64,000 bases of DNA, taken from Prevotella sp. (GTDB lineage: Bacteria; Bacteroidota; Bacteroidia; Bacteroidales; Bacteroidaceae). Made by a program: the position numbers and the translations under genes. Below are positions 1-64,000 of this stretch, piece by piece. The notes beneath the pieces were generated by a model. The model saw only the letters and a list, made by a program, of their open reading frames with translations, was not told the DNA's origin and did not search any database. The stretch spans positions 1 through 64,000 of the forward strand of contig JAFUTI010000010.1 in NCBI GenBank assembly GCA_017471465.1, written 5' to 3'. Within the stretch, counting starts at the first letter, position 1, and each line of letters starts with the position of its first letter.

Positions 1-180
1 AAACCGTAACCTAATATGGCACTCTTTATGAGATTATTCATATAAACGACACAATTTTACACTATAATACTTTTTGAGCCTTTCAAAAAGTTAAAAGTGT
101 TAAATCTTCGACTTTTTTATCGTTCATAGAATCTATGGCTCTACTTTTCTACCGTTTAACACGTAAATCGCTGATATAAA

Positions 181-393
181 ATGATTTGCAAATACATGAA
201 TTGTAGGGGATTGAAATCTATTAACATTCCTAGCAGTGTGACGAAAATTGAACATTTGGCTTTCGTCTATTGTTCTGGTCTGACTTCTGTTCACATCTCT
301 GACATAGCGACATGGTGTAAAATTAAATTTTCTGACCAAACAGATAATCCACTCGCTTATGCAGGACACCTTTACTTAGTGTTCACTGATTAA
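181..393 (+). pseudogene. BspA-like leucine-rich-repeat protein fragment
   Basis: About 70 codons resemble one and a half repeats of the BspA/LRR_5 family: the pattern GLKSINIPSSVTKI followed by CSGLTSVHISD is typical of these surface proteins. A TGA lies in frame at 172-174, so the usual signal peptide and upstream repeats are missing, and the reading frame ends after LYLVFTD, where family members continue with LYLNG-type residues and more repeats. I read it as a decayed internal fragment. It lies directly next to the 3' end of the transposase gene, so insertion or recombination there may have broken the original gene. A functional product is unlikely. Confidence 0.6.
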
Positions 394-1922
394 TTGGCTT
401 CCACTTGCCAGACAGGTCTCAATCCTGTCCCAACAATGGTCACCAAAGTTAAAAATTTCAATAGATCGTATAAGGTATGACAAAGCTCCCTGAAGAACTT
501 CATCACATTCTTGGCGAAGTAGCACATCCCAGTCCAGCATTCTGCGGTTTCGGGGAGCTTGGCTCTTATGTCGTTGGCTTGATATACTCTCTTGCCTGTA
601 CCGAACGAGCATTCGATCTCATTTCTCTGTCCCACGGCCTTGGCCATCAGGGCCTGCCTCTCAGGACCGGGCGGTTCCTTGGGAGGTCGTCCAAGTGGTT
701 TGCAGTAGTTCCTGATTTCCAAGTCTTTCAGTATGGCCCTGTTGGCTTTGTTCATATAGATCTTGTCTGCAAGGATGGTGGCAGGCAGACAGCCGAATCG
801 TTCCTTGTATTTGTCGATTTGGAGTTGGAGGTCTGCACACTCGTTGTAGGCATCCCAGCTGTGGTGGTCGATGAAGTTATAGCCCTCTACGATGCTGACA
901 CCAATCTTGGCACCGAACTCCACATTTGCGGAAGCCTTTCCACGGACAATGGGGCGTACATGGGGCTGGAAGATGCTGACGATACGGTCTTTGCAACGAT
1001 GCTCGCCTGTTCGGAACATCTGCTCCTGCTGGAAGTACATCTTCATCGTGGCATCCAGAATCCTGCGCTGGTCTTTGCGCAGGCAGTCAAGGCGATAACG
1101 GAACTCCCCGGCGGTGAGGTCTATCAAGGTAAGAATGTCTCTGTGCAGGCAGCTGCGCATCTGCTCGATAGTGTCCTTCACCAGCTTTCCGCCCTTCTTC
1201 TTCATCTTCACCAGGTATCTGTAGGCGTTCCTCGCCTTACCGTAATATGTATAGGGAACAGATATGCTGTCCGCCTTGCAGATACGCCGGATGAAGCGGT
1301 CCATGACACGGCATCCGTCATCAATAATATCCACATCAACAGGATAGCGAACCTCGGCATCGGCACATGTCGCATCTATCTTCAGCACGCCTTTGTGCTC
1401 ACGTCCTTTGCTATCCGTGAAGGCGGATGCATTCTCGTCTACGGCAGGAGCGGCTGGCGGCTCCTCACCACGATTCCTGGCCTCGTCCTCTTTGTGCTTA
1501 CGCATATCTTCCTTCATCTGCTGCTCACGCTTCAAAAGAGCTTCGGTCATCTTATTGATGTCATCGTCACTGATACGCTTGCGCAGCTCAACGAAGAGGG
1601 AGGAATCAAATATCGGCTGGTCGGTGAACTCCCCAAGTCCACAGAGATACTGCATATACGGATTCTCCTGAATCATCTCAATGGTGTCCTGATCGGACAG
1701 GCGGGTGATATGCTTGACTATCATGGCACCTATCACCATGCGGGCAGGCTTGGCACTGGCTCCTGCTGTCTGGTTGTTGAGTGTCTGACCGTACAGTTTC
1801 TCATATTCGTCCCAAGGAAGATGGTCGCCCAGCCAAACCCAGCGGTTGGTCTTGTCCAACCCTTCAAGGGAGGACCTGAAACCGTCAATGGTCAACTGCT
1901 TGTAGCTTGGCTTAAATCTCAT
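390..1922 (-). CDS. IS5/IS1182-like DDE transposase
   Basis: A 510-residue transposase with an N-terminal DUF772-type region (residues about 10-130, containing the YLCGLGEFTDQPIFDSSLF stretch) and a C-terminal DDE-type catalytic region, as in IS5/IS1182-group elements. The longer frame opens with TTG inside the TACCTTTG -7 box at 1944-1951, so I place the start at the ATG at 1922 (MRFKPSYKQ). The last residues, GTGLRPVWQVEAN, are encoded by a palindrome (411-429) and look like an appended repeat. No frameshift or internal stop is visible, so the gene may be active. I did not find convincing terminal inverted repeats or a target duplication. Confidence 0.85.
   Translation of the reverse strand: MRFKPSYKQLTIDGFRSSLEGLDKTNRWVWLGDHLPWDEYEKLYGQTLNNQTAGASAKPARMVIGAMIVKHITRLSDQDTIEMIQENPYMQYLCGLGEFTDQPIFDSSLFVELRKRISDDDINKMTEALLKREQQMKEDMRKHKEDEARNRGEEPPAAPAVDENASAFTDSKGREHKGVLKIDATCADAEVRYPVDVDIIDDGCRVMDRFIRRICKADSISVPYTYYGKARNAYRYLVKMKKKGGKLVKDTIEQMRSCLHRDILTLIDLTAGEFRYRLDCLRKDQRRILDATMKMYFQQEQMFRTGEHRCKDRIVSIFQPHVRPIVRGKASANVEFGAKIGVSIVEGYNFIDHHSWDAYNECADLQLQIDKYKERFGCLPATILADKIYMNKANRAILKDLEIRNYCKPLGRPPKEPPGPERQALMAKAVGQRNEIECSFGTGKRVYQANDIRAKLPETAECWTGMCYFAKNVMKFFRELCHTLYDLLKFLTLVTIVGTGLRPVWQVEAN
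411..429. repeat. palindrome at the transposase C-terminus
   Basis: GACAGG and CCTGTC flank a 7-nt loop. The palindrome lies inside the coding sequence and encodes GLRPV of the C-terminal tail. There is no T-tract, so a terminator is unlikely. Confidence 0.6.
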
Positions 1923-1943
1923 CTGCTTGTCAGTTTTAACACC

Positions 1944-1951
1944 CAAAGGTA
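1944..1951 (-). promoter_or_regulatory. -7 box of the transposase gene
   Basis: TACCTTTG on the minus strand matches the Bacteroidota TAnnTTTG -7 element and lies 21 nt before the chosen ATG. Confidence 0.6.
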
Positions 1952-2065
1952 CTCATTTTTCGTTAAACAAAAGAAAAAATAATGGTATATATATTTAAAT
2001 ATCAGTCAGTTACTAATAAATCAGCAAACACTATTTATAAAATCACAACATTAAACAAAACAATT

Positions 2066-2713
2066 ATGAAGAAGATTCTATTATTCATTTTGTTGCTTTC
2101 GGCAACATCAGTGTCCGCACAGGACATGATTGTCAAGATGGACGGTACAACCATCCAAAGCAAAGTCATAGAGATTGGAACATCAGAAGTAAAGTACAAG
2201 AAATTCTCCAATCAGAATGGCCCAACTTATACCATTACCAAGACTGAGATTTATTCTATAATTTATGAAAATGGAGAAAAGGAAACTTTTTCAGATGCAG
2301 ATAAGGCAAAATCACAAATGAGTTTTAATGGTAGTGATCAGACGACGGAGAATAAACTAAGAAAAGAGAGATTGCTTACAAGTTCCAAAGTTTGGGGCAC
2401 AATTGGAAGTGTATGGTTCTGGGTTAATTTACTTGGTGGTTTAGGTGCCGAAGTCTTATTGTGTCTCAATAAAGAGTTTGATATCGCTCCATATGTTGGC
2501 ATAGGCTGTTTAGGAAGTGGCTTCATTGGGTTGCTTGTATGTCGTGGTATATCAGGAAGTCTAGAAAGATCAGCAAATGAGATAGCGTCAACCCCAATCA
2601 TAAAGCACGATTTTGAACTTGGGAACAGCCGTCTTTCTGCTGGCATCAATCTTATGAACGATAAATTGCATAACGACTACGCCCTTGGGTTAGGTCTCAA
2701 CATTAAATTCTAA
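2066..2713 (+). CDS. small secreted/membrane protein of unknown function
   Basis: The frame opens at 1982, but the ATG at 2066 starts a clear signal peptide (MKKILLFILLLSATSVSAQ), giving 215 residues. The N-terminal third (DMIVKMDGTTIQSKVIEIG, then KYKKFSNQNGPTYTI and a repeated IYSIIYENGEKETF) resembles a short beta-rich domain common in Bacteroidota exported proteins. A middle segment (about residues 100-165) has two hydrophobic stretches, WFWVNLLGGLGAEVLLCL and VGIGCLGSGFIGLLVC. The C-terminus LGLGLNIKF looks like the last strand of a small barrel. It stands alone, next to the transposase gene. I do not recognise a specific family. Confidence 0.7.
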   Translation: MKKILLFILLLSATSVSAQDMIVKMDGTTIQSKVIEIGTSEVKYKKFSNQNGPTYTITKTEIYSIIYENGEKETFSDADKAKSQMSFNGSDQTTENKLRKERLLTSSKVWGTIGSVWFWVNLLGGLGAEVLLCLNKEFDIAPYVGIGCLGSGFIGLLVCRGISGSLERSANEIASTPIIKHDFELGNSRLSAGINLMNDKLHNDYALGLGLNIKF

Positions 2714-2918
2714 GCTTTTACTGTAAAAATACGCTGTTAGTGATAGCGTACGGGGCTGTCGCTACACGCCAACTGACGTTGTCACCCGTCTGTTGTTAAC
2801 GTCGGAGTCTCTCATGAAAACAGCACAAATGCTCATGACGAATCCATGAATTGGCAGCGTACTAAGAACGCAGAAAGAAGAAGCGAAAATAGGCCCATCT
2901 GCATATAAATCCTCTATA

Positions 2919-2953
2919 AAGAAACGAGGGGCAAAACCTGCCTCTCGTTTCTT
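2919..2953. terminator. strong hairpin, possible bidirectional terminator
   Basis: A 15-bp stem (AAGAAACGAGGGGCA paired with TGCCTCTCGTTTCTT, one G-T pair) with a 5-nt loop. Short T-rich runs border it on both strands. It lies in the 2714-3393 interval, which otherwise holds only the remnant described next and a second small hairpin (GGGCCAAA/TTTGGCCC, 3143-3173). Confidence 0.5.
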
Positions 2954-3166
2954 CTTGCACTGAAATACAGGGTTGGATGTTGAGGGAGCGGATATATTTT
3001 ATTTGGTACTCCAAGTGCTTATCACAAATAGCATCTTTTATTTGGCCATAAAATATAAAATTATTAATTTCGCGGCTAAATAAAACGCTATTTTTGAAAA
3101 GTATTATAGGTAGAGAGGCTGAGATTAGGGAATTGTAAGAGCGGGCCAAAAATCTATTTTTTCAAT

Positions 3167-3346
3167 TTGGCCCAAAAGTCTGCAGATAAGAATCTCAAGC
3201 CACAGAGCCGCTGCGTGGTCTACACGTCGAACGGTCAGCAGGTAGTCAGCACCATCATCGAGGGCGACAATCAAAAGATCCGTCTGCAGAAGGGGCAGGT
3301 GTACATCCTGACCATCAACGGACGGACGCTGAAGTTCGCGCTGTAA
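3167..3346 (+). pseudogene. 3' remnant of a secreted protein (C-terminal domain only)
   Basis: Read to the TAA at 3344-3346, the frame gives about 59 residues ending VYILTINGRTLKFAL, preceded by VVYTSNGQQVVSTIIEG. This is the short C-terminal beta domain (name-of-gene pattern: Y-T/N-x-x-G-Q-x, then a GxYIxxGR/K motif) seen on many Prevotella exported proteins and on the two genes at 22.5-23.9 kb. The frame is closed by TAG at 3107-3109 and no start or signal peptide is present, so only the tail of the gene survives. An 8-bp inverted repeat (3143-3173) sits at the left boundary and may mark a recombination scar. Confidence 0.55.
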
Positions 3347-3393
3347 GTGATTCCCTCTTTACCGTTGATGGCAAACTGCTTAGTAACGCTGAC

Positions 3394-5397
3394 TCAAAGG
3401 TTTTTCACAATCATACCGCCATTGGGCTGCATCGTCACCTTGGCCTGGCCGCGCTTGTTGAACTTCAGCTGGCGCAGCTGCGGGCCTTTCTTGGCGTCGT
3501 CCATATAGTAGCTGACGGTACGTCCGGCAAACTCGGGCATCGTGATGGTGAGCGTCTTCGCCTGCGGCTCGGCGTTGAGGCCAGCCACATACCAGTCGCT
3601 GCCGTGGCGGCGGGCCAGTACGACGTAGCGCCCGGGATAGCCGTCGAGGAAGCGGGTCTCGTCCCACGTCGTGGGCACGGCCTTGAGGAAGTCCAGCTCA
3701 AACGGGGGCAGTTCGTCAAGGTTGTTGGGCTGCATGGCGATGCACTGTACGGCCGTCTGGTTGGTGATGGCCGAGGCCATCTCGAAGATGTCGGTGGTGT
3801 ACCGGCGGTGACGGCTCTTGTTGTCTTTCGACAGATACTTGTTCATGATGGTGCCGCCCCAGTCCATCGTCGCCGTGGCGTTGCGACAGAAGGGGTGCAT
3901 CGTCAGTTCGAAAGCCTCGCTGCGGGCGTGACCCTCGCTGAAGTAGACGTTCTCGCTGGCCAGCACGGCCTCAGAAGCCACGTAGTTGGGGTACATCACC
4001 TCCCAGCCTCGGGGCAGTGTGCAACCGTGGAAGATGCACTGTATGCCGTAGCGGTTGGCGTCGTAGAGTATGTCTTCGTAGAGCTGCATCGTCGGCTGCT
4101 TGTCGCCGCCGAAGAAGTCGACCTTGATGCCCTTGACGCCTATTTGCTTCAGCCATGCCATCTCGCGGTCGCGGGCCATGGCGGTCGCCATACAGTCGCG
4201 GGGCGTCTGCGGGGCGTCGTTCTCGTAGCCGTTGCTGTTGTACCAGAGCATCAGTGAGACACCTTTCGACTGGGCATATTGCGACAGCTGGGCGATGCGG
4301 TCGCGGCCGATGCGCTCGTCCCACCAGTTGTCTACCAGGCAGTACTCGAAGCCCATAGCGGCGGCGAGGTCAACGAACTGCTTCTGGTCGTCGTAGTTGA
4401 TGGACTCGTCCTGCCAGATGAGCCACGACCAGGTGTAGCGGCCAGTGCCATACTCTATCGACGGCTTGTACTTCGGCTTGACCACGTCGTAGGCGACGGT
4501 AGTCTCGACGATGGGCTTCAGCGTCGTGCCGACGGTGATGGTGCGCCACGGTGAGGCGTAAGGCAGGGGGATGCCGGCCGTGGCCGAGCCGATGCCGTTG
4601 TTCTCGCCCTGTTGGGGGAAGGCGATGGTGTAGCCGCTCTGCGGGTCGAAGTCGCTGAGGTGGCTGCCGACATAGCTGCCGTCAACACCGGTCTCGCTGA
4701 TGAGCACCCACAGGGCCCCCTCCGCACCTCCCCGGGTGGAGGCCTTTTTGTCCCCCTCGGGGGACGACAGGGGGGCTTTAAACAGGCAGGGGAAGGTGTA
4801 GCCCTGGCCGAACTGCGACCGCTGCGTCATCGGCTGGTCAGTCTTGTACTCCTCCTCGTAGCTCGGCTTCGTGCGCTCCCAGCCCGTCATCGGACCTATC
4901 TGCGGACAGAGGAACGTCGTCGTACCGTCGGGCAGGCGGAACGAGCTGACCTCGCTGCTGACGACGGCGCACTTGGGGTTGTCCTTCTTGGGGCGCAGCA
5001 GGCGGTAGCAGTAGGCGACGTCGTTGTTGCTCACCTGGAAGCAGACGGCCATCTCCAGCCCCTTGGCGTTGCGGAACGTCAGGGTGGTCTTCTCGGCCTC
5101 TACGCGGACGTACGACTGCTTGGTCTGCCGCATGCGGTATTCATAGGTGGTCTTGCTGGGCTCGGCCTGGGTGATGGTCAGCTCGCGGGTGAAGTCGGCA
5201 TAGTCGGTCATTAAGCCTAAGCGCGAGGGCTGCAGCACCGTGTGCCCGTCGTAGCTGACGGCGTAGCGCGCCAGCCCTCCTTCGTCGCTGATGGTCACTT
5301 TGAGCCGCCCGTCGGGCGAGCTCACGGTCTTCGTCTCGGCTGTCGTCATCGTGACGGTACTCAGCAGCAGAGCTGCCATTGTCAATAGTCTCTTCAT
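3394..5397 (-). CDS. glycoside hydrolase family 97, probably retaining type
   Basis: A 667-residue GH97 enzyme (SusB superfamily; alpha-glucosidase or alpha-galactosidase activity) with a signal peptide at 1-20, an N-terminal beta-sandwich to about 290 and a (beta/alpha)8 barrel. In the barrel, GIKVDFFGGD places Asp427 where retaining GH97 enzymes have their nucleophile, and FHGCTLPRG has Gly458 where inverting members have a catalytic Glu, so a retaining, alpha-galactosidase-like mechanism is likely. The start at 5397 is chosen because the upstream extension runs through the -7 box at 5428-5435. Residues about 209-228 (PLSSPEGDKKASTRGGAEGA) interrupt the conserved CLFKA...WVLISETGVDGS block and are encoded by nested palindromes. 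The gene is monocistronic, divergent from the regulator gene. Confidence 0.9.
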   Translation of the reverse strand: MKRLLTMAALLLSTVTMTTAETKTVSSPDGRLKVTISDEGGLARYAVSYDGHTVLQPSRLGLMTDYADFTRELTITQAEPSKTTYEYRMRQTKQSYVRVEAEKTTLTFRNAKGLEMAVCFQVSNNDVAYCYRLLRPKKDNPKCAVVSSEVSSFRLPDGTTTFLCPQIGPMTGWERTKPSYEEEYKTDQPMTQRSQFGQGYTFPCLFKAPLSSPEGDKKASTRGGAEGALWVLISETGVDGSYVGSHLSDFDPQSGYTIAFPQQGENNGIGSATAGIPLPYASPWRTITVGTTLKPIVETTVAYDVVKPKYKPSIEYGTGRYTWSWLIWQDESINYDDQKQFVDLAAAMGFEYCLVDNWWDERIGRDRIAQLSQYAQSKGVSLMLWYNSNGYENDAPQTPRDCMATAMARDREMAWLKQIGVKGIKVDFFGGDKQPTMQLYEDILYDANRYGIQCIFHGCTLPRGWEVMYPNYVASEAVLASENVYFSEGHARSEAFELTMHPFCRNATATMDWGGTIMNKYLSKDNKSRHRRYTTDIFEMASAITNQTAVQCIAMQPNNLDELPPFELDFLKAVPTTWDETRFLDGYPGRYVVLARRHGSDWYVAGLNAEPQAKTLTITMPEFAGRTVSYYMDDAKKGPQLRQLKFNKRGQAKVTMQPNGGMIVKNL
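4714..4773. repeat. in-frame palindromic insertion in the GH97 gene
   Basis: GTCCCCC-TC-GGGGGAC forms a 7-bp stem, CCTCC/GGAGG forms a second, and outer GCCCCCT/AGGGGGGC arms enclose both. It adds about 20 codons without breaking the frame. Confidence 0.6.
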
Positions 5398-5427
5398 GCT
5401 TATAGTCGGTTTTATGTTTTCTGCCGA

Positions 5428-5435
5428 CAAAGGTA
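5428..5435 (-). promoter_or_regulatory. -7 box of the GH97 gene
   Basis: TACCTTTG on the minus strand, 31 nt upstream of the ATG at 5397. Confidence 0.6.
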
Positions 5436-5614
5436 CGAAATTATTACGATAAAAGCGCTGCGGCCTGAGTCTTTTTTGCGCCATGTCAGTGTTTTTCTAC
5501 TTCCGAGGGTGGAAAAGGGGTGGAAGGAACGTCCGCAAGTAACTCATTGTCAGCAAGAAAGGGGTGGAAGGGTGCTTTCCACCCTTTTCACTTGCAGGAG
5601 TCGCAGAATTGCCG

Positions 5615-5622
5615 TACCTTTG
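5615..5622 (+). promoter_or_regulatory. -7 box of the regulator/TonB receptor operon
   Basis: TACCTTTG, with TTG at 5592-5594 about 20 nt upstream as a -33 candidate. It lies 25 nt before the ATG at 5647. Confidence 0.6.
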
Positions 5623-5646
5623 CAGCGTCATAACCGAACAAAGGAC

Positions 5647-7260
5647 ATGAAAAGAAAGATTGTTGGAATCATCATCGCCATGCTGGTGCTGGTCTTAGCG
5701 GGCGGCACGGCATGGAGTCTGCGCGACTTGCCGCAGAAGCGCCTGCTCCGCGCGGCTGAGAATGTGGTGTTTGCTGACGCTGACAGTGCAGCAGCATTGC
5801 TGGCACTGGTCGACACGACGCGGCTGACGGCGAGTTCGCTGATGCTCTATGACCTGTTGCGGGCCATGGTCTACGAAGAACGATGGTACCTGCGCCACAC
5901 CGACACGACGGTCTGCCTGACGTCGGACGCCGAGACGTGGAACTTCAACCGCCAGTCGGACGACCGGCAGTCGGACGACGCGCTGACTCCCGATGACAGC
6001 AGTCGCCTGCGCGTGTTCCATTATTATAAAGAGCTGAGTCTCGGCGGCACGACCGACGATGAGGACGCCCTGCGCCGCTTCGGGCGCGCCTGCTTTGTGC
6101 TCAGCCGCCGTCAGAACGACAGCATCCTGCCCATGCAGACCGCTCAGTTCTTCCATCTGGCCATCCACAGTGCCGAGACTACCGGCGACCACGCCCTGGC
6201 CTATCGCGCCTACGACAAGTTCTTCAATCGTATGCCGTTCCACAGTGCGGCCCAGCCCGAACTCTACCTGCGCCGGGCGCTGCAGCACTACCGCCAGTCG
6301 CCCGACCAGCCGCGCTGGCTGCTGACGATGCTCAACGACTATGGCTACACCGTACTTCTCCATTCACCCTTCGACCTGCACCACTTCGGCACCTTGGAAC
6401 ACGCCGCCGCCCTCGCGGCCCGGCAGTTCGACGCGCCCCCGTCGCCGGCGGTCACCGACGCCGTCTATCTGTGTCTGGATTCACTCTGGGCCCTGCCCCA
6501 CGACGACTTCTCCTATATGTGCAGCTTGCGTGCGTCTAAGTCTACCTTCCTTTTCGGAGAGGTCACCGTGCCTGTCTGCATGTATGAGGAAGTCCAGCAG
6601 GAACACCACGAAGATAACACGAAGCACTGGCGGCCATCGTATGAAAGCGAGACGAAGAAGGAAGAGCAGAATTTCGCCGTCAACCGCGACACCTATCTGG
6701 CACCGGGCTATGTGAAGAAGTCTGCAGGGCTGCAGCGGCGGCTGATGACGGCGGTCATCGGCGTGCTGATGCTGGCTGTGCTCGTCCTGCTGCTCGTCTT
6801 CCGCAACTGGCTCGGCAACGTCCGACGGCGCCACGAGGCCGAGCGGGCCGCCCATCAGCGCGAGGCGGAACAGCTGGCCGAGCGCCTGCGCCAGAAGGAC
6901 GCCATGATAGCCATGCTGCGCGGGCACATCATGGACAAGAGCGAAATCCTCGACATGCTGGAGCCGACGGCTGGCAAACGCACCGTCATCAACGCCCGCA
7001 ACTGGCGCGAGATAGAGATGACCCTCGACACCGCCGACGGCAACTTCGTCAGCCGCCTGCGAGCAGCCCACCCGCAGTTCAGCGAGGAGGACATCCGACT
7101 GTGTATGCTGGCGCGGCTACAGCTCTCCAACACGGCCCTCTCGGCCATCTACGTCATCTCTGTCTCTGCCGTGCAGCACCGCAAGCAGAAGCTGAAGAAA
7201 GAAGGCTTCGGCGTGACCGACCCCGCCGTGACCTTCGACCAGATCATCGCTAACTTCTAA
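5647..7260 (+). CDS. membrane-anchored TPR-like protein with C-terminal HTH-like domain
   Basis: 537 residues. The ATG at 5647 is chosen because the upstream frame crosses the -7 box. An N-terminal signal/anchor segment (IVGIIIAMLVLVLAGGTAW) is followed by an alpha-helical TPR-like region (about 30-330), a second membrane segment (about 366-390, ending LLLVFRNWLG), a charged coiled coil (RRRHEAERAAHQREAEQLAE onward) and a C-terminal region of about 80 residues (FSEEDIRLCMLARLQLSNT, then SVSAVQHRKQKLKKEGF) shaped like the LuxR-type helix-turn-helix found at the end of DUF6377-like Bacteroidales proteins. It would sense in the periplasm and act in the cytoplasm. The TonB receptor gene starts 15 nt downstream, so it probably controls or senses for that receptor. 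The DNA-binding role is inferred. Confidence 0.7.
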   Translation: MKRKIVGIIIAMLVLVLAGGTAWSLRDLPQKRLLRAAENVVFADADSAAALLALVDTTRLTASSLMLYDLLRAMVYEERWYLRHTDTTVCLTSDAETWNFNRQSDDRQSDDALTPDDSSRLRVFHYYKELSLGGTTDDEDALRRFGRACFVLSRRQNDSILPMQTAQFFHLAIHSAETTGDHALAYRAYDKFFNRMPFHSAAQPELYLRRALQHYRQSPDQPRWLLTMLNDYGYTVLLHSPFDLHHFGTLEHAAALAARQFDAPPSPAVTDAVYLCLDSLWALPHDDFSYMCSLRASKSTFLFGEVTVPVCMYEEVQQEHHEDNTKHWRPSYESETKKEEQNFAVNRDTYLAPGYVKKSAGLQRRLMTAVIGVLMLAVLVLLLVFRNWLGNVRRRHEAERAAHQREAEQLAERLRQKDAMIAMLRGHIMDKSEILDMLEPTAGKRTVINARNWREIEMTLDTADGNFVSRLRAAHPQFSEEDIRLCMLARLQLSNTALSAIYVISVSAVQHRKQKLKKEGFGVTDPAVTFDQIIANF

Positions 7261-7275
7261 GAAACCAGAAACAAT

Positions 7276-10029
7276 ATGAAAACCAGACACTTCAGATGCG
7301 GAAGCCTCCGCATCCTGCTACTGCTGTGCCTCATCGTGAGCAAGCAGACAACAGTCCAGGCCGACATCGTCAAAGGGCGCGTGGTAGATGCCGAGACGAA
7401 GGAACCACTGCCCGAAGCCTCGGTGAAACTGACACAGCGCTACGGCGATTACGGCACCATGATTAACAGTCTGAAAGCCGACTCGCTGGGCTGCTTCAGC
7501 GTCTTTGCCAGCGGGCGCGGCAGCATCGAGGTCTCCATGCTGGGCTACTACTCGAAGTCGAAGCCCGTGCTGGCCTTCAGTGACAGCCGCAAGGACACGC
7601 TCGACATAGGGACGATAGAGCTGAAGATGTCGCCGCAGATGCTGAAGATGGTGCAGGTGACGGGCCGCACGAGGCGCTTCACCGTTAAGGGCGACACGAT
7701 TGTCTTCCACCCCGAAGCGTTCCACCTGCAGGAGGGGGCGCGCCTCGACGAACTCATACGCAAGCTGCCCGGCGTGGAGGTGGACGCCCAGGGCAGGATG
7801 TCGTGGAACGGCAAGCCCATCCGCATCACGATGGACGGCGAGAGCTTCTTGGGCGGCGACGCCCTGGTGACGCAGCTGCCGGCCGAGGCCGTAGAGACGA
7901 TCAAGGCCTATAACAAGCAGTCGGAGTTCAGCGAGCGCACGGGACGCGACGACGGCAAGCAGGACATGGTGCTCGACCTGACCATCAAGCCCCGCTTCCT
8001 CGACCGCTGGTATGGCGACGTGAAAGCTGGCTACCAGACCGCGAAATACTACGACGGCGAACTGCTGATGAATCGCCTGTCGAAGGCCGACCCCGTGATG
8101 GTCTTTGCCAACGCCAACAACGTCGACAAGCACTGGCGCCGCAACATGAACGGGAGTACGGCCAACATGGGCAACGGCTTTGGCAAAGAGCACGGCGCGT
8201 CGGCCGGCTATCAGCACAACTGGCAGCGCAAGGCGGGGACGCACGACCTGAAGAACTATTACAGCGTCACCGGCGGCGTGGCCCACGACGACGACCAGCA
8301 GAACGACCACCAGGAGACCGAGAACTACTTCCCCGGCACGGCCGCCACCCGCTCGACCTCGGAGAGCTACCAGCGAGGCCACAAGCTGGAGCCACGGGTG
8401 AAGGCTGACCTGCACTGGGTGCGCGACACGCTGAACACCTTCACGCTGAGCGCCAGCGCAGAGCACACCAGCAGCCGCTCAGACAGCCGCCAGTCTACCG
8501 ACCAGCAGGAAGCCCTCGCCGCCGCAAACGACCCGTATGTTGCGATGCTGTCGCAACTAACCACCTCACACACCGACGGCCAACAAACCACCATGAACAC
8601 CAGAGCCGGCTGGGAGCACTACGTCAAGGACGGCGCCCTCGGCGCCAGCATCACCCTGAACTACCAAGACGGTAAAACCGACGGCCAGACCGACCGCACC
8701 ATCACAGCCCACAACACCGCCTACGCCTCGTCGCACCTGAACCAGACCTACACCGCGCCCTCCACGTCGTTCTCCACCACCGCCGAAGCCCACCATGCCC
8801 GCTGGCTGACGAAGCAATGGATGGTGCAGGCGCAATACGCGCTAACCTACAGCCGCAACCGGAACGACCGCGACTTCATGACCGACGGGGCGGCCGACGC
8901 CGCCAACAGCTACCACAACCTGTACTCGCGCAACGGGCACAGCCTGCAACTCTCGCAGACCATCAACCTAGCGCCCATCCAACTGATGCCGAACGTCAAG
9001 GCCAACTGGCAGCGCGAGAGCCAGGACTACCGGCGCGGGGCGCTTGACACCGCCGCCGTGCGCCGCAGCTTCTTCTTCGACCCCTCCCTGAGTGCCACAT
9101 GGAAACTTAGCAATACCGTAGGCCTCGAACTGAACTACAGCTTCACGACACGCCAGCCCGACATCATGCAAACCATCGGCTACCGCGACCTCACCGACCC
9201 GCTCTTCATCACTGAGGGCAACCCCGGCCTGCGAAACACCCACACCCACGCAGTCAGCCTGACCTATAACATGGTGCTTGCCCGCAGCCAGACCTCGCTC
9301 AGCGCCACCGTAGGCTACAACCGCAGCGACCGCGAGACCACCACCGCCCTCAGCTACGACCCTGCGACCGCCGTCTATGTCAGCCGCCCCGAGAACGTCC
9401 GTGGCAACCATTCGTGGAGTTTCCGCCTGAACCTCGACCAGGCGCTCGGCGACTATTTCCGACTGCAAAGCAACTTCCGACTGAATGCGAGCAAAAGCTA
9501 TGGTTACCTTACTTCTATAGTAACTACTCCCCTCCCTCATAGGGAGGGGGAGGGGGTGGGTCAGCAGTGCGTGGGCTCCCTCACTTCCCAAGAAAACATC
9601 ACCCTATCCCTCGACTACAACTGGCTCAAGGCCACCGTCTTCACCGAGATCAGCGCCGAGCGCCTGCGCTACTCCGCCTCGCCCGGGCTGAACACCACCC
9701 ACTGGAACAATGACTACGGCCTGAGGGCTGAGGCCAGCTACGGCGACTTCGTCTTCTACACCACCCTCACCGAGCACACCAGCCGGGGCTACACCTTCGG
9801 CAGCATGAACCGCGACATCCTCGTCTGGGACGCCGCCGTCGGCTGGAGGATACTGAAGAACAAAGCCCGCCTCGGCCTGGAGTTCGACGACATACTGAAC
9901 AACGAGGACGGACGCCGGAGCCAGCAGACGGCCTACCAGCAGACCACCTCGTGGCACGACTTCCGCCACCATTACGTCGGCATCAGGTTCACCTACCATC
10001 TGGACGCAAAGGAAAAGTTAGTAAAGTAA
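7276..10029 (+). CDS. TonB-dependent outer-membrane beta-barrel receptor
   Basis: 917 residues: signal peptide (1-29), a carboxypeptidase-regulatory-like beta domain (about 33-120, VKGRVVDAETKEPLPEASV), a plug-like region (LDELIRKLPGVEVDAQG through RITMDGESFLGG, about 150-230) and a long beta-barrel rich in alternating aromatic residues. It belongs to the OMP_b-brl_3/PF14905 type rather than the SusC type: no SusD gene is adjacent, so the ligand is unknown. It follows the membrane regulator by 15 nt in the same operon. Near residue 747 an in-frame insertion (TPLPHREGEGVG and flanks) is encoded by a perfect palindrome at 9529-9549, in a predicted loop between barrel strands, where it would be tolerated. 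Confidence 0.9.
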   Translation: MKTRHFRCGSLRILLLLCLIVSKQTTVQADIVKGRVVDAETKEPLPEASVKLTQRYGDYGTMINSLKADSLGCFSVFASGRGSIEVSMLGYYSKSKPVLAFSDSRKDTLDIGTIELKMSPQMLKMVQVTGRTRRFTVKGDTIVFHPEAFHLQEGARLDELIRKLPGVEVDAQGRMSWNGKPIRITMDGESFLGGDALVTQLPAEAVETIKAYNKQSEFSERTGRDDGKQDMVLDLTIKPRFLDRWYGDVKAGYQTAKYYDGELLMNRLSKADPVMVFANANNVDKHWRRNMNGSTANMGNGFGKEHGASAGYQHNWQRKAGTHDLKNYYSVTGGVAHDDDQQNDHQETENYFPGTAATRSTSESYQRGHKLEPRVKADLHWVRDTLNTFTLSASAEHTSSRSDSRQSTDQQEALAAANDPYVAMLSQLTTSHTDGQQTTMNTRAGWEHYVKDGALGASITLNYQDGKTDGQTDRTITAHNTAYASSHLNQTYTAPSTSFSTTAEAHHARWLTKQWMVQAQYALTYSRNRNDRDFMTDGAADAANSYHNLYSRNGHSLQLSQTINLAPIQLMPNVKANWQRESQDYRRGALDTAAVRRSFFFDPSLSATWKLSNTVGLELNYSFTTRQPDIMQTIGYRDLTDPLFITEGNPGLRNTHTHAVSLTYNMVLARSQTSLSATVGYNRSDRETTTALSYDPATAVYVSRPENVRGNHSWSFRLNLDQALGDYFRLQSNFRLNASKSYGYLTSIVTTPLPHREGEGVGQQCVGSLTSQENITLSLDYNWLKATVFTEISAERLRYSASPGLNTTHWNNDYGLRAEASYGDFVFYTTLTEHTSRGYTFGSMNRDILVWDAAVGWRILKNKARLGLEFDDILNNEDGRRSQQTAYQQTTSWHDFRHHYVGIRFTYHLDAKEKLVK
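9529..9549. repeat. in-frame palindrome in the TonB receptor gene
   Basis: CCCCTCCCT-cat-AGGGAGGGG is a perfect 9-bp stem with a 3-nt loop. Together with flanking G-rich sequence to about 9590 it encodes a stretch unlike the surrounding barrel. Confidence 0.65.
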
Positions 10030-10059
10030 TTATAAAACAAAATGAGTAGTACCCGGGTG

Positions 10060-10093
10060 ATTCTGGAGGCCGCAGCGATGCGCCCTCCAGAAT
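10060..10093. terminator. hairpin between convergent genes
   Basis: ATTCTGGAGG pairs with CCTCCAGAAT around a 14-nt loop, between the TonB receptor (+) and SGNH hydrolase (-) stop codons. No T-tract follows on either strand, so termination is only suggested by position. Confidence 0.4.
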
Positions 10094-10099
10094 TTGCCG

Positions 10100-10936
10100 T
10101 CAGAACGTGCAGGGAAGGGTCAGTAGTTGGTACATCAGCGTGCGTGCCATGCGCACGTGGCCGGTGTCGTTGGGGTGCAGCAGGTCGGTGCCGGTGCCGT
10201 CGGACTGGGCCTTGGCTGGCGGACAGTTGTAGTACTGCTCATGCTCGCCGACCAGCGGGAATAGGCCGCACGACGCGTTCCAGTCGATGACGGGCACCGA
10301 CCAGATGTTGCCAGCCTCCTTCACGGCGTTGATATAGTCGTCGATGTAGAGACCGCACTGGTTGGTGTACGACTCGTCGCACTGCCAGTTCTTCGCATTG
10401 GCATGGAAGTCGGAGCGGTGGATGGGTGTGAGCAGCACAATCTGCTTGGTGGGGAATGTGCGCTTCAGTGAGTCGAGGGCGATGTTGATGCGGCCACGAT
10501 AGGTCGTAGGGTCCATCGAGGGGGTACGCTGGCGGCGCGTCACCATCTTCTTCTCCTGGCCGTGGCCATACTCCACCTCGGCCTTGCGCTCGTCCCACCA
10601 CTGGCCGATGGGCACACCGTTGTTGTAGTCGTTGGTGCCGCAGAAGATGATGATGGCGTCCACGGCCTGCCCATGCTGCTGCTTCAGCTGGTCGGTCTGG
10701 CGGGGGATGTCGTTCCACATGCGGCCGCTGACGCCGTAGACGTAGGGCTCTATCTGCAGCCAGTCCTGTAGCAGCGACCAGTACTTCTTCTTCGATGCCT
10801 TGTTACGCGGATCGGTGATGGAGTCGCCGAAATAAGCGACACGCTTGCCCTGCCAGGGGTGGGCAATGAGTTGTTGGGGCAGTGCCTCGACGGCTGTGGC
10901 CAGAAGTAAGGCCAGCGTCAGTAGTTTTTTGGTCAT
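10100..10936 (-). CDS. secreted SGNH/GDSL hydrolase
   Basis: 278 residues with an N-terminal signal peptide (MTKKLLTLALLLATAVEALP). All SGNH blocks are present: GDSI with catalytic Ser39, a Gly in GVSGRMWNDIP, GTNDYN, and DLLHPNDTGH carrying the Asp/His pair near the C-terminus. Members are esterases or lipases that deacylate polysaccharides, peptidoglycan or small esters; the substrate cannot be read from sequence. The gene is monocistronic, with its own -7 box at 10965-10972, and converges with the TonB receptor gene. With the nearby GH97 it may take part in glycan processing, but that rests on location only. Confidence 0.85.
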   Translation of the reverse strand: MTKKLLTLALLLATAVEALPQQLIAHPWQGKRVAYFGDSITDPRNKASKKKYWSLLQDWLQIEPYVYGVSGRMWNDIPRQTDQLKQQHGQAVDAIIIFCGTNDYNNGVPIGQWWDERKAEVEYGHGQEKKMVTRRQRTPSMDPTTYRGRINIALDSLKRTFPTKQIVLLTPIHRSDFHANAKNWQCDESYTNQCGLYIDDYINAVKEAGNIWSVPVIDWNASCGLFPLVGEHEQYYNCPPAKAQSDGTGTDLLHPNDTGHVRMARTLMYQLLTLPCTF

Positions 10937-10964
10937 TTGTCTTTGGTTTTTTGGATTTTGTTTA

Positions 10965-10972
10965 CAAAGATA
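10965..10972 (-). promoter_or_regulatory. -7 box of the SGNH hydrolase gene
   Basis: TATCTTTG on the minus strand, 28 nt upstream of the start codon. Confidence 0.55.
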
Positions 10973-11047
10973 TACAATTTTGCGAAGAAAAATGTTAAAT
11001 AAGTATTAAAAAGCGTGGTCGGACGAACATTTTATCAGAAAAATGCC

Positions 11048-11055
11048 TATATTTG
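11048..11055 (+). promoter_or_regulatory. -7 box of the 32-codon gene
   Basis: TATATTTG matches TAnnTTTG and lies 36 nt before the small gene's ATG. Confidence 0.55.
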
Positions 11056-11091
11056 CTGTTGATAACTAACTAAAACTATGGAGGAAAGTTT

Positions 11092-11190
11092 ATGTCAACT
11101 AAAACGAAAAGTGAAGAAGAGTTGAAACTCGACCATCAAACCGACGAAAGTTACTCACCAGAACAGGAGACATCCATTTGGTACAACTAA
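11092..11190 (+). CDS. orphan 32-residue acidic protein
   Basis: A short frame, ATG at 11092 to TAA at 11188-11190, encodes a hydrophilic peptide beginning MSTKTKSEEELKL and ending ETSIWYN. It has a GGAGG sequence 7 nt before the ATG, which is unusual in this organism, where most genes lack a Shine-Dalgarno motif. A -7 box lies 36 nt upstream and a textbook terminator starts 8 nt after the stop, so it forms a complete one-gene transcript. There is no membrane segment, cysteine or signal peptide. I do not recognise a family. The alternative is that the transcript is a small RNA and the frame is incidental, since a competing 15-codon frame starts at 11078. Confidence 0.5.
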   Translation: MSTKTKSEEELKLDHQTDESYSPEQETSIWYN

Positions 11191-11197
11191 CATCAAT

Positions 11198-11232
11198 AAA
11201 AACGCGCTGAAACAACAAATCAGCGCGTTTTT
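11198..11232 (+). terminator. intrinsic terminator after the 32-codon gene
   Basis: AAAAACGCGCTGA and TCAGCGCGTTTTT form a perfect 13-bp stem with a 9-nt loop, and the 3' arm runs into TTTTTATTT. Confidence 0.9.
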
Positions 11233-11258
11233 ATTTGTCAGTGTTGGAAATTTATTCG

Positions 11259-11266
11259 TACCTTTG
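11259..11266 (+). promoter_or_regulatory. -7 box of the terC gene
   Basis: TACCTTTG, 27 nt before the ATG at 11294. It overlaps the possible TTG start at 11264 and so rules that start out. Confidence 0.6.
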
Positions 11267-11293
11267 TGGCCGAATCTGAAAACGAACAGGAAA

Positions 11294-12307
11294 ATGGAAC
11301 TGATGGGTATGCCTCTGTGGGCGTGGATATTGTTTTATGTCATGGTGCTTCTGATGCTCTTTGCCGACCTGAAGATGTTTGGCAAGAAAGGGCAGCATGA
11401 GGTGGGCGTCGGCGAGGCACTGAAGATGACAGCGGTGTGGATAGCCGTCTCGTTGGTGTTCTGTGGGGGCATCTACCTGTTCTATCCCGTTGAACCGCAG
11501 GAGAAGGCGATGGAGTTTCTGGCAGGCTATCTGATAGAGAAGTCGCTGTCGATGGACAACCTTTTTGTATTCCTCATGCTCTTCTCCTTCTTCGGCGTTG
11601 AGCGGAAATACCAGCATGAGGTACTCTTTTGGGGCATTTTTGGCGCACTGGTGTTGCGCAGTGTCTTTATCTTCGCCGGTGCGGCGATGGTGGAGCGCTT
11701 CGAATGGATCTTAGGACTTTTCGGACTATTCCTCATCTACACTGGCATCAAGATGTTCGGGCACGACGAGGACGAGAGTGTCGACCCGTCGAAGAATATC
11801 TTCGTCAAGCTCTTTAAACGCTTCTTCCCCGTCAGCGACCAGATGCACGGCGGCGACTTCTTCATCGTGGAGAATGGGCGGCGCTTGGCCACACCTCTAC
11901 TGATAGCCCTCATCGTCATCGAGACCACCGACGTGGCCTTCGCCGTCGACAGTATCCCGGCTGTCTTCAGCGTCAGCCGCGACCCGTTCATCGTGCTCAC
12001 CAGTAACATCTTTGCCATCCTTGGCTTGCGTGCCCTCTACTTCGCCTTGGCAGCCATCGCCAAGTATTTCGGCTACCTGAAGTATGGCTTGGGCATTATC
12101 CTTAGCTTCGTGGGCGTAAAAATGCTGTTGACGATGGACGACTACGTCAACACAATCGGCTACTTCCTCGGCATAGAGCTGAAGATGCCGCATGTCGAGA
12201 TCCCTACGCCCCTGTCGCTGGCCATCATCTTCGGTGTGCTGCTACTCTCTATCCTGCTGTCTGTCGTCTTCGGCAAACGGCAGTCAGGGCAGTCAGCGGC
12301 CGAATGA
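11294..12307 (+). CDS. TerC/Alx-family integral membrane protein
   Basis: 337 residues with about nine membrane segments. Diagnostic stretches are EKSLSMDNLFVFLML in the first half and IVIETTDVAFAVDSIPAV in the second, where the paired acidic residues in the membrane are characteristic of TerC/Alx proteins. Alx-type members export manganese in Proteobacteria, and TerC proteins are linked to tellurite resistance and to metalation of exported enzymes; which applies here is unknown. The start is the ATG at 11294. The gene's last 15 bp overlap the convergent outer-membrane protein gene. No riboswitch-like leader is possible, since the leader is only about 20 nt. Confidence 0.9.
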   Translation: MELMGMPLWAWILFYVMVLLMLFADLKMFGKKGQHEVGVGEALKMTAVWIAVSLVFCGGIYLFYPVEPQEKAMEFLAGYLIEKSLSMDNLFVFLMLFSFFGVERKYQHEVLFWGIFGALVLRSVFIFAGAAMVERFEWILGLFGLFLIYTGIKMFGHDEDESVDPSKNIFVKLFKRFFPVSDQMHGGDFFIVENGRRLATPLLIALIVIETTDVAFAVDSIPAVFSVSRDPFIVLTSNIFAILGLRALYFALAAIAKYFGYLKYGLGIILSFVGVKMLLTMDDYVNTIGYFLGIELKMPHVEIPTPLSLAIIFGVLLLSILLSVVFGKRQSGQSAAE

Positions 12308-13324
12308 CACGTTGAGCTGAAGCATCTGGTTCCACCGCACTCCCTTGTCGGTCACATGAATGGCTAAGCCGCACTTGAGTGAGGCATATTGGTCGAGCAG
12401 GAACTGGTAGGAAAGGTCTGTCCGCAGATAATAGGGCGACCGGTAGTAAGCATCGCCCCAATAGTATTTCCCTCTGCCAGCTTCTCCATAATATTGCTGA
12501 CGTCCGCCAATGTAAACCAGTTGGCTCAGGCCCACTTTCTTCCAGCCGACGCCCAGCTCGCTGAGGAAGCCGATGGGCACGTGCCACCGTCGGTCGGTCT
12601 CGCGGTCGCGGTCGAAACCGGCAAGTACGCCTGTTCGCAGGCCTAATGAGTCGAGCAGCCACACCTGCCGCTGGCTGAGGCCGATGTACGGATGCGCCAG
12701 GAAGTTGTCGTGGGGAGCCTGGTGTCTGGTGCGCCATGAGCGCTCCTCCTTGGCATAGTGATAATAATAGCCGTCGAGGCCTGCCTGAAACCATCTGGAA
12801 GTGTAACGTCCCATCATGCCTGCCATGAACTGCTCGCGGACGTTGGCGTCGCGTTTTGCCGTCCAGTCAAGAAAGGCTTCGATATATGCCGTAGGTGTTG
12901 AATAGAGGATGTCGAAGCCTGTCATGCAGGGCCGGAAATATTTGAAGGAGTCCACAATCAGGTAGTCGGGCATCGTCTCCTGCTGCAGACGGCGTGGGAA
13001 CTTGCCTAACAGGAAGCGCACGTCGCGGTGCCGGTACTGGTAATACCCCAGGACGCCGTCGCTCCCCATCTCCGGCTTCGCTCCCGACTCCAGCAGGGCA
13101 TCGTAGCCCATGACGAGCCGGTGCTGGTCGCTGGTGGATGCCACCGACAGCTGAGGCTGCAGATGGATACCGCTGAACGTACCCGACCAACGGTATTGGT
13201 CGTCTCCTTCGGAGTTGTCGAAGAATCCGAAGGCACTGACGCCCCAGTCCACCGTCTGAGCCATTGTCGCCGGGCCGGCTGACAGGGCGAGTAGGAGACA
13301 TACGAATCCTCTTCTTATCATCAT
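12293..13324 (-). CDS. predicted outer-membrane beta-barrel protein
   Basis: 343 residues from the ATG at 13324 (next Met one codon later), with a signal peptide (RRGFVCLLLALSAGPATMAQ). The mature part has many short alternating aromatic strands (for example YYQYRHRDVRFLLGKF and KYYWGDAYYRSPYYLRTDL) and a C-terminal strand LQLNVSFGR ending near an aromatic residue, the usual layout of a beta-barrel. No plug or enzymatic motif is seen. It may be a channel or porin-like protein. The chosen start removes an upstream extension that approaches the -7 box at 13367-13374. The gene is monocistronic, and its 3' end overlaps terC. Confidence 0.65.
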   Translation of the reverse strand: MMIRRGFVCLLLALSAGPATMAQTVDWGVSAFGFFDNSEGDDQYRWSGTFSGIHLQPQLSVASTSDQHRLVMGYDALLESGAKPEMGSDGVLGYYQYRHRDVRFLLGKFPRRLQQETMPDYLIVDSFKYFRPCMTGFDILYSTPTAYIEAFLDWTAKRDANVREQFMAGMMGRYTSRWFQAGLDGYYYHYAKEERSWRTRHQAPHDNFLAHPYIGLSQRQVWLLDSLGLRTGVLAGFDRDRETDRRWHVPIGFLSELGVGWKKVGLSQLVYIGGRQQYYGEAGRGKYYWGDAYYRSPYYLRTDLSYQFLLDQYASLKCGLAIHVTDKGVRWNQMLQLNVSFGR

Positions 13325-13366
13325 TGTTTTATGATGGTTTATCCTAATCATTCCCATTAACGGCTA

Positions 13367-13374
13367 CAAAGATA
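13367..13374 (-). promoter_or_regulatory. -7 box of the outer-membrane protein gene
   Basis: TATCTTTG on the minus strand, 42 nt before the ATG at 13324. Confidence 0.55.
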
Positions 13375-13416
13375 CGAAAAAACTGAAATAAATTTGGTTT
13401 TTTCTTGACGAATTTG

Positions 13417-13424
13417 TACCTTTG
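13417..13424 (+). promoter_or_regulatory. -7 box for the tRNA-Arg and M16 peptidase genes
   Basis: TACCTTTG, 16 nt before the tRNA. A TTG at 13404-13406 is close to a -33 position but poorly spaced. No other promoter is seen before the peptidase gene 12 nt beyond the tRNA. Confidence 0.6.
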
Positions 13425-13440
13425 CACCCACTAAAAGGCT

Positions 13441-13512
13441 GCCCTGATAGTTAAATGGATATAACAAGGCTCTCCTAAAGCTTAGTTCCGAGTTCGATTC
13501 TCGGTCGGGGTA
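13441..13512 (+). tRNA. tRNA-Arg (anticodon CCT)
   Basis: The 72 nt fold as a complete cloverleaf. The 7-bp acceptor stem is GCCCTGA with TCGGGGT (one G-T at the first pair), followed by discriminator A. The D arm is GTT/AAC. The anticodon stem is AGGCT/AGCTT with loop CTCCTAA, giving anticodon CCT. The T arm is CCGAG/CTCGG with loop TTCGATT. CCA is not encoded. It decodes AGG, and is transcribed ahead of the M16 peptidase gene. Confidence 0.93.
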
Positions 13513-13524
13513 CTCAACGCGTCT

Positions 13525-14142
13525 ATGGAATACAACACGACAACCCTGCCTAATGGTCTCAGGATTATTCACCTCCCGTCAACATCACCCGTCGTCTACT
13601 GCGGCTACCAGATAGCCGCCGGGACGCGTCATGAGCTGCCCGGCGAAGAGGGACTGGCACACTTCTGCGAGCACATCACCTTCAAAGGGACGGCACATCG
13701 TAATGCCCTGCAAATCATCAACGCGCTGGAAAAAGTGGGGGGCGAGCTGAACGCTTTTACCAACAAGGAGGACACAACGTTTTATGCCGCTATCCACCGC
13801 AGCCATTTCCGGCTGGCCGTCGACCTGCTGACGGATATGGTATTCCATAGCGTCTACCCGCAGTCGGAAATCGACAAGGAGGTAGAGGTGGTATGCGACG
13901 AGATAGAGAGCTACAACGACTCGCCTGCAGAGCTTATCTACGATGAGTTCGAGAACATCTTGTTTGAGGGCCATCCCTTAGGCCACAACATCCTGGGGCA
14001 GGCTGAGCAACTGCGTACATACACCACGGCCGACGCCTTGCGCTTTACGCAGCGCCACTACCGTCGCGACAATGCCGTGTTTTTCGTCTATGGTGACGTA
14101 GCGTTCGACCATGCTGTGAAAATCTTGAAGAAGCAGTTATGA
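13525..14142 (+). CDS. M16B peptidase, N-terminal half (zinc-binding)
   Basis: 205 residues covering the first half of an M16 (pitrilysin-type) zinc peptidase. HFCEH supplies the inverted HxxEH zinc motif (about residues 48-52), and EVEVVCDEIESYNDSP supplies the downstream zinc-ligand Glu. Single-chain Bacteroidales homologues run to about 400-415 residues. Here the frame stops at TGA (14140-14142) after AVKILKKQL, and the second half begins on the overlapping ATG. The linker normally joining the halves (about 25 residues) is absent, so either a deletion caused a frameshift, or the enzyme works as two coupled subunits. Confidence 0.8.
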   Translation: MEYNTTTLPNGLRIIHLPSTSPVVYCGYQIAAGTRHELPGEEGLAHFCEHITFKGTAHRNALQIINALEKVGGELNAFTNKEDTTFYAAIHRSHFRLAVDLLTDMVFHSVYPQSEIDKEVEVVCDEIESYNDSPAELIYDEFENILFEGHPLGHNILGQAEQLRTYTTADALRFTQRHYRRDNAVFFVYGDVAFDHAVKILKKQL

Positions 14143-14693
14143 GGGGAAAGGTCTATATCCGTCAAAAAGGCACGCATCAGGCTCACGTCATCATAGGCTG
14201 CAAGGCCTACGACATCAACCATCCGCGACGCATCGCCCTCTACCTGCTTAATAACCTGCTGGGAGGGCCGGGCATGAACTCGCTGCTGAACCTGTCGCTC
14301 CGCGAGCGCAACGGACTGGTCTATACCGTCGAGAGTTCGATGGTGAGCTATAGTGACAACGGACTGTGGACGGTCTACTTCGGCTGTGACCCTCATGACG
14401 TCAAGAAGTGCTGCCGGCTGGTGCGCCACCAGCTGGATCGCCTGATGGAGAAGCCGCTTAGCCGGTCGCAGTTGACGACGGCGAAACAGCAGCTCAAGGG
14501 TCAGATAGCTATTGCCTGTGACAACCGCGAAAACTTCGCCCTCGACTTCGGCAGGAGTTTTCTGCACAAGGGTAAGGAGAAGGATCTTGACACGCTCTTC
14601 CAGCAGATAGATGCCGTCACCGCCGAAGAGCTGCAGCAGATAGCGCAGGAGTTGTTCGATGCAGAGCGGATGACAACGCTTATTTATCAGTAG
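14139..14693 (+). CDS. M16B peptidase, C-terminal half (R/Y-type)
   Basis: 184 residues matching the second, non-zinc domain of M16 peptidases, with conserved THQAHVIIG, NNLLGGPGMNS and LRERNGLVYTVES (the R...Y element that completes the active site in trans). It starts at the ATG of an ATGA overlap with the upstream half, ideal for translational coupling. It has no start signal of its own. In heterodimeric M16B enzymes of other bacteria these roles lie on separate chains, so a split enzyme could be functional. Confidence 0.75.
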   Translation: MRGKVYIRQKGTHQAHVIIGCKAYDINHPRRIALYLLNNLLGGPGMNSLLNLSLRERNGLVYTVESSMVSYSDNGLWTVYFGCDPHDVKKCCRLVRHQLDRLMEKPLSRSQLTTAKQQLKGQIAIACDNRENFALDFGRSFLHKGKEKDLDTLFQQIDAVTAEELQQIAQELFDAERMTTLIYQ

Positions 14694-14704
14694 GACGTGG
14701 CGTC

Positions 14705-15202
14705 CTATACCGCAGCGCGCAGATACTGGCGCATCTCGCGGCGGGCGAGGCCGAGGCGGTTCTCGACGGTCTTATACTGCACTCCTGTCGTAGCGGAAAT
14801 CTCGCTGACGCGCATCCCCCCCAGGATGTGCATCTTGTAGAGGGAGCGGCAGTCTTCTGGGATACGGGCCAGTCCCTGTTCCATCCGCTCAATGATGTCG
14901 GCAGCAAAAAGGGCCGATTCCATCGATGTTTTTTTTATTCCACAGCTCATGATATAGTGCTCGTATTCGCGGCGGAAAGCCAGACGGCGGTAGTGGTCGT
15001 TTACCAAATTGCGGCAGACGGTGAAGACCAGAGCAGGGAGCGTCTGCTCTGTCAGCATCTTGTTGGTGGTGAGGATGCGTAGATAGGTGTTCTGGACGAT
15101 GTCTTCTGCCTCGTCCGAATCACCTAAGCGAGCACTGGCGTATGCCAGCAGCTCACTTCGGTGACTTGAGTAATAGTTGGAAATAAGTGTTTTCTTATTC
15201 AT
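14705..15202 (-). CDS. ECF-type RNA polymerase sigma factor
   Basis: 165 residues with sigma region 2 (ELLAYASARLGDSDEAEDIV, then QNTYLRIL, about 15-45) and region 4 with its helix-turn-helix (MRVSEISATTGVQYKTVENR, about 125-145). Region 3 is missing, as expected of ECF factors. The ATG at 15202 lies inside the last codons of the GH43 gene (ATGAATAA overlap), so it is probably translated by coupling and is the last gene of the GPH symporter-GH43-sigma operon. No anti-sigma (FecR) or SusCD partner is nearby, unusual for Bacteroidota ECF factors in glycan loci. Targets are unknown. Confidence 0.85.
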   Translation of the reverse strand: MNKKTLISNYYSSHRSELLAYASARLGDSDEAEDIVQNTYLRILTTNKMLTEQTLPALVFTVCRNLVNDHYRRLAFRREYEHYIMSCGIKKTSMESALFAADIIERMEQGLARIPEDCRSLYKMHILGGMRVSEISATTGVQYKTVENRLGLARREMRQYLRAAV

Positions 15203-16232
15203 TGACAACGGTCTTGATGGTGCCGTCTTCATTGTAGTAGAGGCGCTGCACCTTCAGCGAGCGCAGATGGGTGATGTCGTTCGAGGGTACGCAGTCGTGA
15301 TAGAACAGGTACCATTGGCCGCGGTACTCCACAATGCTGTGGTGCGTCGTCCAGCCAACGACAGGCTCCAGGATGACGCCCTGATAGGTGAACGGACCGT
15401 AGGGCGCATCGCCGATGGCGTAGCACAGGTAGTGGCTGTCGCCGGTGGAGTAGCTGAAATAGTACTTGCCCTGGTACTTGTGCATCCATGAGGCTTCGAA
15501 GAAGCGGTGCGGGTCGCTGGCTTTCAGCGGCTGGCCGTCTTTATCGACGATGACGACATTGCGGGGAGCCTCTGCAAACTGTAGCACGTCGTCGCTCATG
15601 CGGACCACACAGCTGGGCAGTGCCGGTGCATCGGGCAGTGCGAAGAGCTCCGTCTGGTGGTCAGGGGCAGCGCCGAGGTCGACGAGTCCGTTGTCATCGC
15701 CGTACTTCCCGGCGATGGTTGCAAGCCCCTGAGGGAGCGGCTGTCGCCACTGGAGCTGTCCGCCCCAAAGTCCGCCGAAGTAGCAGTAGATGCTACCGTC
15801 GTCGTCTTTGAAGACGCAGGGGTCGATGGAGAACGAGCCGCGTATGGGCTGGTCCTGTGGTACGAACGGGCCCTCAGGACGGTCGGCCACGGCCACGCCG
15901 AGGCGGAAGACGCCGTCGTAGCCTTTGGCGGAGAAGATGAGATAGTACTTGCCGTCCTTCTCGACGACATCATTGTCCCACATCTGTTTCTCGGCCCATT
16001 TCACTTGGTCGACGTCGAGGATGACACCGTGGTCGGCCGCCTCGTCCTGCTCGACATCGCCGAACGACAGGACATGGTAGTCGCGCATCTGAAAGTGTCC
16101 GCCGTCGTCGTCGAAGCACTCGCCGGCGTCCCAGTCGTGGCTGGGGTAGACATAGAGGCGGCCGTTGAACACGTTGGCCGAGGGGTCGGCCATATAGTCG
16201 TTAGGGAAGAGGTAACGTGGAAGTTTTGCCAT
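15195..16232 (-). CDS. glycoside hydrolase family 43 (xylosidase/arabinofuranosidase-like)
   Basis: 345 residues forming a single five-bladed propeller. The three GH43 catalytic positions are Asp16 (MADPSANVF, base), Asp137 (SIDPCVF, pKa modulator) and Glu246 (FFEASWM, acid). The sequence resembles subfamily GH43_1, which includes beta-xylosidases. No signal peptide is visible, so it would act in the cytoplasm on oligosaccharides brought in by the adjacent GPH symporter, whose stop lies 13 nt upstream of this start. Its 3' end overlaps the sigma-factor gene. With GH67 and the acetylesterase it suggests breakdown of glucuronoxylan side chains. Confidence 0.88.
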   Translation of the reverse strand: MAKLPRYLFPNDYMADPSANVFNGRLYVYPSHDWDAGECFDDDGGHFQMRDYHVLSFGDVEQDEAADHGVILDVDQVKWAEKQMWDNDVVEKDGKYYLIFSAKGYDGVFRLGVAVADRPEGPFVPQDQPIRGSFSIDPCVFKDDDGSIYCYFGGLWGGQLQWRQPLPQGLATIAGKYGDDNGLVDLGAAPDHQTELFALPDAPALPSCVVRMSDDVLQFAEAPRNVVIVDKDGQPLKASDPHRFFEASWMHKYQGKYYFSYSTGDSHYLCYAIGDAPYGPFTYQGVILEPVVGWTTHHSIVEYRGQWYLFYHDCVPSNDITHLRSLKVQRLYYNEDGTIKTVVNE

Positions 16233-16245
16233 ATCGCTTTTCGTT

Positions 16246-17658
16246 TTATTGGTTACGTGATTCTATCTTGCGGTTAATATCGTCGATGACGTCGTCGCTG
16301 AGCTCATATTTCGAGATAATGAACATAGCCAGCAGGAGCAGCAGGGCGGGGATGACGCAGACGAGCCAGCGGATACCCTCCTGGGCCTCTGGCGTCTGAA
16401 GCTCCAGGTCGTTCATGAAGTAGGCACCGGCAGCGTTGCCTACCGACATCATGGCGAAGGCTGTGATAAAGAAGAGGGCAATGATGCGCAGGGGACGGTT
16501 GCGCAGGAACTCTGTCCACAGGTCGCTGACCTTCACGTTCTTCGTCTCGCTCTCGTCCATGACGACGCGCTCCTTGGTCTGCGAGAAGCAGAAGACGAGC
16601 AGGCAGAGTCCCACCAATGCGAAGATGAGCATGGTGTAGAACCACGCGTTGGAGTCCTTCGGCAGTGTGTTGGCTTCTGCAGCAGCCTGATAGTTGGTCC
16701 AGGCCAGCACCCAGCCGGGGATGACACCGCCTAAGGCCATGCCGGCCTTGAAGAAGATACCCGTCAGGGCATTGACGATGCCCGAGATACGTCGTCCTGT
16801 GGTGTATTCGCCGTAGGAGATGACTTCAGGAATGAGCGCCCACATATAACCGGTGGCCACGATGACACCCGTCGACTTGATAAACTGTGCGATGTAGACG
16901 AGTGTGATGTTCTCCTTTACCGTTCCCATCTTGCTGATGATATAGAGCATGGCCATGCCGACAATGGCTATCGAGAGGAAGATGTAGAACATGTTCTTTT
17001 TGCCCACGCGACGCTTGATGGCCGGCACCATCGGCATGAAGATGAACGAGGGCAGCGAGCCCAGCCCCATGAACAGCGCCATCTCCAATGGCAGCTCTGC
17101 TCCTGCCAGCACGGCCACCAGGATGGGCACACCCGCTGAGACACATAGGCCGCCGACGTTGGCCATGAACATTCGGACCGAGGTCAGGATGGTTATCTCA
17201 TTAGTGTCGCGCGTCAGCGATGAGTTCAAGGCACCGTAAGGCACATTAATTAAGGTGTAGAGCATTGACATGCCCACGTATGTGATATAGGCATAGACGA
17301 GTGAGGGCGCAAACCCGTTCCAGAAGCAGAGGATGGCCAGGATGGTCAGGGGGACGCCACCCAATACCAGGTAGGAGCGGTATTTGCCCATGGTGGGGTT
17401 GTGCTTGTCGACAAAGGTGCCCACTAGCGGGTCCCAGAGGACGTCCACAAGACGGACGACCAGAAACATTGTTCCAGCCAGTCCGGCTGACTTGGCTGCA
17501 TCGCCACCGAGGACATAGACGTCGGTGTAGAAGAACAGCAGATACATACAGATGGTCTGGTAGATCAGGTTCTGTGCCAGGTCGCCGGCACCAAAGCCGA
17601 TGCGCTGCACCCATGATAGCTTATGGAAGCCCTTTGATTCTTGTGAAGACGTTGTCAT
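16246..17658 (-). CDS. GPH-family sugar:cation symporter
   Basis: 470 residues with twelve predicted membrane segments. It belongs to the glycoside-pentoside-hexuronide (MelB/XynP-like) group of the major facilitator superfamily, shown by the N-terminal RIGFGAGDLAQNLIYQTICM and DVLWDPLVGTFVDKHNPTMG stretches. GPH members import oligosaccharides or xylosides with sodium or protons. It is first in an operon with GH43 and the ECF sigma factor, so the likely substrate is a xylo- or arabino-oligosaccharide. The -7 box is at 17698-17705. Confidence 0.9.
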   Translation of the reverse strand: MTTSSQESKGFHKLSWVQRIGFGAGDLAQNLIYQTICMYLLFFYTDVYVLGGDAAKSAGLAGTMFLVVRLVDVLWDPLVGTFVDKHNPTMGKYRSYLVLGGVPLTILAILCFWNGFAPSLVYAYITYVGMSMLYTLINVPYGALNSSLTRDTNEITILTSVRMFMANVGGLCVSAGVPILVAVLAGAELPLEMALFMGLGSLPSFIFMPMVPAIKRRVGKKNMFYIFLSIAIVGMAMLYIISKMGTVKENITLVYIAQFIKSTGVIVATGYMWALIPEVISYGEYTTGRRISGIVNALTGIFFKAGMALGGVIPGWVLAWTNYQAAAEANTLPKDSNAWFYTMLIFALVGLCLLVFCFSQTKERVVMDESETKNVKVSDLWTEFLRNRPLRIIALFFITAFAMMSVGNAAGAYFMNDLELQTPEAQEGIRWLVCVIPALLLLLAMFIISKYELSDDVIDDINRKIESRNQ

Positions 17659-17697
17659 TTCCCTTAATGTTTATTGATAGTTTTCGGTTTTCGACTG

Positions 17698-17705
17698 CAA
17701 AGATA
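17698..17705 (-). promoter_or_regulatory. -7 box of the GPH symporter-GH43-sigma operon
   Basis: TATCTTTG on the minus strand, 39 nt before the symporter start. Confidence 0.55.
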
Positions 17706-17812
17706 AGGATTTCTTTTGATGTCTCAGTCGCCAAATGTTACAGATGCCTTTCTAATTGTTTCATTTGGATAAGAAATGACGGTTTTTCCCCTTTTCATCG
17801 CAATTTTTTTGC

Positions 17813-17820
17813 TATTTTTG
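17813..17820 (+). promoter_or_regulatory. -7 box of the esterase gene
   Basis: TATTTTTG, 26 nt before the ATG. It is divergent from the symporter promoter about 110 bp away. Confidence 0.5.
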
Positions 17821-17846
17821 CATCAGAAACGACATAATATAATAAT

Positions 17847-19799
17847 ATGAGTATGAAGAAGTTCTTGTGGGTAGCAGCAGTGGTCTGCTTCTTACCCGTA
17901 AATGCCAAGGTGACGCTGCCCCAACTGTTTCAGGACGGTATGGTTGTCCAGCGTGGAAAACCCATCCCCGTATGGGGCAAGGCCGATGCCGGTGAGACGG
18001 TCACCGTCTGTCTGAACAAGAAGAAGGCTGTAGCCACTGCCGACAGTGATGGTCGCTGGCGTGTGGACCTGCCAGCGATGAAGGCTGGCGGGCCGTTTGA
18101 GCTGACCGTCAACGAACAGAGAATCAAAGATGTCATGGTGGGCGACGTCTGGCTGTTGTCAGGCCAGTCGAACATCGATGTTACGATAGAGCGTGTGTAT
18201 CCGAATTATACTGATGAAATCGACCAATTTTCATTCGACAAGGTACGTCTTTTCCGCGTTCAAAACGAGACGTCGACCCATGGCGTGAAGGATGACATCC
18301 GTCCGACGGGCATCAACTGGAAACCATTGACCAAGCAGAACGCGTGGCTCTTCTCGGCAGTCGGTTCCTTCCTTGGCAAGCGTTTGTTCGAGGAGAAAGG
18401 TGTCCCTCAGGGCATCATTGTCAACAGCTGGGGCGGCACACCCATCGAGGCGTGGATCAGTGCCGACTCGCTGAAGAAGGACTATCCCATGCTGCTTAAG
18501 CGAGTGGAGTTCTTCCAGAACGACAACTACGTCAGGGCACAGATGCAGGCCAATGGCGAGGCCGGCCGACGCTGGAACGAAATGCTCGACCAGGCCGACA
18601 ACGTCCAGCAGTTCATCCTGCCTTCCTGTCAGGATGCCGACTGGCAGACCGTCGACCAGAACGACTGGAGCTGGCGCGGCGTAGGTTCTGTGTGGCTCCG
18701 TCAACACGTCCATATTGATAAGCAGCACGCAGGAAAAGCTGCCCGTCTGTTGCTTGGCACCCTCTACGATCAGGATGTCACCTACCTCAATGGCAAACGG
18801 GTCGGCAGTACCGGCTACCAGTATCCGCCGCGACGCTACGACATCCCCGAGGGCCTGCTCCAGGAGGGTGACAACGTGATTGCTATACGGTTCATTAACA
18901 AGGGTGGTGCTGCACACTTCATTCCCGAAAAGCCCTATATGCTCTGCTTCGGCGACGACCGTTTCTCACAGAATCCCATGCCGAAGGATGTCATTCCCCT
19001 CAGTCCGAAGTGGAAATGTCATGTTGGTGCTGAGATGCCCTCCTGCCCTGGCGGCGATGTGTCGCTGCAGAACCTGCCCACTACGCTCTACAACGCTGTG
19101 CTCCATCCGCTGGCACCCTACGCCATCAGCGGCATCGTCTGGTATCAGGGCGAGTCGAACACTGGCAACGCTGCTCCTTACGCCGACTACCTGAAGAAGC
19201 TGATGGGCTGTTGGCGCGACCTCTGGCAGGATCAGCAGATGCCGTTTGTCATCGTTCAGCTGGCCAACTACGACGGTCGCCAGCAGACGGGTTTTCCACG
19301 TCCCATCACGCCCCAGACCGAACCCATGAACAGCGGCTGGGCACAGCTCCGCGAGGCGCAGCGCAACGTAGCCAAGGCCGACCCTTACGCCGAACTGGCC
19401 GTGCTCAACGACCTGGGTGAGACCGTCGATATCCATCCCCTCCGCAAGAAGGAGGCCGCCGAGCGCATCGCACTCTGCTTCGACCGGCTTGTATATAAAA
19501 ATAAGAAGGTGAAACTCTCGCCCGAAGTGGTATCAGTATCGGTTACCGGCAATCATGTTCAACTCACGCTCGACCAGCCCATACAAGAAGGCGAACTCCG
19601 TTCATTCGAGGTTGCCGGCGATGACAAGGTGTTCCATAATGTGGATGCCATTAGCAAGGGCAATGTCATCACGCTCCTTAACCCCGCCATCACCCCTCGT
19701 TCTGTCCGCTATGCCTGGAAGGACGACCCCATCATGGCTAACGTCCGTTCGCTGACGGGACTGCCGATGTCGTCGTTTGAGTTAGCGATTGACAAATGA
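17847..19799 (+). CDS. sialate O-acetylesterase-family carbohydrate esterase
   Basis: 650 residues with a signal peptide (1-20). The catalytic SGNH-like domain is marked by WLLSGQSN (nucleophile Ser108), VNSWGGTPIEAW, GIVWYQGESN and DIHPLRKKEAAERI (Asp-His near the C-terminus). A lectin-like beta domain (about 210-350) is inserted between the first two catalytic blocks, the usual layout of this family. Relatives remove acetyl groups from sialic acids or from xylan. Between a GH43 operon and GH67, acetylxylan or acetyl-xylo-oligosaccharide is the more likely substrate. ATG at 17853 is an alternative start. The 3' end overlaps GH67 by 18 bp. Confidence 0.88.
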   Translation: MSMKKFLWVAAVVCFLPVNAKVTLPQLFQDGMVVQRGKPIPVWGKADAGETVTVCLNKKKAVATADSDGRWRVDLPAMKAGGPFELTVNEQRIKDVMVGDVWLLSGQSNIDVTIERVYPNYTDEIDQFSFDKVRLFRVQNETSTHGVKDDIRPTGINWKPLTKQNAWLFSAVGSFLGKRLFEEKGVPQGIIVNSWGGTPIEAWISADSLKKDYPMLLKRVEFFQNDNYVRAQMQANGEAGRRWNEMLDQADNVQQFILPSCQDADWQTVDQNDWSWRGVGSVWLRQHVHIDKQHAGKAARLLLGTLYDQDVTYLNGKRVGSTGYQYPPRRYDIPEGLLQEGDNVIAIRFINKGGAAHFIPEKPYMLCFGDDRFSQNPMPKDVIPLSPKWKCHVGAEMPSCPGGDVSLQNLPTTLYNAVLHPLAPYAISGIVWYQGESNTGNAAPYADYLKKLMGCWRDLWQDQQMPFVIVQLANYDGRQQTGFPRPITPQTEPMNSGWAQLREAQRNVAKADPYAELAVLNDLGETVDIHPLRKKEAAERIALCFDRLVYKNKKVKLSPEVVSVSVTGNHVQLTLDQPIQEGELRSFEVAGDDKVFHNVDAISKGNVITLLNPAITPRSVRYAWKDDPIMANVRSLTGLPMSSFELAIDK

Positions 19800-21602
19800 A
19801 CCGAAGTACTTCAGGCAGACGTCGCGCCACTCGCGGGCGTTCTGCTGTTGGTGCTGCAGACGCTCGTCGACCTCGCGCCACCGCTGCTCGTCGATGTAGG
19901 GTTTGCATGCCTGCCAAGTCTTGCAGAAGTCATCAACCTCGCTGACGCCGCGGTTGTAGCGGTATTGCATCTCCTCCCATAGCGTGCGTCCGCTGTTCAT
20001 GCGGTACGTCCAGGGCAGGTGGTGGAACCACAACAGCAGGTTTTCGGGACAGGTCGACGGGTCGTCGTACAGCGAACAGTAAGGTTCGCGGTACTGGCTG
20101 GTGGCGTTGCTGCCCGTATGCGTGCGGTCGAAACCAATGCCTGCTGAGTCGGCCTGGTGATAGTAGACGGGGCACCACTCCAACGGGTAATGCTTGATGA
20201 AACCGTCGGGCTGGGGCCCATAGTGGTGGTCGAACTTAAAGATATGGTGCAGGCCGAGTGGCATCATATAGTCAACACACGCCTCACGACTGCGGAGCAT
20301 GACGCTAAGCAGAACCTCGTTTCTCTCTGTTTCGCCAAAGGTGGCCGTGAGCCATTCATCTGCAATTTTCTCCGATTTCATCGAGGGATTCCACGCCAGA
20401 CGACCGAAGGCGTACCAGTTAGCCTGCGAGAAGTGGTGGCCGCACCAGTTGAGATCGTTGCCGATGTTGGCCACGCCGGCGATACCTACCAGCTGTTTCG
20501 GGGCGACAAACGAGAAGAACTCGCGCCACATCGGAGCCAGATAGACCAGGTGGCGCGACTGCCCGAGATACTCCTGCGTAATCTGCAGTTCTGCCATCTG
20601 TGGTGTCTCTTTGATGTTGTCGAAGATGGGAGCGTAGGGCTCACGCGGCTGGAAGTCGAGCGGGCCGTTCTTCGACTGCAGGATGACGTTCTTGCGGAAT
20701 TTCCCGTCGCAGGGCAGGAACTCCGAGACAGCCTGTTTTACGCGGTCCTCGCCCTTGTGTTTCGAGCCGTAGACGAATGAGCGCCAGATGATGATGCCGC
20801 CGTATGGCGCCACGGCGTCGGCCAGCATGTTGGCACCGTCGGCGTGTGAGCGGTCGTAGTCGCCGGGGCCTGGCTGCCCCTCGCTGTTGGCTTTTACTAA
20901 GAAACCGCCGAAGTCGGGTATCAGCTTGTATATTTCGGCTGCCTTCTTCTTCCACCACAGCCTTACCTGCTGATTCAGCGGGTCGGCCGTCTTCAGCTTG
21001 CCCAGGCCCATCGGCGAGGCGAAGTTGACCGACAGATAGACGCGGATACCGTAGGGGCGCAGGATGTCGGCCAATTCCTTGGCCTTCAGCAGGTTCTCGC
21101 GATTGAGCTGCTGTGGCGAGGCGTTCACGTTGTTCAGCACCGTACCGTTGATGCCTATCGAGGCGTTGGCGCGGGCATACTCTCTGATATGCAGTGGGGC
21201 GAACATTGGCCAGAAGATGCTCTGTCCCGCATAGCCGCGCTCTACCGACCCGTCCAGATTGTCCCAGTGGTTCAGGATGCGCAGCTTGAAGAACGGCTGC
21301 GAGGCGCCCTGTTCACCGCGCAGCAGGGCGTAGGCTCCGTACAGCAGGCCCCGCTCGGTCTTGGCTCTGACGGTGCTGCCGCTGACGACATAGCCCTCAT
21401 CGTCGGCCACTGTGGGGTCAATCACCAGTTGTGCCTCACTCCCTTGATAGTAATACCGCAGCTCCTCGGTAGCCACACACTCCGGTCCCGTCACCTTGGC
21501 TGTGTTCACAATGTCATACTGTAGCCACAGTCGGCTGCCGTCCTCGGCTCCTGCCAGTGTGCAGAGCATCAGCGCCAGCACCATCACCATTTGTCTTCTC
21601 AT
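19782..21602 (-). CDS. alpha-glucuronidase, glycoside hydrolase family 67
   Basis: 606 residues with a short signal peptide (1-19). GH67 signatures are intact: Glu241 in VKANSEGQPGPGDYDRSHAD (acid), Asp316 in KNGPLDFQPREP and Glu344 in LQITQEYLGQSR (general-base pair of this inverting family). Family members run to about 650-700 residues, so this is a compact copy. It removes 4-O-methyl-glucuronic acid from the non-reducing end of xylo-oligosaccharides in the periplasm or cytoplasm. It converges with the acetylesterase gene (18-bp overlap) and has its own -7 box. Confidence 0.93.
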   Translation of the reverse strand: MRRQMVMVLALMLCTLAGAEDGSRLWLQYDIVNTAKVTGPECVATEELRYYYQGSEAQLVIDPTVADDEGYVVSGSTVRAKTERGLLYGAYALLRGEQGASQPFFKLRILNHWDNLDGSVERGYAGQSIFWPMFAPLHIREYARANASIGINGTVLNNVNASPQQLNRENLLKAKELADILRPYGIRVYLSVNFASPMGLGKLKTADPLNQQVRLWWKKKAAEIYKLIPDFGGFLVKANSEGQPGPGDYDRSHADGANMLADAVAPYGGIIIWRSFVYGSKHKGEDRVKQAVSEFLPCDGKFRKNVILQSKNGPLDFQPREPYAPIFDNIKETPQMAELQITQEYLGQSRHLVYLAPMWREFFSFVAPKQLVGIAGVANIGNDLNWCGHHFSQANWYAFGRLAWNPSMKSEKIADEWLTATFGETERNEVLLSVMLRSREACVDYMMPLGLHHIFKFDHHYGPQPDGFIKHYPLEWCPVYYHQADSAGIGFDRTHTGSNATSQYREPYCSLYDDPSTCPENLLLWFHHLPWTYRMNSGRTLWEEMQYRYNRGVSEVDDFCKTWQACKPYIDEQRWREVDERLQHQQQNAREWRDVCLKYFGSFVNR

Positions 21603-21637
21603 CTGTCTTTGCCTTTTGTCTGGTTAATATTTTTTTG

Positions 21638-21645
21638 CAAAGATA
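21638..21645 (-). promoter_or_regulatory. -7 box of the GH67 gene
   Basis: TATCTTTG on the minus strand, 35 nt before the start. Confidence 0.55.
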
Positions 21646-21808
21646 GCAATTTTCTGCCAACTCACCGTTCCTTTTCTTCATTTTTTTCAATCTTTCCATG
21701 AGGTGATGTCTGCCTGATTTTGTAAGTTTCTTATTTCCAATGGTTTGCGTTCCGTTTCTTTTTGCGCGTTTTCCATAGGTTCTTGTTACAACATTAGAAA
21801 ATAAATTG

Positions 21809-21816
21809 TATCTTTG
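21809..21816 (+). promoter_or_regulatory. -7 box of the TPR lipoprotein gene
   Basis: TATCTTTG, only 12 nt before the ATG at 21829. The predicted transcript has a leader of a few nucleotides. Confidence 0.5.
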
Positions 21817-21828
21817 CACTGGAAAAGT

Positions 21829-22506
21829 ATGTTTATTATACGAACGAAAGTCTGTTACATATTTATTATTACCATCATGACAGTTGCCAGCAGTTGCCGG
21901 CAACAGGCGCAGCATGCTCTTACGGCTGAGGCCTGTTTGGAGGCGGCAGAGGCGGCCTTGGCCAATGACAGTATCCGTCAGGGTGAGACCTTGCTGCGGA
22001 AGACGATCCGTCTGGCCTCGGAGTCAGAAGATTGGCACACCACCTACATTGCCTACCTGCGGTTGGCTTCAAGCTTGTCGCAGAGCAATTCTGGAGAGGC
22101 ATTACGTCTGACGAAGCAGGCTTTGACCGTCTATGAACAGCATCCCGACGATGAGCGTAATCAGGTCATCCTGCTCGACTATGCCGGCACGTACGCAGCA
22201 CAGGTGGCGTTCGATGCCGAGGCCCCTTTCGACGAGGCACTCGCTCTCACCCGCCGCGCATACGACATAGCCAAGGAAAACGCGATGACCGACCTTATGT
22301 GCCAGACGCTGACCAGCCTTTCCAACATCGCCTGGGCACAGGACGACTACGAGCTGGCGCTCGACTATGCACGCCAGGCCTTGGAGTTGCCCGACACGAC
22401 AGAGTTGCGTCAAGGAGCCCTGCAGGTGCTGGCCCGCTGTTATCTCAGCCTTGACATGCTCGACTCGGCTGAGACCGCTTATCGGCAGATAGGGCCCGGC
22501 GGTTAG
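21829..22506 (+). CDS. TPR lipoprotein, probably 3'-truncated
   Basis: 225 residues. MFIIRTKVCYIFIITIMTV followed by ASSC forms a lipoprotein signal. The rest is helical TPR-like repeats (EACLEAAEAALANDSIRQGE, ALRLTKQALTVYEQHP, LALDYARQALELPDT, MLDSAETAYRQIG). Relatives such as the 537-residue protein at 5.6 kb continue with more repeats, a membrane segment, a coiled coil and an HTH-like domain. All of these are missing here, and the frame ends abruptly at QIGPGG. The next gene is likewise missing its usual signal peptide, which suggests a deletion joined the two. A start inside the -7 box (TTG at 21814) is rejected. Confidence 0.6.
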   Translation: MFIIRTKVCYIFIITIMTVASSCRQQAQHALTAEACLEAAEAALANDSIRQGETLLRKTIRLASESEDWHTTYIAYLRLASSLSQSNSGEALRLTKQALTVYEQHPDDERNQVILLDYAGTYAAQVAFDAEAPFDEALALTRRAYDIAKENAMTDLMCQTLTSLSNIAWAQDDYELALDYARQALELPDTTELRQGALQVLARCYLSLDMLDSAETAYRQIGPGG

Positions 22507-22543
22507 TGTCTACTATGGGAAAGAAGGTCATCCGTTTTTCCTG

Positions 22544-23059
22544 ATGTCGTGTACCGTTGGCGACGAGGTCATCTACCTCAACGACGACTACGAGGACGGA
22601 GCCTCCCATGATGCCGCCCGGAAAGGCCGTTTCGACTTCACCCATACCATCAAGATACGGCCAAAGACGCCGATGAGGCGTGAGGCCGTGCAGTTGCCCT
22701 ATGGTGAATATGGCGACATGAAGCTGGACGTTCATCTTGACCCGCTCAACGATGCCTATCTGGTACGTATCACCGACGAAAGGGGCAAAACCGTCTACGA
22801 GAGAGCCATCAACGCTGGCAGTATCTTAGGACTCAGCATCGATATCTCCTCATACGCGAGAGGTCGTTACACCGTCATTGTCGAAAACAGCCGTGAGTAC
22901 TTCACTGGCACTTTCGAAGCACAACTGACGGGTATCGACGCTATGAAGATGAAGGATGCAGAGTCAAGTGACCACATCTACAACCTGCAGGGCCAGCGCC
23001 TCAGTAGCGTTCAGAAAGGTGTGAATATAGTAAACAGACAAAAGGTTTATATAAAATAA
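22544..23059 (+). CDS. DUF3244-like secreted protein, 5' end uncertain
   Basis: 171 residues from the ATG at 22544. The frame is open from about 22508 without another ATG. The central part (MKLDVHLDPLNDAYLVRITD, then GKTVYERAINAGSILGLSID and SSYARGRYTVIVENSREYF) matches DUF3244-type domains of Bacteroidales exported proteins. The C-terminus (IYNLQGQRLSSVQKGVNIVN) is the short beta domain also found on the next gene. Full-length relatives have a signal peptide, which is absent here; a competing frame (ATG at 22515) stops at once. The gene is either 5'-truncated or frameshifted. It is followed at 6 nt by another exported-protein gene. Confidence 0.55.
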   Translation: MSCTVGDEVIYLNDDYEDGASHDAARKGRFDFTHTIKIRPKTPMRREAVQLPYGEYGDMKLDVHLDPLNDAYLVRITDERGKTVYERAINAGSILGLSIDISSYARGRYTVIVENSREYFTGTFEAQLTGIDAMKMKDAESSDHIYNLQGQRLSSVQKGVNIVNRQKVYIK

Positions 23060-23065
23060 GTAAAT

Positions 23066-23863
23066 ATGAAAAGAGTCTGTTTGATTTTTATGGTCGCATC
23101 GCTTAATCTGCAGCTCATCGCACAGCGGCCTGCGTTGCCCTTGGTTGAAGAAGGCAGAGTTTGGCGCCTAGCGTCATTGTTTCCGGCAGAGGAATCAGAG
23201 GTGGGTTCGGAAGGACCGAATTTCTATAGGGACATCTAAGGTCGTCCTTGTACGGGCTATTCATACGAACTGACAATAAAGGGAGACACCGTGTTGGATG
23301 GTCAAAGCTATAAGAAACTCGTTAGGGCGGATAATCAGAAATTTGTCAGTGGTCTGCGTCAGGAGGGTAATCGCGTTTACGAATACAGAACCACTACAGA
23401 CGAACTGATTTTTGATTTTGACCTTCATGAAGGCGAACTTTATACAAGCAAAACAGATCATGTTACCAAGATGCGTGTCGGTCATGTCTGGTCGATAACT
23501 GTAAATGGTATAGAGCGCAGAGTATTAGCGATGTGGGCTGCTGGTGAAGATGAAGTAGAAGATGATAGTAGTCTAGTGGATTACTGGATAGAAGGTGTTG
23601 GATGTAAGAACGGACCTCATTTCCCCTTATGGTGGACTGCAACAGGCATTTCCTCTTTGCTCTTAGAATGTAACCAAGACGGACGGTCTGTCATTACATT
23701 AAAAGATTTTACAGATAGTGTTATTTCCTGTATAGGAGCCTTTTCCCAATCTACTCTCGGCACTTCGCGCTTGGCTCTTTACACCCTCCAGGGCCTGCGC
23801 CTCCACGGTCAGCCGCAACGCCGTGGCGTGTACATACAGGACGGTCGGAAGATACTGAAATGA
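23066..23863 (+). pseudogene. secreted protein gene interrupted by one in-frame TAA
   Basis: The frame from ATG 23066 to 23863 (266 codons) is broken only by TAA at 23237-23239. The first 57 codons give a signal peptide (MKRVCLIFMVASLNLQLIAQ) and EGRVWRL. After the stop the same frame continues with GRPCTGYSYELTIKGDTVLD through a beta-rich domain to the C-terminal motif LYTLQGLRLHGQPQRRGVYI. The continuity across the stop shows one gene, and a single AAA-to-TAA change would explain it. Re-initiation at 23291 would give a product without a signal. The family is that of Prevotella exported proteins of unknown function ending in the NLQGQR-type domain. Confidence 0.65.
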
Positions 23864-23929
23864 CAAACCATTGACATCCCGTGATACTCGGTTTCCGGCA
23901 TCATGGCTTTATGCTTGGCCTGAAAGTAA

Positions 23930-24142
23930 CCCACACCTCTTACGCCTGGTACTTAACTGCTTGATAATCAGTAGTCAACTGATTCAACTAGGTCGCACCA
24001 GAGGTCGCACCAGTGCCCACACCAATGGTCGCACCAGTTGCGACCTTTGGTGCGACCTTAGGTGTTACCTTTGGTGTGACCAAGGTGTGTCTGTATGTTG
24101 TTGACAATCAACGGGATAAGTGCCAGGTGTAAGAGGTGTGGG
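23930..24142. repeat. 213-bp inverted-repeat element with internal 12-bp repeats
   Basis: Outer arms of 26 bp (23930-23955 and 24117-24142) are inverted with two mismatches; each contains the 13-mer CCCACACCTCTTA or its complement. Between about 23990 and 24090 lie roughly eight 12-bp units built on GGTCGCACCA, the first half in one orientation and the second half inverted, so the core is itself a palindrome. No gene is visible. It lies between convergent genes. A non-autonomous mobile element, a bidirectional terminator or a structured RNA are all possible. Confidence 0.75.
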
Positions 24143-24172
24143 TATTTGCGGTAGAACAGGAAAATATCGCGG

Positions 24173-24247
24173 CGTGAAATTTTTCTCTCGCGGCCTCTCG
24201 TGAAAAAATACCGGCGTCTCGTGAAAACGTCAGGACCGCTCGTGAAA
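24173..24247. repeat. CTCGTGAAA repeats, 21-bp spacing
   Basis: CTCGTGAAA occurs at 24197, 24218 and 24239 (exactly 21 bp apart), with a related CGTGAAA at 24173. It directly follows the inverted-repeat element and precedes the 3' end of the HHH gene. The function is unknown. Confidence 0.6.
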
Positions 24248-24283
24248 GAAACACGGCGTGTGATATTGACGCAGTCCCCGGAC

Positions 24284-25162
24284 TCAGTACACGATATATG
24301 GTTCCAGACGCTCAATGGCTTCTGGCGGGAAGTTGCGGTCGAGGCTCAGCTGGCGGAGACTCTCCAACGGCCCGTGCAGCCGACGGAAGTCAACGATGGC
24401 ACGTGCCTGGTAGAAGTTGATGTAGGGGTGTCGCTTCAGCTCGTTCAGGGAGAGGCGGTTGATGTGTAGCCAAGGCTTCGGCAGCGTGGAGTCGGGGATG
24501 ATGAAGAATCCGACAGCCGACGTTGGGAAGTCTTCTATCTCAAGCAGCTGCTGTACGCTGCAGAAACCGCCAAGGCGCCGGCGGTAGTCGGCAATCTTCC
24601 GTGCGAAGTGTGGTCCGATGCCTGGAACCTTCCGCAGGGCGGTGGTGTCGGCCATGTTCAGGACGATGCGCTCCTCGGGTTGCAGCTTGACGGGATAGCG
24701 CAGTGTGTCGCGCTCTTTCGCCGGCTCGTGCGCTTTGAAGTAGTCGTCGGCAAGGATGTCGTTCTCTTCTTTGATTCTGATGTAGGGCTCCAGCCGCCGA
24801 TATTGCTTCAGTGTGAGACCGTAGAGGCGGGCGAAGTCGCGCGGCTGCCGATAGACGCCGCCTGCCGCGCGGTATTTATAGATGTTGCGCACCTGCCACG
24901 GCTGTAGTCCCAGCCGCAGCAGTGCCGTACTGTCGGCGGTGTTAGGGTCGAAGAGGAAGAGCTCTGCCTGTCGCGGCTTGCCTTGGTAGAATGGGCGGTT
25001 CGGTGTACTGCTGCCGCCCTTTTTGGTGGCCTTTGTCTCATTGACAGCCTCTGACTCCTGTCGGCCGTCGGTCAGCCAGATGCCCCCTAAGGCAGCTGCG
25101 ATGATGCAGAGCAGGGTGATGATGGCCCGGCGGTCGGACTTTATCAGATAGGTGAACTTCAT
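24284..25162 (-). CDS. membrane-anchored helix-hairpin-helix (ComEA-like) protein
   Basis: 292 residues: an N-terminal membrane anchor (IITLLCIIAAALGGIWL), a variable linker, and three helix-hairpin-helix segments (for example FARLYGLTLKQYRRLEPYI and LRKVPGIGPHFARKIADYRR). HHH proteins of this layout bind double-stranded DNA, and ComEA homologues take up DNA in the periplasm. No pilus or ComEC gene is nearby, so a competence role is only possible. The ATG at 25162 overlaps the stop of the NSS transporter gene (ATGA), making it the last gene of a coupled three-gene operon. Confidence 0.85.
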   Translation of the reverse strand: MKFTYLIKSDRRAIITLLCIIAAALGGIWLTDGRQESEAVNETKATKKGGSSTPNRPFYQGKPRQAELFLFDPNTADSTALLRLGLQPWQVRNIYKYRAAGGVYRQPRDFARLYGLTLKQYRRLEPYIRIKEENDILADDYFKAHEPAKERDTLRYPVKLQPEERIVLNMADTTALRKVPGIGPHFARKIADYRRRLGGFCSVQQLLEIEDFPTSAVGFFIIPDSTLPKPWLHINRLSLNELKRHPYINFYQARAIVDFRRLHGPLESLRQLSLDRNFPPEAIERLEPYIVY

Positions 25163-26514
25163 ATCACGCCAAGCTGGTGGAGGAAGATGAGCAGGATGCA
25201 CAGCGGCACGACGTAGCGTACGCTGAAATGCCAGAGCGGAAACAGCGACTGGCTGACGGTGTCTTGGTTGGTCAGCTCGTCATAGACGGTCCTCTTGGAG
25301 ACCGCCCAGCCCAGCATGATGCTTGTCAGCAGTGCACCGGCGGGCAGCATGACCTGTGCCGTCAGCAGGTCGCAGAAGTCCATCAGCGACAGGCCGAAGA
25401 GGCTGATGCCTTTGACGGCGCCGACGCTGAGCGAGCAGAACACGCAGATGACGCTGCAGGCGCCGGTGAGTATCCATGCTGCATGGCTGCGCTTCAGCTT
25501 CAGTTCCTCGTGGAAGAAGGCCGTGCCTATCTCGTGCATGGAGATGGTCGATGTCATGGCTGCGAAGACCAGCAAGGCATAGAATAGTATGCTGATGACG
25601 TAGCCCGCGGTGGGCATCTGAGCAAAGGCCTGTTGGAAGACGTTGGGCAGGGTGATGAAGATGAGCGACGGCCCTGAGTCGGGGTTGACGCCGACGGAGA
25701 AGGCTGCCGGGAAGATCATGAGTCCGGCAAGGATGGCAATGACGGTGTCTATCAGCGCTATCTGCGTAGCCGACCGCAGCAGGTTGGTGCCGCGGCTGAA
25801 GTAGCTGGCGTAGGTACAGAGGCAGGCTGTGCCGAGGGAGAGCGAGAAGAAGGCCTGTCCGAGGGCTTCGAGCAGTGTGCTGTGAGTCACTTTCGAGAAG
25901 TCGGGCAGCAGCAGGAAGCGGATGCCGTCAATGGCTCCCGGCAGCAGACACGAGGCCACGACGATGACCACCAGCAGCAGTAGCAGTAGCGGCATGAGAA
26001 TCTTCGACGCCCGCTCGATGCCCTGCTGAACGCCTCTGACGATAATCAGGTGGGTTATCAGTACGAAGGCCACGCCCCACAGGCAGGGTTTCAGCGGGTC
26101 GCTTGAGAACGTCTGGAAATACCGGCTCACGTATTCGGTGTCGCCGGAAAGCTGGCCGCCGACAGATGCGAAGAGGTATTGCAGGCACCAACCGGCAACG
26201 ACGGCATAGAAGCCCAGGATGATGGTCGACGTGAGGATGCCCAGCAGTCCGACGCCCCGCCACAGCCTGCCACCCATTTTGCCGTAGGCACGGTAGGCGT
26301 TGGCCTGTGCATGGCGTCCGATGATAAACTCGCTCACCATGCCGGGGATGCCCAGCAGCAGGATGCAGCCGAAGTAGAGGACGATGAAGGCCGCGCCGCC
26401 GTTCTGTCCCGTCATAAACGGGAAGCGCCAGACGTTGCCCAGGCCCACTGCCGACCCTGCCGTAGCCAGGATGATACCCAGCTTGCTGCCGAAGCTGCCT
26501 CGTGGTGTGCTCAT
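25159..26514 (-). CDS. NSS-family sodium-dependent transporter (second copy)
   Basis: 451 residues with about twelve membrane segments, and the LeuT-fold sodium-site signature ATAGSAVGLGNVWRFPFMTG at the N-terminus. NSS bacterial members import amino acids such as tryptophan, leucine or tyrosine with sodium; the substrate here is not readable. It is about half identical by eye to the upstream NSS gene, with the block NPDSGPSLIFITLPNVFQQA unchanged. The genes overlap by ATGA, so a tandem duplication with coupled translation is likely. Confidence 0.92.
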   Translation of the reverse strand: MSTPRGSFGSKLGIILATAGSAVGLGNVWRFPFMTGQNGGAAFIVLYFGCILLLGIPGMVSEFIIGRHAQANAYRAYGKMGGRLWRGVGLLGILTSTIILGFYAVVAGWCLQYLFASVGGQLSGDTEYVSRYFQTFSSDPLKPCLWGVAFVLITHLIIVRGVQQGIERASKILMPLLLLLLVVIVVASCLLPGAIDGIRFLLLPDFSKVTHSTLLEALGQAFFSLSLGTACLCTYASYFSRGTNLLRSATQIALIDTVIAILAGLMIFPAAFSVGVNPDSGPSLIFITLPNVFQQAFAQMPTAGYVISILFYALLVFAAMTSTISMHEIGTAFFHEELKLKRSHAAWILTGACSVICVFCSLSVGAVKGISLFGLSLMDFCDLLTAQVMLPAGALLTSIMLGWAVSKRTVYDELTNQDTVSQSLFPLWHFSVRYVVPLCILLIFLHQLGVI

Positions 26515-27908
26515 ATCAGTCCGAATTGATGAAGGAAAATAAAGAGTATACAGACGGGACAGACGTACTTCACCAGGAAGAGGAAGAGGTGGAAATGTCG
26601 TCCGCGCAGCGTGCCCCAGTTGGTGAACTCGTCGCGCACAATCTTATGGGGCACGAACCAGCCTATGAAGATACAGGTCAGGAAGCCGACGACGGGCAGG
26701 AATATCTGTCCCGTGACGAAGTCGAACCAGTCGAAGAGTGTACGCCCGAAGAACTCCAGGCTGTGGCCGACGGCACCCAGCGACAGTGAACAGAAGATGC
26801 CGACGATGCTCGTTGAGACGGTCACGATGAGCGCTGCCCGTTTACGGGTGATGCTCAGCTCCTCGTGGAAGAAGGCCGTCGACACCTCGTGCAGCGAGAT
26901 GAGCGACGTCAGGGCTGCCAGCGACAGGAGGAGGAAGAACAGCAGGGCAATGAGGTAACCTACCGCAGGCACCTGCGCAAAGGCCTGCTGGAAGACGTTG
27001 GGCAGGGTGATGAAGATGAGCGACGGCCCTGAGTCGGGATTGACGCCGACGGAGAAGGCCGCCGGAAAAATCATGAGTCCGGCGAGGATGGCCACGATGG
27101 AGTCGATGACGCCTATCTGTACGGCCGACTTCGTCAGGTTGGTCTGTCGGGAGAAATAGCTGGCGTATGTGCAGATACAACCCATGGCGATGGAGAGCGA
27201 GTAGAAGGCCTGGCCCAGTGCTGCCAGGAACACGTCGCTGTTGATGGCCGAGAAGTCGGGCTTGAAGAGAAACTCTATGCCTTTTTCCGCCCCAGGCAGC
27301 AGACACGAAGCCCCGACGATGATCAGCAGCAGGATAAAGAGGGCCGGCATCAGCAGCTTAGATGCCTTCTCTATGCCGTCGCGCACGCCATGCTCGATAA
27401 TGAGGTAGGTGATGCCGAGGATGATGACCGTCCAGAAGATAGGCTTCACCGGGTCGCTGGAGAATTCGGTGAAGTACTGCTGATAGAAAGTCGGCTCGCC
27501 ATGCATCTGGCCGATGAGCGATGCCCACACATACTGCAGGCACCAGCCAGCCACCACGGCATAGTAGCCCGTGATGAGAAATCCCGTCAGCACACCCATA
27601 TAGCCGATGAGTGCCCAAGGCCGGCCCTCGGCCATCGTCCTGAATGCTCGGGCCGTGTTGGCCTGTCCGTGGCGGCCGATGATAAACTCGCTGATCATGC
27701 AGGGCATTCCCAAGAGTAGCACACAGGCAAGATAGATGAGGATGAAGACGGCACCGCCGTTCTGGCCCGCCATATAAGGGAAGCGCCACACGTTGCCCAG
27801 TCCGACAGCTGACCCTGCCGTGGCCAGGATGACGCCCACCATACTACTGAAGTTTGCCCTTTTTTCCGGGCCGTTCTCTCCGGCCCGCAGTCGTTCTAGT
27901 TTTGCCAT
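26511..27908 (-). CDS. NSS-family sodium-dependent transporter (first copy)
   Basis: 465 residues with the same LeuT-fold signature (ATAGSAVGLGNVWRFPYMAG) and about twelve membrane segments. The long upstream frame extension crosses the -7 box at 27936-27943, so I start at the ATG at 27908 (MAKLERLRAG). It is the first gene of the operon NSS-NSS-HHH, with ATGA overlaps at both junctions. Two adjacent paralogues may have different amino-acid specificities or form a pair. Confidence 0.92.
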   Translation of the reverse strand: MAKLERLRAGENGPEKRANFSSMVGVILATAGSAVGLGNVWRFPYMAGQNGGAVFILIYLACVLLLGMPCMISEFIIGRHGQANTARAFRTMAEGRPWALIGYMGVLTGFLITGYYAVVAGWCLQYVWASLIGQMHGEPTFYQQYFTEFSSDPVKPIFWTVIILGITYLIIEHGVRDGIEKASKLLMPALFILLLIIVGASCLLPGAEKGIEFLFKPDFSAINSDVFLAALGQAFYSLSIAMGCICTYASYFSRQTNLTKSAVQIGVIDSIVAILAGLMIFPAAFSVGVNPDSGPSLIFITLPNVFQQAFAQVPAVGYLIALLFFLLLSLAALTSLISLHEVSTAFFHEELSITRKRAALIVTVSTSIVGIFCSLSLGAVGHSLEFFGRTLFDWFDFVTGQIFLPVVGFLTCIFIGWFVPHKIVRDEFTNWGTLRGRHFHLFLFLVKYVCPVCILFIFLHQFGLI

Positions 27909-27935
27909 CTTTGCTGATTTTTCACAATTCGCTTG

Positions 27936-27943
27936 CAAAAGTA
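27936..27943 (-). promoter_or_regulatory. -7 box of the NSS operon
   Basis: TACTTTTG on the minus strand. It is 12 bp from the -7 box of the divergent VanZ-like gene, so the two promoters overlap and may be co-regulated. Confidence 0.55.
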
Positions 27944-27955
27944 CGTTTTTTTTCT

Positions 27956-27963
27956 TACTTTTG
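27956..27963 (+). promoter_or_regulatory. -7 box of the VanZ-like gene
   Basis: TACTTTTG, 29 nt before the ATG at 27993. Confidence 0.55.
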
Positions 27964-27992
27964 CAGCAAAATCGTAAATAAAAGTTCAGAAG

Positions 27993-28400
27993 ATGCTTGA
28001 ATTTGTATGGAAAAACGTCAGGAGATACCCCTTTTCCGTGCTCTGTGTCGTCACGGTCTGGGTGTTGTCGCTCTTGCCCTTTTTCCCTGAGACACCTCTC
28101 GACGACGTTGAGTTTATCGACAAATGGGTGCACTTTATCATGTATGGCGGTACGACCATTGTCATCTGGTGGGAGTACTACCTGCACCACCGTCAGCAGC
28201 TGCACGTCAGCCGACGGCTGCTGCTCTGGGGCGTCCTGGCACCCATCCTGATGGGCGGCCTGCTGGAGCTGCTGCAGGCCTATGCCACCACGACGCGCAA
28301 TGGCGACTGGCTGGACTTTGCCGCCAACACGTTAGGCGTCGTCATCGGCGTCGTCTGTTCGCTACTGTGCTGGAGCCTGTTGCAACGTGCTTACAAATAA
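27993..28400 (+). CDS. VanZ-like small membrane protein
   Basis: 135 residues with four membrane segments. The signature DKWVHFIMYGG followed by LEL-LQAYATTTRNGDWLDFAAN matches the VanZ/PF04892 fold, in which an acidic residue and a conserved DWxD motif lie at the membrane face. VanZ gives low-level teicoplanin resistance in Enterococcus. Chromosomal homologues like this one have no known function. It has its own promoter, divergent from the NSS operon. Confidence 0.85.
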   Translation: MLEFVWKNVRRYPFSVLCVVTVWVLSLLPFFPETPLDDVEFIDKWVHFIMYGGTTIVIWWEYYLHHRQQLHVSRRLLLWGVLAPILMGGLLELLQAYATTTRNGDWLDFAANTLGVVIGVVCSLLCWSLLQRAYK

Positions 28401-28468
28401 CATTAGGGTCTTACCCACAAAACAGCGTTAAACTTCCTAATTCTTTTTGCTGTATCGTTTTTTATTCG

Positions 28469-28476
28469 TAACTTTG
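28469..28476 (+). promoter_or_regulatory. -7 box of the dut operon
   Basis: TAACTTTG, 20 nt before the dut start codon. The next three genes follow without another clear promoter. Confidence 0.6.
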
Positions 28477-28496
28477 CACACTAAAAACAGAATTCT

Positions 28497-28931
28497 ATGG
28501 TCATCAAAGTCGTTAACAAAGGACACCAGCCACTGCCTGCCTATGCCACCCCACAGAGTGCCGGCATGGATTTGCGGGCTAATCTGGATGCGCCTGTCAC
28601 ACTGCGCCCCATGGAGCGGCGGCTGATTCCCACAGGGCTGCACATCGCCCTGCCTGAGGGCTATGAAGCCCAGATAAGACCGCGGAGCGGTCTGGCCCTG
28701 AAGAAGGGTATCACGGTGCTGAACGCCCCAGGTACGGTGGATGCCGACTATCGTGGCGAAGTGGGCGTGCTGCTCATCAACCTGTCGGCAGAGGATTTCG
28801 TCGTCAACGACGGCGAACGCATCGCCCAGATGGTCATTGCCCGCCACGAACAGGGCGAGTTCCGGCAGGTCGACCTGCTCGATGAGACCGAGCGCGGCGA
28901 GGGCGGCTACGGACATACGGGAGTTAAATAG
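28497..28931 (+). CDS. dut: deoxyuridine 5'-triphosphate nucleotidohydrolase (dUTPase)
   Basis: 144 residues, the normal size for the trimeric all-beta dUTPase. All five motifs are present in order: [32 protein letters not shown] with the uracil-binding hairpin and catalytic Asp, GERIAQMV, and the flexible C-terminal arm [10 protein letters not shown]. It hydrolyses dUTP to dUMP and pyrophosphate, keeping uracil out of DNA and supplying dTMP synthesis. It is first in an operon with a TPR protein, a DUF4292 lipoprotein and an EnvC-like protein, an arrangement common in Bacteroidales. Confidence 0.96.
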
Positions 28932-28944
28932 TGAGGTTACAGGT

Positions 28945-30642
28945 ATGAGGAGGCTGATTGTCGTCGTCGCGTCACTGCTTGTCAGTATGCCGTTCCTGGC
29001 TGCCGATTCGGTCAGCCTGAGCTACGACACGTTCTTCCTGGAAGCTATGGTGCAGCGTCAGAAGGGCAACAACGCCGCCGCCTTCGACCTGTTGCAACAC
29101 TGCGTCAGACTGAAGCCCCAGGCTGCCGAGGCTTACTACTTTCTTGCACAATACTACGACCTGCTGAAGAACGACAGCCTGTCGGGGCAGTACTACCAGA
29201 AAGCGGCCGAGTTAGAACCCGACAATGCCGTCTTCCTCGAGACGCTGGCACAGTGGTATGTCACTCAGCAGAATTACGACAATGCCATCAAGGCCGTCGA
29301 ACGCCTGTATAGTCAGGACAAGAGTCGCGACGACCTGCTGGAGATGCTCTACGAACTGTACCAGCAGACGGAGGACTACTCAATGGCTATCGAGACGCTG
29401 AACCGGATAGAGGCTGCCGAGGGCAAGAGCGAGCGCCTGTCGTATGCCAAGAGCGAGATGTACACCAAGCAGGGCATGAAACAGGCAGCTATTGACGAGA
29501 TGAAGGCGCTGGCCCGCCAGTACCCCAACGACCTGAACTATAAGGGAATGTATGCCGACATGCTGCTACGCAACGACGAGGAGCAGCAGGCCCTTCGTCT
29601 CTACAATGAAATATTGGCCGAGGAGCCCGATAACACCCGTGCCCTGGTGTCGCTCCGCAGCTATTACAGGGTGCAGGGGGAGACGGAGCTGGTAGACTCC
29701 CTCACTGAGCTCATCCTGCTCAATCCTGCCAGTACCACCGAGCAGCGCGTCTATATGATGCGACAGATGGTGGGCGAGAGCGAACGCGCCGGCGGCGACA
29801 GCACTCAGGTGCTGGAGATGTTTCACAAGATGCTGCAGCAGCCACAGAAGAACGCCGACATCGCCGTCCTCTGTGCCGCCTATATGGACTTGAAGAAAAT
29901 GCCGCGCGACACCATAGGAGCGATGCTCCATACCGTCCTGCAGATAGCCCCCGACAATGCGGCAGCACGCCTTCAGCTGGTGAGCTTCGCCTGGGACCGC
30001 AAGGACCACGACGAGGTGATCAGCCTCTGTCAGGAGGCACGGCAGTATAACCCTGAGGAGATGGCGTTCTACTACTATCAGGGAATGGCCTATTATCAGA
30101 AAGACCAGAAGGACGATGCTCTGGGCGCCTTCCAGAACGGCATCAGCGTCATCACTCGCGAGAGTAATCCTGCTATCGTCAGCGACTTCTATGCCGTCAT
30201 GGGCGACCTGCTGCACCAGAAGGGTATGGCCCGTCAGGCTTTCGAGGCCTACGACTCATGCCTGCAGTGGAAAGACGACAACATCATGTGTCTGAACAAC
30301 TACGCGTACTATCTCAGCGAACTGGGCCAGCAGCTGGACAAGGCCGAGCAGATGAGCTATAGGACCATCAAGGCGGAGCCCAAGAACGCCACCTATCTCG
30401 ACACCTACGCCTGGATTCTCTTCATGGAGGAGCGCTTTGCCGAGGCGAAGATCTATATCGACCGGGCCTTGCAGAACGATTCCGACAGCAGTGCCGTCAT
30501 CACCGAGCATGCCGGTGACATCTATGTCAGAAGCGGCGACGCCGACCGCGCCGTGGCCTTGTGGCAGCAGGCGTTGCAGAAAGACCCTGGCAACAAGATG
30601 CTTATCAGAAAAATCAAACGCAGAAAATACTTCAAGAAATGA
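28945..30642 (+). CDS. periplasmic tetratricopeptide-repeat protein
   Basis: 565 residues with a signal peptide (MRRLIVVVASLLVSMPFLAA) and at least ten TPR repeats (for example KGNNAAAFDLLQHCVRLKPQ, DNAIKAVERLYSQDKSRDDL and RALQNDSDSSAVITEHAGDI near the end). TPRs make protein-protein contacts, and proteins at this position in Bacteroidales act at the envelope, though the partner is not known. The start at 28945 gives the signal peptide; upstream frame sequence is in the dut gene. Its stop overlaps the DUF4292 start by ATGA, so the products may work together. Confidence 0.85.
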   Translation: MRRLIVVVASLLVSMPFLAADSVSLSYDTFFLEAMVQRQKGNNAAAFDLLQHCVRLKPQAAEAYYFLAQYYDLLKNDSLSGQYYQKAAELEPDNAVFLETLAQWYVTQQNYDNAIKAVERLYSQDKSRDDLLEMLYELYQQTEDYSMAIETLNRIEAAEGKSERLSYAKSEMYTKQGMKQAAIDEMKALARQYPNDLNYKGMYADMLLRNDEEQQALRLYNEILAEEPDNTRALVSLRSYYRVQGETELVDSLTELILLNPASTTEQRVYMMRQMVGESERAGGDSTQVLEMFHKMLQQPQKNADIAVLCAAYMDLKKMPRDTIGAMLHTVLQIAPDNAAARLQLVSFAWDRKDHDEVISLCQEARQYNPEEMAFYYYQGMAYYQKDQKDDALGAFQNGISVITRESNPAIVSDFYAVMGDLLHQKGMARQAFEAYDSCLQWKDDNIMCLNNYAYYLSELGQQLDKAEQMSYRTIKAEPKNATYLDTYAWILFMEERFAEAKIYIDRALQNDSDSSAVITEHAGDIYVRSGDADRAVALWQQALQKDPGNKMLIRKIKRRKYFKK

Positions 30643-31487
30643 AAAAGTCAAGTTTACTGAAAGTCGCCATTTTAGCATGGCCGCTGGTGTTTGTATCGTG
30701 TAAGTCCAAGAAGGTCGTTACCGATGACAACCCCACACCTGTGCCGACCAGCCAGACACAGTTCCTGAACAAGGTGAAGGACAATGTTCAGACGACGAAG
30801 TTCATCACTTCGAAAGTGAAGTTCACTGTCGAGGTGGGCTCTCAGAACATCTCCCTCACCGGAAATATGAAGATGAAGCGCGACGACGTCATCCGTCTGC
30901 AACTCATGGCCTTCGGATTCGTTGAGGCCGCACGCCTGGAGTTTACCAAGGACTATGTCCTCATCATGGACCGTATCAACAAGCAGTTCCTGAAGGCACC
31001 GTATATGTCAATCGACTTCCTGCGCAACAGCGGACTTAACTTCTACTCCCTGCAGGCTCTCTTCTGGAACGAACTCTTCCAGCCCAACCGCGTCAGCGTC
31101 AACGAAGAGGATTTGCTGAAGTATGCCACTACGGAGTCAGGCGACGACATTGTCATCTCCCTGGACGACTCAAGAATTGACTATAGCTGGCTGGCGAGCC
31201 GTGAGTCGGGTGTCATTAAAATGGCCAACATCCTGTATAAGGACCGTCTGAACGGCAACTCACAGCTGAACTGGGACTATGTCAACTTCGCCACACTGGA
31301 GAACTCCAACGTCAAGTTCCCCGATGAGATGAACGTCACGCTGACTACCCCGAAGAAGGAAGTCAAGCTCAGACTCAAGCTCAACTATATCGGCAACGAG
31401 ACAGAGTGGAACACCCGCACTGAGGTGTCAAACAAGTACCGTGAGGTGACAATCGACGAGATTCTACAACGTTTCATGGCCTTGTAA
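30639..31487 (+). CDS. DUF4292 outer-membrane lipoprotein
   Basis: 282 residues with a lipoprotein signal (LAWPLVFVSC, cysteine followed by KSKK). The body matches DUF4292, a LolA/LolB-like beta-sheet with SQNISLTGNMKMKRDDVIRL and FGFVEAARLEFTKDYVLIMD, and the C-terminal REVTIDEILQRFMAL. LolB-like proteins carry lipoproteins to the outer membrane, so a role in envelope assembly is plausible, but no experiment defines this family. The start at 30639 is set by the ATGA overlap with the TPR gene. Confidence 0.85.
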   Translation: MKKSSLLKVAILAWPLVFVSCKSKKVVTDDNPTPVPTSQTQFLNKVKDNVQTTKFITSKVKFTVEVGSQNISLTGNMKMKRDDVIRLQLMAFGFVEAARLEFTKDYVLIMDRINKQFLKAPYMSIDFLRNSGLNFYSLQALFWNELFQPNRVSVNEEDLLKYATTESGDDIVISLDDSRIDYSWLASRESGVIKMANILYKDRLNGNSQLNWDYVNFATLENSNVKFPDEMNVTLTTPKKEVKLRLKLNYIGNETEWNTRTEVSNKYREVTIDEILQRFMAL

Positions 31488-31491
31488 GCTG

Positions 31492-33126
31492 ATGAGAAGA
31501 CTGTCATGGCTGTTGGCTGTAAGCTGGCTGTTAGCGGTTACCACTGTTCCTGCACAGACACGGAAGTCTGGGCAGCAAAAGGCGCGTACAACGCAGACTG
31601 CCAGGACGAAAGCCAAGACCACTGCCAAGACAAAAAGTCAGAAGGCCAAGACGACAGCGACAAAAGCAACAAAAGCGCAGCCCACCGTAAAGGGTCTGCA
31701 GAACCAGCGCCAGCAACTCCAGCGCCAGATCAAGGAGCAGGAGCGTAAGCTGCAGGCCAACCGCCAGAATGTCAAGAAGCGTCTGGAGAACCTTCAGATC
31801 ATCAATACTGAGATTGCCGACAAGCGTCGCACCATCGACACCATCCGTCGTGACATCGGCGTGCTCGACGGCAATATCAACACCCTGGACATACAGCTGA
31901 AGACCCTCGACAAGAAACTTGATGAGCGCAGACAAAACTACATGAAGTCGATGCGCTATATGCACCGCAACCGCTCCATGCAGAACCAGCTGATGTTTAT
32001 CTTCAGCGCCAGTAACTTTACGCAGATGTACCGCCGGCTGCGTTTCACCCGCGAGTACGCTAAATATCAGCGGGCACAGGGCGAGGCCGTAATGATCTTA
32101 CAGGACGATATCAGGCAAGCCCAGGAGGAGTTGGCTGCTAATAAGCGACAGAAAGACCGGCTGCTCAGTCGTGGCGAACAGGAACGTAGGGACCTTGAGG
32201 GTAAACAGGCTGAGCAGCAGCAGGTGGTCAGCACGCTGCAGAAGGAGCAGAAGACCATCGAGAGTCTTATCACCCAGCAACGCAAGAAAGACGAGGCTCT
32301 CAATGCCCAGATAGAAAAACTCATCGCCGAGGAGATAGCCCGTGCCAAAGCCCGTGCTGAGGCTGAAGCCCGTGCTGAGGCTAAGCGCAAAGCCGCTGAG
32401 GCCGCTGCCAAGAAGCGTGCCGAGGAGCTGGCGCGTAAGAAAGCTGCTGCCGAGGCCGCAGCACGCGAGAACGTCCGACGTATTGCTGAGGCTAAAGCCC
32501 GTGAGGAGCGTGCCAAGCAGCAGGCGCTTGCTGCCGCCAAGAAGAGCGCTGCAGAGAAAGCGGCTGCCGAGGCTGCCGCCCGTGAGGCCGAGCAGGCCCG
32601 TCGTGAGGCTGAGCGTAAGGCTAATGAAGAGACCAAGGCCCATGAGCGCGAGGTGGCCGAGGCCCGGAAGAAGGAACGTGAAGAGGTACGCGAGACGTTC
32701 ACTGTCTCATCGGAAGACCGCCGTCTGAGTGGTAACTTCGAGAACAACCGCGGACGTCTGCCTATGCCTATTACCGGCGGCTACCGCATCGTCAACGGCT
32801 TCGGTCAGAATGCTGTCGAAGGTCTGAAGGGTGTGCAGCTCGACAACAAAGGCATCAACATCAAGGGACAGCCCGGTGCCATGGCCCGCTGCGTCTTCAA
32901 CGGTGAGGTGTGTGCCGTCTTTAATATCGGTGGTGTGATGGGTGTCATGGTGCGTCATGGCAGCTATATCTCCGTCTATACCAACCTCTCCAGTGTCAGC
33001 GTCCGCCGCGGTCAGCAGGTCAGTGCACGCCAGACGCTGGGCACCGTCAATAGTGACGGCATCCTCCACTTCCAGCTTCGCAAGGGCACGGCCCCCCAAA
33101 ATCCCGCCGGCTGGCTGGGTCGCTGA
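31492..33126 (+). CDS. EnvC-like coiled-coil protein with degenerate LytM domain
   Basis: 544 residues: signal peptide (1-21), a Lys/Thr/Ala-rich low-complexity linker (22-65), a long coiled coil (about 68-285), a charged alanine-rich helical stretch (about 285-405) and a C-terminal M23/LytM fold (about 425-544). The zinc-binding residues of active M23 peptidases are replaced: NKGINIKG has Asn where HxGxD is expected, and VYTNL has Asn where YSHL/YAHL is expected. Like EnvC it is therefore probably an inactive activator of amidases at division. The terminator at 33139-33172 ends the operon. Confidence 0.88.
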   Translation: MRRLSWLLAVSWLLAVTTVPAQTRKSGQQKARTTQTARTKAKTTAKTKSQKAKTTATKATKAQPTVKGLQNQRQQLQRQIKEQERKLQANRQNVKKRLENLQIINTEIADKRRTIDTIRRDIGVLDGNINTLDIQLKTLDKKLDERRQNYMKSMRYMHRNRSMQNQLMFIFSASNFTQMYRRLRFTREYAKYQRAQGEAVMILQDDIRQAQEELAANKRQKDRLLSRGEQERRDLEGKQAEQQQVVSTLQKEQKTIESLITQQRKKDEALNAQIEKLIAEEIARAKARAEAEARAEAKRKAAEAAAKKRAEELARKKAAAEAAARENVRRIAEAKAREERAKQQALAAAKKSAAEKAAAEAAAREAEQARREAERKANEETKAHEREVAEARKKEREEVRETFTVSSEDRRLSGNFENNRGRLPMPITGGYRIVNGFGQNAVEGLKGVQLDNKGINIKGQPGAMARCVFNGEVCAVFNIGGVMGVMVRHGSYISVYTNLSSVSVRRGQQVSARQTLGTVNSDGILHFQLRKGTAPQNPAGWLGR

Positions 33127-33138
33127 GTATCAATAAAT

Positions 33139-33172
33139 AAAAAGAGGATGTGCCTTGACACATCCTCTTTTT
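33139..33172. terminator. bidirectional terminator between envC-like gene and glnN
   Basis: AAAAAGAGGATGTG pairs with CACATCCTCTTTTT around a 6-nt loop, with A/T-tracts on both sides. It serves both convergent genes. Confidence 0.9.
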
Positions 33173-33174
33173 GA

Positions 33175-35391
33175 TTATCTGATGAACAATAGCTCTCGAT
33201 ATTTCGGCAACGGCCACAGTGAGTCATCGACGATGAGCTCGAGTTTGTCTATCTCGTAGCGGATGGTGTCGAGCTTGGGCTCTACCTTGTCGTGGTAGGC
33301 GATGGCCTTCTCGTGCTCGTCAGTAATCTTGTTGGCTAGCTTGCGGGCGTTGACAAGATCCTCTACACCTTTCTCGATGGCACTGGTACGCTCGGCAATC
33401 TCCTCGATGATCTTCAGGTTGCGGGCGTTCAGTTTCTCGGCCTTGTCGATGGGGAAAACGGTAGACACACTGTCGACATTCTTAAGCAGCGCGCTCTGGT
33501 AGCGCGTGGCTACGGGAATGATGTGGTTCATCGAGATGTCGCCCAGCACGCGGGCCTCAATCTGTATCTTCTTGGTGTAGGTCTCCCACTTCACCTCGTT
33601 GCGGGCCTCGAGTTCTTTCTTGGTCATCACGCCCAGACTCTCAAACATCTGGATGCTCTCAGGGTCAAGGTAGCGCTCAAAGATCTTCGGGCACGATTTT
33701 TCCACGTCCAGACCGCGCTTCTCAGCCTCTGCTACCCACTCGTCGCTGTAGCCGTTGCCGTCGAAGCGGATGGGTTTGCAGGTCTTGATGTCCTCGCGCA
33801 GCACCTCGATGATGGCGTGGAATGTAGCGGTATGACCGGTGCCAGCGAGTTTCTTCTCTAGCTCGGGAATCTTGCCGTCGACGCGCTTTTTGAACGAGAC
33901 AAGTGCCTCAGCAACTGCGCTGTTCAGGGCTATCATGGCACTGGCACAGTTGGCCTCGCTACCCACGGCACGGAACTCAAAGCGGTTGCCGGTGAAGGCG
34001 AAAGGCGACGTACGGTTGCGGTCCGTATTGTCGATGAAGAGCTCAGGAATCTCAGGGATGTCCATCTTCAGACCCTGCTTGCCGGCCATGGCGAGCATGT
34101 CCTCCACGTCAGCCTTCTCGATGTGGTCGAGCAGTTCGCTGAGTTGCTTGCCCAGGAACGACGAGATGATGGCGGGCGGTGCCTCGTTGGCACCCAGACG
34201 GTGGGCATTGGTGGCGCTCATGATGCTAGCTTTCAGAAGACCGTTATGACGGTATACACCCATCAGCGTCTCAACAATAAACACGGCGAAGCGTAGGTTG
34301 CCCTCGGCGTTCTTGCCAGGGGCGTGGAGCAGCACGCCATTGTCGGTAGAGAGTGACCAGTTGTTGTGCTTGCCGCTACCGTTGATACCTGCGAAAGGCT
34401 TCTCATGGAGCAGCACACGGAAACCGTGCTTGCGAGCCACGCGCTTCATGACGGACATGAGCAGCATGTTGTGGTCGACGGCGAGGTTCGTCTCTTCGAA
34501 GATAGGTGCCAACTCAAACTGGTTGGGGGCCACCTCGTTGTGGCGCGTCTTGCAGGGGATGCCCAGCTCCAGGGCGACAATCTCCAGTTCCTTCATGAAG
34601 GCAGCTACGCGCTCAGGGATGGCACCAAAATAGTGGTCGTCCATCTGCTGGTTCTTGGCAGAGTCGTGTCCCATCAGCGTGCGACCCGTCAGCAGCAGGT
34701 CGGGACGGGCGGCATACAAGCCCTCATCCACCAAGAAGTACTCCTGCTCCCACCCGAGATTCGAGGTCACCTTCTTCACTGCTGGGTCAAAGTAGTGGCA
34801 CACATCGGTGGCGGCCACGTTCACGGCGTGGAGAGCACGGAGCAACGGGGCTTTATAGTCGAGAGCCTCACCGCTATAGGAAATAAATACGGTGGGGATG
34901 CAGAGGGTGTCGTCAATAATAAAGACGGGGCTGGTGGGGTCCCAAGCTGAGTAGCCGCGGGCCTCGAAGGTGGAGCGGATGCCGCCAGAGGGGAACGACG
35001 AGGCGTCGGGCTCCTGCTGAACGAGCAGTTTGCCGCTGAACTCTTCTACCATACCGCCCTTGCCGTCGTGCTCGATGAACGAGTCGTGCTTCTCAGCGGT
35101 TCCTTCGGTCAGGGGCTGGAACCAGTGAGTATAGTGTGTGACGCCATTCTCCGTGGCCCACTGCTTCATGCCGGCAGCCACGGCGTCAGCAACCTGACGG
35201 TCCAGACGGGCGCCATTGTCCATCACGTCGATCATCTTCTCGTACACGTCCTTGGGCAGGTACTTGTACATTTTTTCGCGGTTGAAGACCTTGCTTCCAA
35301 AATACGATGCGGGTCTCTCCGCCGGTGCTTTTACGTCGAGCGGCTTCTTCTTGAAGGCCTCACCGACAACCTGAAATCTTAATGCTTCCAT
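33175..35391 (-). CDS. glnN: glutamine synthetase type III
   Basis: 738 residues, the size of the hexameric GSIII class and far above GSI (about 470). Characteristic stretches are RPASYFGSKVFNREKMYKYL, THWFQPLTEGTAEKHDSF, GIPCKTRHNEVAPNQFELAP (substrate and metal binding) and GINGSGKHNNWSL (ATP and ammonia site). It makes glutamine from glutamate, ammonia and ATP. Start at ATG 35391 (MEALRFQ); the longer frame leads into the -7 box. Upstream at 35481-35508 is a sequence shared with the glnK promoter region, at the same distance from the -7 box, suggesting common nitrogen control. It is transcribed alone. Confidence 0.95.
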   Translation of the reverse strand: MEALRFQVVGEAFKKKPLDVKAPAERPASYFGSKVFNREKMYKYLPKDVYEKMIDVMDNGARLDRQVADAVAAGMKQWATENGVTHYTHWFQPLTEGTAEKHDSFIEHDGKGGMVEEFSGKLLVQQEPDASSFPSGGIRSTFEARGYSAWDPTSPVFIIDDTLCIPTVFISYSGEALDYKAPLLRALHAVNVAATDVCHYFDPAVKKVTSNLGWEQEYFLVDEGLYAARPDLLLTGRTLMGHDSAKNQQMDDHYFGAIPERVAAFMKELEIVALELGIPCKTRHNEVAPNQFELAPIFEETNLAVDHNMLLMSVMKRVARKHGFRVLLHEKPFAGINGSGKHNNWSLSTDNGVLLHAPGKNAEGNLRFAVFIVETLMGVYRHNGLLKASIMSATNAHRLGANEAPPAIISSFLGKQLSELLDHIEKADVEDMLAMAGKQGLKMDIPEIPELFIDNTDRNRTSPFAFTGNRFEFRAVGSEANCASAMIALNSAVAEALVSFKKRVDGKIPELEKKLAGTGHTATFHAIIEVLREDIKTCKPIRFDGNGYSDEWVAEAEKRGLDVEKSCPKIFERYLDPESIQMFESLGVMTKKELEARNEVKWETYTKKIQIEARVLGDISMNHIIPVATRYQSALLKNVDSVSTVFPIDKAEKLNARNLKIIEEIAERTSAIEKGVEDLVNARKLANKITDEHEKAIAYHDKVEPKLDTIRYEIDKLELIVDDSLWPLPKYRELLFIR

Positions 35392-35436
35392 AATCTTACC
35401 TATTTTAATTAGTATCACTTTGATTGTTTGATGCTG

Positions 35437-35444
35437 CAAAAGTA
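35437..35444 (-). promoter_or_regulatory. -7 box of glnN
   Basis: TACTTTTG on the minus strand, 45 nt before the start codon at 35391. Confidence 0.6.
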
Positions 35445-35480
35445 TAATGTTTTGACGTGAAAGAACTAAAAAGTCTTACT

Positions 35481-35508
35481 TTTTGTTTGTTAAAATTCAA
35501 ATCAACTT
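35481..35508 (-). promoter_or_regulatory. shared nitrogen-gene upstream element at glnN
   Basis: TTTTGTTTGTTAAAA (35481-35495) is identical to 42681-42695 upstream of glnK, and both continue with CAAATCAA. It begins 37 nt upstream of the glnN -7 box (38 nt at glnK). The rest of 35392-35709 holds the HigA-like operator and promoter, and otherwise AT-rich sequence with no convincing gene. Confidence 0.6.
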
Positions 35509-35658
35509 ACATTATGTAAAATCACAAAGCAGTTTTACTTTCTATTTGCTAACACTTTGCACTTATAATCTATCATTTCGTTACAATCTGTTATCGGGTA
35601 CAGAACAGAGAGCTATCATATATTTTATGTTGAATATCGAAAGAAAAAGAAGAAAAGA

Positions 35659-35676
35659 TTCCCGAATATGGGAATA
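35659..35676 (+). promoter_or_regulatory. palindromic operator of the HigA-like module
   Basis: ATTCCC-GAATAT-GGGAAT is a perfect 6-bp inverted repeat, 7 nt upstream of the -7 box at 35684-35691, where a bound repressor would block RNA polymerase. The likely ligand is the XRE-family antitoxin encoded downstream. Confidence 0.55.
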
Positions 35677-35683
35677 TATTTGT

Positions 35684-35691
35684 AATTTTGC
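35684..35691 (+). promoter_or_regulatory. -7 box of the HigA-like module
   Basis: TAATTTTG, 18 nt before the ATG at 35710. Confidence 0.5.
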
Positions 35692-35709
35692 CAAAAATTA
35701 AGTTGAACT

Positions 35710-35874
35710 ATGCAAATTATCTTTGATGATAAGGATTTTACTGGAACTAACGGAAAGAGTTCTGTTCGGGTTGTCAACGGAATGGTGGAGCGCATACTTT
35801 TCCGCGAGTTTGACGGCGGCATTAGAATAACAGTTTTAAGTTTAGATGATACTCACTATGGCAACAAGAAATGA
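35710..35874 (+). CDS. 54-residue partner of the HigA-like protein (unknown)
   Basis: ATG 35710 to TGA 35874 encodes a short protein beginning MQIIFDDKDFTG, with VRVVNGMVERILFREFDGG in the middle and ending HYGNKK. It is too short for, and unlike, HigB/RelE toxins (about 90-110 residues), and no active-site pattern is seen. It has the position expected of the toxin: first gene, transcribed from an operator-bearing promoter, overlapping the antitoxin gene by 17 nt. It could be a reduced toxin, a regulator or a remnant. No family is recognised. Confidence 0.5.
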   Translation: MQIIFDDKDFTGTNGKSSVRVVNGMVERILFREFDGGIRITVLSLDDTHYGNKK

Positions 35875-36220
35875 AAACTCTGCACCTTTCATGGCAGTTC
35901 ATCCAGGAATGATGATCAAGCCAGAAATCGATGAGCGTGGTATTAGCCAGAAAGAATTTGCCAAGATGCTTGGCACACAACCTTCACATCTGAGCGAGGT
36001 GCTTAATGGAAAGCGTGCTCTGACAACAGAATTGGCTGTGAAGATTGAGAATGCAATTGGACTTCCTGCAAAGATTCTGCTGTCTGCCCAGACACAATAT
36101 GAGTTGGAATCGACAGTTGAAGACAACCAGCACGAAACAGTTTCAATCACCATTCCTGTTCGTGACCGCAACCTTTTGCAAGAGCTTGTTCGCAAGTTTG
36201 GTTGGGCCTGTGTGTTTTAA
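35858..36220 (+). CDS. HigA-like XRE-family antitoxin/transcriptional regulator
   Basis: 120 residues from the ATG at 35858 (MATRNENSAPFMAVHPG). An alternative ATG lies at 35846. The HigA pattern is clear: AVHPGMMIKPEIDERGISQ, then a helix-turn-helix (KEFAKMLGTQPSHLSEVLNG) and KRALTTELAVKIENAIGLPA. HigA proteins bind their own operator and neutralise a HigB nuclease; a HigB gene is not present. The palindrome at 35659-35676 is the probable operator. The C-terminal 40 residues (VSITIPVRDRNLLQELVRKF) are not typical and may bind the partner. Confidence 0.85.
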   Translation: MATRNENSAPFMAVHPGMMIKPEIDERGISQKEFAKMLGTQPSHLSEVLNGKRALTTELAVKIENAIGLPAKILLSAQTQYELESTVEDNQHETVSITIPVRDRNLLQELVRKFGWACVF

Positions 36221-36240
36221 ATCCTAAAAGAGGAGTCGTC

Positions 36241-36930
36241 ATGAAAAAACAGAGATATGCAGTCATCGTGCTTTTTGCACTGATTATCGCTTCGAGCATG
36301 ACCAGTATTGGTAGCTATAGCCGGGCAAGTAGGCTAGTGAATGAGGATATGGACAGAGCCCTGGCGCTGGCCTTGGAGGAACAGAAGAACGATGTTATCA
36401 GCCAGGATACTATCCGTACGTTCAACGGTCACTTGCAGATAGCAGAACTGCGAGGAAAAGCCACTTTGGCAGTTGACACCCGTGGAAAGAAATTCAAGGC
36501 GTATGCCCACTGCTCTGAGGCTACTATCTTCAGCCTGTCAGACCAGCGGCTGGCTTCCGTGCTTTGGATAATAACAATAGGTTGGGGCATGTTCTGGTTC
36601 TATCGTAGAAGGAAGTTTGAGCCGCTACTGGCGGGCATGACCCATTTTGGCGGATTACGTTACTCTGAATCTGAAAACCGGTTCTATGCTAAGGATGGTC
36701 ACCAAGTACAGCTCACTCCCATGCAACATCAGCTAATGGAAATGTTTTTCCAATCTCCCTCCCATTCGTTGACAAAGACAGAAATCTGCGATGCCCTCTG
36801 GCCCAAGAAACCCGATGCCAGCGAGACACTCTACACCCTGATTCGCAGGCTAAAGCCTGTCATAGAGCAACATTCTGACCTAAAAATCGAATCGGACCGC
36901 AGTAAGGCTTATAGCCTGAAAACTAAATAG
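36241..36930 (+). CDS. membrane-bound winged-helix transcriptional regulator
   Basis: 229 residues from ATG 36241 (with AGGAG 5 nt before it). There is a membrane segment at 5-25 (AVIVLFALIIASSMTSIG), a small region of about 75 residues outside, a second membrane segment (LASVLWIITIGWGMFWFY, about 101-118), then a cytoplasmic OmpR-type winged helix at the C-terminus (LTPMQHQLMEMFFQSPSHSL through LYTLIRRLKPVIEQ). DNA-binding output at the membrane resembles ToxR in concept but has the opposite order, with the DNA-binding domain last. It lies 20 nt after the HigA-like gene and before DUF2723, and TGTCAG-type repeats lie between it and DUF2723. Confidence 0.75.
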   Translation: MKKQRYAVIVLFALIIASSMTSIGSYSRASRLVNEDMDRALALALEEQKNDVISQDTIRTFNGHLQIAELRGKATLAVDTRGKKFKAYAHCSEATIFSLSDQRLASVLWIITIGWGMFWFYRRRKFEPLLAGMTHFGGLRYSESENRFYAKDGHQVQLTPMQHQLMEMFFQSPSHSLTKTEICDALWPKKPDASETLYTLIRRLKPVIEQHSDLKIESDRSKAYSLKTK

Positions 36931-36938
36931 ATAGCTTG

Positions 36939-36990
36939 CTGACATTGTATCTGACAATGAAATGTCAGACAAATGTCAGACTGTTTTTTC
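36939..36990. repeat. four TGTCAG-type repeats with a T-tract
   Basis: CTGACAwTG at 36939 and 36951 is followed by AATGTCAGA at 36961 and 36972, i.e. two copies in each orientation with 10-12 bp spacing, and then TTTTTT at 36984-36989. It can form a terminator hairpin (TCTGACA/TGTCAGA) for the regulator gene, or serve as a binding-site array. Confidence 0.55.
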
Positions 36991-37038
36991 GAGCCTCTCG
37001 TTATTTGTTGCTACCTTCGCTGAAAAATCAAGCAAAGT

Positions 37039-39867
37039 ATGATGCAACAAACAACATTTCAAAGAATCAACACCTGTGCCGCATGGCTTATGTTTGCCAT
37101 TGCTGCCATCGTCTACGGACTGACCATAGAACCGACGGCCAGCCTGTGGGACTGTCCTGAATTCATCGCTTGTGGCTATAAGTTGGAAATCGGTCACCCG
37201 CCTGGGGCGCCTGTCTTCATGCTGGTAGCCAACCTCTTCTCTCATTTAGCCAGCGACACCGCTCATGTGGCTATGATGGTCAACCTGCTGTCTGCCCTTC
37301 TGAGTGCAGGATGCATCTTCTTCCTGTTCCTCACCATCACGCATCTCGCCAAGATGTTGGTTTGTCCTAAAGTGGAGAACCTGACCATTCCAAATGCCAT
37401 GACCATCGAAGCGTGTGGGGCGGTGGGAGCATTAGCTTACACCTTCAGCGATACATTCTGGTTCTCAGCTGTTGAAGCGGAAGTGTACGCTTTTTCCAGT
37501 TTCCTGACCGCCTTGATGTTTTGGCTAATTCTGAAGTGGGAGTCAGAGGCTGACTGTCCACGCAGCGACCGCTGGATAATCCTGATAGCCTATATCACCG
37601 GCCTGTCCATTGGCGTTCACCTGCTCTGCCTGTTGTGTCTGCCAGCGATGTCGTTTGTGGTTTATTTCCGTCATGCTAAGCGTATTACGGCAATGGGCAT
37701 ACTGAAGACGTTGGTTGTAGGGGCGTTGCTGGTTGGCGTTATCCTCTACGGACTCATTCCCGGCATCGTCACTATGGGTGGCTGGGCAGAACTATTGTTC
37801 ACCAATCTATTAGGTTGCCCTTACAACACAGGACTCGTTGTCTATATTATTTTGCTGACAGGCACACTTGTTATGGCATACTATAAAGTGAAGCGGAGAT
37901 TGCTCAAATTGCCGCTGGCCTGTGTCTTGATGATACTGGCAGGCTACAGCAGCTACGGCGTCATCTTCATCCGGGCTAATGCCAACACCCCCATGTGTGA
38001 GAATGCACCTGGCAACATTTTCGCTCTGGGCAGCTATCTGAACCGAGAGCAATATGGGAACACACCACTCTTTTATGGGCCTGCGTATTGTAGCGAGTTA
38101 GATCGTGAACCAAGAGGTGAATATCTGGTTCCCAAGCAAGAGGAGGGAAGGGCGATTTATCGTCCTGCGGCAGACTCGACGAAGCAGCAGTATGAAGTCG
38201 TACGGCACGACATCAAATACCTGTACAAGGAGAATATGTATTTCCCGCGCATGCACTCTCAGCGACATGCCAAGGCCTACGAGGACTGGCTGGGGGGAGT
38301 GAAGAAAGAAGGGAACTTGCCCACCTTTGCTGAGAACCTGCGTTTCTTCATCTCCTATCAGGTGAACTTCATGTATTGGCGCTACTTCCTGTGGAACTTC
38401 GTGGGACGGCAGAATAATATTCAGGGACATGGCGAAGTGGAACACGGCAACTGGATAACAGGTTTCCAATGGATAGATGACTGGCTGCTAGGGTGTGACA
38501 CATTGAAACTGCCGTCAGACCTGGCAAAGAACAAAGGGCGCAACGTGTTCTATGCCCTGCCACTGTTGCTTGGTTTGGCAGGCATCGTCTGGCAATGGCG
38601 TAAAGGTCGTGAGGGCAAACAGCAACTGTGGATTGTCACACTGCTGTTCCTGATGACTGGGCTTGCCATTGTCGTTTACATCAACCAGACACCACTCCAG
38701 CCTCGTGAGCGCGACTATGCCTACGCCGGCTCTTTCTATGCCTTTGCCATCTGGATTGGCTTAGGCGCAGCATATCTCAATAAACTTGCTCCCCTTGCCC
38801 TTCTCGTTCCCCTGCAGATGGTCTCTCAGACTTGGGACGACCACGATCGTTCAGGGCGTTACACCTGTCGCGACTTCGGTGCCAACTACTTGGAGAGTAT
38901 GCAGCGCGAAGGACACCCCATCATTCTGACGGATGGTGACAACGATACGTTTCCACTCTGGTATAACCAAGAGGTGGAGGGCGTGCGCACCGACACCCGT
39001 GACTGCAATATGGAGTATCTGCAAACCGACTGGTATATCGACCAGATGAAGCGGCCTGCTTACGACTCGCCAGCCTTGCCCATCAGTTTGCAACACAAAG
39101 ACTATCAAGAAGGGCAGATGGAATATCTACCCATCAATACCGATAGCCTTACTATTGGGGCTGGGAATGACAAGATGGTCATCTCGCTCAAAGGGAAACA
39201 CGGACTGTATAAGAATGAGTTGATGGTGCTGGAGATGCTGTCGCACGCTGACTGGAGCCGTCCCGTCTATCTCTCCATCAGCTTAGGCTCCGATATGCTG
39301 TCATTCCTTCGCGAACACTTGGTATTGGAAGGTCTGGCCTATCGTGTATCGCCAACGACTGATGGTCAGCGGGTCGATGTGGAACGGCTCTATGACAACG
39401 TCATGCATCGTTTCCGCTATGGCGGTCTAAACACGAAAGGCATCTATGTGGACGAAGACGTGAAGCATCTGGCCAATACGCACCAGCTTGTCATGGGCAT
39501 ACTCATCGACTCGCTGTTACAGCAAGGTGACACCAAGCGCGCATTGGCCGTATGCCAGAAATGGCAAAAGGAGATGCCACAAGAAAATGTACCTTATACC
39601 GATGCAGCCCTTTCAATGGCACGGTGTTACTACCAGATAAATCATCCAAAACAAGGTGATGAAATCATCAGTAGTCTGCTGCGTCGTTCAGAAGAGTGGA
39701 TCTCGTGGATCGAGACAATTAAGCCAAAACGTCGCTCCGGCTCTCTATACTCTCAATACACATGGATAAAGACCATGCAACAGGCTCTTTCTGTGGCCGT
39801 AGAATTTGAAAGAAACGAAATTTATCATCAATACATCAAGCAATATGAAAAATTTATCAATCAGTAG
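37039..39867 (+). CDS. DUF2723 (GT117-type) multi-membrane protein
   Basis: 942 residues. The N-terminal 30-330 region holds about nine membrane segments and the hallmark SLWDCPEFIACGYKLEIGHPP (the DUF2723 signature, with acidic residues at the outer face as in protein O-mannosyltransferases). A second membrane group lies at about 495-600 (QTPLQPRERDYAYAGSFY), followed by a large soluble part. DUF2723 proteins of Bacteroidota are placed among the GT-C superfamily (CAZy GT117) and probably transfer sugar from a lipid donor to exported proteins; direct evidence is limited. The DUF3098 gene overlaps its 3' end by 23 nt. Confidence 0.88.
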   Translation: MMQQTTFQRINTCAAWLMFAIAAIVYGLTIEPTASLWDCPEFIACGYKLEIGHPPGAPVFMLVANLFSHLASDTAHVAMMVNLLSALLSAGCIFFLFLTITHLAKMLVCPKVENLTIPNAMTIEACGAVGALAYTFSDTFWFSAVEAEVYAFSSFLTALMFWLILKWESEADCPRSDRWIILIAYITGLSIGVHLLCLLCLPAMSFVVYFRHAKRITAMGILKTLVVGALLVGVILYGLIPGIVTMGGWAELLFTNLLGCPYNTGLVVYIILLTGTLVMAYYKVKRRLLKLPLACVLMILAGYSSYGVIFIRANANTPMCENAPGNIFALGSYLNREQYGNTPLFYGPAYCSELDREPRGEYLVPKQEEGRAIYRPAADSTKQQYEVVRHDIKYLYKENMYFPRMHSQRHAKAYEDWLGGVKKEGNLPTFAENLRFFISYQVNFMYWRYFLWNFVGRQNNIQGHGEVEHGNWITGFQWIDDWLLGCDTLKLPSDLAKNKGRNVFYALPLLLGLAGIVWQWRKGREGKQQLWIVTLLFLMTGLAIVVYINQTPLQPRERDYAYAGSFYAFAIWIGLGAAYLNKLAPLALLVPLQMVSQTWDDHDRSGRYTCRDFGANYLESMQREGHPIILTDGDNDTFPLWYNQEVEGVRTDTRDCNMEYLQTDWYIDQMKRPAYDSPALPISLQHKDYQEGQMEYLPINTDSLTIGAGNDKMVISLKGKHGLYKNELMVLEMLSHADWSRPVYLSISLGSDMLSFLREHLVLEGLAYRVSPTTDGQRVDVERLYDNVMHRFRYGGLNTKGIYVDEDVKHLANTHQLVMGILIDSLLQQGDTKRALAVCQKWQKEMPQENVPYTDAALSMARCYYQINHPKQGDEIISSLLRRSEEWISWIETIKPKRRSGSLYSQYTWIKTMQQALSVAVEFERNEIYHQYIKQYEKFINQ

Positions 39868-40093
39868 GTGCATCATCATCGTAGCTTGCATTCTCATCAT
39901 GGTAGGATACCTCCTGATGGCTGGCCCAGGGAGCACAGAACATTCTTTTAACCCAGAGATCTTCTCTACAAGGAGATTAGTCATTGCTCCAATTCTTTGT
40001 CTTGCAGGCTATCTGTTGATAGTGTTTGGTATACTCTGTTCCCAACGTTCCATAAAAGGCACTGCATCAGAGACCAACAAAACTTATAGCTGA
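39845..40093 (+). CDS. DUF3098 small membrane protein
   Basis: 82 residues with two membrane helices (IIIVACILIMVGYLLMAG and LVIAPILCLAGYLLIVFGIL) separated by STEHSFNPEIFSTRRLV, the core of DUF3098. In many Bacteroidota it sits beside ftsX and uppP; here it follows DUF2723. Its function is unknown. The ATG at 39845 is inside the DUF2723 gene, so translation is probably coupled. The convergent terminator at 40107-40145 ends the transcript. Confidence 0.8.
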   Translation: MKNLSISRCIIIVACILIMVGYLLMAGPGSTEHSFNPEIFSTRRLVIAPILCLAGYLLIVFGILCSQRSIKGTASETNKTYS

Positions 40094-40106
40094 TTATACT
40101 ATTATG

Positions 40107-40145
40107 GCATCAAGGCTTGGAGTTCTTTGCTCCAAGCCTTGATGC
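40107..40145. terminator. long hairpin between convergent genes
   Basis: GCATCAAGGCTTGGAG pairs perfectly (16 bp) with CTCCAAGCCTTGATGC around a 7-nt loop. T-tracts are weak, but the position between two stop codons supports a bidirectional terminator. Confidence 0.75.
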
Positions 40146-40157
40146 GTTGTAGTGTTT

Positions 40158-40871
40158 TTATGGTTGCAGCGTAAAACCGAGAACCAGATAGACTTTCTGT
40201 GAACAGGGGTTGCCGGAGACCTCTGCGAAGACGGGAACGCTGAAGGTGTCGGTCACCTTGATGTCCTTCGTGGCTTTCAACGCCAGGTTGGTAACGGCGA
40301 AGCCCGTCGTGCCGTAACTCGTGGTGGCCCAGGGAACGGCGCCAGCCGTAGCAGTCCATTCTATAGCAGAGAGTTTGAATGGGACAACTACTTCGAAATA
40401 ACTGCTATAGGCTCGCTTGCCGTCCTTATTCACGCCGTCGTTGCCGGCAAAGTTGGTGTACCACTGCAATGAGGCAACGCCAAAATCGTAGCCCACAGTG
40501 GCCTCAAAGAGGTGGTTGGTGCCGTGGGCATCGTATTTGAAGTAGCGGTTCTCCGGGTCGAGTCCGGCGTTGAACCAGTAGTCGGTGATACCGATGTTCA
40601 GACCGCCCAGCGTGTACGCCAGTGTCAGGTCCAGCTCCTTGGTGTCGTTCGCGTCGGTCAGTCCTACACTGCCCCATGCTGACAGGCTTAGTCCCTTATA
40701 ACCGATGCCTAACGTGGGCTGCAGCGATACGTTGCCCAAGTCCTGACCACGCCAGATGTAACTACTCACGACGTCTCCACTAATCGTTGTTTCAATCTCA
40801 TCCTGTGCCCCAGCGGCCGTTGCTCCGAGGAGCAACAAGCCTACGAGACAGAATCTTTTTACCTTTTTCAT
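40158..40871 (-). CDS. TorF-family putative outer-membrane porin
   Basis: 237 residues with a signal peptide (MKKVKRFCLVGLLLLGATAAGA). The body is a repetitive beta-barrel with the family's SSYIWRGQDLGNVSLQPTLG opening and a C-terminal VYLVLGFTLQP strand. It follows amtB in the glnK-amtB transcript direction, with a heptamer array between them, and may let ammonium or small amines through the outer membrane; that role is inferred from position. The ATG at 40871 is chosen over 40895 because it begins the signal peptide. Confidence 0.75.
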   Translation of the reverse strand: MKKVKRFCLVGLLLLGATAAGAQDEIETTISGDVVSSYIWRGQDLGNVSLQPTLGIGYKGLSLSAWGSVGLTDANDTKELDLTLAYTLGGLNIGITDYWFNAGLDPENRYFKYDAHGTNHLFEATVGYDFGVASLQWYTNFAGNDGVNKDGKRAYSSYFEVVVPFKLSAIEWTATAGAVPWATTSYGTTGFAVTNLALKATKDIKVTDTFSVPVFAEVSGNPCSQKVYLVLGFTLQP

Positions 40872-40907
40872 AATCATAATCGTTTTGAATTTCAAGCGGT
40901 TGCAAAT

Positions 40908-40935
40908 TTTTCACTTTTCACTCTTCACTCTTCAC
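40908..40935. repeat. heptamer array abutting the amtB stop codon
   Basis: Four units of 7 bp (TTTTCAC twice, then TCTTCAC twice) end exactly at the amtB stop codon (40936-40938). Confidence 0.8.
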
Positions 40936-42189
40936 TTAGTTATAGCATGCTTCGCCGTGTTCGTAGATGTCGAGACCTTCCTCTTCGACACGGGCTTCAA
41001 CACGCAGGCCATGCAGTTTCTTGATACCGAAGAACAGTACGAATCCGCAGGCAGCAGCCCAGAGGTCGATGCACAGAATACCGAAGGCCTCAGCACCGAA
41101 GAATCCCCAGCCGTGACCATAGAAAGCGCCGTTGCTCGTAGAGAGCAGACCGGTCATCAGCGTACCCAGGATACCGCAGACGCCGTGTACTGACGAGGCA
41201 CCTACAGGATCATCGATGTGCAGCACGTGGTCGATGAACTCGATGGCGTAGACCAGTACCAGTCCGCAGACCAGTCCGATGACGACGGCACCGATGGGGC
41301 TCACCAAGTCGCAACCTGCCGTGATGCCTACCAGTCCGGCCAGCACACCGTTCAGCGTCAATGACAGAGAGGGTTTTCCGTACTTCCACCACGTCAGGAA
41401 CATCGTGGCTACACCACCGGCAACAGCGGCCAGGTTGGTGGTCAGGAAGACGTGGCTGATGGCGATACGGTTCACCTCACCCGATGCTGCCAACTGCGAG
41501 CCGGGGTTGAAACCGAACCAACCGAGCCAGAGTATAAAGACACCCAGCGAGGCCAGCGTCAGGTTGTGACCGGGAATGGCGCGGCTCTTGCCGTCTTTCG
41601 AGTATTTACCGATACGCGGACCTAAGGCCAGTGCACCAATCAGGGCGAGCACACCGCCTACGCTATGCACGATGGCAGAGCCTGCAAAGTCGTGGAACAC
41701 GTCGCCAAAGGTCGACATCATAAACCCGTCAGCAGCATCGTTGCACAGCCAGCCGCCACCCCATGTCCAGTGACCCTCTATCGGGTAGATCAGCAGCGAG
41801 ATGGCTGCACTATAAATGAGGTACATCGAGAACTTCGTGCGCTCTGCCATCGCACCGCTGACTATCGTGGCGCTGGTGGCACAAAAGACCGTCTCGAAAA
41901 TCAAGAAACCCTCTACGGGCAGGTCGCCCTTATAGAAACTCAGGTCGCCCCAGTTGGGCATACCGACGAACCCGGCTCCGTCACTTCCGAACATGAAACC
42001 GAAGCCCACAAAGAAGAACAGCAACGAGCCGAACATGAAGTCGACAAAGTTCTTCATCAGGATGTTTGCCGTGTTCTTCGACCGCGTAAAACCGGCCTCA
42101 CACAGTGCAAATCCCGGCTGCATCCAGAATACCAACATCGCAGCCAACAACATCCATACAGTATCGAGTGATAATCCTATTTCGTTCAT
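40936..42189 (-). CDS. amtB: ammonium transporter
   Basis: 417 residues with about eleven membrane segments. Amt signatures are GFALCEAGFTRSKNTANILM near the N-terminus and DFAGSAIVHSVGGVLALIGA, whose histidine belongs to the ammonia channel (a second lies in the C-terminal half, VHGVCGILGTL). It conducts NH4+/NH3 across the inner membrane when ammonium is scarce. It follows glnK by 25 nt, the conserved arrangement in which the PII protein closes the channel. A putative porin gene follows. Confidence 0.95.
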   Translation of the reverse strand: MNEIGLSLDTVWMLLAAMLVFWMQPGFALCEAGFTRSKNTANILMKNFVDFMFGSLLFFFVGFGFMFGSDGAGFVGMPNWGDLSFYKGDLPVEGFLIFETVFCATSATIVSGAMAERTKFSMYLIYSAAISLLIYPIEGHWTWGGGWLCNDAADGFMMSTFGDVFHDFAGSAIVHSVGGVLALIGALALGPRIGKYSKDGKSRAIPGHNLTLASLGVFILWLGWFGFNPGSQLAASGEVNRIAISHVFLTTNLAAVAGGVATMFLTWWKYGKPSLSLTLNGVLAGLVGITAGCDLVSPIGAVVIGLVCGLVLVYAIEFIDHVLHIDDPVGASSVHGVCGILGTLMTGLLSTSNGAFYGHGWGFFGAEAFGILCIDLWAAACGFVLFFGIKKLHGLRVEARVEEEGLDIYEHGEACYN

Positions 42190-42214
42190 AATCCTGAAAA
42201 TTTTTGTTCTTTAC

Positions 42215-42562
42215 CTATTTCTTGTCTCTCAAAACAGTGTCGCCGTTCTCACCAGTGCGGATGGACCACGTGTCGATCATGTCGCTCACGAAGATGCGGC
42301 CGTCGCCAATCTCGCCCGTATGCGCCACCTTCAGAATGACCTTCACCGTCGGGTCCACAAACTGGTCGCGACATACGATGGTCAGCGCCACGCGCTCTAT
42401 CACGTCCGTTGAGTACTGCACGCCACGGTAGATGCGCTCCTCGCGGCTCTGACCGATGCCGTGCACGGCGTGGTACTCAAACCAGTCGATGTCCGACTGC
42501 AACAATGCCTCCTTCACATCCTCGAACTTTGTCTTCCGGATGATTGCTTCAATCTTTTTCAT
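42215..42562 (-). CDS. glnK: nitrogen regulatory PII protein
   Basis: 115 residues, typical PII length, with the core MKKIEAIIRKTKFEDVKEAL, the T-loop GQSREERIYRGVQY (Tyr50 is at the usual uridylylation position) and the C-terminal signature TGEIGDGRIFVSDMID for ATP and 2-oxoglutarate binding. It senses carbon/nitrogen balance and docks onto AmtB. First gene of glnK-amtB-porin. Its promoter region carries the element shared with glnN (42681-42707) and several GACATTTTG words. No glnD gene is in the window. Confidence 0.95.
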   Translation of the reverse strand: MKKIEAIIRKTKFEDVKEALLQSDIDWFEYHAVHGIGQSREERIYRGVQYSTDVIERVALTIVCRDQFVDPTVKVILKVAHTGEIGDGRIFVSDMIDTWSIRTGENGDTVLRDKK

Positions 42563-42635
42563 ACCTTAAACCTTTCTTTTGTTAATACCTTATATTATAA
42601 CACTTAAAATGTGACACTTTGTTCGAATCACACTG

Positions 42636-42643
42636 CAAAGGTA
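42636..42643 (-). promoter_or_regulatory. -7 box of glnK-amtB
   Basis: TACCTTTG on the minus strand, 73 nt before the glnK start. Confidence 0.6.
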
Positions 42644-42680
42644 CGACATTTTGTTGCAAAACCACTCAGAGAATACGACA

Positions 42681-42707
42681 TTTTGTTTGTTAAAAACAAA
42701 TCAAACT
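42681..42707 (-). promoter_or_regulatory. shared nitrogen-gene upstream element at glnK
   Basis: Same 15-bp core as at 35481 (TTTTGTTTGTTAAAA) and the same following CAAATCAA, 38 nt upstream of the -7 box. The related word GACATTTTG occurs at 42645, 42678 and 42772, and GACACTTTG at 42613. The 251-bp interval 42563-42813 holds nothing else. Confidence 0.6.
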
Positions 42708-42813
42708 GTCTTTTTGTTAACTTTAGATTGGATAAACATGCAAAAAGTTATCACTTTGCGCCAAAATCAAGACATTTTGACGCAAAGTGATAGTAGGAGG
42801 TAAGCAGATATGA

Positions 42814-44046
42814 CTACCGGTTCCAGGCCTTGATGCGCTCGAGAGCCTCGTTGGTGCGCTCGTGGGTACTGAAGGCGGTGAAGCGGACGTAGCCCTCGCC
42901 GGAGGGACCGAAACCGACACCAGGGGTGCAGACGACGTTGGCGCCGTAGAGCAGGGCCTCGAAGAAACTCCAGGAGGTCATACCGTCGGGGGTCTTCATC
43001 CAGACGTATGGGGCATTCTCGCCACCGTAGCACTCGAAACCGAGGGAGCGCAGGGTGGTGAGCATCTTCTGGGCGTTCTCCATATAGTAGTCGATGGTCT
43101 GCTGGATCTGCTTTTTGCCTTCGGGGGTATAGATGGCCTCAGCAGCACGCTGCGAGACGTAGCTGGTGCCGTTGAACTTAGTGCACTGGCGACGCAGCCA
43201 CAGTTGGTTGAGCGAGATGCGCTCGCCCTCGAAGGTGGCCACGCTGACGTCCTTCGGTACGATGGTGTAGCCGCAGCGGATGCCTGTGAAACCGGCGGTC
43301 TTGGAGTAGGAGTGGAACTCGACGGCGCACTTGCGGGCACCGCGAATCTCGTAGATGCTGCGGGGTATCTCCGGGTCGCGGATGTAGGCCTTATAGGCGG
43401 CATCGTAGAGAATCAGCGCATCGTTCTTCAGGGCGTAGTTCACCCACTTGCGCAACTCCTGCTTGGTGATGACCGTACCCGTGGGGTTGTTGGGATAGCA
43501 CAGGTAGATGACGTCGACGGGACGCCCCTTGGGAACCTCCGGCACAAAACCGTTCTCTGCCGTAGTGGGCATATAGCGCACATTGGTCCAGCGCCCGTCT
43601 TTGTAGACACCGCAGCGGCCAATCATCACGTTGGAGTCGATATAGACGGGATAGATGGGGTCGGTGACACCGATGAAGTTGTCCCAGTGGAGCAGCTCCT
43701 GGAAGTTGCCCGTATCCGACTTGGCACCGTCGTTGATAAACACCTCGTCGATGTCGAGGTGGATGCCACGCGGCAGGAAGTCGTTCTTCAGGATGGCTTC
43801 GCGCAGGAAGTCGTAGCCCTGCTCAGGACCATAGCCGCGGAAGCCCTCGGCGGTGGCCATCTCGTCGACGGCACGGTGCATCGCCTCGATGACGGCAGGA
43901 CAGAGCGGCTGGGTGACGTCGCCAATACCAAGGGAGATGACGTCAGCCTTGGGGTGCATCACCTTGAAGGCGTTGACCTTCTTGGCGATGTCGGCGAACA
44001 GGTAGTTGTTCTGGAGATTCAGGAAGTGGATGTTTACTAGGGCCAT
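42814..44046 (-). CDS. dapL: LL-diaminopimelate aminotransferase
   Basis: 410 residues, fold-type I PLP enzyme. Characteristic parts are MALVNIHFLNLQNNYLFADI, VISLGIGDVTQPLCPAV, GYGPEQGYDFLREAI, CYPNNPTGTVI and HSYSKTAGFTGIRCGYT with PLP Lys249. It converts tetrahydrodipicolinate and glutamate directly to LL-diaminopimelate, the shortcut used by Bacteroidota and plants. The next enzyme in the pathway, dapF, is encoded just upstream in the same orientation, so the two act successively for meso-DAP and lysine. The nonamer words (44067-44095) lie before its start. Confidence 0.95.
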   Translation of the reverse strand: MALVNIHFLNLQNNYLFADIAKKVNAFKVMHPKADVISLGIGDVTQPLCPAVIEAMHRAVDEMATAEGFRGYGPEQGYDFLREAILKNDFLPRGIHLDIDEVFINDGAKSDTGNFQELLHWDNFIGVTDPIYPVYIDSNVMIGRCGVYKDGRWTNVRYMPTTAENGFVPEVPKGRPVDVIYLCYPNNPTGTVITKQELRKWVNYALKNDALILYDAAYKAYIRDPEIPRSIYEIRGARKCAVEFHSYSKTAGFTGIRCGYTIVPKDVSVATFEGERISLNQLWLRRQCTKFNGTSYVSQRAAEAIYTPEGKKQIQQTIDYYMENAQKMLTTLRSLGFECYGGENAPYVWMKTPDGMTSWSFFEALLYGANVVCTPGVGFGPSGEGYVRFTAFSTHERTNEALERIKAWNR

Positions 44047-44066
44047 AGTCTAAAAATTACATAAAA

Positions 44067-44095
44067 AATTCGTGTTCAATTCGTGGAAATTCGTG
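44067..44095. repeat. AATTCGTG repeats between dapF and dapL
   Basis: AATTCGTG occurs at 44067, 44078 and 44088. The same word recurs at the gltB/gltD junction. Confidence 0.7.
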
Positions 44096-44135
44096 TTTAT
44101 ATTTCAACATATAATTATCATGAATTTGCCATGAA

Positions 44136-44972
44136 TTATTCATTAATGTATATTTCGCCGTCGAAGACGAAGGCGGCGGGGCCGGTCTTCAGAATGTGAT
44201 TATCGGTTTCGCGCCACTCGATGTGGAGGGTGCCGCCGTCCATGATGATGTCGCTCTCACGGCCGGCACGACCGGTCAAACAGGCAGCGACGGCGGTGGC
44301 GCAGGCTCCCGTACCACAGGCTTGGGTGATGCCGCTGCCACGCTCCCAGACGCGGGTGCGGATTTGGGGTGTGGTGTCAGCAGGGGAACCGCTGACCACA
44401 GTATCAATGCGGGCGAACTCGATGTTGCAGCGCTGTGGGAAGGCAGGATGGTGCTCCAGGACGCGGCCCGTCTCAGCCACCTGGTCAACATTGTCGGTGA
44501 AGATGACGTAGTGGGGATTGCCCATGGAGACGAAAGTACCCTGTGTGAGGCCACGCGTCGGTACAAACTGCGCCGGGTTCTCCAAGATCGGTTCACCCAT
44601 GTCGACGGTGACGCTTTCGACGATGCCGTCAGCGATGTGGAGCAGCAGGGTCTTGACGCCAGACAGGGTGAGTAGGCGGATTTCCGTCTTGGTGGTCAGG
44701 CCGCGCTCGTAGAGATATTTGCCTATGCAGCGGCTGGCATTGCCGCACATCATGGCCTCAGAGCCGTCGGCGTTGAAGATGCGCATGGAGAAGTCTGCCT
44801 CAGGGACGGGGCTGCGGTCGATGAGCACCAAGCCGTCGGAACCGATGCCCTTGTGACGGTCGCTCCATGCGATGGCCGCTGCGATGGGGTCGGCGATGGG
44901 GTGCTCCATCGCGTTGACGTAGATGTAGTCGTTGCCGCAGCCGTGCATCTTGGTGAAGTAAATCTTACTCAT
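44136..44972 (-). CDS. dapF: diaminopimelate epimerase
   Basis: 278 residues from the ATG at 44972 ([20 protein letters not shown]). An upstream ATG would add only repeat-encoded [13 protein letters not shown]. The two catalytic cysteines are in MMCGNASRC (Cys76) and [11 protein letters not shown] (about 222). It epimerises LL-DAP to meso-DAP for peptidoglycan and lysine without a cofactor. It lies downstream of gltD, with a nonamer array across the junction. Confidence 0.94.
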
Positions 44973-45016
44973 GGGGCTGATGGGGCTTATAGGGCTAATG
45001 GGACAAATGGGCAAGG
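44972..45016. repeat. nonamer array at the gltD/dapF junction
   Basis: Five 9-bp units (TGGGGCTGA, TGGGGCTTA, TAGGGCTAA, TGGGACAAA, TGGGCAAGG) run from the dapF start codon back across the gltD stop codon into its last codons. Confidence 0.8.
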
Positions 45017-46401
45017 AAACTGTGGACCTTCTGAGCCGTCTGGATGCCGCTGGCGAGGGCGCGGACCACGAGGGAGGCTCCGTTGGCAGCGTCGCCGCAG
45101 ACGAAGACGTTGGCGGGGTACTCGGGGTGCTCGGGCTTTAAGAAGCCCATCGCGAGGAGGACTAGTTCGGCCTTGATGATTTCCGGCTCGCCTTTCTCTA
45201 TCATCAGTGGGCGACCGCCGTTGGGATTCGGTTCCCAGTCGATTTCCTGTACCTTTACACCCGTCAGTTTGCCGTTCTCGCCCAGAAACTCAAGGGTGTT
45301 GATGTTCCAACGACGGGTGCAGCCTTCCTCGTGACTTGAGGTGGTCTTGAGGGTACGCGGCCAGTTGGGCCAGGGGCTTTGCGGGTCGTCGGGACCTTCA
45401 ACGGGACGGGGCATGATTTCAATCTGGGTGACGGACTTGCAGCCTTGGCGGTGAGCGGTTCCGATGCAGTCGGAGCCGGTGTCGCCTCCACCGATGACGA
45501 GGACGTCCTTGCCTTTGGCGGTGATGCGGTCGTCTTTGCTGAACTCCATGCCAGTGAGAACGCGGTTCTGCTGAGAGAGGAGCTCGAGGGCGAGGTGAAC
45601 GCCCTTGAGGTCGCGGCCGGGGGCCTTGAGGTCGCGGGCTATGGGGGTACCGGTGGCGAGGACGACGGCGGCGAAGTCGGAGCTAAGCTGCGATGAAATC
45701 GCATCTGAAGAAACGGGACAGTCGTACTTGAACTCAATGCCCTCGGCTTCCAGCAGGCGGATGCGGCGGTCGATGATGGCCTTGTTGAGTTTGAAGTTGG
45801 GGATGCCGTAGCGGAGGAGACCGCCGGCGGATTCGTTCTTCTCGAAGACCGTTACGGTGTAGCCCAGCTGGTTGAGGGCGTTGGCGGCAGCGAGGCCGGC
45901 GGGACCGGCACCGATGACGGCGACACGGACGGGGATGTCGGCGGCAGAACCGCCGACCACACTGGCCTTCATGATGCAGTGCTGGGGGATGCGCGGCTGG
46001 ATGTAGCCCTCGCGGAAGGCGGCCTCGGTGATGGCGGCCTCGTCCTCGCGGTTGGTGGTGGGCTCGTGGTTGAAGCGGTTGAGCACGCAGGCCTTTTCGC
46101 AGAGGGCGGGACAGATGCGGCCCGTGAACTCTGGGAAGGGGTTGGTGCTGTTGAGCAGGCGGTAGGCAAGTTCCCAGTCGCCGCGGTAGAGGGCGTCGTT
46201 CCACTCGGGCGCCTTATTGCCCAGCGGACAGGCCCAGTGGCAGAAGGGCACACCGCAGTCCATGCAGCGCGAGGCCTGCAGCTTGCGTTCGCGGGTGTTG
46301 AGCGTCTGCTCGACCTCGCCGAAGTCGTGGATGCGGTCGTGAATCGGACGGTAGCCCGCCTCCTGGCGGTGTATCTCTAAAAATGCTTTCGGATTTCCCA
46401 T
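44995..46401 (-). CDS. gltD: glutamate synthase small subunit
   Basis: 468 residues. The N-terminal Fe-S region has [17 protein letters not shown] and [15 protein letters not shown], the FAD site is [20 protein letters not shown], and the NADPH site is [15 protein letters not shown]. It passes electrons from NAD(P)H to the large subunit. Start at ATG 46401 ([13 protein letters not shown]); an in-frame upstream ATG is 7 codons away. The last codons lie inside a nonamer array. Together with gltB it makes glutamate from glutamine and 2-oxoglutarate. Confidence 0.93.
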
Positions 46402-46416
46402 TGTCTTATTTCTTTT

Positions 46417-46477
46417 AACCACGAATTATACTAATTCCACTAATTGTTAATTCGTTTAATTCGCGAAATTCGTGGTT
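46417..46477. repeat. AATTCGTG words bounded by an 11-bp inverted repeat, gltB/gltD junction
   Basis: AACCACGAATT (46417-46427) and AATTCGTGGTT (46467-46477) are perfectly inverted. Between them lie TAATTCG words at 9-bp spacing. A possible hairpin. Confidence 0.7.
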
Positions 46478-46481
46478 TTAA

Positions 46482-49400
46482 TTAATAATCCCGTTGTATG
46501 TTTGCAATTTTTTCTTGGAGTTTCTTGTTCTGCTCTTCCTGAAGCACACGTTTGTACTCGATAGGCACTATCTGGATGAAGTCGCCTATGACGCGCTGCC
46601 AGTCGTCGAGCATACGTCCGGCGAGGGCCGAACCCGTGTGCAGATAGTGCTGGCGGATGAGCTCGAGCAGTTCCTTGCGCGATACGCTGTCCTCGACCAG
46701 CGAGAGCTCCACCATGTCCATGTTGCAGAAGTAGTCGAACGTGTGGTCGGGGTCGTAGGCATAGGCGACGCCGCCCGACATGCCCGCGGCGAAGTTGCGA
46801 CCAGTCTTACCCAGCACAACCACGCGGCCGCCGGTCATGTACTCGCAGCAGTGGTCGCCGGCACCCTCGATGACGGCGATGGCTCCGCTGTTGCGCACGC
46901 CGAAGCGCTCGCCCACTTTGCCATTGATGTAGAGTTCGCCAGATGTGGCTCCGTAGAGGCCCGTGTTGCCGGCAATGATATTCTCTTCTGCCTTGAAGTC
47001 GTCGCTTCTTCTTGCGGGCGGCAGGATGCTGATGCGACCTCCAGAAAGGCCCTTTCCGAAGTAGTCGTTGCACTCGCCCTCGAGCTTCAGGTTCAGTCCG
47101 TGAACGGCGAAGGCACCAAAGCTCTGTCCGGCTGCGCCTTTGAACTTGATGTTGATGGTGCCGTCGGGCAGACCAGCCTCGCCGTATTGCTTGGCGATGA
47201 CGCCTGAGAGCATCGTCGTCACGGCGCGGTCGGTGTTCTTGATGGCGTAGTCGAGCGTCACCTCCTCTTGGCTCTCGATAGCCGTTTGCGCAGCCTTTAT
47301 AATCTCCTCGTCCTTCACGCCGGAGACGCGGGTGTAGGCGCCGCGATCCCAGTAGAGGGCCTTGTCTGTTTCGGGTTTGTGGAGCAGGCGGGCGAAGTCG
47401 ATGGTGCGCCATTTCTCTGCGGCAGAACCGCTGAGCACACTATCGGGCATAGTGACGTCGATGAGCTCGGTATGCCCAATGATTTCCTTGAGGCTGTGCA
47501 CGCCTATCTCGCTCAGATATTCGCGAACCTGTTGAGCCAGGAACGTAAAGAAGTTCACCACATACTCGGCGCGGCCCTCGAAGTGCTTGCGCAGCTCGGG
47601 GTTCTGCGTCGCCACGCCCATCGGACAGGTGTTCGTGTTGCACTTGCGCATCATGACGCAACCCAGCACAATCAGCGGGAGCGTGCCAAACGAAAACTCG
47701 TCGGCACCGAGCATCGCCATGATAATGACGTCCTTCGCGGTCTTCAACTGACCGTCGGTCTGCAGGCGCACCTGATTGCGCAGTCCATTGATGACCAGCG
47801 TCTGTTGCGTCTCAGCCAATCCAATCTCCGGCGAGATACCCGCGAAGCGCATGCTTGAGGCAGGGCTGGCGCCCGTGCCACCCTCAGCACCGCTGATGAC
47901 GATGAGGTCGGCCTTGGCCTTGGCTACTCCGGCGGCGATGGTTCCCACACCGCTCTCGGCAACGAGTTTCACGCTCACGGCAGCCGTGGGGTTGATATTC
48001 TTCAGGTCAAAGATGAGCTGTGCCAGGTCCTCGATGCTGTAGATGTCGTGATGGGGCGGCGGCGAGATGAGCGAGATGCCGGGGATGGCGTTGCGCGTCT
48101 TGGCGATGATGTCGTTCACCTTGAAGCCGGGCAACTGACCGCCCTCGCCGGGCTTGGCACCCTGTGCCACCTTGATCTGGATCTCCTCTGCGTTCACCAG
48201 GTATTCTGCTGTTACGCCAAAGCGTCCCGAAGCAATCTGCTTGGTCTTGCTCGACAGCGACACGCCGTCGACCTCCGTGTGGTAGCGGGCGTTGTCCTCG
48301 CCGCCCTCGCCGGTATTGCTGCGTGCACCCAGTTTGTTCATCGCCAGTGCCAAAGCCTCGTGGGCCTCGATGCTCAGAGCGCCAAAACTCATGGCACCTG
48401 TAACAAAATGCTTCACGATGCTTTCCACGGGCTCCACCTCGTCGATGGGCGTTGGCTTGGCGGCCTTCTTGAAGTGGAAGAAGTCGCGGAGGAAGATGGG
48501 GTTTTCCTTCTCGTCGACCTCGGCGGCCCACGCCTTGAACTTCTCGTACGAGCCCTGGCGCGTGGCCAGTTGCAGGTGTGCGATAGTCTCCGGCGTCCAG
48601 GCGTGCTTGATGCCGTCCTTGCGCCAGGAGAACTGGCCGTGGTTTTTCAGCATTCCGCCGTTCTTTCGTCCGTTGTCCGCGCTGTCCGCGCGGCCCATCT
48701 CGTGCAGTCGGATTGCATCCCTCGCAATCTCCTTCAGACCGATGCCGCCAATGGTGCTGACCTCTGTGCCAAAATAGCGGCGCAGCAGGTCCTCGCTCAG
48801 TCCGATGCTCTCAAAAATCTTCGCACCACGGTACGAGCGGATGGTCGAGATGCCCATCTTCGACATAATCTTCTTGAGGCCTTTGTCCACGGCCTTGATA
48901 TAGTGGGCCTCAGCGGTGGCGTAGTCCTCCTGTATCTTGCCTCGCTTGACGAGGTCGTCGAGGATGGCGAACGTCATATACGGACATAGTGCGCTGGCAC
49001 CATAGCCAAGCAACAATGCTGCATGCATCACCTCGCGAATCTCACCGCTCTCCACGATGAGGGCGGTCTGAACACGCTTACCGACGGAAATGAGGTAGTG
49101 GTGGACGGCGGATACGGCCAACAACGATGGAATTGCAGCATGCTGCTCGTCAATGTCGCGGTCGGAGAGGATGATGTAGTTTACACCCTCGTCAACACTC
49201 GTCTCAGCCTGATGGCAGAGGTTGTCCAGTGCCTGGCGCAAGCCTTCCTCGCCCTTACTCATTTCAAAGAGGATAGGCAGTTTCTTGGTGCTGAAGCCCT
49301 TATAGCGGATATTACAAAGTATGTCAAGTTGTGTATTTGTCAGCACGGGCTGCGGCAGACGAACCATCTTACAGTTCGATGCATCGGGTGTCAGGATGTT

Positions 49401-51020
49401 TGTTCCCACGGCTCCGATGTACTCCGTCAGACTCATCACCAGTTCCTCGCGGATGGGGTCGATGGCGGGGTTCGTCACCTGTGCAAACTGCTGACGGAAA
49501 TAGTTGAACAGCACCTGCGGACGGTCTGAAATGACGGCCAGCGGCGTGTCGTTACCCATCGCAGCTACCGGCTCCTGACCGGCGGTCGCCATGGGGATAA
49601 TGGTTTTGTCGATATCTTCCTGACCGAAGCCAAAGGTGACGAGCTTTTGTTCGAAGTTGCTGACCGAGTTGTCAACCTTTCGTCCGCTCTTCAACTTCTC
49701 CAACTGCACGCGGTTCTCGTTCAGCCACTCGCGGTAGGGATGCGCCTTGGCCAACTGCTCCTTGATCTCGCCGTCGTAGTAAATCTTACCCTCCTGCGTG
49801 TCAATCAGCAGAATCTTTCCTGGCTGCAGGCGACCTTTCGACACCACGTCGCCCGGCTCGAAGTCCATCACGCCCACCTCTGAGGCCACCACCATCATAC
49901 CCTGCTTCGTAATCGTATAACGGCTGGGGCGCAGACCGTTTCTGTCGAGCATCCCGCCCGCATAGCGTCCGTCAGAGAAAAGCAACGCAGCAGGACCATC
50001 CCACGGCTCCATCAGGATAGAGTGGTACTCGTAGAACGCCTTCAGATCTTCAGAAATGGGGTTCTTGTCGTTGAACGACTCCGGCACCAGAATGGCCATC
50101 GCCTGTGGCAGCGACAGTCCGCTCATCATCAGGAACTCGAACACGTTGTCGAGGCTGGCTGAGTCGCTCATACCCTCCTGTACTATTGGGCGCAGGTCCT
50201 TGATGTCGCCCAGAGCCTCGCTGCTCAGCACACTCTCGCGCGCCTTCATCCACCCACGGTTGCCGCGGATGGTGTTGATCTCACCGTTGTGAGCCAACAA
50301 GCGGAAGGGCTGGGCCAGTTTCCATTTGGGGAATGTGTTTGTGCTGAAACGGGAGTGCACCAGCGCCAGTCCGCTTGTGAAGTAGTCGTTCGACAGGTCG
50401 GGGAAATAGCGTCGCAGCTGTCCGCTGGTCAGCATACCCTTATAGATGATATTCTTGTTCGACAGCGAGCAAATATAAAAATTCTCGTCGGTGACGCGAT
50501 TCTCAATCCGCTTGCGTACCTTATATAATATATGTTCGAACACGGGCACGTCGTCGTCCGCAACGCCCGTGATAAATATCTGCTTGATGTCCGGCTCCAC
50601 CTCGCGGGCTGCTGCACCCAGCACCTCCGGGTTGGTGGGCACGGCACGAAGGTGCATCAGCTGTAGCCCCTCGCGCTCGATCTCCTCAATCATGATGGAA
50701 AGAATTTCCTGCTGCGCCTGTTCCTGCTTGGGTAGGAACACCAGACCGGTGCCGTATTTTCCTTTCTCAGGTACAGGGATGCCCTGTAGCAGGATGAACT
50801 CGTGCGGAATCTGCACCATAATGCCGGCACCGTCGCCCGTCTTGTCGCGCGTCTCAGCACCGCGGTGCTCCATGTTCTCCAGCACGCGGAGCGCATTGTC
50901 CACCAGTTCGTGGCTTTTTCCTCCATGGATATTGACCACCATACCCACGCCGCAAGCATCGTGTTCGTATTGCGGCTGATATAGTCCCTGACAGTCTTCT
51001 TGAAGTTTACATTTTGTCAT
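46482..51020 (-). CDS. gltB: glutamate synthase large subunit
   Basis: 1512 residues from ATG 51020. A short propeptide precedes the catalytic Cys23 (HDACGVGMVV). The type-2 glutamine amidotransferase domain runs to about 420, the central domain to about 790, the FMN/2-oxoglutarate synthase domain to about 1250 with the 3Fe-4S cysteines in CNTNTCPMGVATQ, and the C-terminal beta-helix (GxxG repeats such as GEGGYG-type turns, NTGLYGATSGELYINGKVG) follows. Ammonia from glutamine is channelled to 2-oxoglutarate. It is first in gltB-gltD-dapF-dapL. Promoter -7 box at 51062-51069. Confidence 0.95.
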   Translation of the reverse strand: MTKCKLQEDCQGLYQPQYEHDACGVGMVVNIHGGKSHELVDNALRVLENMEHRGAETRDKTGDGAGIMVQIPHEFILLQGIPVPEKGKYGTGLVFLPKQEQAQQEILSIMIEEIEREGLQLMHLRAVPTNPEVLGAAAREVEPDIKQIFITGVADDDVPVFEHILYKVRKRIENRVTDENFYICSLSNKNIIYKGMLTSGQLRRYFPDLSNDYFTSGLALVHSRFSTNTFPKWKLAQPFRLLAHNGEINTIRGNRGWMKARESVLSSEALGDIKDLRPIVQEGMSDSASLDNVFEFLMMSGLSLPQAMAILVPESFNDKNPISEDLKAFYEYHSILMEPWDGPAALLFSDGRYAGGMLDRNGLRPSRYTITKQGMMVVASEVGVMDFEPGDVVSKGRLQPGKILLIDTQEGKIYYDGEIKEQLAKAHPYREWLNENRVQLEKLKSGRKVDNSVSNFEQKLVTFGFGQEDIDKTIIPMATAGQEPVAAMGNDTPLAVISDRPQVLFNYFRQQFAQVTNPAIDPIREELVMSLTEYIGAVGTNILTPDASNCKMVRLPQPVLTNTQLDILCNIRYKGFSTKKLPILFEMSKGEEGLRQALDNLCHQAETSVDEGVNYIILSDRDIDEQHAAIPSLLAVSAVHHYLISVGKRVQTALIVESGEIREVMHAALLLGYGASALCPYMTFAILDDLVKRGKIQEDYATAEAHYIKAVDKGLKKIMSKMGISTIRSYRGAKIFESIGLSEDLLRRYFGTEVSTIGGIGLKEIARDAIRLHEMGRADSADNGRKNGGMLKNHGQFSWRKDGIKHAWTPETIAHLQLATRQGSYEKFKAWAAEVDEKENPIFLRDFFHFKKAAKPTPIDEVEPVESIVKHFVTGAMSFGALSIEAHEALALAMNKLGARSNTGEGGEDNARYHTEVDGVSLSSKTKQIASGRFGVTAEYLVNAEEIQIKVAQGAKPGEGGQLPGFKVNDIIAKTRNAIPGISLISPPPHHDIYSIEDLAQLIFDLKNINPTAAVSVKLVAESGVGTIAAGVAKAKADLIVISGAEGGTGASPASSMRFAGISPEIGLAETQQTLVINGLRNQVRLQTDGQLKTAKDVIIMAMLGADEFSFGTLPLIVLGCVMMRKCNTNTCPMGVATQNPELRKHFEGRAEYVVNFFTFLAQQVREYLSEIGVHSLKEIIGHTELIDVTMPDSVLSGSAAEKWRTIDFARLLHKPETDKALYWDRGAYTRVSGVKDEEIIKAAQTAIESQEEVTLDYAIKNTDRAVTTMLSGVIAKQYGEAGLPDGTINIKFKGAAGQSFGAFAVHGLNLKLEGECNDYFGKGLSGGRISILPPARRSDDFKAEENIIAGNTGLYGATSGELYINGKVGERFGVRNSGAIAVIEGAGDHCCEYMTGGRVVVLGKTGRNFAAGMSGGVAYAYDPDHTFDYFCNMDMVELSLVEDSVSRKELLELIRQHYLHTGSALAGRMLDDWQRVIGDFIQIVPIEYKRVLQEEQNKKLQEKIANIQRDY

Positions 51021-51061
51021 ATTATCCTTGCTTAATCTTTCATTTGTCTCGATTTCGGCTG

Positions 51062-51069
51062 CAAAGGTA
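51062..51069 (-). promoter_or_regulatory. -7 box of the gltB operon
   Basis: TACCTTTG on the minus strand, 41 nt before the start. A degenerate GACATTCTGTTTG word is at 51134. Confidence 0.6.
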
Positions 51070-51235
51070 ATACAAAATGTTAGAATAAGCAAAGAAATGC
51101 CTATCTTTTTGAAACTAAATATTTTTCCAAATTGACATTCTGTTTGAATATTGCGAAATAACCGAGCAAAGTGTCAAGTTTTGAGTATCTTGAGAAGCGT
51201 AGAATTTACACTTTGACAATTGTGCGCGTTTTTAA

Positions 51236-52990
<1,755 letters not shown>

Positions 52991-52995
52991 AGAAT

Positions 52996-54726
52996 ATGGA
53001 ACAGCTGAAGCATGAATGTGGCGTGGCGATGATTCGCCTGTTGAAGCCGCTGTCATACTACGAAAAGAAATATGGCACGTGGGCCTACGGATTCAACAAG
53101 CTCTACCTGATGATGGAGAAGCAGCACAACCGCGGACAGGAGGGTGCGGGAATAGCATCGGTCAGTCTGACGAACGAGCCCGGCACGGAGTATATGTTCC
53201 GCGAGAAGGCGGAAGGCAAGGATGCCATCACGGAGATCTTCAGCCGTGTCACTCAGGATATGGCCGGAGAACTACTGATGGGTCATCTGCGTTACTCGAC
53301 CACCGGCAAGAGTGGACTGACGTTTGTGCACCCCTTTCTGCGTCGTAATAACTGGCGGGCCAAGAACCTCTGCCTCTGTGGTAATTTCAACATGACCAAC
53401 ATCGACGAGGTCTTTCAGTTTCTGACGGCGCAGGGACAGTCGCCGCGTGTCTATGGCGATGCCTACATCACACTGGAACTGATGGGCCACCGTCTGGACC
53501 GTGAGGTGGAACGTCTCTTCGAGGAAGCCAAGGCGACGGGACTTAAAGGACTCGACATTACGCGATATATTGACGACCATGTGGATATGGCCAATGTGCT
53601 GCGAAAGACGATGGAGCACTACGACGGCGGCTATGTGATGTGTGGACTGACGGGCTCGGGTGAGATGTTCAGCGTGCGCGACCCGTGGGGCATCCGTCCG
53701 GCGTTTTATTATCGCGACGACGAGATCATTGCCCTGGCCAGCGAACGCCCTGTGCTGCAGACGACATTCGATTTGCAGTATGAGGATATCCACGAGCTGA
53801 AGCCTGGCGAGGCGCTTATTGTGCATAAGAACGGTGAGAGTCGTTTGGAGCAGATTATGCCCACCCAGCAGTTGAGTGCCTGTTCGTTTGAGCGCATCTA
53901 CTTCAGCCGAGGTTCCGACCGTGACATCTATCAGGAGCGCAAACGCCTTGGTGAACAGTTGACGCCCGCCATCCTGAAAGCCATCGATGGCGATGTGGAG
54001 AACACGGTCTTTTCGTATATCCCCAACACGGCGGAGGTGGCTTACTACGGTATGACCGACGGATTCCGTCAGCAGGGCTACAACGTGCGCACAGAAAAGG
54101 TGGTTTGGAAGGACATCAAGCTCCGCACTTTTATCTCTGCCAACACAGAGCGCAACGATCTGGCCGCTCATGTCTATGACATCAGTTACGGCTCGTTGCG
54201 GCCCAACGAGGATAACCTCGTGATTATCGACGACTCGATAGTTCGCGGCACGACGCTACGGGAGAGCATTTTTAAGATACTTGACCGTCTGCACCCCAAG
54301 AAGATTGTGATGGTGTCGAGTTCGCCCCAGATTCGCTATCCCGACTATTACGGCATCGACATGGCCCGTCTGGAGGAGTTCTGCGCCTTCCGCGCCACGA
54401 TGGCATTGATAGAAGAACGGGGCCTATGGCAGTTGGTGAACGACGTCTATCTGGCCTGCAAACGCAACTCGCATTCAGAGAATCACGTCCGTGCCCTCTA
54501 CGAACCATTTACGGTTGACGAGATCAACCGGAAGATTGTCGAGATGTTGCGCCCAACGGACATGCAAGCTCCCATCGAACTGGTGTTCCAGAGCATCGAG
54601 GGTCTGCATGAGGCTTGTCCCAACCATCCCGGCGACTGGTACTTCACAGGCCATTATCCCACGCCAGGCGGAACGCGGCTTGTCAATCAGGCTTTTGTGA
54701 ACTATTATGAAACAACTAAAAAGTAA
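52996..54726 (+). CDS. amidophosphoribosyltransferase-like protein (PurF-like)
   Basis: 576 residues. N-terminal type-2 glutaminase: the catalytic Cys8 (HECGVAMI) after a short propeptide, and GQEGAGIAS, RYSTTGKS and GNFNMTN follow. The C-terminal part has the phosphoribosyltransferase motif NLVIIDDSIVRGTTLRESI, which binds PRPP. PurF catalyses the first step of purine synthesis, forming phosphoribosylamine. This protein is about 70-100 residues longer than standard PurF (extra C-terminal region from about 480). Bacteroidales carry such a longer copy beside asnB and pyrG, so a second role cannot be excluded. Confidence 0.85.
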   Translation: MEQLKHECGVAMIRLLKPLSYYEKKYGTWAYGFNKLYLMMEKQHNRGQEGAGIASVSLTNEPGTEYMFREKAEGKDAITEIFSRVTQDMAGELLMGHLRYSTTGKSGLTFVHPFLRRNNWRAKNLCLCGNFNMTNIDEVFQFLTAQGQSPRVYGDAYITLELMGHRLDREVERLFEEAKATGLKGLDITRYIDDHVDMANVLRKTMEHYDGGYVMCGLTGSGEMFSVRDPWGIRPAFYYRDDEIIALASERPVLQTTFDLQYEDIHELKPGEALIVHKNGESRLEQIMPTQQLSACSFERIYFSRGSDRDIYQERKRLGEQLTPAILKAIDGDVENTVFSYIPNTAEVAYYGMTDGFRQQGYNVRTEKVVWKDIKLRTFISANTERNDLAAHVYDISYGSLRPNEDNLVIIDDSIVRGTTLRESIFKILDRLHPKKIVMVSSSPQIRYPDYYGIDMARLEEFCAFRATMALIEERGLWQLVNDVYLACKRNSHSENHVRALYEPFTVDEINRKIVEMLRPTDMQAPIELVFQSIEGLHEACPNHPGDWYFTGHYPTPGGTRLVNQAFVNYYETTKK

Positions 54727-54732
54727 AAGAAT

Positions 54733-56397
54733 ATGTGTGGAATTGTAGCAATACTAGATGTAAAGGAACAGACGCAGGCGCTGCGTCAGAAAGCGTTACG
54801 CATGAGTCAGAAAATCCGTCATCGCGGACCTGACTGGAGTGGCATATACTGTGGTGGTTCAGCCATCCTGGCCCACGAACGACTGAGCATCGTTGACCCA
54901 GAGAGTGGCGGACAACCGTTGTATTCACCAGACCGTAAGCAGGTGTTGGCGGTGAATGGTGAGATCTATAACCATCAGGAGATCCGTCGTCGCTACGCCG
55001 GACAGTACGAATTTCAGACGGGCTCGGACTGCGAGGTGATTCTCGCCCTGTACCGTGAAAAGGGCATCGACTTCCTCGAAGACCTTAACGGCATCTTTGC
55101 CTTCGTGCTCTACGACGAGGAACGCGACGAGTTCCTTATTGCCCGCGACCCCATCGGTGTCATTCCTCTTTATATCGGCTACGATACCGACGGCACCGTG
55201 TATGTTGCCTCAGAGTTAAAAGCCCTCGAAGGACAATGTGAGCGCTACGAGACGTTCCTGCCAGGTCATTATTACTGGAGCGTAGACCCAGGAATGAAGT
55301 GGTACTACCGTCGTGACTGGATGCAGTATGAAGCCGTGAAGGACAATCCTGCAAGTGTTGAGGCTATCCGAGACGGACTGACCGCTGCTGTTAAGCGCCA
55401 GCTCATGTCCGATGTGCCCTATGGTGTGCTGCTTTCGGGCGGACTCGATTCCTCCGTCATCTCTGCCATCGCCGAGAAATTCTCTGAGCACCGCATCGAG
55501 GATGACTCGAAGACCAAAGCCTATTGGCCCCGTCTGCACTCCTTTGCCGTTGGTCTGAAGGGTGCTCCCGACCTGGCCAAGGCCAAGCTGGTGGCCGACC
55601 ACATCGGTACCGTGCACCACGAAATCAACTACACCATTCAGGAAGGTCTTGACGCCATTCGCGATGTCATCTACTATATCGAGACCTACGACGTCACCAC
55701 CGTCCGTGCCTCCACGCCCATGTATCTGCTGGCCCGTGTCATCAAGTCGATGGGTATCAAGATGGTACTCAGCGGTGAGGGTGCCGACGAGATTTTCGGT
55801 GGCTATCTGTATTTCCACAAAGCCCCGACAGCCAAGGACTTCCATGACGAGACGGTGCGCAAATTGGGCAAACTCTATCTCTACGACTGCCTGCGTGCCA
55901 ACAAGAGCCTGAGTGCCTGGGGTGTAGAGGGACGCGTGCCTTTCCTCGACAAGGAATTCCTCGATGTCGCCATGCGCACCAATCCTGAGGCCAAGATGTG
56001 CCCGGGACAGACCATGGAGAAGCGCATTGTGCGCGAAGCTTTTGCCGACATGCTGCCTGAGGAGGTGGCCTGGCGACAGAAGGAGCAGTTCAGCGATGGC
56101 GTAGGATACTCGTGGATTGACACGCTAAAACAAATCACCTCAGAGGCCGTCAGCGATGAACAGATGGCCCACGCTGCCGAGCGTTTCCCTATCAACCCGC
56201 CAAAAAACAAAGAGGAATACTACTACCGCAGCATTTTCACCGAGCATTTCCCCTCAGACTCCGCTGCTCGTAGCGTCCCCTCCGAAGCCTCCGTGGCCTG
56301 CTCGACAGCCATCGCCCTCGAATGGGATGCCGCCTTCCGTGGTATGAATGATCCATCAGGCCGTGCCGTCAAGGGTGTGCATGAACAGGCGTATTGA
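54733..56397 (+). CDS. asnB: asparagine synthetase B, glutamine-hydrolysing
   Basis: 554 residues starting MCGIVAI, so Cys2 is the glutaminase nucleophile after Met removal. The C-terminal synthetase domain has the ATP pyrophosphatase loop LSGGLDSSVISAIAEK and SGEGADEIFGGYLYF. It makes asparagine from aspartate, ATP and glutamine. It follows the PurF-like gene by 6 nt, and converges with the MetY-like gene with only a 3-bp gap. All three genes from pyrG on use glutamine, matching the nitrogen theme of this region. Confidence 0.95.
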   Translation: MCGIVAILDVKEQTQALRQKALRMSQKIRHRGPDWSGIYCGGSAILAHERLSIVDPESGGQPLYSPDRKQVLAVNGEIYNHQEIRRRYAGQYEFQTGSDCEVILALYREKGIDFLEDLNGIFAFVLYDEERDEFLIARDPIGVIPLYIGYDTDGTVYVASELKALEGQCERYETFLPGHYYWSVDPGMKWYYRRDWMQYEAVKDNPASVEAIRDGLTAAVKRQLMSDVPYGVLLSGGLDSSVISAIAEKFSEHRIEDDSKTKAYWPRLHSFAVGLKGAPDLAKAKLVADHIGTVHHEINYTIQEGLDAIRDVIYYIETYDVTTVRASTPMYLLARVIKSMGIKMVLSGEGADEIFGGYLYFHKAPTAKDFHDETVRKLGKLYLYDCLRANKSLSAWGVEGRVPFLDKEFLDVAMRTNPEAKMCPGQTMEKRIVREAFADMLPEEVAWRQKEQFSDGVGYSWIDTLKQITSEAVSDEQMAHAAERFPINPPKNKEEYYYRSIFTEHFPSDSAARSVPSEASVACSTAIALEWDAAFRGMNDPSGRAVKGVHEQAY

Positions 56398-56400
56398 CGA

Positions 56401-57630
56401 CTACAAACTGTTTTTGATATCTTCCAGCAAGTCCTCCGGCGCTTCCAGTCCGATACTGAGGCGGACTGTTGTATCTGGGACGGACATCTCGGCGCATTGT
56501 TCGGGTGTGAAGAGTCCGAAGATGGTCGAGGCGGGATGGATGGCCAGCGACTTACGATCGAAGAGGTTTGTGGCACGACGGATCACCTGCAACTTGTCGA
56601 TGAACGCCCAGGCGGCCTCCTTCGATTCCAAATCGATGGTAAAGACGGCACCGGGCAATGGACCAAACTGCGCCTCCGAGATTGCATGGAAGGGATTGTC
56701 CACCAGACCTGTATAGTTCACGCGCTTGATCTCAGACAGTTGCTGACATTGCTGGGCGAGCCACAGCGTAGTCTCTGCCTGACGGCAGAAACGGATGTCG
56801 AGCGTGTCGAGACCAAGAGTCTCCATATAGGCCACTTGCGGTGTCATCAGTCCACCAAGATTAGTCACCAGTTCTGTCTTTACTCGGGCTGTAAAAGCCA
56901 GACGCTTACCTACTTTCTTAGTGCGTGCCTGCAAGACGGACGACGGGTGCTGAGACCAGTCAAACCGTCCGTAGTCAATAAGCAGACCGCCAAGACCTGT
57001 GCCGCCACCGGAGATATATTTCGTGCTGCTGACCACCTCGATATCCACACCAAGTTCATTGGCATGGAAGGTCGAGAACGGCACGACGGTCGTATCGGCT
57101 ATCAGGGGCACACCTTTCTTATGTGCAATCTCCGACAGCACTTTGATGTCAGCCACAAACAGCTGTGGATTGGTGATAATCTCAAAGAACATGGCGCACG
57201 TCTTGTTGTCTATCAGCGCTTCCACCTCCTCGGGCTTCGTGAAGTCCGCGAATCGCGGCTCCACACCGAAACTGCCGAGCGTGTCGCGAATCAGCGAGAC
57301 ACTGTTGCCAAACAGATGCTTTGAGGCTACAATGTTCAGTCCGGCCGCACTCACCGCTGTCAGGGCATAGTGGATAGCTGCCATACCCGTGTTCAGCGCC
57401 GTCACACTCTGTGCACCCGTTATCTGCCTGACGCGCTCCTCCAGATAAGTCACCGTGGGATTGGCGATGCGGGCATACGATGGTGCCATCGAGCGTCCGC
57501 AGAAGGCGTCGTTCATCGCCTTGGCATCGGGGAACTCGAATGCCGCCGTGTAGTACACCGGCATTGAGAGTGCCCCGTATGCGTCAGGCTTCTGATACTT
57601 TGTGGTTAATACTTTCGTTTCGTATTTCAT
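56401..57630 (-). CDS. O-acetylhomoserine sulfhydrylase-like PLP enzyme (MetY-like)
   Basis: 409 residues from ATG 57630 (MKYETKVLTTKYQKPDAYGA); the upstream frame is only heptamer-repeat sequence. It belongs to the Cys/Met gamma-family of PLP enzymes: PLP Lys in VVSSTKYISGGGTG, and ALNTGMAAIHYAL and SLAIHPAST in the expected places. It likely makes homocysteine from O-acetylhomoserine and a sulfur donor. It follows the encapsulin cysteine desulfurase gene, with a heptamer array exactly filling the spacer, and so lies in the same predicted sulfur operon. MetY of Wolinella takes sulfur from a protein thiocarboxylate. Confidence 0.85.
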   Translation of the reverse strand: MKYETKVLTTKYQKPDAYGALSMPVYYTAAFEFPDAKAMNDAFCGRSMAPSYARIANPTVTYLEERVRQITGAQSVTALNTGMAAIHYALTAVSAAGLNIVASKHLFGNSVSLIRDTLGSFGVEPRFADFTKPEEVEALIDNKTCAMFFEIITNPQLFVADIKVLSEIAHKKGVPLIADTTVVPFSTFHANELGVDIEVVSSTKYISGGGTGLGGLLIDYGRFDWSQHPSSVLQARTKKVGKRLAFTARVKTELVTNLGGLMTPQVAYMETLGLDTLDIRFCRQAETTLWLAQQCQQLSEIKRVNYTGLVDNPFHAISEAQFGPLPGAVFTIDLESKEAAWAFIDKLQVIRRATNLFDRKSLAIHPASTIFGLFTPEQCAEMSVPDTTVRLSIGLEAPEDLLEDIKNSL

Positions 57631-57682
57631 AATGCATAATTCATAATGCACGATGCATAATGCATAATGCACAATGCATAAT
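57627..57682. repeat. eight-unit heptamer array between desulfurase and MetY-like genes
   Basis: Units of 7 bp (TCATAAT, GCATAAT, GCACGAT, GCACAAT variants) run from the MetY-like start codon to the desulfurase stop codon (57682-57684) with no other sequence between. Confidence 0.85.
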
Positions 57683-59184
57683 TAGCTGCGCTGTCCCACA
57701 ATCTTGCGGACGGCAATCACGAGTTTGTCCACATCCTCACGGGTGTTGTAGAGGGCGAAGGTGGGACGGACGCTCATCTCATAGCCCAGTGCACGGAGGG
57801 CGGGCTGGGCGCAGTGGTGACCTGCGCGCACAGCAATGCCTTCTTTATCTAATAATGTGCCGGTTTCTGGAACAGGGATGCCGTCGAGGACGAAGCTCAC
57901 GACGCTGACGCGCTGCTTGGGATTGCCAATGAGCGTGAGACCAGGAATCTGAGCCAGTTGCTCGCGGGCATATTCCGTCAGTTTGTGCTCGTGGGCCTCG
58001 ATGTTGCGGATGCCGAGATGACTCACGTAGTCGAGGGCTGCACCCAGTCCGATGGCGTCGGCGACGTTGGGTGTGCCGGCCTCGAAACGTGCGGGCGGCA
58101 CATTGTATTCCGTGCGCTCGATGGTCACGTCCTTGATCATGTTGCCACCACCCTGCCAGGGCTGCATTTTTTCTAACAGGTCCTTGCGACCATAGACCAC
58201 GCCGATGCCGTTGGGACCATAGATCTTATGACCTGAGAAGACGAAGAAGTCGGCTCCCAGCTGCTGTACATCCACAGGCGTGTGGGCGATGGACTGTGCA
58301 CCGTCTATCAGCACGGGGATGTTGTGTGAATGGGCAATGTCGATGATTCGCTTTACGTCATTGATGGTGCCAAACGTGTTGTTCACATGACCCACAGAGA
58401 CGAAGCGGGTGCGGGGCGTGATGATGCGCTCAAACTCCGAGAGGATCAGGTCGCCGTTCTTGTCCGTAGGGATGGCCTTCAGCGTGGCACCCTTCTCGTG
58501 GGCTACCTGCTGCCAAGGTACGATGTTGGCGTGGTGGTCGAGTTCGCTGACGATGACCTCGTCGCCAGGTGTCAGGTATTGTCTGCCGTAGGTCTGTGCA
58601 ACGAGGTTGATACCCTCGGTCGTACCGCGAACGAAGATAATCTCTTCGCTGCTGGCGGCATTGATGAAGCGCTGCACCTTTTCGCGAGCCTCCTCGTAGG
58701 CATCCGTAGCGCGTGCAGCCAACGTGTGGGCACCACGGTGGATGTTCGAATTATAGTGCTTATAGTAATCCGATATCTTGTCGATGACCTGCAGCGGCTT
58801 CTGCGTCGTGGCACCGTTGTCGAGCCATACGAGGTCGTGGCCGTTCACCTGCTGGTTCAGCACGGGAAAGTCCTTCTTGATCTCCTCGGAGTTCAGCGTG
58901 TCAACCTCCTCGTAGTGCAGGCTTTGCAGTTTCTCCGTCTCAGGAATGCCGATGCCGAAACCGTTATCCTGCGGCAGGGTGTGCTGGGGGGCCTGTTCCG
59001 TAGGACGCGATAGAATCGCGTCGTAAAAGACGGACAAGGCCGAGAGGTCCAGCGCCTCGTCGGGAGTCACCGCCTTCCGCTCCTGCTGCAGCTCTTCGGG
59101 GCAGTACTTTTGAGCCACCTGTCTGAGCAGTTCGAAGCCTGGGTCCTCGATGCCGTAACCACTTATGTTTTGAATATTGAGCAT
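57682..59184 (-). CDS. encapsulin-associated cysteine desulfurase (SufS-like)
   Basis: 500 residues. The C-terminal 400 form a SufS-type PLP enzyme: KDFPVLNQQVNGHDLVWLDN, HHANIVPWQ, GHKIYGPNGIG with PLP Lys320, and AVRAGHHCAQP with catalytic Cys458. The N-terminal extension of about 95 residues (with FYDAILSRPTEQAPQHTLPQ and an acidic, Pro-rich part) is absent from ordinary SufS. It resembles the disordered cargo-loading region that targets cysteine desulfurase into family 2 encapsulins. It overlaps the shell gene stop by one base (TAATG), so the two are made together. It removes sulfur from cysteine as persulfide or S0. Confidence 0.9.
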   Translation of the reverse strand: MLNIQNISGYGIEDPGFELLRQVAQKYCPEELQQERKAVTPDEALDLSALSVFYDAILSRPTEQAPQHTLPQDNGFGIGIPETEKLQSLHYEEVDTLNSEEIKKDFPVLNQQVNGHDLVWLDNGATTQKPLQVIDKISDYYKHYNSNIHRGAHTLAARATDAYEEAREKVQRFINAASSEEIIFVRGTTEGINLVAQTYGRQYLTPGDEVIVSELDHHANIVPWQQVAHEKGATLKAIPTDKNGDLILSEFERIITPRTRFVSVGHVNNTFGTINDVKRIIDIAHSHNIPVLIDGAQSIAHTPVDVQQLGADFFVFSGHKIYGPNGIGVVYGRKDLLEKMQPWQGGGNMIKDVTIERTEYNVPPARFEAGTPNVADAIGLGAALDYVSHLGIRNIEAHEHKLTEYAREQLAQIPGLTLIGNPKQRVSVVSFVLDGIPVPETGTLLDKEGIAVRAGHHCAQPALRALGYEMSVRPTFALYNTREDVDKLVIAVRKIVGQRS

Positions 59185-60623
59185 TATTTCTCTACTTTAT
59201 TTCTGTGCTGATAGTCGTGATAGTAACCTACCTCCACGTTTTCGAGTACGGCGATGGCATCGTCGGTGAGGGCGGCCAGTGAGAAGTACTTGGTGAGCAG
59301 GTACGAGGCCACACCGAACTTGTCGAGACCCATCAGACGGGCTGACAGCGACGGAGCGATTTCGCCGGGGATGCCGCTCTGGTGCAGTCCGACAACACCT
59401 TGGTTCTGTTCGCCGGTACGCACGAGGATGATCTTCGTGGTGCCTACGCCGCGACCGGTCAGATACTGACCTTCTACCTCCACCTTGTCCGAAGGAATCA
59501 GGGGCACACCGCGCCACAGGATGACCTTCGTGCCGAAGAGATCGGTGGTCACAGGAGGCACACCACGCCAAGTGCACTCACGCTCGAAGGCGGCGATGGC
59601 ACGCGGATGGGCGATGAAGAAGGCGGGCTCCTTCCAAACGAGGCTCAGCAGTTCGTCGAGGTCGTCGGGTGTCGGTGTGCCATATCGGGCTGTGATGCGG
59701 TAGGCGGGGTTGGCGGCTGCCAGCAAACCGAACTTCTTGTTGTTAATGAGTTCCCACTCCTGACGCTCCTTGATGCTCTCGATCGACAGACGTAACTGTT
59801 CCTCCAACTGGTTGTAGGGGTTGTTATAGAGATCGCTGACGCGGGTGTGCACACGCACCACCGTCTGCAGGGTGTTCAGTGAGTATTCCGTAGGATTCTC
59901 CTCGTAGTCGATATAGGTCTCAGGGATGATGTTATCCTCCTCGTGACCGCTGACCAGATCGATATGCTTCTCGCCGTTGTCGTTTACGGAGGCCTTCAGG
60001 CGCAACTGCTTGTCAACGGCCTTGTTGAACGTCTCGCGGAAGTCGGGCACCTCCTTGATAATCTTAAGCAGTTCCTTCAGTTTCAGTCCGAGGAACACGG
60101 TAGGTGTAATGGCACGTACGCTGACGGTCGACTCCTGCTCGTCCAGCAGGTCGGCCTCGCCGAAGTATTCGCCATCGCCCAGGAGAGCTATCCGTAGCTG
60201 CTCGCCGTGAGGCCCCTTGTTGATGACCTCGGCCTGACCGCTGGCCACGATGAAGAAGCGCTGCTTGTCCTTGCCCTCAGTGACAAAGTATTTGTCAACA
60301 TCCACCTCCTGTGCCTCGAAAGCACTCACCAGACGGTTGACAATCTCGTCGTCGAACTCTGAGAATAGGGGGATGGCTTTCAGGTTCTTCGCCGTAAACG
60401 AGGGCTGTCCATTGACATACGTGATGGGCAGGCGGTCGTTCTTACGGAGTTCCACCTTTGTACGGTTCACACGGAACGTGCCGCCACTGACCTGCACCCA
60501 GGGGAGCAACTTCAGAAGCAAACGAGGAGTGATACTGCCCATCTGCGGGGCGGTCTTGGTAGTGGTCGCCAGTCTTCTGGCGGTAGCAGTGGTCACACTG
60601 CGCTGAAGATTCGAATCTGCCAT
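59184..60623 (-). CDS. family 2B-type encapsulin shell protein
   Basis: 479 residues. An N-terminal arm and segment (1-75) are followed by a cyclic-nucleotide-binding-like domain (about 80-190: LKAIPLFSEFDDEIVNRLVS, FFIVASGQAEVINKG, DGEYFGEADLLDE), then the HK97-type shell core (about 230-470: NPTEYSLNTLQTVVRVHTRV, NPYNQLEEQLRLSIESIKER, PAFFIAHPRAIAAFERECTW and GLHQSGIPGEIAPSLSARLM). The insert defines family 2B. The nucleotide-binding loop lacks the usual phosphate-binding Arg (DEQESTVSV in place of PRxATV), so ligand binding may be lost or altered. It should assemble a cage around the desulfurase. Confidence 0.9.
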   Translation of the reverse strand: MADSNLQRSVTTATARRLATTTKTAPQMGSITPRLLLKLLPWVQVSGGTFRVNRTKVELRKNDRLPITYVNGQPSFTAKNLKAIPLFSEFDDEIVNRLVSAFEAQEVDVDKYFVTEGKDKQRFFIVASGQAEVINKGPHGEQLRIALLGDGEYFGEADLLDEQESTVSVRAITPTVFLGLKLKELLKIIKEVPDFRETFNKAVDKQLRLKASVNDNGEKHIDLVSGHEEDNIIPETYIDYEENPTEYSLNTLQTVVRVHTRVSDLYNNPYNQLEEQLRLSIESIKERQEWELINNKKFGLLAAANPAYRITARYGTPTPDDLDELLSLVWKEPAFFIAHPRAIAAFERECTWRGVPPVTTDLFGTKVILWRGVPLIPSDKVEVEGQYLTGRGVGTTKIILVRTGEQNQGVVGLHQSGIPGEIAPSLSARLMGLDKFGVASYLLTKYFSLAALTDDAIAVLENVEVGYYHDYQHRNKVEK

Positions 60624-60658
60624 AATCTATAAACTATAAACTTTAAACTATAAACTAT
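60624..60658. repeat. heptamer array between tusA-like and encapsulin genes
   Basis: Five 7-bp units (AATCTAT, AAACTAT, AAACTTT, AAACTAT, AAACTAT) begin at the encapsulin start codon and include the tusA-like stop (60655-60657). Confidence 0.85.
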
Positions 60659-60879
60659 TTCTTGATTATTACTTTATGCGTTGTTCCTTCTACGTGTTCT
60701 ACAGAGAGAACGTTATATCCCTGTTCCTTCGCATTGCGTGGAACGTTGTCGAGAGGCTCGCCTTCTGCGAGTAGCACTTCCAGGATGTCACCCTCGTTGA
60801 GTTTCGAGAGCTCAATCTTCGTCTTCACGAAGGTCATCGGGCAATGCTCCTTCGTAATGTCTAATACTTTTGTTGCCAT
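60655..60879 (-). CDS. TusA-like sulfur carrier
   Basis: 74 residues of the TusA/SirA/YedF family. The sulfur-carrying Cys13 is in KEHCPMTFVKTK, where the family consensus is CPxPxxxxK; a Thr replaces the second Pro. The fold's C-terminal strand (YNVLSVEHVEGTTHKVIIKK) is intact. TusA proteins take persulfide sulfur from a cysteine desulfurase and hand it on to DsrE-like or other acceptors. It sits between dsrE-like and encapsulin genes with a heptamer spacer. It likely shuttles sulfur in or out of the compartment. Confidence 0.9.
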   Translation of the reverse strand: MATKVLDITKEHCPMTFVKTKIELSKLNEGDILEVLLAEGEPLDNVPRNAKEQGYNVLSVEHVEGTTHKVIIKK

Positions 60880-60891
60880 AATGTTGTCGGT

Positions 60892-61371
60892 TTATATGAA
60901 TAATGTTTGTCCACCTTCGCTGAGGTTCAGGAACGAGGCCACGCCGAGCACGTCTTTTACCTCCGGAATGAAGTCCTCCTTCTTCAGCCCCAGCACGTGC
61001 ATCGCCATTTCGCACGCGTACATATTGATACCCAGTGCCTTGGCGGCCTCCACCAGTTCCTCCAGCGTGGCCACGTTGTTCTTTCGCATCAGGTAGCGGA
61101 AGATCTTCGGACCTGCCCCCAGGAAGTTAAACCTTGAGGTGGGTGTCACCTTCAGGCCGCCCATCATAAACCCAAAAATCTTGGTAAGCCAGTTACCGCC
61201 AGTAAAGCTTCTGCCTTGTTTCTGCTTGATGGCATCGAGGCCCCAGAACGTGAAGAAGATATTCACCTCATACCCTACTGCTGCCGCGCCCGTACCTAAT
61301 GTAAATACAGCCGTCAGCTTGTCGAAATCGCCACTGAAGGCGATGATGCTCAGTTTCTTGTTTTCTGCCAT
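60892..61371 (-). CDS. DsrE/DsrF/DrsH-like sulfur relay protein
   Basis: 159 residues from the ATG at 61371 (MAENKKLSIIAFSGDFDKLT). The TAVFTLGTGAAAVGYEVNIF, FFTFWGLDAIKQ and YACEMAMHVLG stretches match the DsrE/F-like family (DUF-type DrsH/YchN relatives), with a conserved cysteine in the last motif that may carry sulfur. It is first of the operon, 12 nt before tusA-like, from the -7 box at 61399-61406. It would work with TusA. Confidence 0.85.
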   Translation of the reverse strand: MAENKKLSIIAFSGDFDKLTAVFTLGTGAAAVGYEVNIFFTFWGLDAIKQKQGRSFTGGNWLTKIFGFMMGGLKVTPTSRFNFLGAGPKIFRYLMRKNNVATLEELVEAAKALGINMYACEMAMHVLGLKKEDFIPEVKDVLGVASFLNLSEGGQTLFI

Positions 61372-61398
61372 GTCTTTGTCGGTTAAAAAATCTGGGTG

Positions 61399-61406
61399 CA
61401 AAGTTA
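61399..61406 (-). promoter_or_regulatory. -7 box of the sulfur/encapsulin operon
   Basis: TAACTTTG on the minus strand, 27 nt before the dsrE-like start. Confidence 0.6.
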
Positions 61407-61592
61407 CGGCGAAATCACAATACAGACAATCGCCCGTTTATGGCATTTCGTATACCCATGATATGGTATATCGCAACAAAAGGCCGCAGACACGTCCGTC
61501 AATAGTATCAAGACGGAATAAAAGCCTTATCTCTGATGTCTTTCGGGCGTAATCTACCTGCTTTGGGATAGATTTCGTCCGAATTCGCACTT

Positions 61593-61663
61593 TATTGCGA
61601 TTTTGTTTGGTGGATTAGAATCTTTTTCCTATCTTTGCCGCAAAATCTCAATATATTGCGATT
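61593..61663 (+). promoter_or_regulatory. promoter and repeated operator of the HipBST-like locus
   Basis: TATCTTTG (61630-61637) is the -7 box. TATTGCGATT occurs at 61593-61602 and again at 61654-61663, directly before the ATG, and probably marks the HipB-like binding sites. The interval 61407-61592 shows no other feature. Confidence 0.5.
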
Positions 61664-61885
61664 ATGACCCAGAAAGAGATAGGAGAATCCGTCAGGGAGC
61701 GGCGGAAGAAGTTGGGCATCAACCAGCAAACATTGGCTGATTTGGCTGGTGTGGCGGTTAATACAGTCGTCGCCGTAGAACGCGGTGAAGGAAATCCACA
61801 ATTAACTACGCTACTAACCATCCTTGACACATTGGGACTACAAGCAGATATTAACTTGAAGCACTTGGAGTATGAGAGCATGTAA
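61664..61885 (+). CDS. HipB-like XRE antitoxin/repressor
   Basis: 73 residues forming a single helix-turn-helix (EIGESVRERRKKLGINQQTL, then ADLAGVAVNTVVAVERGEGN) and a short C-terminal tail. HipB proteins bind promoter operators and repress HipA kinases. It overlaps the HipS-like gene by 14 bp. The -7 box and two TATTGCGATT words lie just upstream. The next two genes are a HipS-like protein and a broken kinase, the order of a HipBST system. Confidence 0.82.
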   Translation: MTQKEIGESVRERRKKLGINQQTLADLAGVAVNTVVAVERGEGNPQLTTLLTILDTLGLQADINLKHLEYESM

Positions 61886-62180
61886 GGTTTTTGTTCACAA
61901 CATGGAGGCGGGGCTCTTGCAAGAGACTGACGATAGGAAATATGTCTTTGCGTACAACGTGGACTATCAGGGAGAACCTGTGTGTATTGCTATGCCTGTA
62001 AGACAGGAGCCTTATCGGTCAGATCATCTTTTCCCCTATTTCTTCAATATGCTTTCAGAGGGAGCCAACCGGCAAGTGCAATCGACGTTGCTCCACATCG
62101 ATGAGAATGATGATTTCGGTATTATGTTGGCTACAGCCCAGCATGACACCATTGGAGCCGTAACCGTAAAACCCGTCTGA
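61872..62180 (+). CDS. HipS-like protein (HipA N-terminal subdomain type)
   Basis: 102 residues matching the small N-terminal subdomain of HipA (KVFVHNMEAGLLQETDDRKY, FAYNVDYQGEPVCIAMPVRQ, then HLFPYFFNMLSEGANRQVQS), here a separate protein as in tripartite HipBST systems, where HipS acts as the antitoxin of the HipT kinase. The frame is intact. The partner kinase is broken, so no target remains; the gene may persist as part of a decaying locus. Confidence 0.75.
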   Translation: MRACKVFVHNMEAGLLQETDDRKYVFAYNVDYQGEPVCIAMPVRQEPYRSDHLFPYFFNMLSEGANRQVQSTLLHIDENDDFGIMLATAQHDTIGAVTVKPV

Positions 62181-62182
62181 AT

Positions 62183-62443
62183 ATGGTAGAACTTAATGTA
62201 TGCCCTTCAACTCTGCAAATAGGCTTTTCCACTTATTCGCCTGCGGCCTTGAAATTGCTGTTCGACGGAAGACCTGTATCGCATATTCTGGACTTCGACA
62301 GTCCTAATAACGAGAGTGCGGACAACGAGACATATCTGAAAAATGTCGGGCGCATATCGCTCTCTGGCGTACAACCCAAGGCCACTTTAAAGCGCAGTTA
62401 TTGGCTGTCATACCGATACAGGAGAAGCACATTGGCCGTCTGA
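62183..62443 (+). pseudogene. HipT-like kinase, truncated
   Basis: 86 residues cover only the start of a HipT/HipA-like serine/threonine kinase (about 300-440 residues in full). The signature near the active core, RISLSGVQPKATLKRS (the Gly-rich ATP loop follows in intact members), is present and then the frame ends in YWLSYRYRRSTLAV. The catalytic aspartates and Lys are missing. Sequence continues without recognisable kinase to 62580. I read this as a decayed toxin gene, or a deletion after position 62400. Confidence 0.7.
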
Positions 62444-62490
62444 TAATCAGAGTTTCAATAGTTACTGTCAAATAATCATACGCTGAGGTG

Positions 62491-62507
62491 TCTATCTTTT
62501 AGACAAG
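62491..62507. other. small hairpin in the 62444-62580 gap
   Basis: TGTCTA and TAGACA around a short loop, with CTGAG/CTCAG outside, in an otherwise featureless gap between the HipT remnant and the next promoter. Confidence 0.3.
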
Positions 62508-62580
62508 AATCACTCAGATACCAAATTCGTGGTATTCAAAATGCCATCTGTGTGGGATTGTGGTATTGCAGAGATCGCTG

Positions 62581-62588
62581 TACCTTTG
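62581..62588 (+). promoter_or_regulatory. -7 box of the carrier/E1/JAMM operon
   Basis: TACCTTTG, with TTG at 62558-62560 about 20 nt upstream as -33 candidate. It lies 38 nt before the carrier's ATG. Confidence 0.6.
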
Positions 62589-62626
62589 CACCGTGAAATA
62601 AATCACAATTTTAAACCGACAAAATT

Positions 62627-62839
62627 ATGGCAAAGATTTATGTAAATGGAGACGCGCAGGAAGTAACGCTGCCTCTCAATGTGAGTGAGTTGATCAAGCA
62701 GTTGCTGGTGGAGAATCCAGAGATGGTTTCGGTGCAGGTGAACGAGGAGTTTGCCGAGCGCGAGGACTGGGACAACATCCAGATTAAGGAGGGCGATAAG
62801 GTCGATTTCTTATACTTCATGGGAGGAGGCTCGATTTAG
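62627..62839 (+). CDS. ThiS/MoaD-like sulfur carrier ending GGGSI (HcyS-like)
   Basis: 70 residues with the beta-grasp fold of ThiS/MoaD (MAKIYVNGDAQEVTLPLNVS, then VSVQVNEEFAEREDWDNIQI and KEGDKVDFLYFMGGGSI). ThiS and MoaD end exactly in GG, where the C-terminal glycine is adenylated and thiocarboxylated. Here SI follows GGG, so the last two residues must be removed, a job for the JAMM peptidase at the end of the operon. Wolinella HcyS also carries such an extension. A heptamer array fills the 16-nt gap to the E1 gene. Confidence 0.85.
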   Translation: MAKIYVNGDAQEVTLPLNVSELIKQLLVENPEMVSVQVNEEFAEREDWDNIQIKEGDKVDFLYFMGGGSI

Positions 62840-62857
62840 TTGAGAGTTTAGAGTTAT
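62837..62857. repeat. heptamer array between the carrier and E1 genes
   Basis: TAGTTGA, GAGTTTA, GAGTTAT: three 7-bp units run from the TAG stop of the carrier gene into the ATG of the E1 gene. Confidence 0.75.
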
Positions 62858-63665
62858 GATTGACTTTACTGAAGAACAGATACAGCGATACTCACGCCAC
62901 ATACTGCTACAGGATGTGGGTGTCGAGGGACAAGAGAAGATAATGAACGCACGCGTGCTCGTTGTGGGTGCCGGCGGACTGGGTGCTCCCGTGAGTCTCT
63001 ATCTGGCGGCTGCCGGCATCGGGCGCATCGGTATCGTGGATGCGGATGTGGTCGACCTGAGCAATCTGCAGCGTCAGGTCATTCACTTCACCAAGGACGT
63101 GGGCGTGCCAAAAGTAAAAAGTGCCGAGGAGAAGATCAAGGCTATCAACCCCGATGTGCAGGTGGATACCTACTATGAGTTCCTCGACTCATCGAACGCA
63201 CTGGATATTATTAAGGAATATGACTTCATCGTGGACGGTACCGACAACTTCCCCGTGAAGTTCCTGATTAATGATGCATGCGTGATGGCAGGCAAGCCAT
63301 TCTCACATGGTGGCATCCTGCGCTTCAACGGCCAGACCTTTACGCATCTGCCCGGCACGGCCTGCTACCGTTGCTTCTTCAAGGAGCCGCCTCCAGTAGG
63401 AGCTGTTCCGACGTGCTCGCAGGCAGGAGTACTGGGAGCCATCGCCGGTATGCTGGGCACTATTCAGGCTGCTGAGACGCTGAAGTACTTTACAGGTATT
63501 GGCGAGTTGCTGACCAACCGCTTGCTGACGTTCGATGCCAAGACCATGCAGTTCCGTACCATCAACGTGAAGCAGCGTCCGTCGTGCGCCATCTGCGGTG
63601 AGCATCCCACTATCGACCACCTGATAGATTACGAGCAGGCCGCGTGCGACCTCAAAAACCACTAA
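62856..63665 (+). CDS. ThiF/MoeB-family E1-like adenylyltransferase (HcyF-like)
   Basis: 269 residues of the ThiF/MoeB/HesA family. The adenylation core is VLVVGAGGLGAPVSLYLAAA with DADVVDLSNLQRQ, the zinc cysteines are in GTACYRC and SCAIC, and the conserved catalytic-loop Cys is in VGAVPTCSQAGVLG. It adenylates the C-terminal glycine of the upstream carrier and may add sulfur. There is no rhodanese domain, so the sulfur must come from elsewhere; the cysteine desulfurase/TusA of the divergent operon is a candidate. It is 16 nt from the carrier gene and 4 nt from the JAMM gene. Confidence 0.9.
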   Translation: MIDFTEEQIQRYSRHILLQDVGVEGQEKIMNARVLVVGAGGLGAPVSLYLAAAGIGRIGIVDADVVDLSNLQRQVIHFTKDVGVPKVKSAEEKIKAINPDVQVDTYYEFLDSSNALDIIKEYDFIVDGTDNFPVKFLINDACVMAGKPFSHGGILRFNGQTFTHLPGTACYRCFFKEPPPVGAVPTCSQAGVLGAIAGMLGTIQAAETLKYFTGIGELLTNRLLTFDAKTMQFRTINVKQRPSCAICGEHPTIDHLIDYEQAACDLKNH

Positions 63666-63669
63666 GCGT

Positions 63670-64000
63670 ATGAATATTCCACAGAACATCATAGAAGAGC
63701 TGATAGCACAGGCTCAGAAGGATGCACCTGATGAGTCGTGCGGCTATCTTTTGGGGACTGCTGACGGCAACGTCACGGAGAACTACTGGATGGAGAATAT
63801 CGACCACTCCAGCGAGCACTTCTCCTTTGCACCGAAGGATCAGTTTGCTGCTCTGAAATATGCGCGCAGCAAGAACCTGAAGATCCTGGCTAACTGGCAC
63901 TCGCATCCAGCCTCGCCCTCGCGCCCCTCGCAGGAAGACCTGCGCCTGGCCAACGACCCCACCATCCGCTACGCCATCCTCTCGCTGCTTGACGGCGAAC
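63670..64000 (+). CDS. M67 JAMM metallopeptidase (HcyD/Mec-like), 3' end beyond window
   Basis: At least 110 residues, running off the window. The JAMM zinc signature is complete: Glu in DESCGYLLG, then WHSHPASPSRPSQED, giving HxH and the downstream Asp, with the catalytic Ser-x-x-x-Asp. Mec/HcyD relatives remove residues after the GG of a ubiquitin-like carrier so that the E1 can activate it. It closes the operon carrier-E1-JAMM, and the carrier's SI tail is its likely target. Confidence 0.88.
   Translation, partial: MNIPQNIIEELIAQAQKDAPDESCGYLLGTADGNVTENYWMENIDHSSEHFSFAPKDQFAALKYARSKNLKILANWHSHPASPSRPSQEDLRLANDPTIRYAILSLLDGE

Follow-up and report, generated by a model that had tools for sequence, protein, structure and literature searches.

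Eight genes occupy the end of the window, the whole 64,000-nucleotide stretch of Prevotella sp. DNA analysed here. Five lie on the minus strand: metY, encoding an O-acetylhomoserine sulfhydrylase (56401..57630), CD, encoding a SufS-type cysteine desulfurase and candidate encapsulin cargo (57682..59184), the gene of a family 2B encapsulin shell protein (59184..60623), tusA (60655..60879) and dsrE (60892..61371). Divergently, on the plus strand, lie a trio of genes encoding a ThiS-like sulfur carrier (62627..62839), a ThiF/MoeB/UbaA-type E1 (62856..63665) and a JAMM metalloprotease (63670..64000), the last being cut by the window end, with its stop 62 bases further, at 64062 of the 74,121-base contig. 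A sequence-only reading had named these eight genes, and each was confirmed by a Pfam or NCBIfam profile match in the window, the JAMM ORF by PDB profile matches (2kks, 2kcq, JAMM1). Not mentioned in that reading are the features between the two halves, at 61664-62443: an HTH gene, an N-terminal HipA domain and one ORF that matches no family.

Encapsulin, desulfurase and thiocarboxylate genes

The shell protein (NF041163, 564 bits, cut-off 400) combines an SrpI-like domain (PF19307, 375 bits) with a cNMP-type insert (PF00027, 54 bits), which places it in family 2B; its best PDB matches are 9bje, 9bhu and 6x8m. Control of the shell by cyclic nucleotides was set aside, since the 2B insert domain is reported not to bind them (PMC12407261). 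The start of CD overlaps the stop of the encapsulin gene, and the enzyme carries an N-terminal extension of about 100 residues on its SufS domain (TIGR01979, 562 bits), as expected of a cargo desulfurase; its best model is that of the family 2 encapsulin cargo, NF041166, matched with 727 bits, under the cut-off of 800. An FG[IV]x[IL]PE stretch (FGIGIPET-like) is present in the extension in 18 of 18 aligned Bacteroidaceae rows. The targeting motifs LARLANEFFS and AASPYYFLDG, reported for the Synechococcus cargo (PMC8049743), have no plain match in the window CD or in the aligned Bacteroidaceae rows. The desulfurase of locus L159 carries LASRIYNEF and YYFLREP. By analogy with the known family 2 systems, from which both loading and sulfur storage would be expected, the desulfurase probably resides inside the 2B shell.

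TusA (PF01206, 72.7 bits) has its Cys in an HCPMTFV motif shared by the TusA proteins of the 37 listed loci without exception, and its neighbour is a DsrE/DsrE2-like sulfurtransferase (DrsE_2/DsrE; PF13686, 137.9 bits; NF047629, 69 bits against a cut-off of 210). The carrier (PF02597, 51 bits), read earlier as having a GG tail, in fact ends in FMGGGSI. At least one residue, variable in sequence, follows GGG in 30/30 carriers of one set and in 74/74 carriers with the FMGG motif in another (the sets share some genomes), while the L197 carrier ends at GGG. The JAMM residues E22, H77, H79, S87 and D90 are invariant (19/19), and with the tail beyond GG this intact motif marks the carrier as HcyS-type. 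It is not the ThiS of thiamine synthesis, as G075 and G014 possess a separate thiamine-type ThiS, which ends exactly in GG and adjoins genes recognised by eye as thiE/thiG-like; a third genome searched, G005, yielded no ThiS match, and in the window genome (63% complete) the cluster carrier is the only ThiS match. In the Wolinella naming, the E1 (PF00899, 274 bits) and the JAMM protein presumably take the roles of HcyF and HcyD, respectively.

MetY (PF01053, the Cys/Met PLP enzyme family, 268.6 bits) has 3ri6 as its best PDB match (343 bits, the next scoring 241) and forms a clade with it in the tree at 100/100. This structure is the MetY of W. succinogenes (PMC6595629).

Conservation of the cluster and a candidate operator

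In 30 of the 37 Bacteroidaceae encapsulin loci, a stretch of about 6-8 kb carries the full set of eight genes. The gene order takes at least five forms, dsrE-tusA-(JAMM)-enc-CD being the constant part in these 30. In this count metY matches below 45%, E1 below 60% and CD below 55% identity were dropped, and L057 (metY cut by the contig end) and L040 (CD in two pieces) were taken as complete. Among 301 Bacteroidaceae genomes, many of the sampled genomes being incomplete, encapsulin is present in 37, JAMM in 39 and both in 35 (Fisher p = 8e-39, a test that ignores kinship and thus overstates independence); in five of the 35 the two are separated, by 13 kb or by lying on different contigs (G023, G049, G066, G171, G199). 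These counts exclude weak JAMM matches (E 3e-6 to 4e-4; 4 in the 301-genome set and 3 in the wider Bacteroidales set) and, in each set, a single encapsulin match below the cut-off, and the encapsulin loci from the wider search are the best 80 of 452 confirmed. The repetition of the cluster in different orders, together with co-occurrence where the halves are apart, rules out a chance neighbourhood.

A TACC-N8-GGTA palindrome stands on both sides of the intergenic region of the window, as candidate operators on the dsrE side (61452..61469, ATACCCATGATATGGTAT) and the carrier side (62518..62535, ATACCAAATTCGTGGTAT). With at most 2 mismatches it was found between the divergent halves in 46/46 loci (shuffled mean 0.6), although the loci are closely related, a factor for which the shuffles make no correction. 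Three separated trios also have the palindrome 86-90 bp before the carrier, and separate cysK genes have it upstream as well, at 127 bp in G000 and 94 bp in G075. The cage genes and those of the protein-bound-sulfur route appear to share a switch, as judged from this candidate operator. Synteny, genome-level co-occurrence and the shared operator candidate bear out the earlier proposal that the two halves are one unit.

On its own terms, that proposal would be weakened if genomes often had one half and lacked the other. From encapsulin to trio the association holds, with JAMM in 35 of the 37 Bacteroidaceae encapsulin genomes; in the other direction it holds less well, JAMM occurring without encapsulin in 4 of 39 JAMM genomes in Bacteroidaceae and 5 of 10 in the wider Bacteroidales sample (nine in all). 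What is general is thus the carrier pathway, to which the cage adds an optional source of sulfur.

Proposed alternative sulfur sources and relay

In seven of the nine JAMM genomes without encapsulin (L069, L073, L192, L194-L197) sulfite reductase and/or its TusA domain lies beside the trio. Full-length sulfite reductase-TusA (Sir-TusA) fusions number eight in the 301 genomes, all in JAMM genomes; six of the eight also have encapsulin, hence the two sulfur sources are not exclusive. No sulfite reductase match was obtained in G000 (63% complete) or G075 (99%), where TusA alone matched. Comparison of L162 (cysK-CAR-E1-dsrE-tusA-JAMM-enc-CD) with L197 (cysK-CAR-metY-E1-dsrE-tusA-JAMM-Sir-TusA) shows Sir-TusA in the place of encapsulin-CD, the order otherwise matching except that L162 is without metY. 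TusA was detected only in genomes with encapsulin or Sir-TusA (39/301; one further TusA, 39%, in G039, was missed by that count). The tie between TusA and carrier put forward by the sequence-only reading extends to both the encapsulin and the sulfite-reductase form of the pathway, and because TusA is common to both sources we place it between source and carrier.

We consider it fairly probable that a TusA/DsrE-HcyS-MetY relay makes homocysteine here, with the encapsulated desulfurase standing in for sulfite reductase as its source of sulfur; sulfur flow, loading and storage are inferred. The desulfurase in the 2B shell would take the sulfur of cysteine as persulfide or S0, and TusA, with DsrE as partner, would receive it and hand it to the HcyS-type carrier. 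By homology to Wolinella, JAMM would trim the variable carrier tail to glycine, E1 would adenylate it, and sulfur transfer would yield a C-terminal thiocarboxylate, which the Wolinella-type MetY would add to O-acetylhomoserine, JAMM then freeing homocysteine. Encapsulin-desulfurase would be a source module occupying the place that sulfite reductase-TusA has in other Bacteroidales, with both modules present in some genomes. The net result would be that the sulfur of cysteine reaches methionine by way of neither cystathionine nor free sulfide. The placement of the cage genes with a protein-bound-sulfur methionine route in these Prevotella-type gut bacteria suggests where the sulfur of the cage goes. 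Tentatively, and with a good deal less confidence, the proposal may be extended: the caged desulfurase would be a plug-in source swappable with sulfite reductase, sulfur passing from cage to TusA/DsrE, HcyS and MetY without ever being free. On this view TusA/DsrE would tap the stored sulfur either by docking at the shell or by entering it, and cage, relay, cysteine synthase and perhaps uptake would be switched jointly by a LuxR/NarL-like regulator through TACC-N8-GGTA.

Encapsulin-CD might instead store sulfur, or drain off cysteine, independently of a carrier pathway that uses free sulfide, the two being only co-regulated and no direct relay existing. The shared operator could by itself account for the linkage, JAMM is found without encapsulin, and encapsulin-CD occurs without the trio in two family 2A loci and in six loci of presumed Chlorobiaceae (f136), where it is accompanied by cysK, with no adjacent HcyS-type carrier or strong JAMM (thiamine-type ThiS and E1 nearby in 4/6 loci; JAMM matches in three genomes, all weak, E ~1e-10). 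The restriction of TusA to encapsulin or Sir-TusA genomes, the Sir-TusA fusion and the positional exchange point, in contrast, to a dedicated protein relay, and we hold a store without relay to be unlikely.

Slightly less likely again is that the carrier supplies a cysteine synthase with sulfur, in the manner of CysO and CysM in Mycobacterium, the unit making cysteine or both cysteine and homocysteine. cysK adjoins the carrier in L070, L159, L162, L164 and most one-strand g14 loci, cysK-like genes are present in 24/37 clustered loci, and the palindrome precedes the separate cysK genes mentioned above. The window cluster, however, has metY and lacks cysK, and cysteine made from desulfurase sulfur would amount to a futile cycle. 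The L162 cysteine synthase, the sole cluster one compared with PDB, is CysK-like, the best 60 of its 105 matches being cysteine synthases, O-acetylserine sulfhydrylases, beta-cyanoalanine synthases and cystathionine beta-synthases; judging by their names, we take none of these 60 to be a CysM. A CysM-type partner is thus unsupported, and the window cluster contains none. metY is present in all 30 Bacteroidaceae loci with the trio beside encapsulin, yet it is missing from the cluster in the order-level loci L162 and L164, as well as in order-level L159 and Bacteroidaceae L033, L048 and L056, which speaks against the relay.

Also against the relay, at least 23 of the 260 genomes that lack both encapsulin and JAMM carry a close homologue of MetY (E <= 1e-100), a lower bound, as the cluster MetYs of G014, G081 and G165 are missing from that count. 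MetY does not qualify as an exclusive marker of the carrier, same-clade MetY being found in genomes without the carrier pathway. It is very improbable that the cluster MetY is a cystathionine gamma-synthase acting with MalY while the trio serves another thiolation: a close same-clade MetY has a MalY-like gene as its neighbour in both G005 and G056 (which are without JAMM) and malY is near 6/37 loci (L041, L050, L055, L058, L064, L065), but the searched stretch of the other 31, window included, has no malY, and among solved enzymes the nearest is the MetY of W. succinogenes, which uses thiocarboxylate. Two other, conventional MetY-type genes persist elsewhere in G000 and G075, so the cluster route need not be the sole one to homocysteine. 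One of the close homologues noted above, in G122 on a 3.5 kb contig, is 88% identical to the MetY of the window.

Comparison with known systems

A tailed carrier, an E1, a JAMM protein and a MetY of the 3RI6 clade are common to this locus and the HcyS/HcyF/HcyD/MetY system of Wolinella succinogenes. In Wolinella, sulfate-reduction genes are the sulfide source, whereas here the trio adjoins an encapsulin-type desulfurase with TusA and DsrE, and the lack of a sulfite reductase match in G000 and G075 sets it apart from Wolinella-type sulfate reduction. HcyS-Ala, HcyD, HcyF and Sir are components of the Wolinella pathway. Thiocarboxylate is described as a sulfur source of W. succinogenes (PMC6271081). 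The CysO/CysM/Mec+ system of Mycobacterium likewise has a ThiS-like carrier, an E1 and a JAMM protein serving a PLP enzyme, but MetY is the PLP enzyme that accompanies the trio in the 30 complete Bacteroidaceae loci, and the CysK compared (L162) is not CysM-like.

With the family 2A SrpI/CyD of Synechococcus elongatus the locus shares an SrpI-like shell gene adjoining a desulfurase with an N-terminal extension; it differs in its 2B shell with a cNMP-type insert, in TusA, DsrE and the complete thiocarboxylate gene set, and in that the two targeting motifs are not plainly present. SrpI/CyD is reported to be up in sulfur starvation, and it was left undecided whether its sulfur goes to a carrier or to storage (PMC8049743). 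The 2B shell with CD is a described operon type (199 operons), for which serine acetyltransferases and rhodaneses are named as accessory genes; TusA does not occur in the main text of that source (PMC8346489). In the main texts of the open-access literature searched, no description of the combination of encapsulin with thiocarboxylate/TusA genes was found.

The locus names a concrete acceptor chain and an end product for encapsulin-desulfurase sulfur. The exchange of sulfite reductase and encapsulin-desulfurase beside the same relay offers natural pairs of free and caged sulfur supply, and Prevotella aff. ruminicola Tc2-24, Prevotella sp. khp7 and Xylanibacter ruminicola D31d are potential test hosts.

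The eight-gene cluster and its conservation

The window makes up bases 1 to 64,000 of a 74,121-base contig in a 2.4 Mb Prevotella genome (completeness 63%). In agreement with the sequence-only reading, family scans recognize five minus-strand genes, which are metY and those of an encapsulin-type cysteine desulfurase (CD), a family 2B encapsulin (enc), TusA and DsrE; on the plus strand they recognize the genes of a ThiS-like carrier (CAR) and an E1. The JAMM gene, which completes the carrier-E1-JAMM trio, follows E1 and has its 3' end at 64062 of the contig, past the window end. The cluster is flanked by pyrG, purF and asnB-like genes on one side and by speA, aroK and topA-like genes on the other (named by eye).

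PF19307 matches are present in 38 of 301 Bacteroidaceae genomes, 37 of them above the cut-off, and the Bacteroidaceae encapsulin set comprises 37 loci (36 fetched loci and the window). The eight genes stand together in 30 of the 37, within 6.3 to 8.1 kb, counting as complete L057, where a contig end interrupts metY, and L040 (genome G292), where CD is in two pieces, the desulfurase being broken into two frames at 8097-9556. All eight genes lie on a single strand in 23 of the 30, and the complete loci show at least five gene orders, such as metY-cysK-dsrE-tusA-enc-CD-CAR-E1-JAMM and luxR-metY-cysK-CAR-E1-dsrE-tusA-JAMM-enc-CD. Among the incomplete loci, L033, L048 and L056 have neither metY nor the trio nearby, L042, L045 and L051 are without the trio nearby, and L044 is a 4 kb contig.

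The best 80 of 452 encapsulin relatives come nearly all from records whose titles name Prevotella, Prevotellaceae, Xylanibacter or Bacteroidales, and ruminant gut samples are the origin of many. The eight genes are complete in 50 of the named loci of these best 80; many of the remaining 30 reach a contig end, and in six named loci (L083, L085, L092, L098, L115, L124) no trio was found on the dsrE side despite more than 9 kb of sequence. In one record titled Alistipes (L155), a 4 kb contig, possibly misbinned, begins with an encapsulin 96% identical to that of the window.

A JAMM profile built from 19 sequences (A1) gave a strong match in 39 of the same 301 Bacteroidaceae genomes: 35 have both encapsulin and JAMM and 260 neither (Fisher p 8e-39, a statistic that ignores kinship). 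Two genomes have encapsulin without JAMM (G209 and G230, 78% and 86% complete), and four have JAMM without encapsulin (G028, G039, G217, G236). The trio lies on a contig other than that of the encapsulin in G023, G049, G066 and G171, and 13 kb from it in G199. In the wider Bacteroidales sample, encapsulin was above the cut-off in 7 of 295 genomes and JAMM was strong in 10 of 223; five of these ten (G330, G422, G443, G510, G517, taken as among the 295 searched) have no encapsulin match. Leaving the window's genome aside, six order-level genomes have the encapsulin, and five of them also have JAMM; the exception is G537 (65% complete).

Exchange of encapsulin and sulfite reductase

Six of the nine genomes with JAMM and without encapsulin carry a sulfite reductase (Sir) near the trio. 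G443 has only the TusA-type domain of Sir near the trio, G039 has a locus with TusA, cysE and cysK, and G217 shows only contig-end pieces. The most telling point is a match of gene order: L197 reads cysK-CAR-metY-E1-dsrE-tusA-JAMM-Sir-TusA, the last a Sir with a C-terminal TusA domain, and L162 reads cysK-CAR-E1-dsrE-tusA-JAMM-enc-CD; metY aside, enc and CD occupy the place of Sir. L192 is ordered CAR-E1-dsrE-tusA-JAMM-Sir, L194 has Sir upstream instead of after JAMM, and G363 carries both sets on a single contig. Since enc-CD replaces Sir in an otherwise matching order, we propose that the caged desulfurase would supply sulfur to the relay that Sir also serves, from TusA and DsrE through the HcyS-type carrier to MetY. 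The direction of flow and the use of the sulfur by MetY are likewise putative, as are cargo loading and sulfur storage by the shell.

Full-length matches to the Sir-TusA of L073 occur in 8 of the 301 Bacteroidaceae genomes, all eight with JAMM and six also with encapsulin. The same search detected TusA in the 37 encapsulin genomes, G028 and G236, and missed one more, in G039. Sir-TusA adjoins HcyS-type genes in L069, L073, L194, L195, L197 and L200, apparently a dedicated sulfide or persulfide hand-over in Bacteroidales; L069 also has a PAPS reductase.

Each half is known separately, 2B-CD encapsulins from PMC8346489 and the thiocarboxylate pathway from PMC6271081, and no paper linking the two was found in the main texts of the open literature searched. 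The window desulfurase has no plain match to the targeting motifs that PMC8049743 gives for the Synechococcus cargo. According to the same source, S. elongatus knockouts of shell or desulfurase have no growth defect, a caution that phenotypes may be conditional. A response of the shell insert domain to cyclic nucleotides is unlikely, since according to PMC12407261 the 2B insert domain does not bind them.

Carrier tails, JAMM and MetY

In the carriers, FLYFMGGG or a near variant is followed by a variable tail. Residues past GGG are present in 30 of 30 carriers of a first set (1 to 40 residues) and, in a second set partly from the same genomes (95 loci queried, 77 rows obtained), in all 74 carriers that have the FMGG motif. 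Three presumed Chlorobiaceae rows of the second set are thiamine-type with a C-terminal AGGG, the L197 carrier ends at GGG, and G075 and G014 have an additional thiamine-type ThiS ending exactly in GG. The 3' ends of the L055, L060 and L065 carriers hold the beginning of a long odd tail common to different genomes (QDKESIEYRF...), as if a repeat had been inserted there. All 19 JAMM sequences compared have E, HxH, S and D without variation.

The closest solved structure to the window MetY, by about 100 bits, is 3ri6, identified as W. succinogenes MetY in PMC6595629; the same holds for a MetY from the second cluster type. Seventeen cluster MetYs and 3RI6 form one clade (support 100/100) apart from other MetY-type genes, in a tree whose long branches are flagged by the program; three non-cluster genes (G005, G056, G023) fall inside it. 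At least 23 of the 260 genomes that lack both encapsulin and JAMM hold a close homologue (E <= 1e-100), the one in G122 being 88% identical to the window MetY, and a MetY gene alone therefore does not prove carrier use. The cluster cysteine synthase is CysK-like (one enzyme compared).

A palindrome between the divergent halves

Each of the 46 intergenics between divergent dsrE and carrier genes (that of the window and those of 45 named loci) holds the palindrome ATACCA-N6-TGGTAT with up to two mismatches; single-base shuffles give a mean of 0.6, and the close kinship of the loci accounts for part of the count. The window has two such sites in this intergenic, at 61452 and 62518; its core, TACC-N8-GGTA, matches three times in the window (0.32 expected), the third elsewhere, at 13180. 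The gap between the halves is about 1 kb in the window, where 61664-62443 holds an HTH gene, a HipA N-terminal domain and an ORF without family match, versus 160-285 bp in 43 of the 46 loci; it is also long in L096 and L107, and in these three loci a site lies at either side.

The 72 wider loci contain 65 exact matches to the core, and 41 of these lie no more than 350 bp upstream of a query gene (raw counts); many of the loci, including L162, L163 and L197, have none. Exact cores stand upstream of the carrier in separated trios (L076, L077, L078) and of a Wolinella-type metY in G005. Five of the six presumed Chlorobiaceae clusters also have one upstream of cysK. Clusters of 2B encapsulin and CD with cysK make up L165-L170 (f136, presumed Chlorobiaceae), most of them with cysE, luxR and MetY-type genes.

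Longer palindrome sites number 7 in the window's genome (G000) and 11 in G075 (reversed-pattern controls 3 and 5). Among 12 site loci examined in these two genomes, two precede separate cysK genes, two precede a predicted secreted protein and at least three fall inside genes. The palindrome resembles NarL 7-2-7 sites; a LuxR-type gene is present in 17 of the 37 Bacteroidaceae encapsulin loci, and our guess is that its product binds the palindrome. Sites 5' of predicted secreted proteins, near the cluster or away from it (L049 14371 and 17429; G000:C35:66960; G075:C1:81929), possibly mark a sulfur-compound uptake system within the same regulon.
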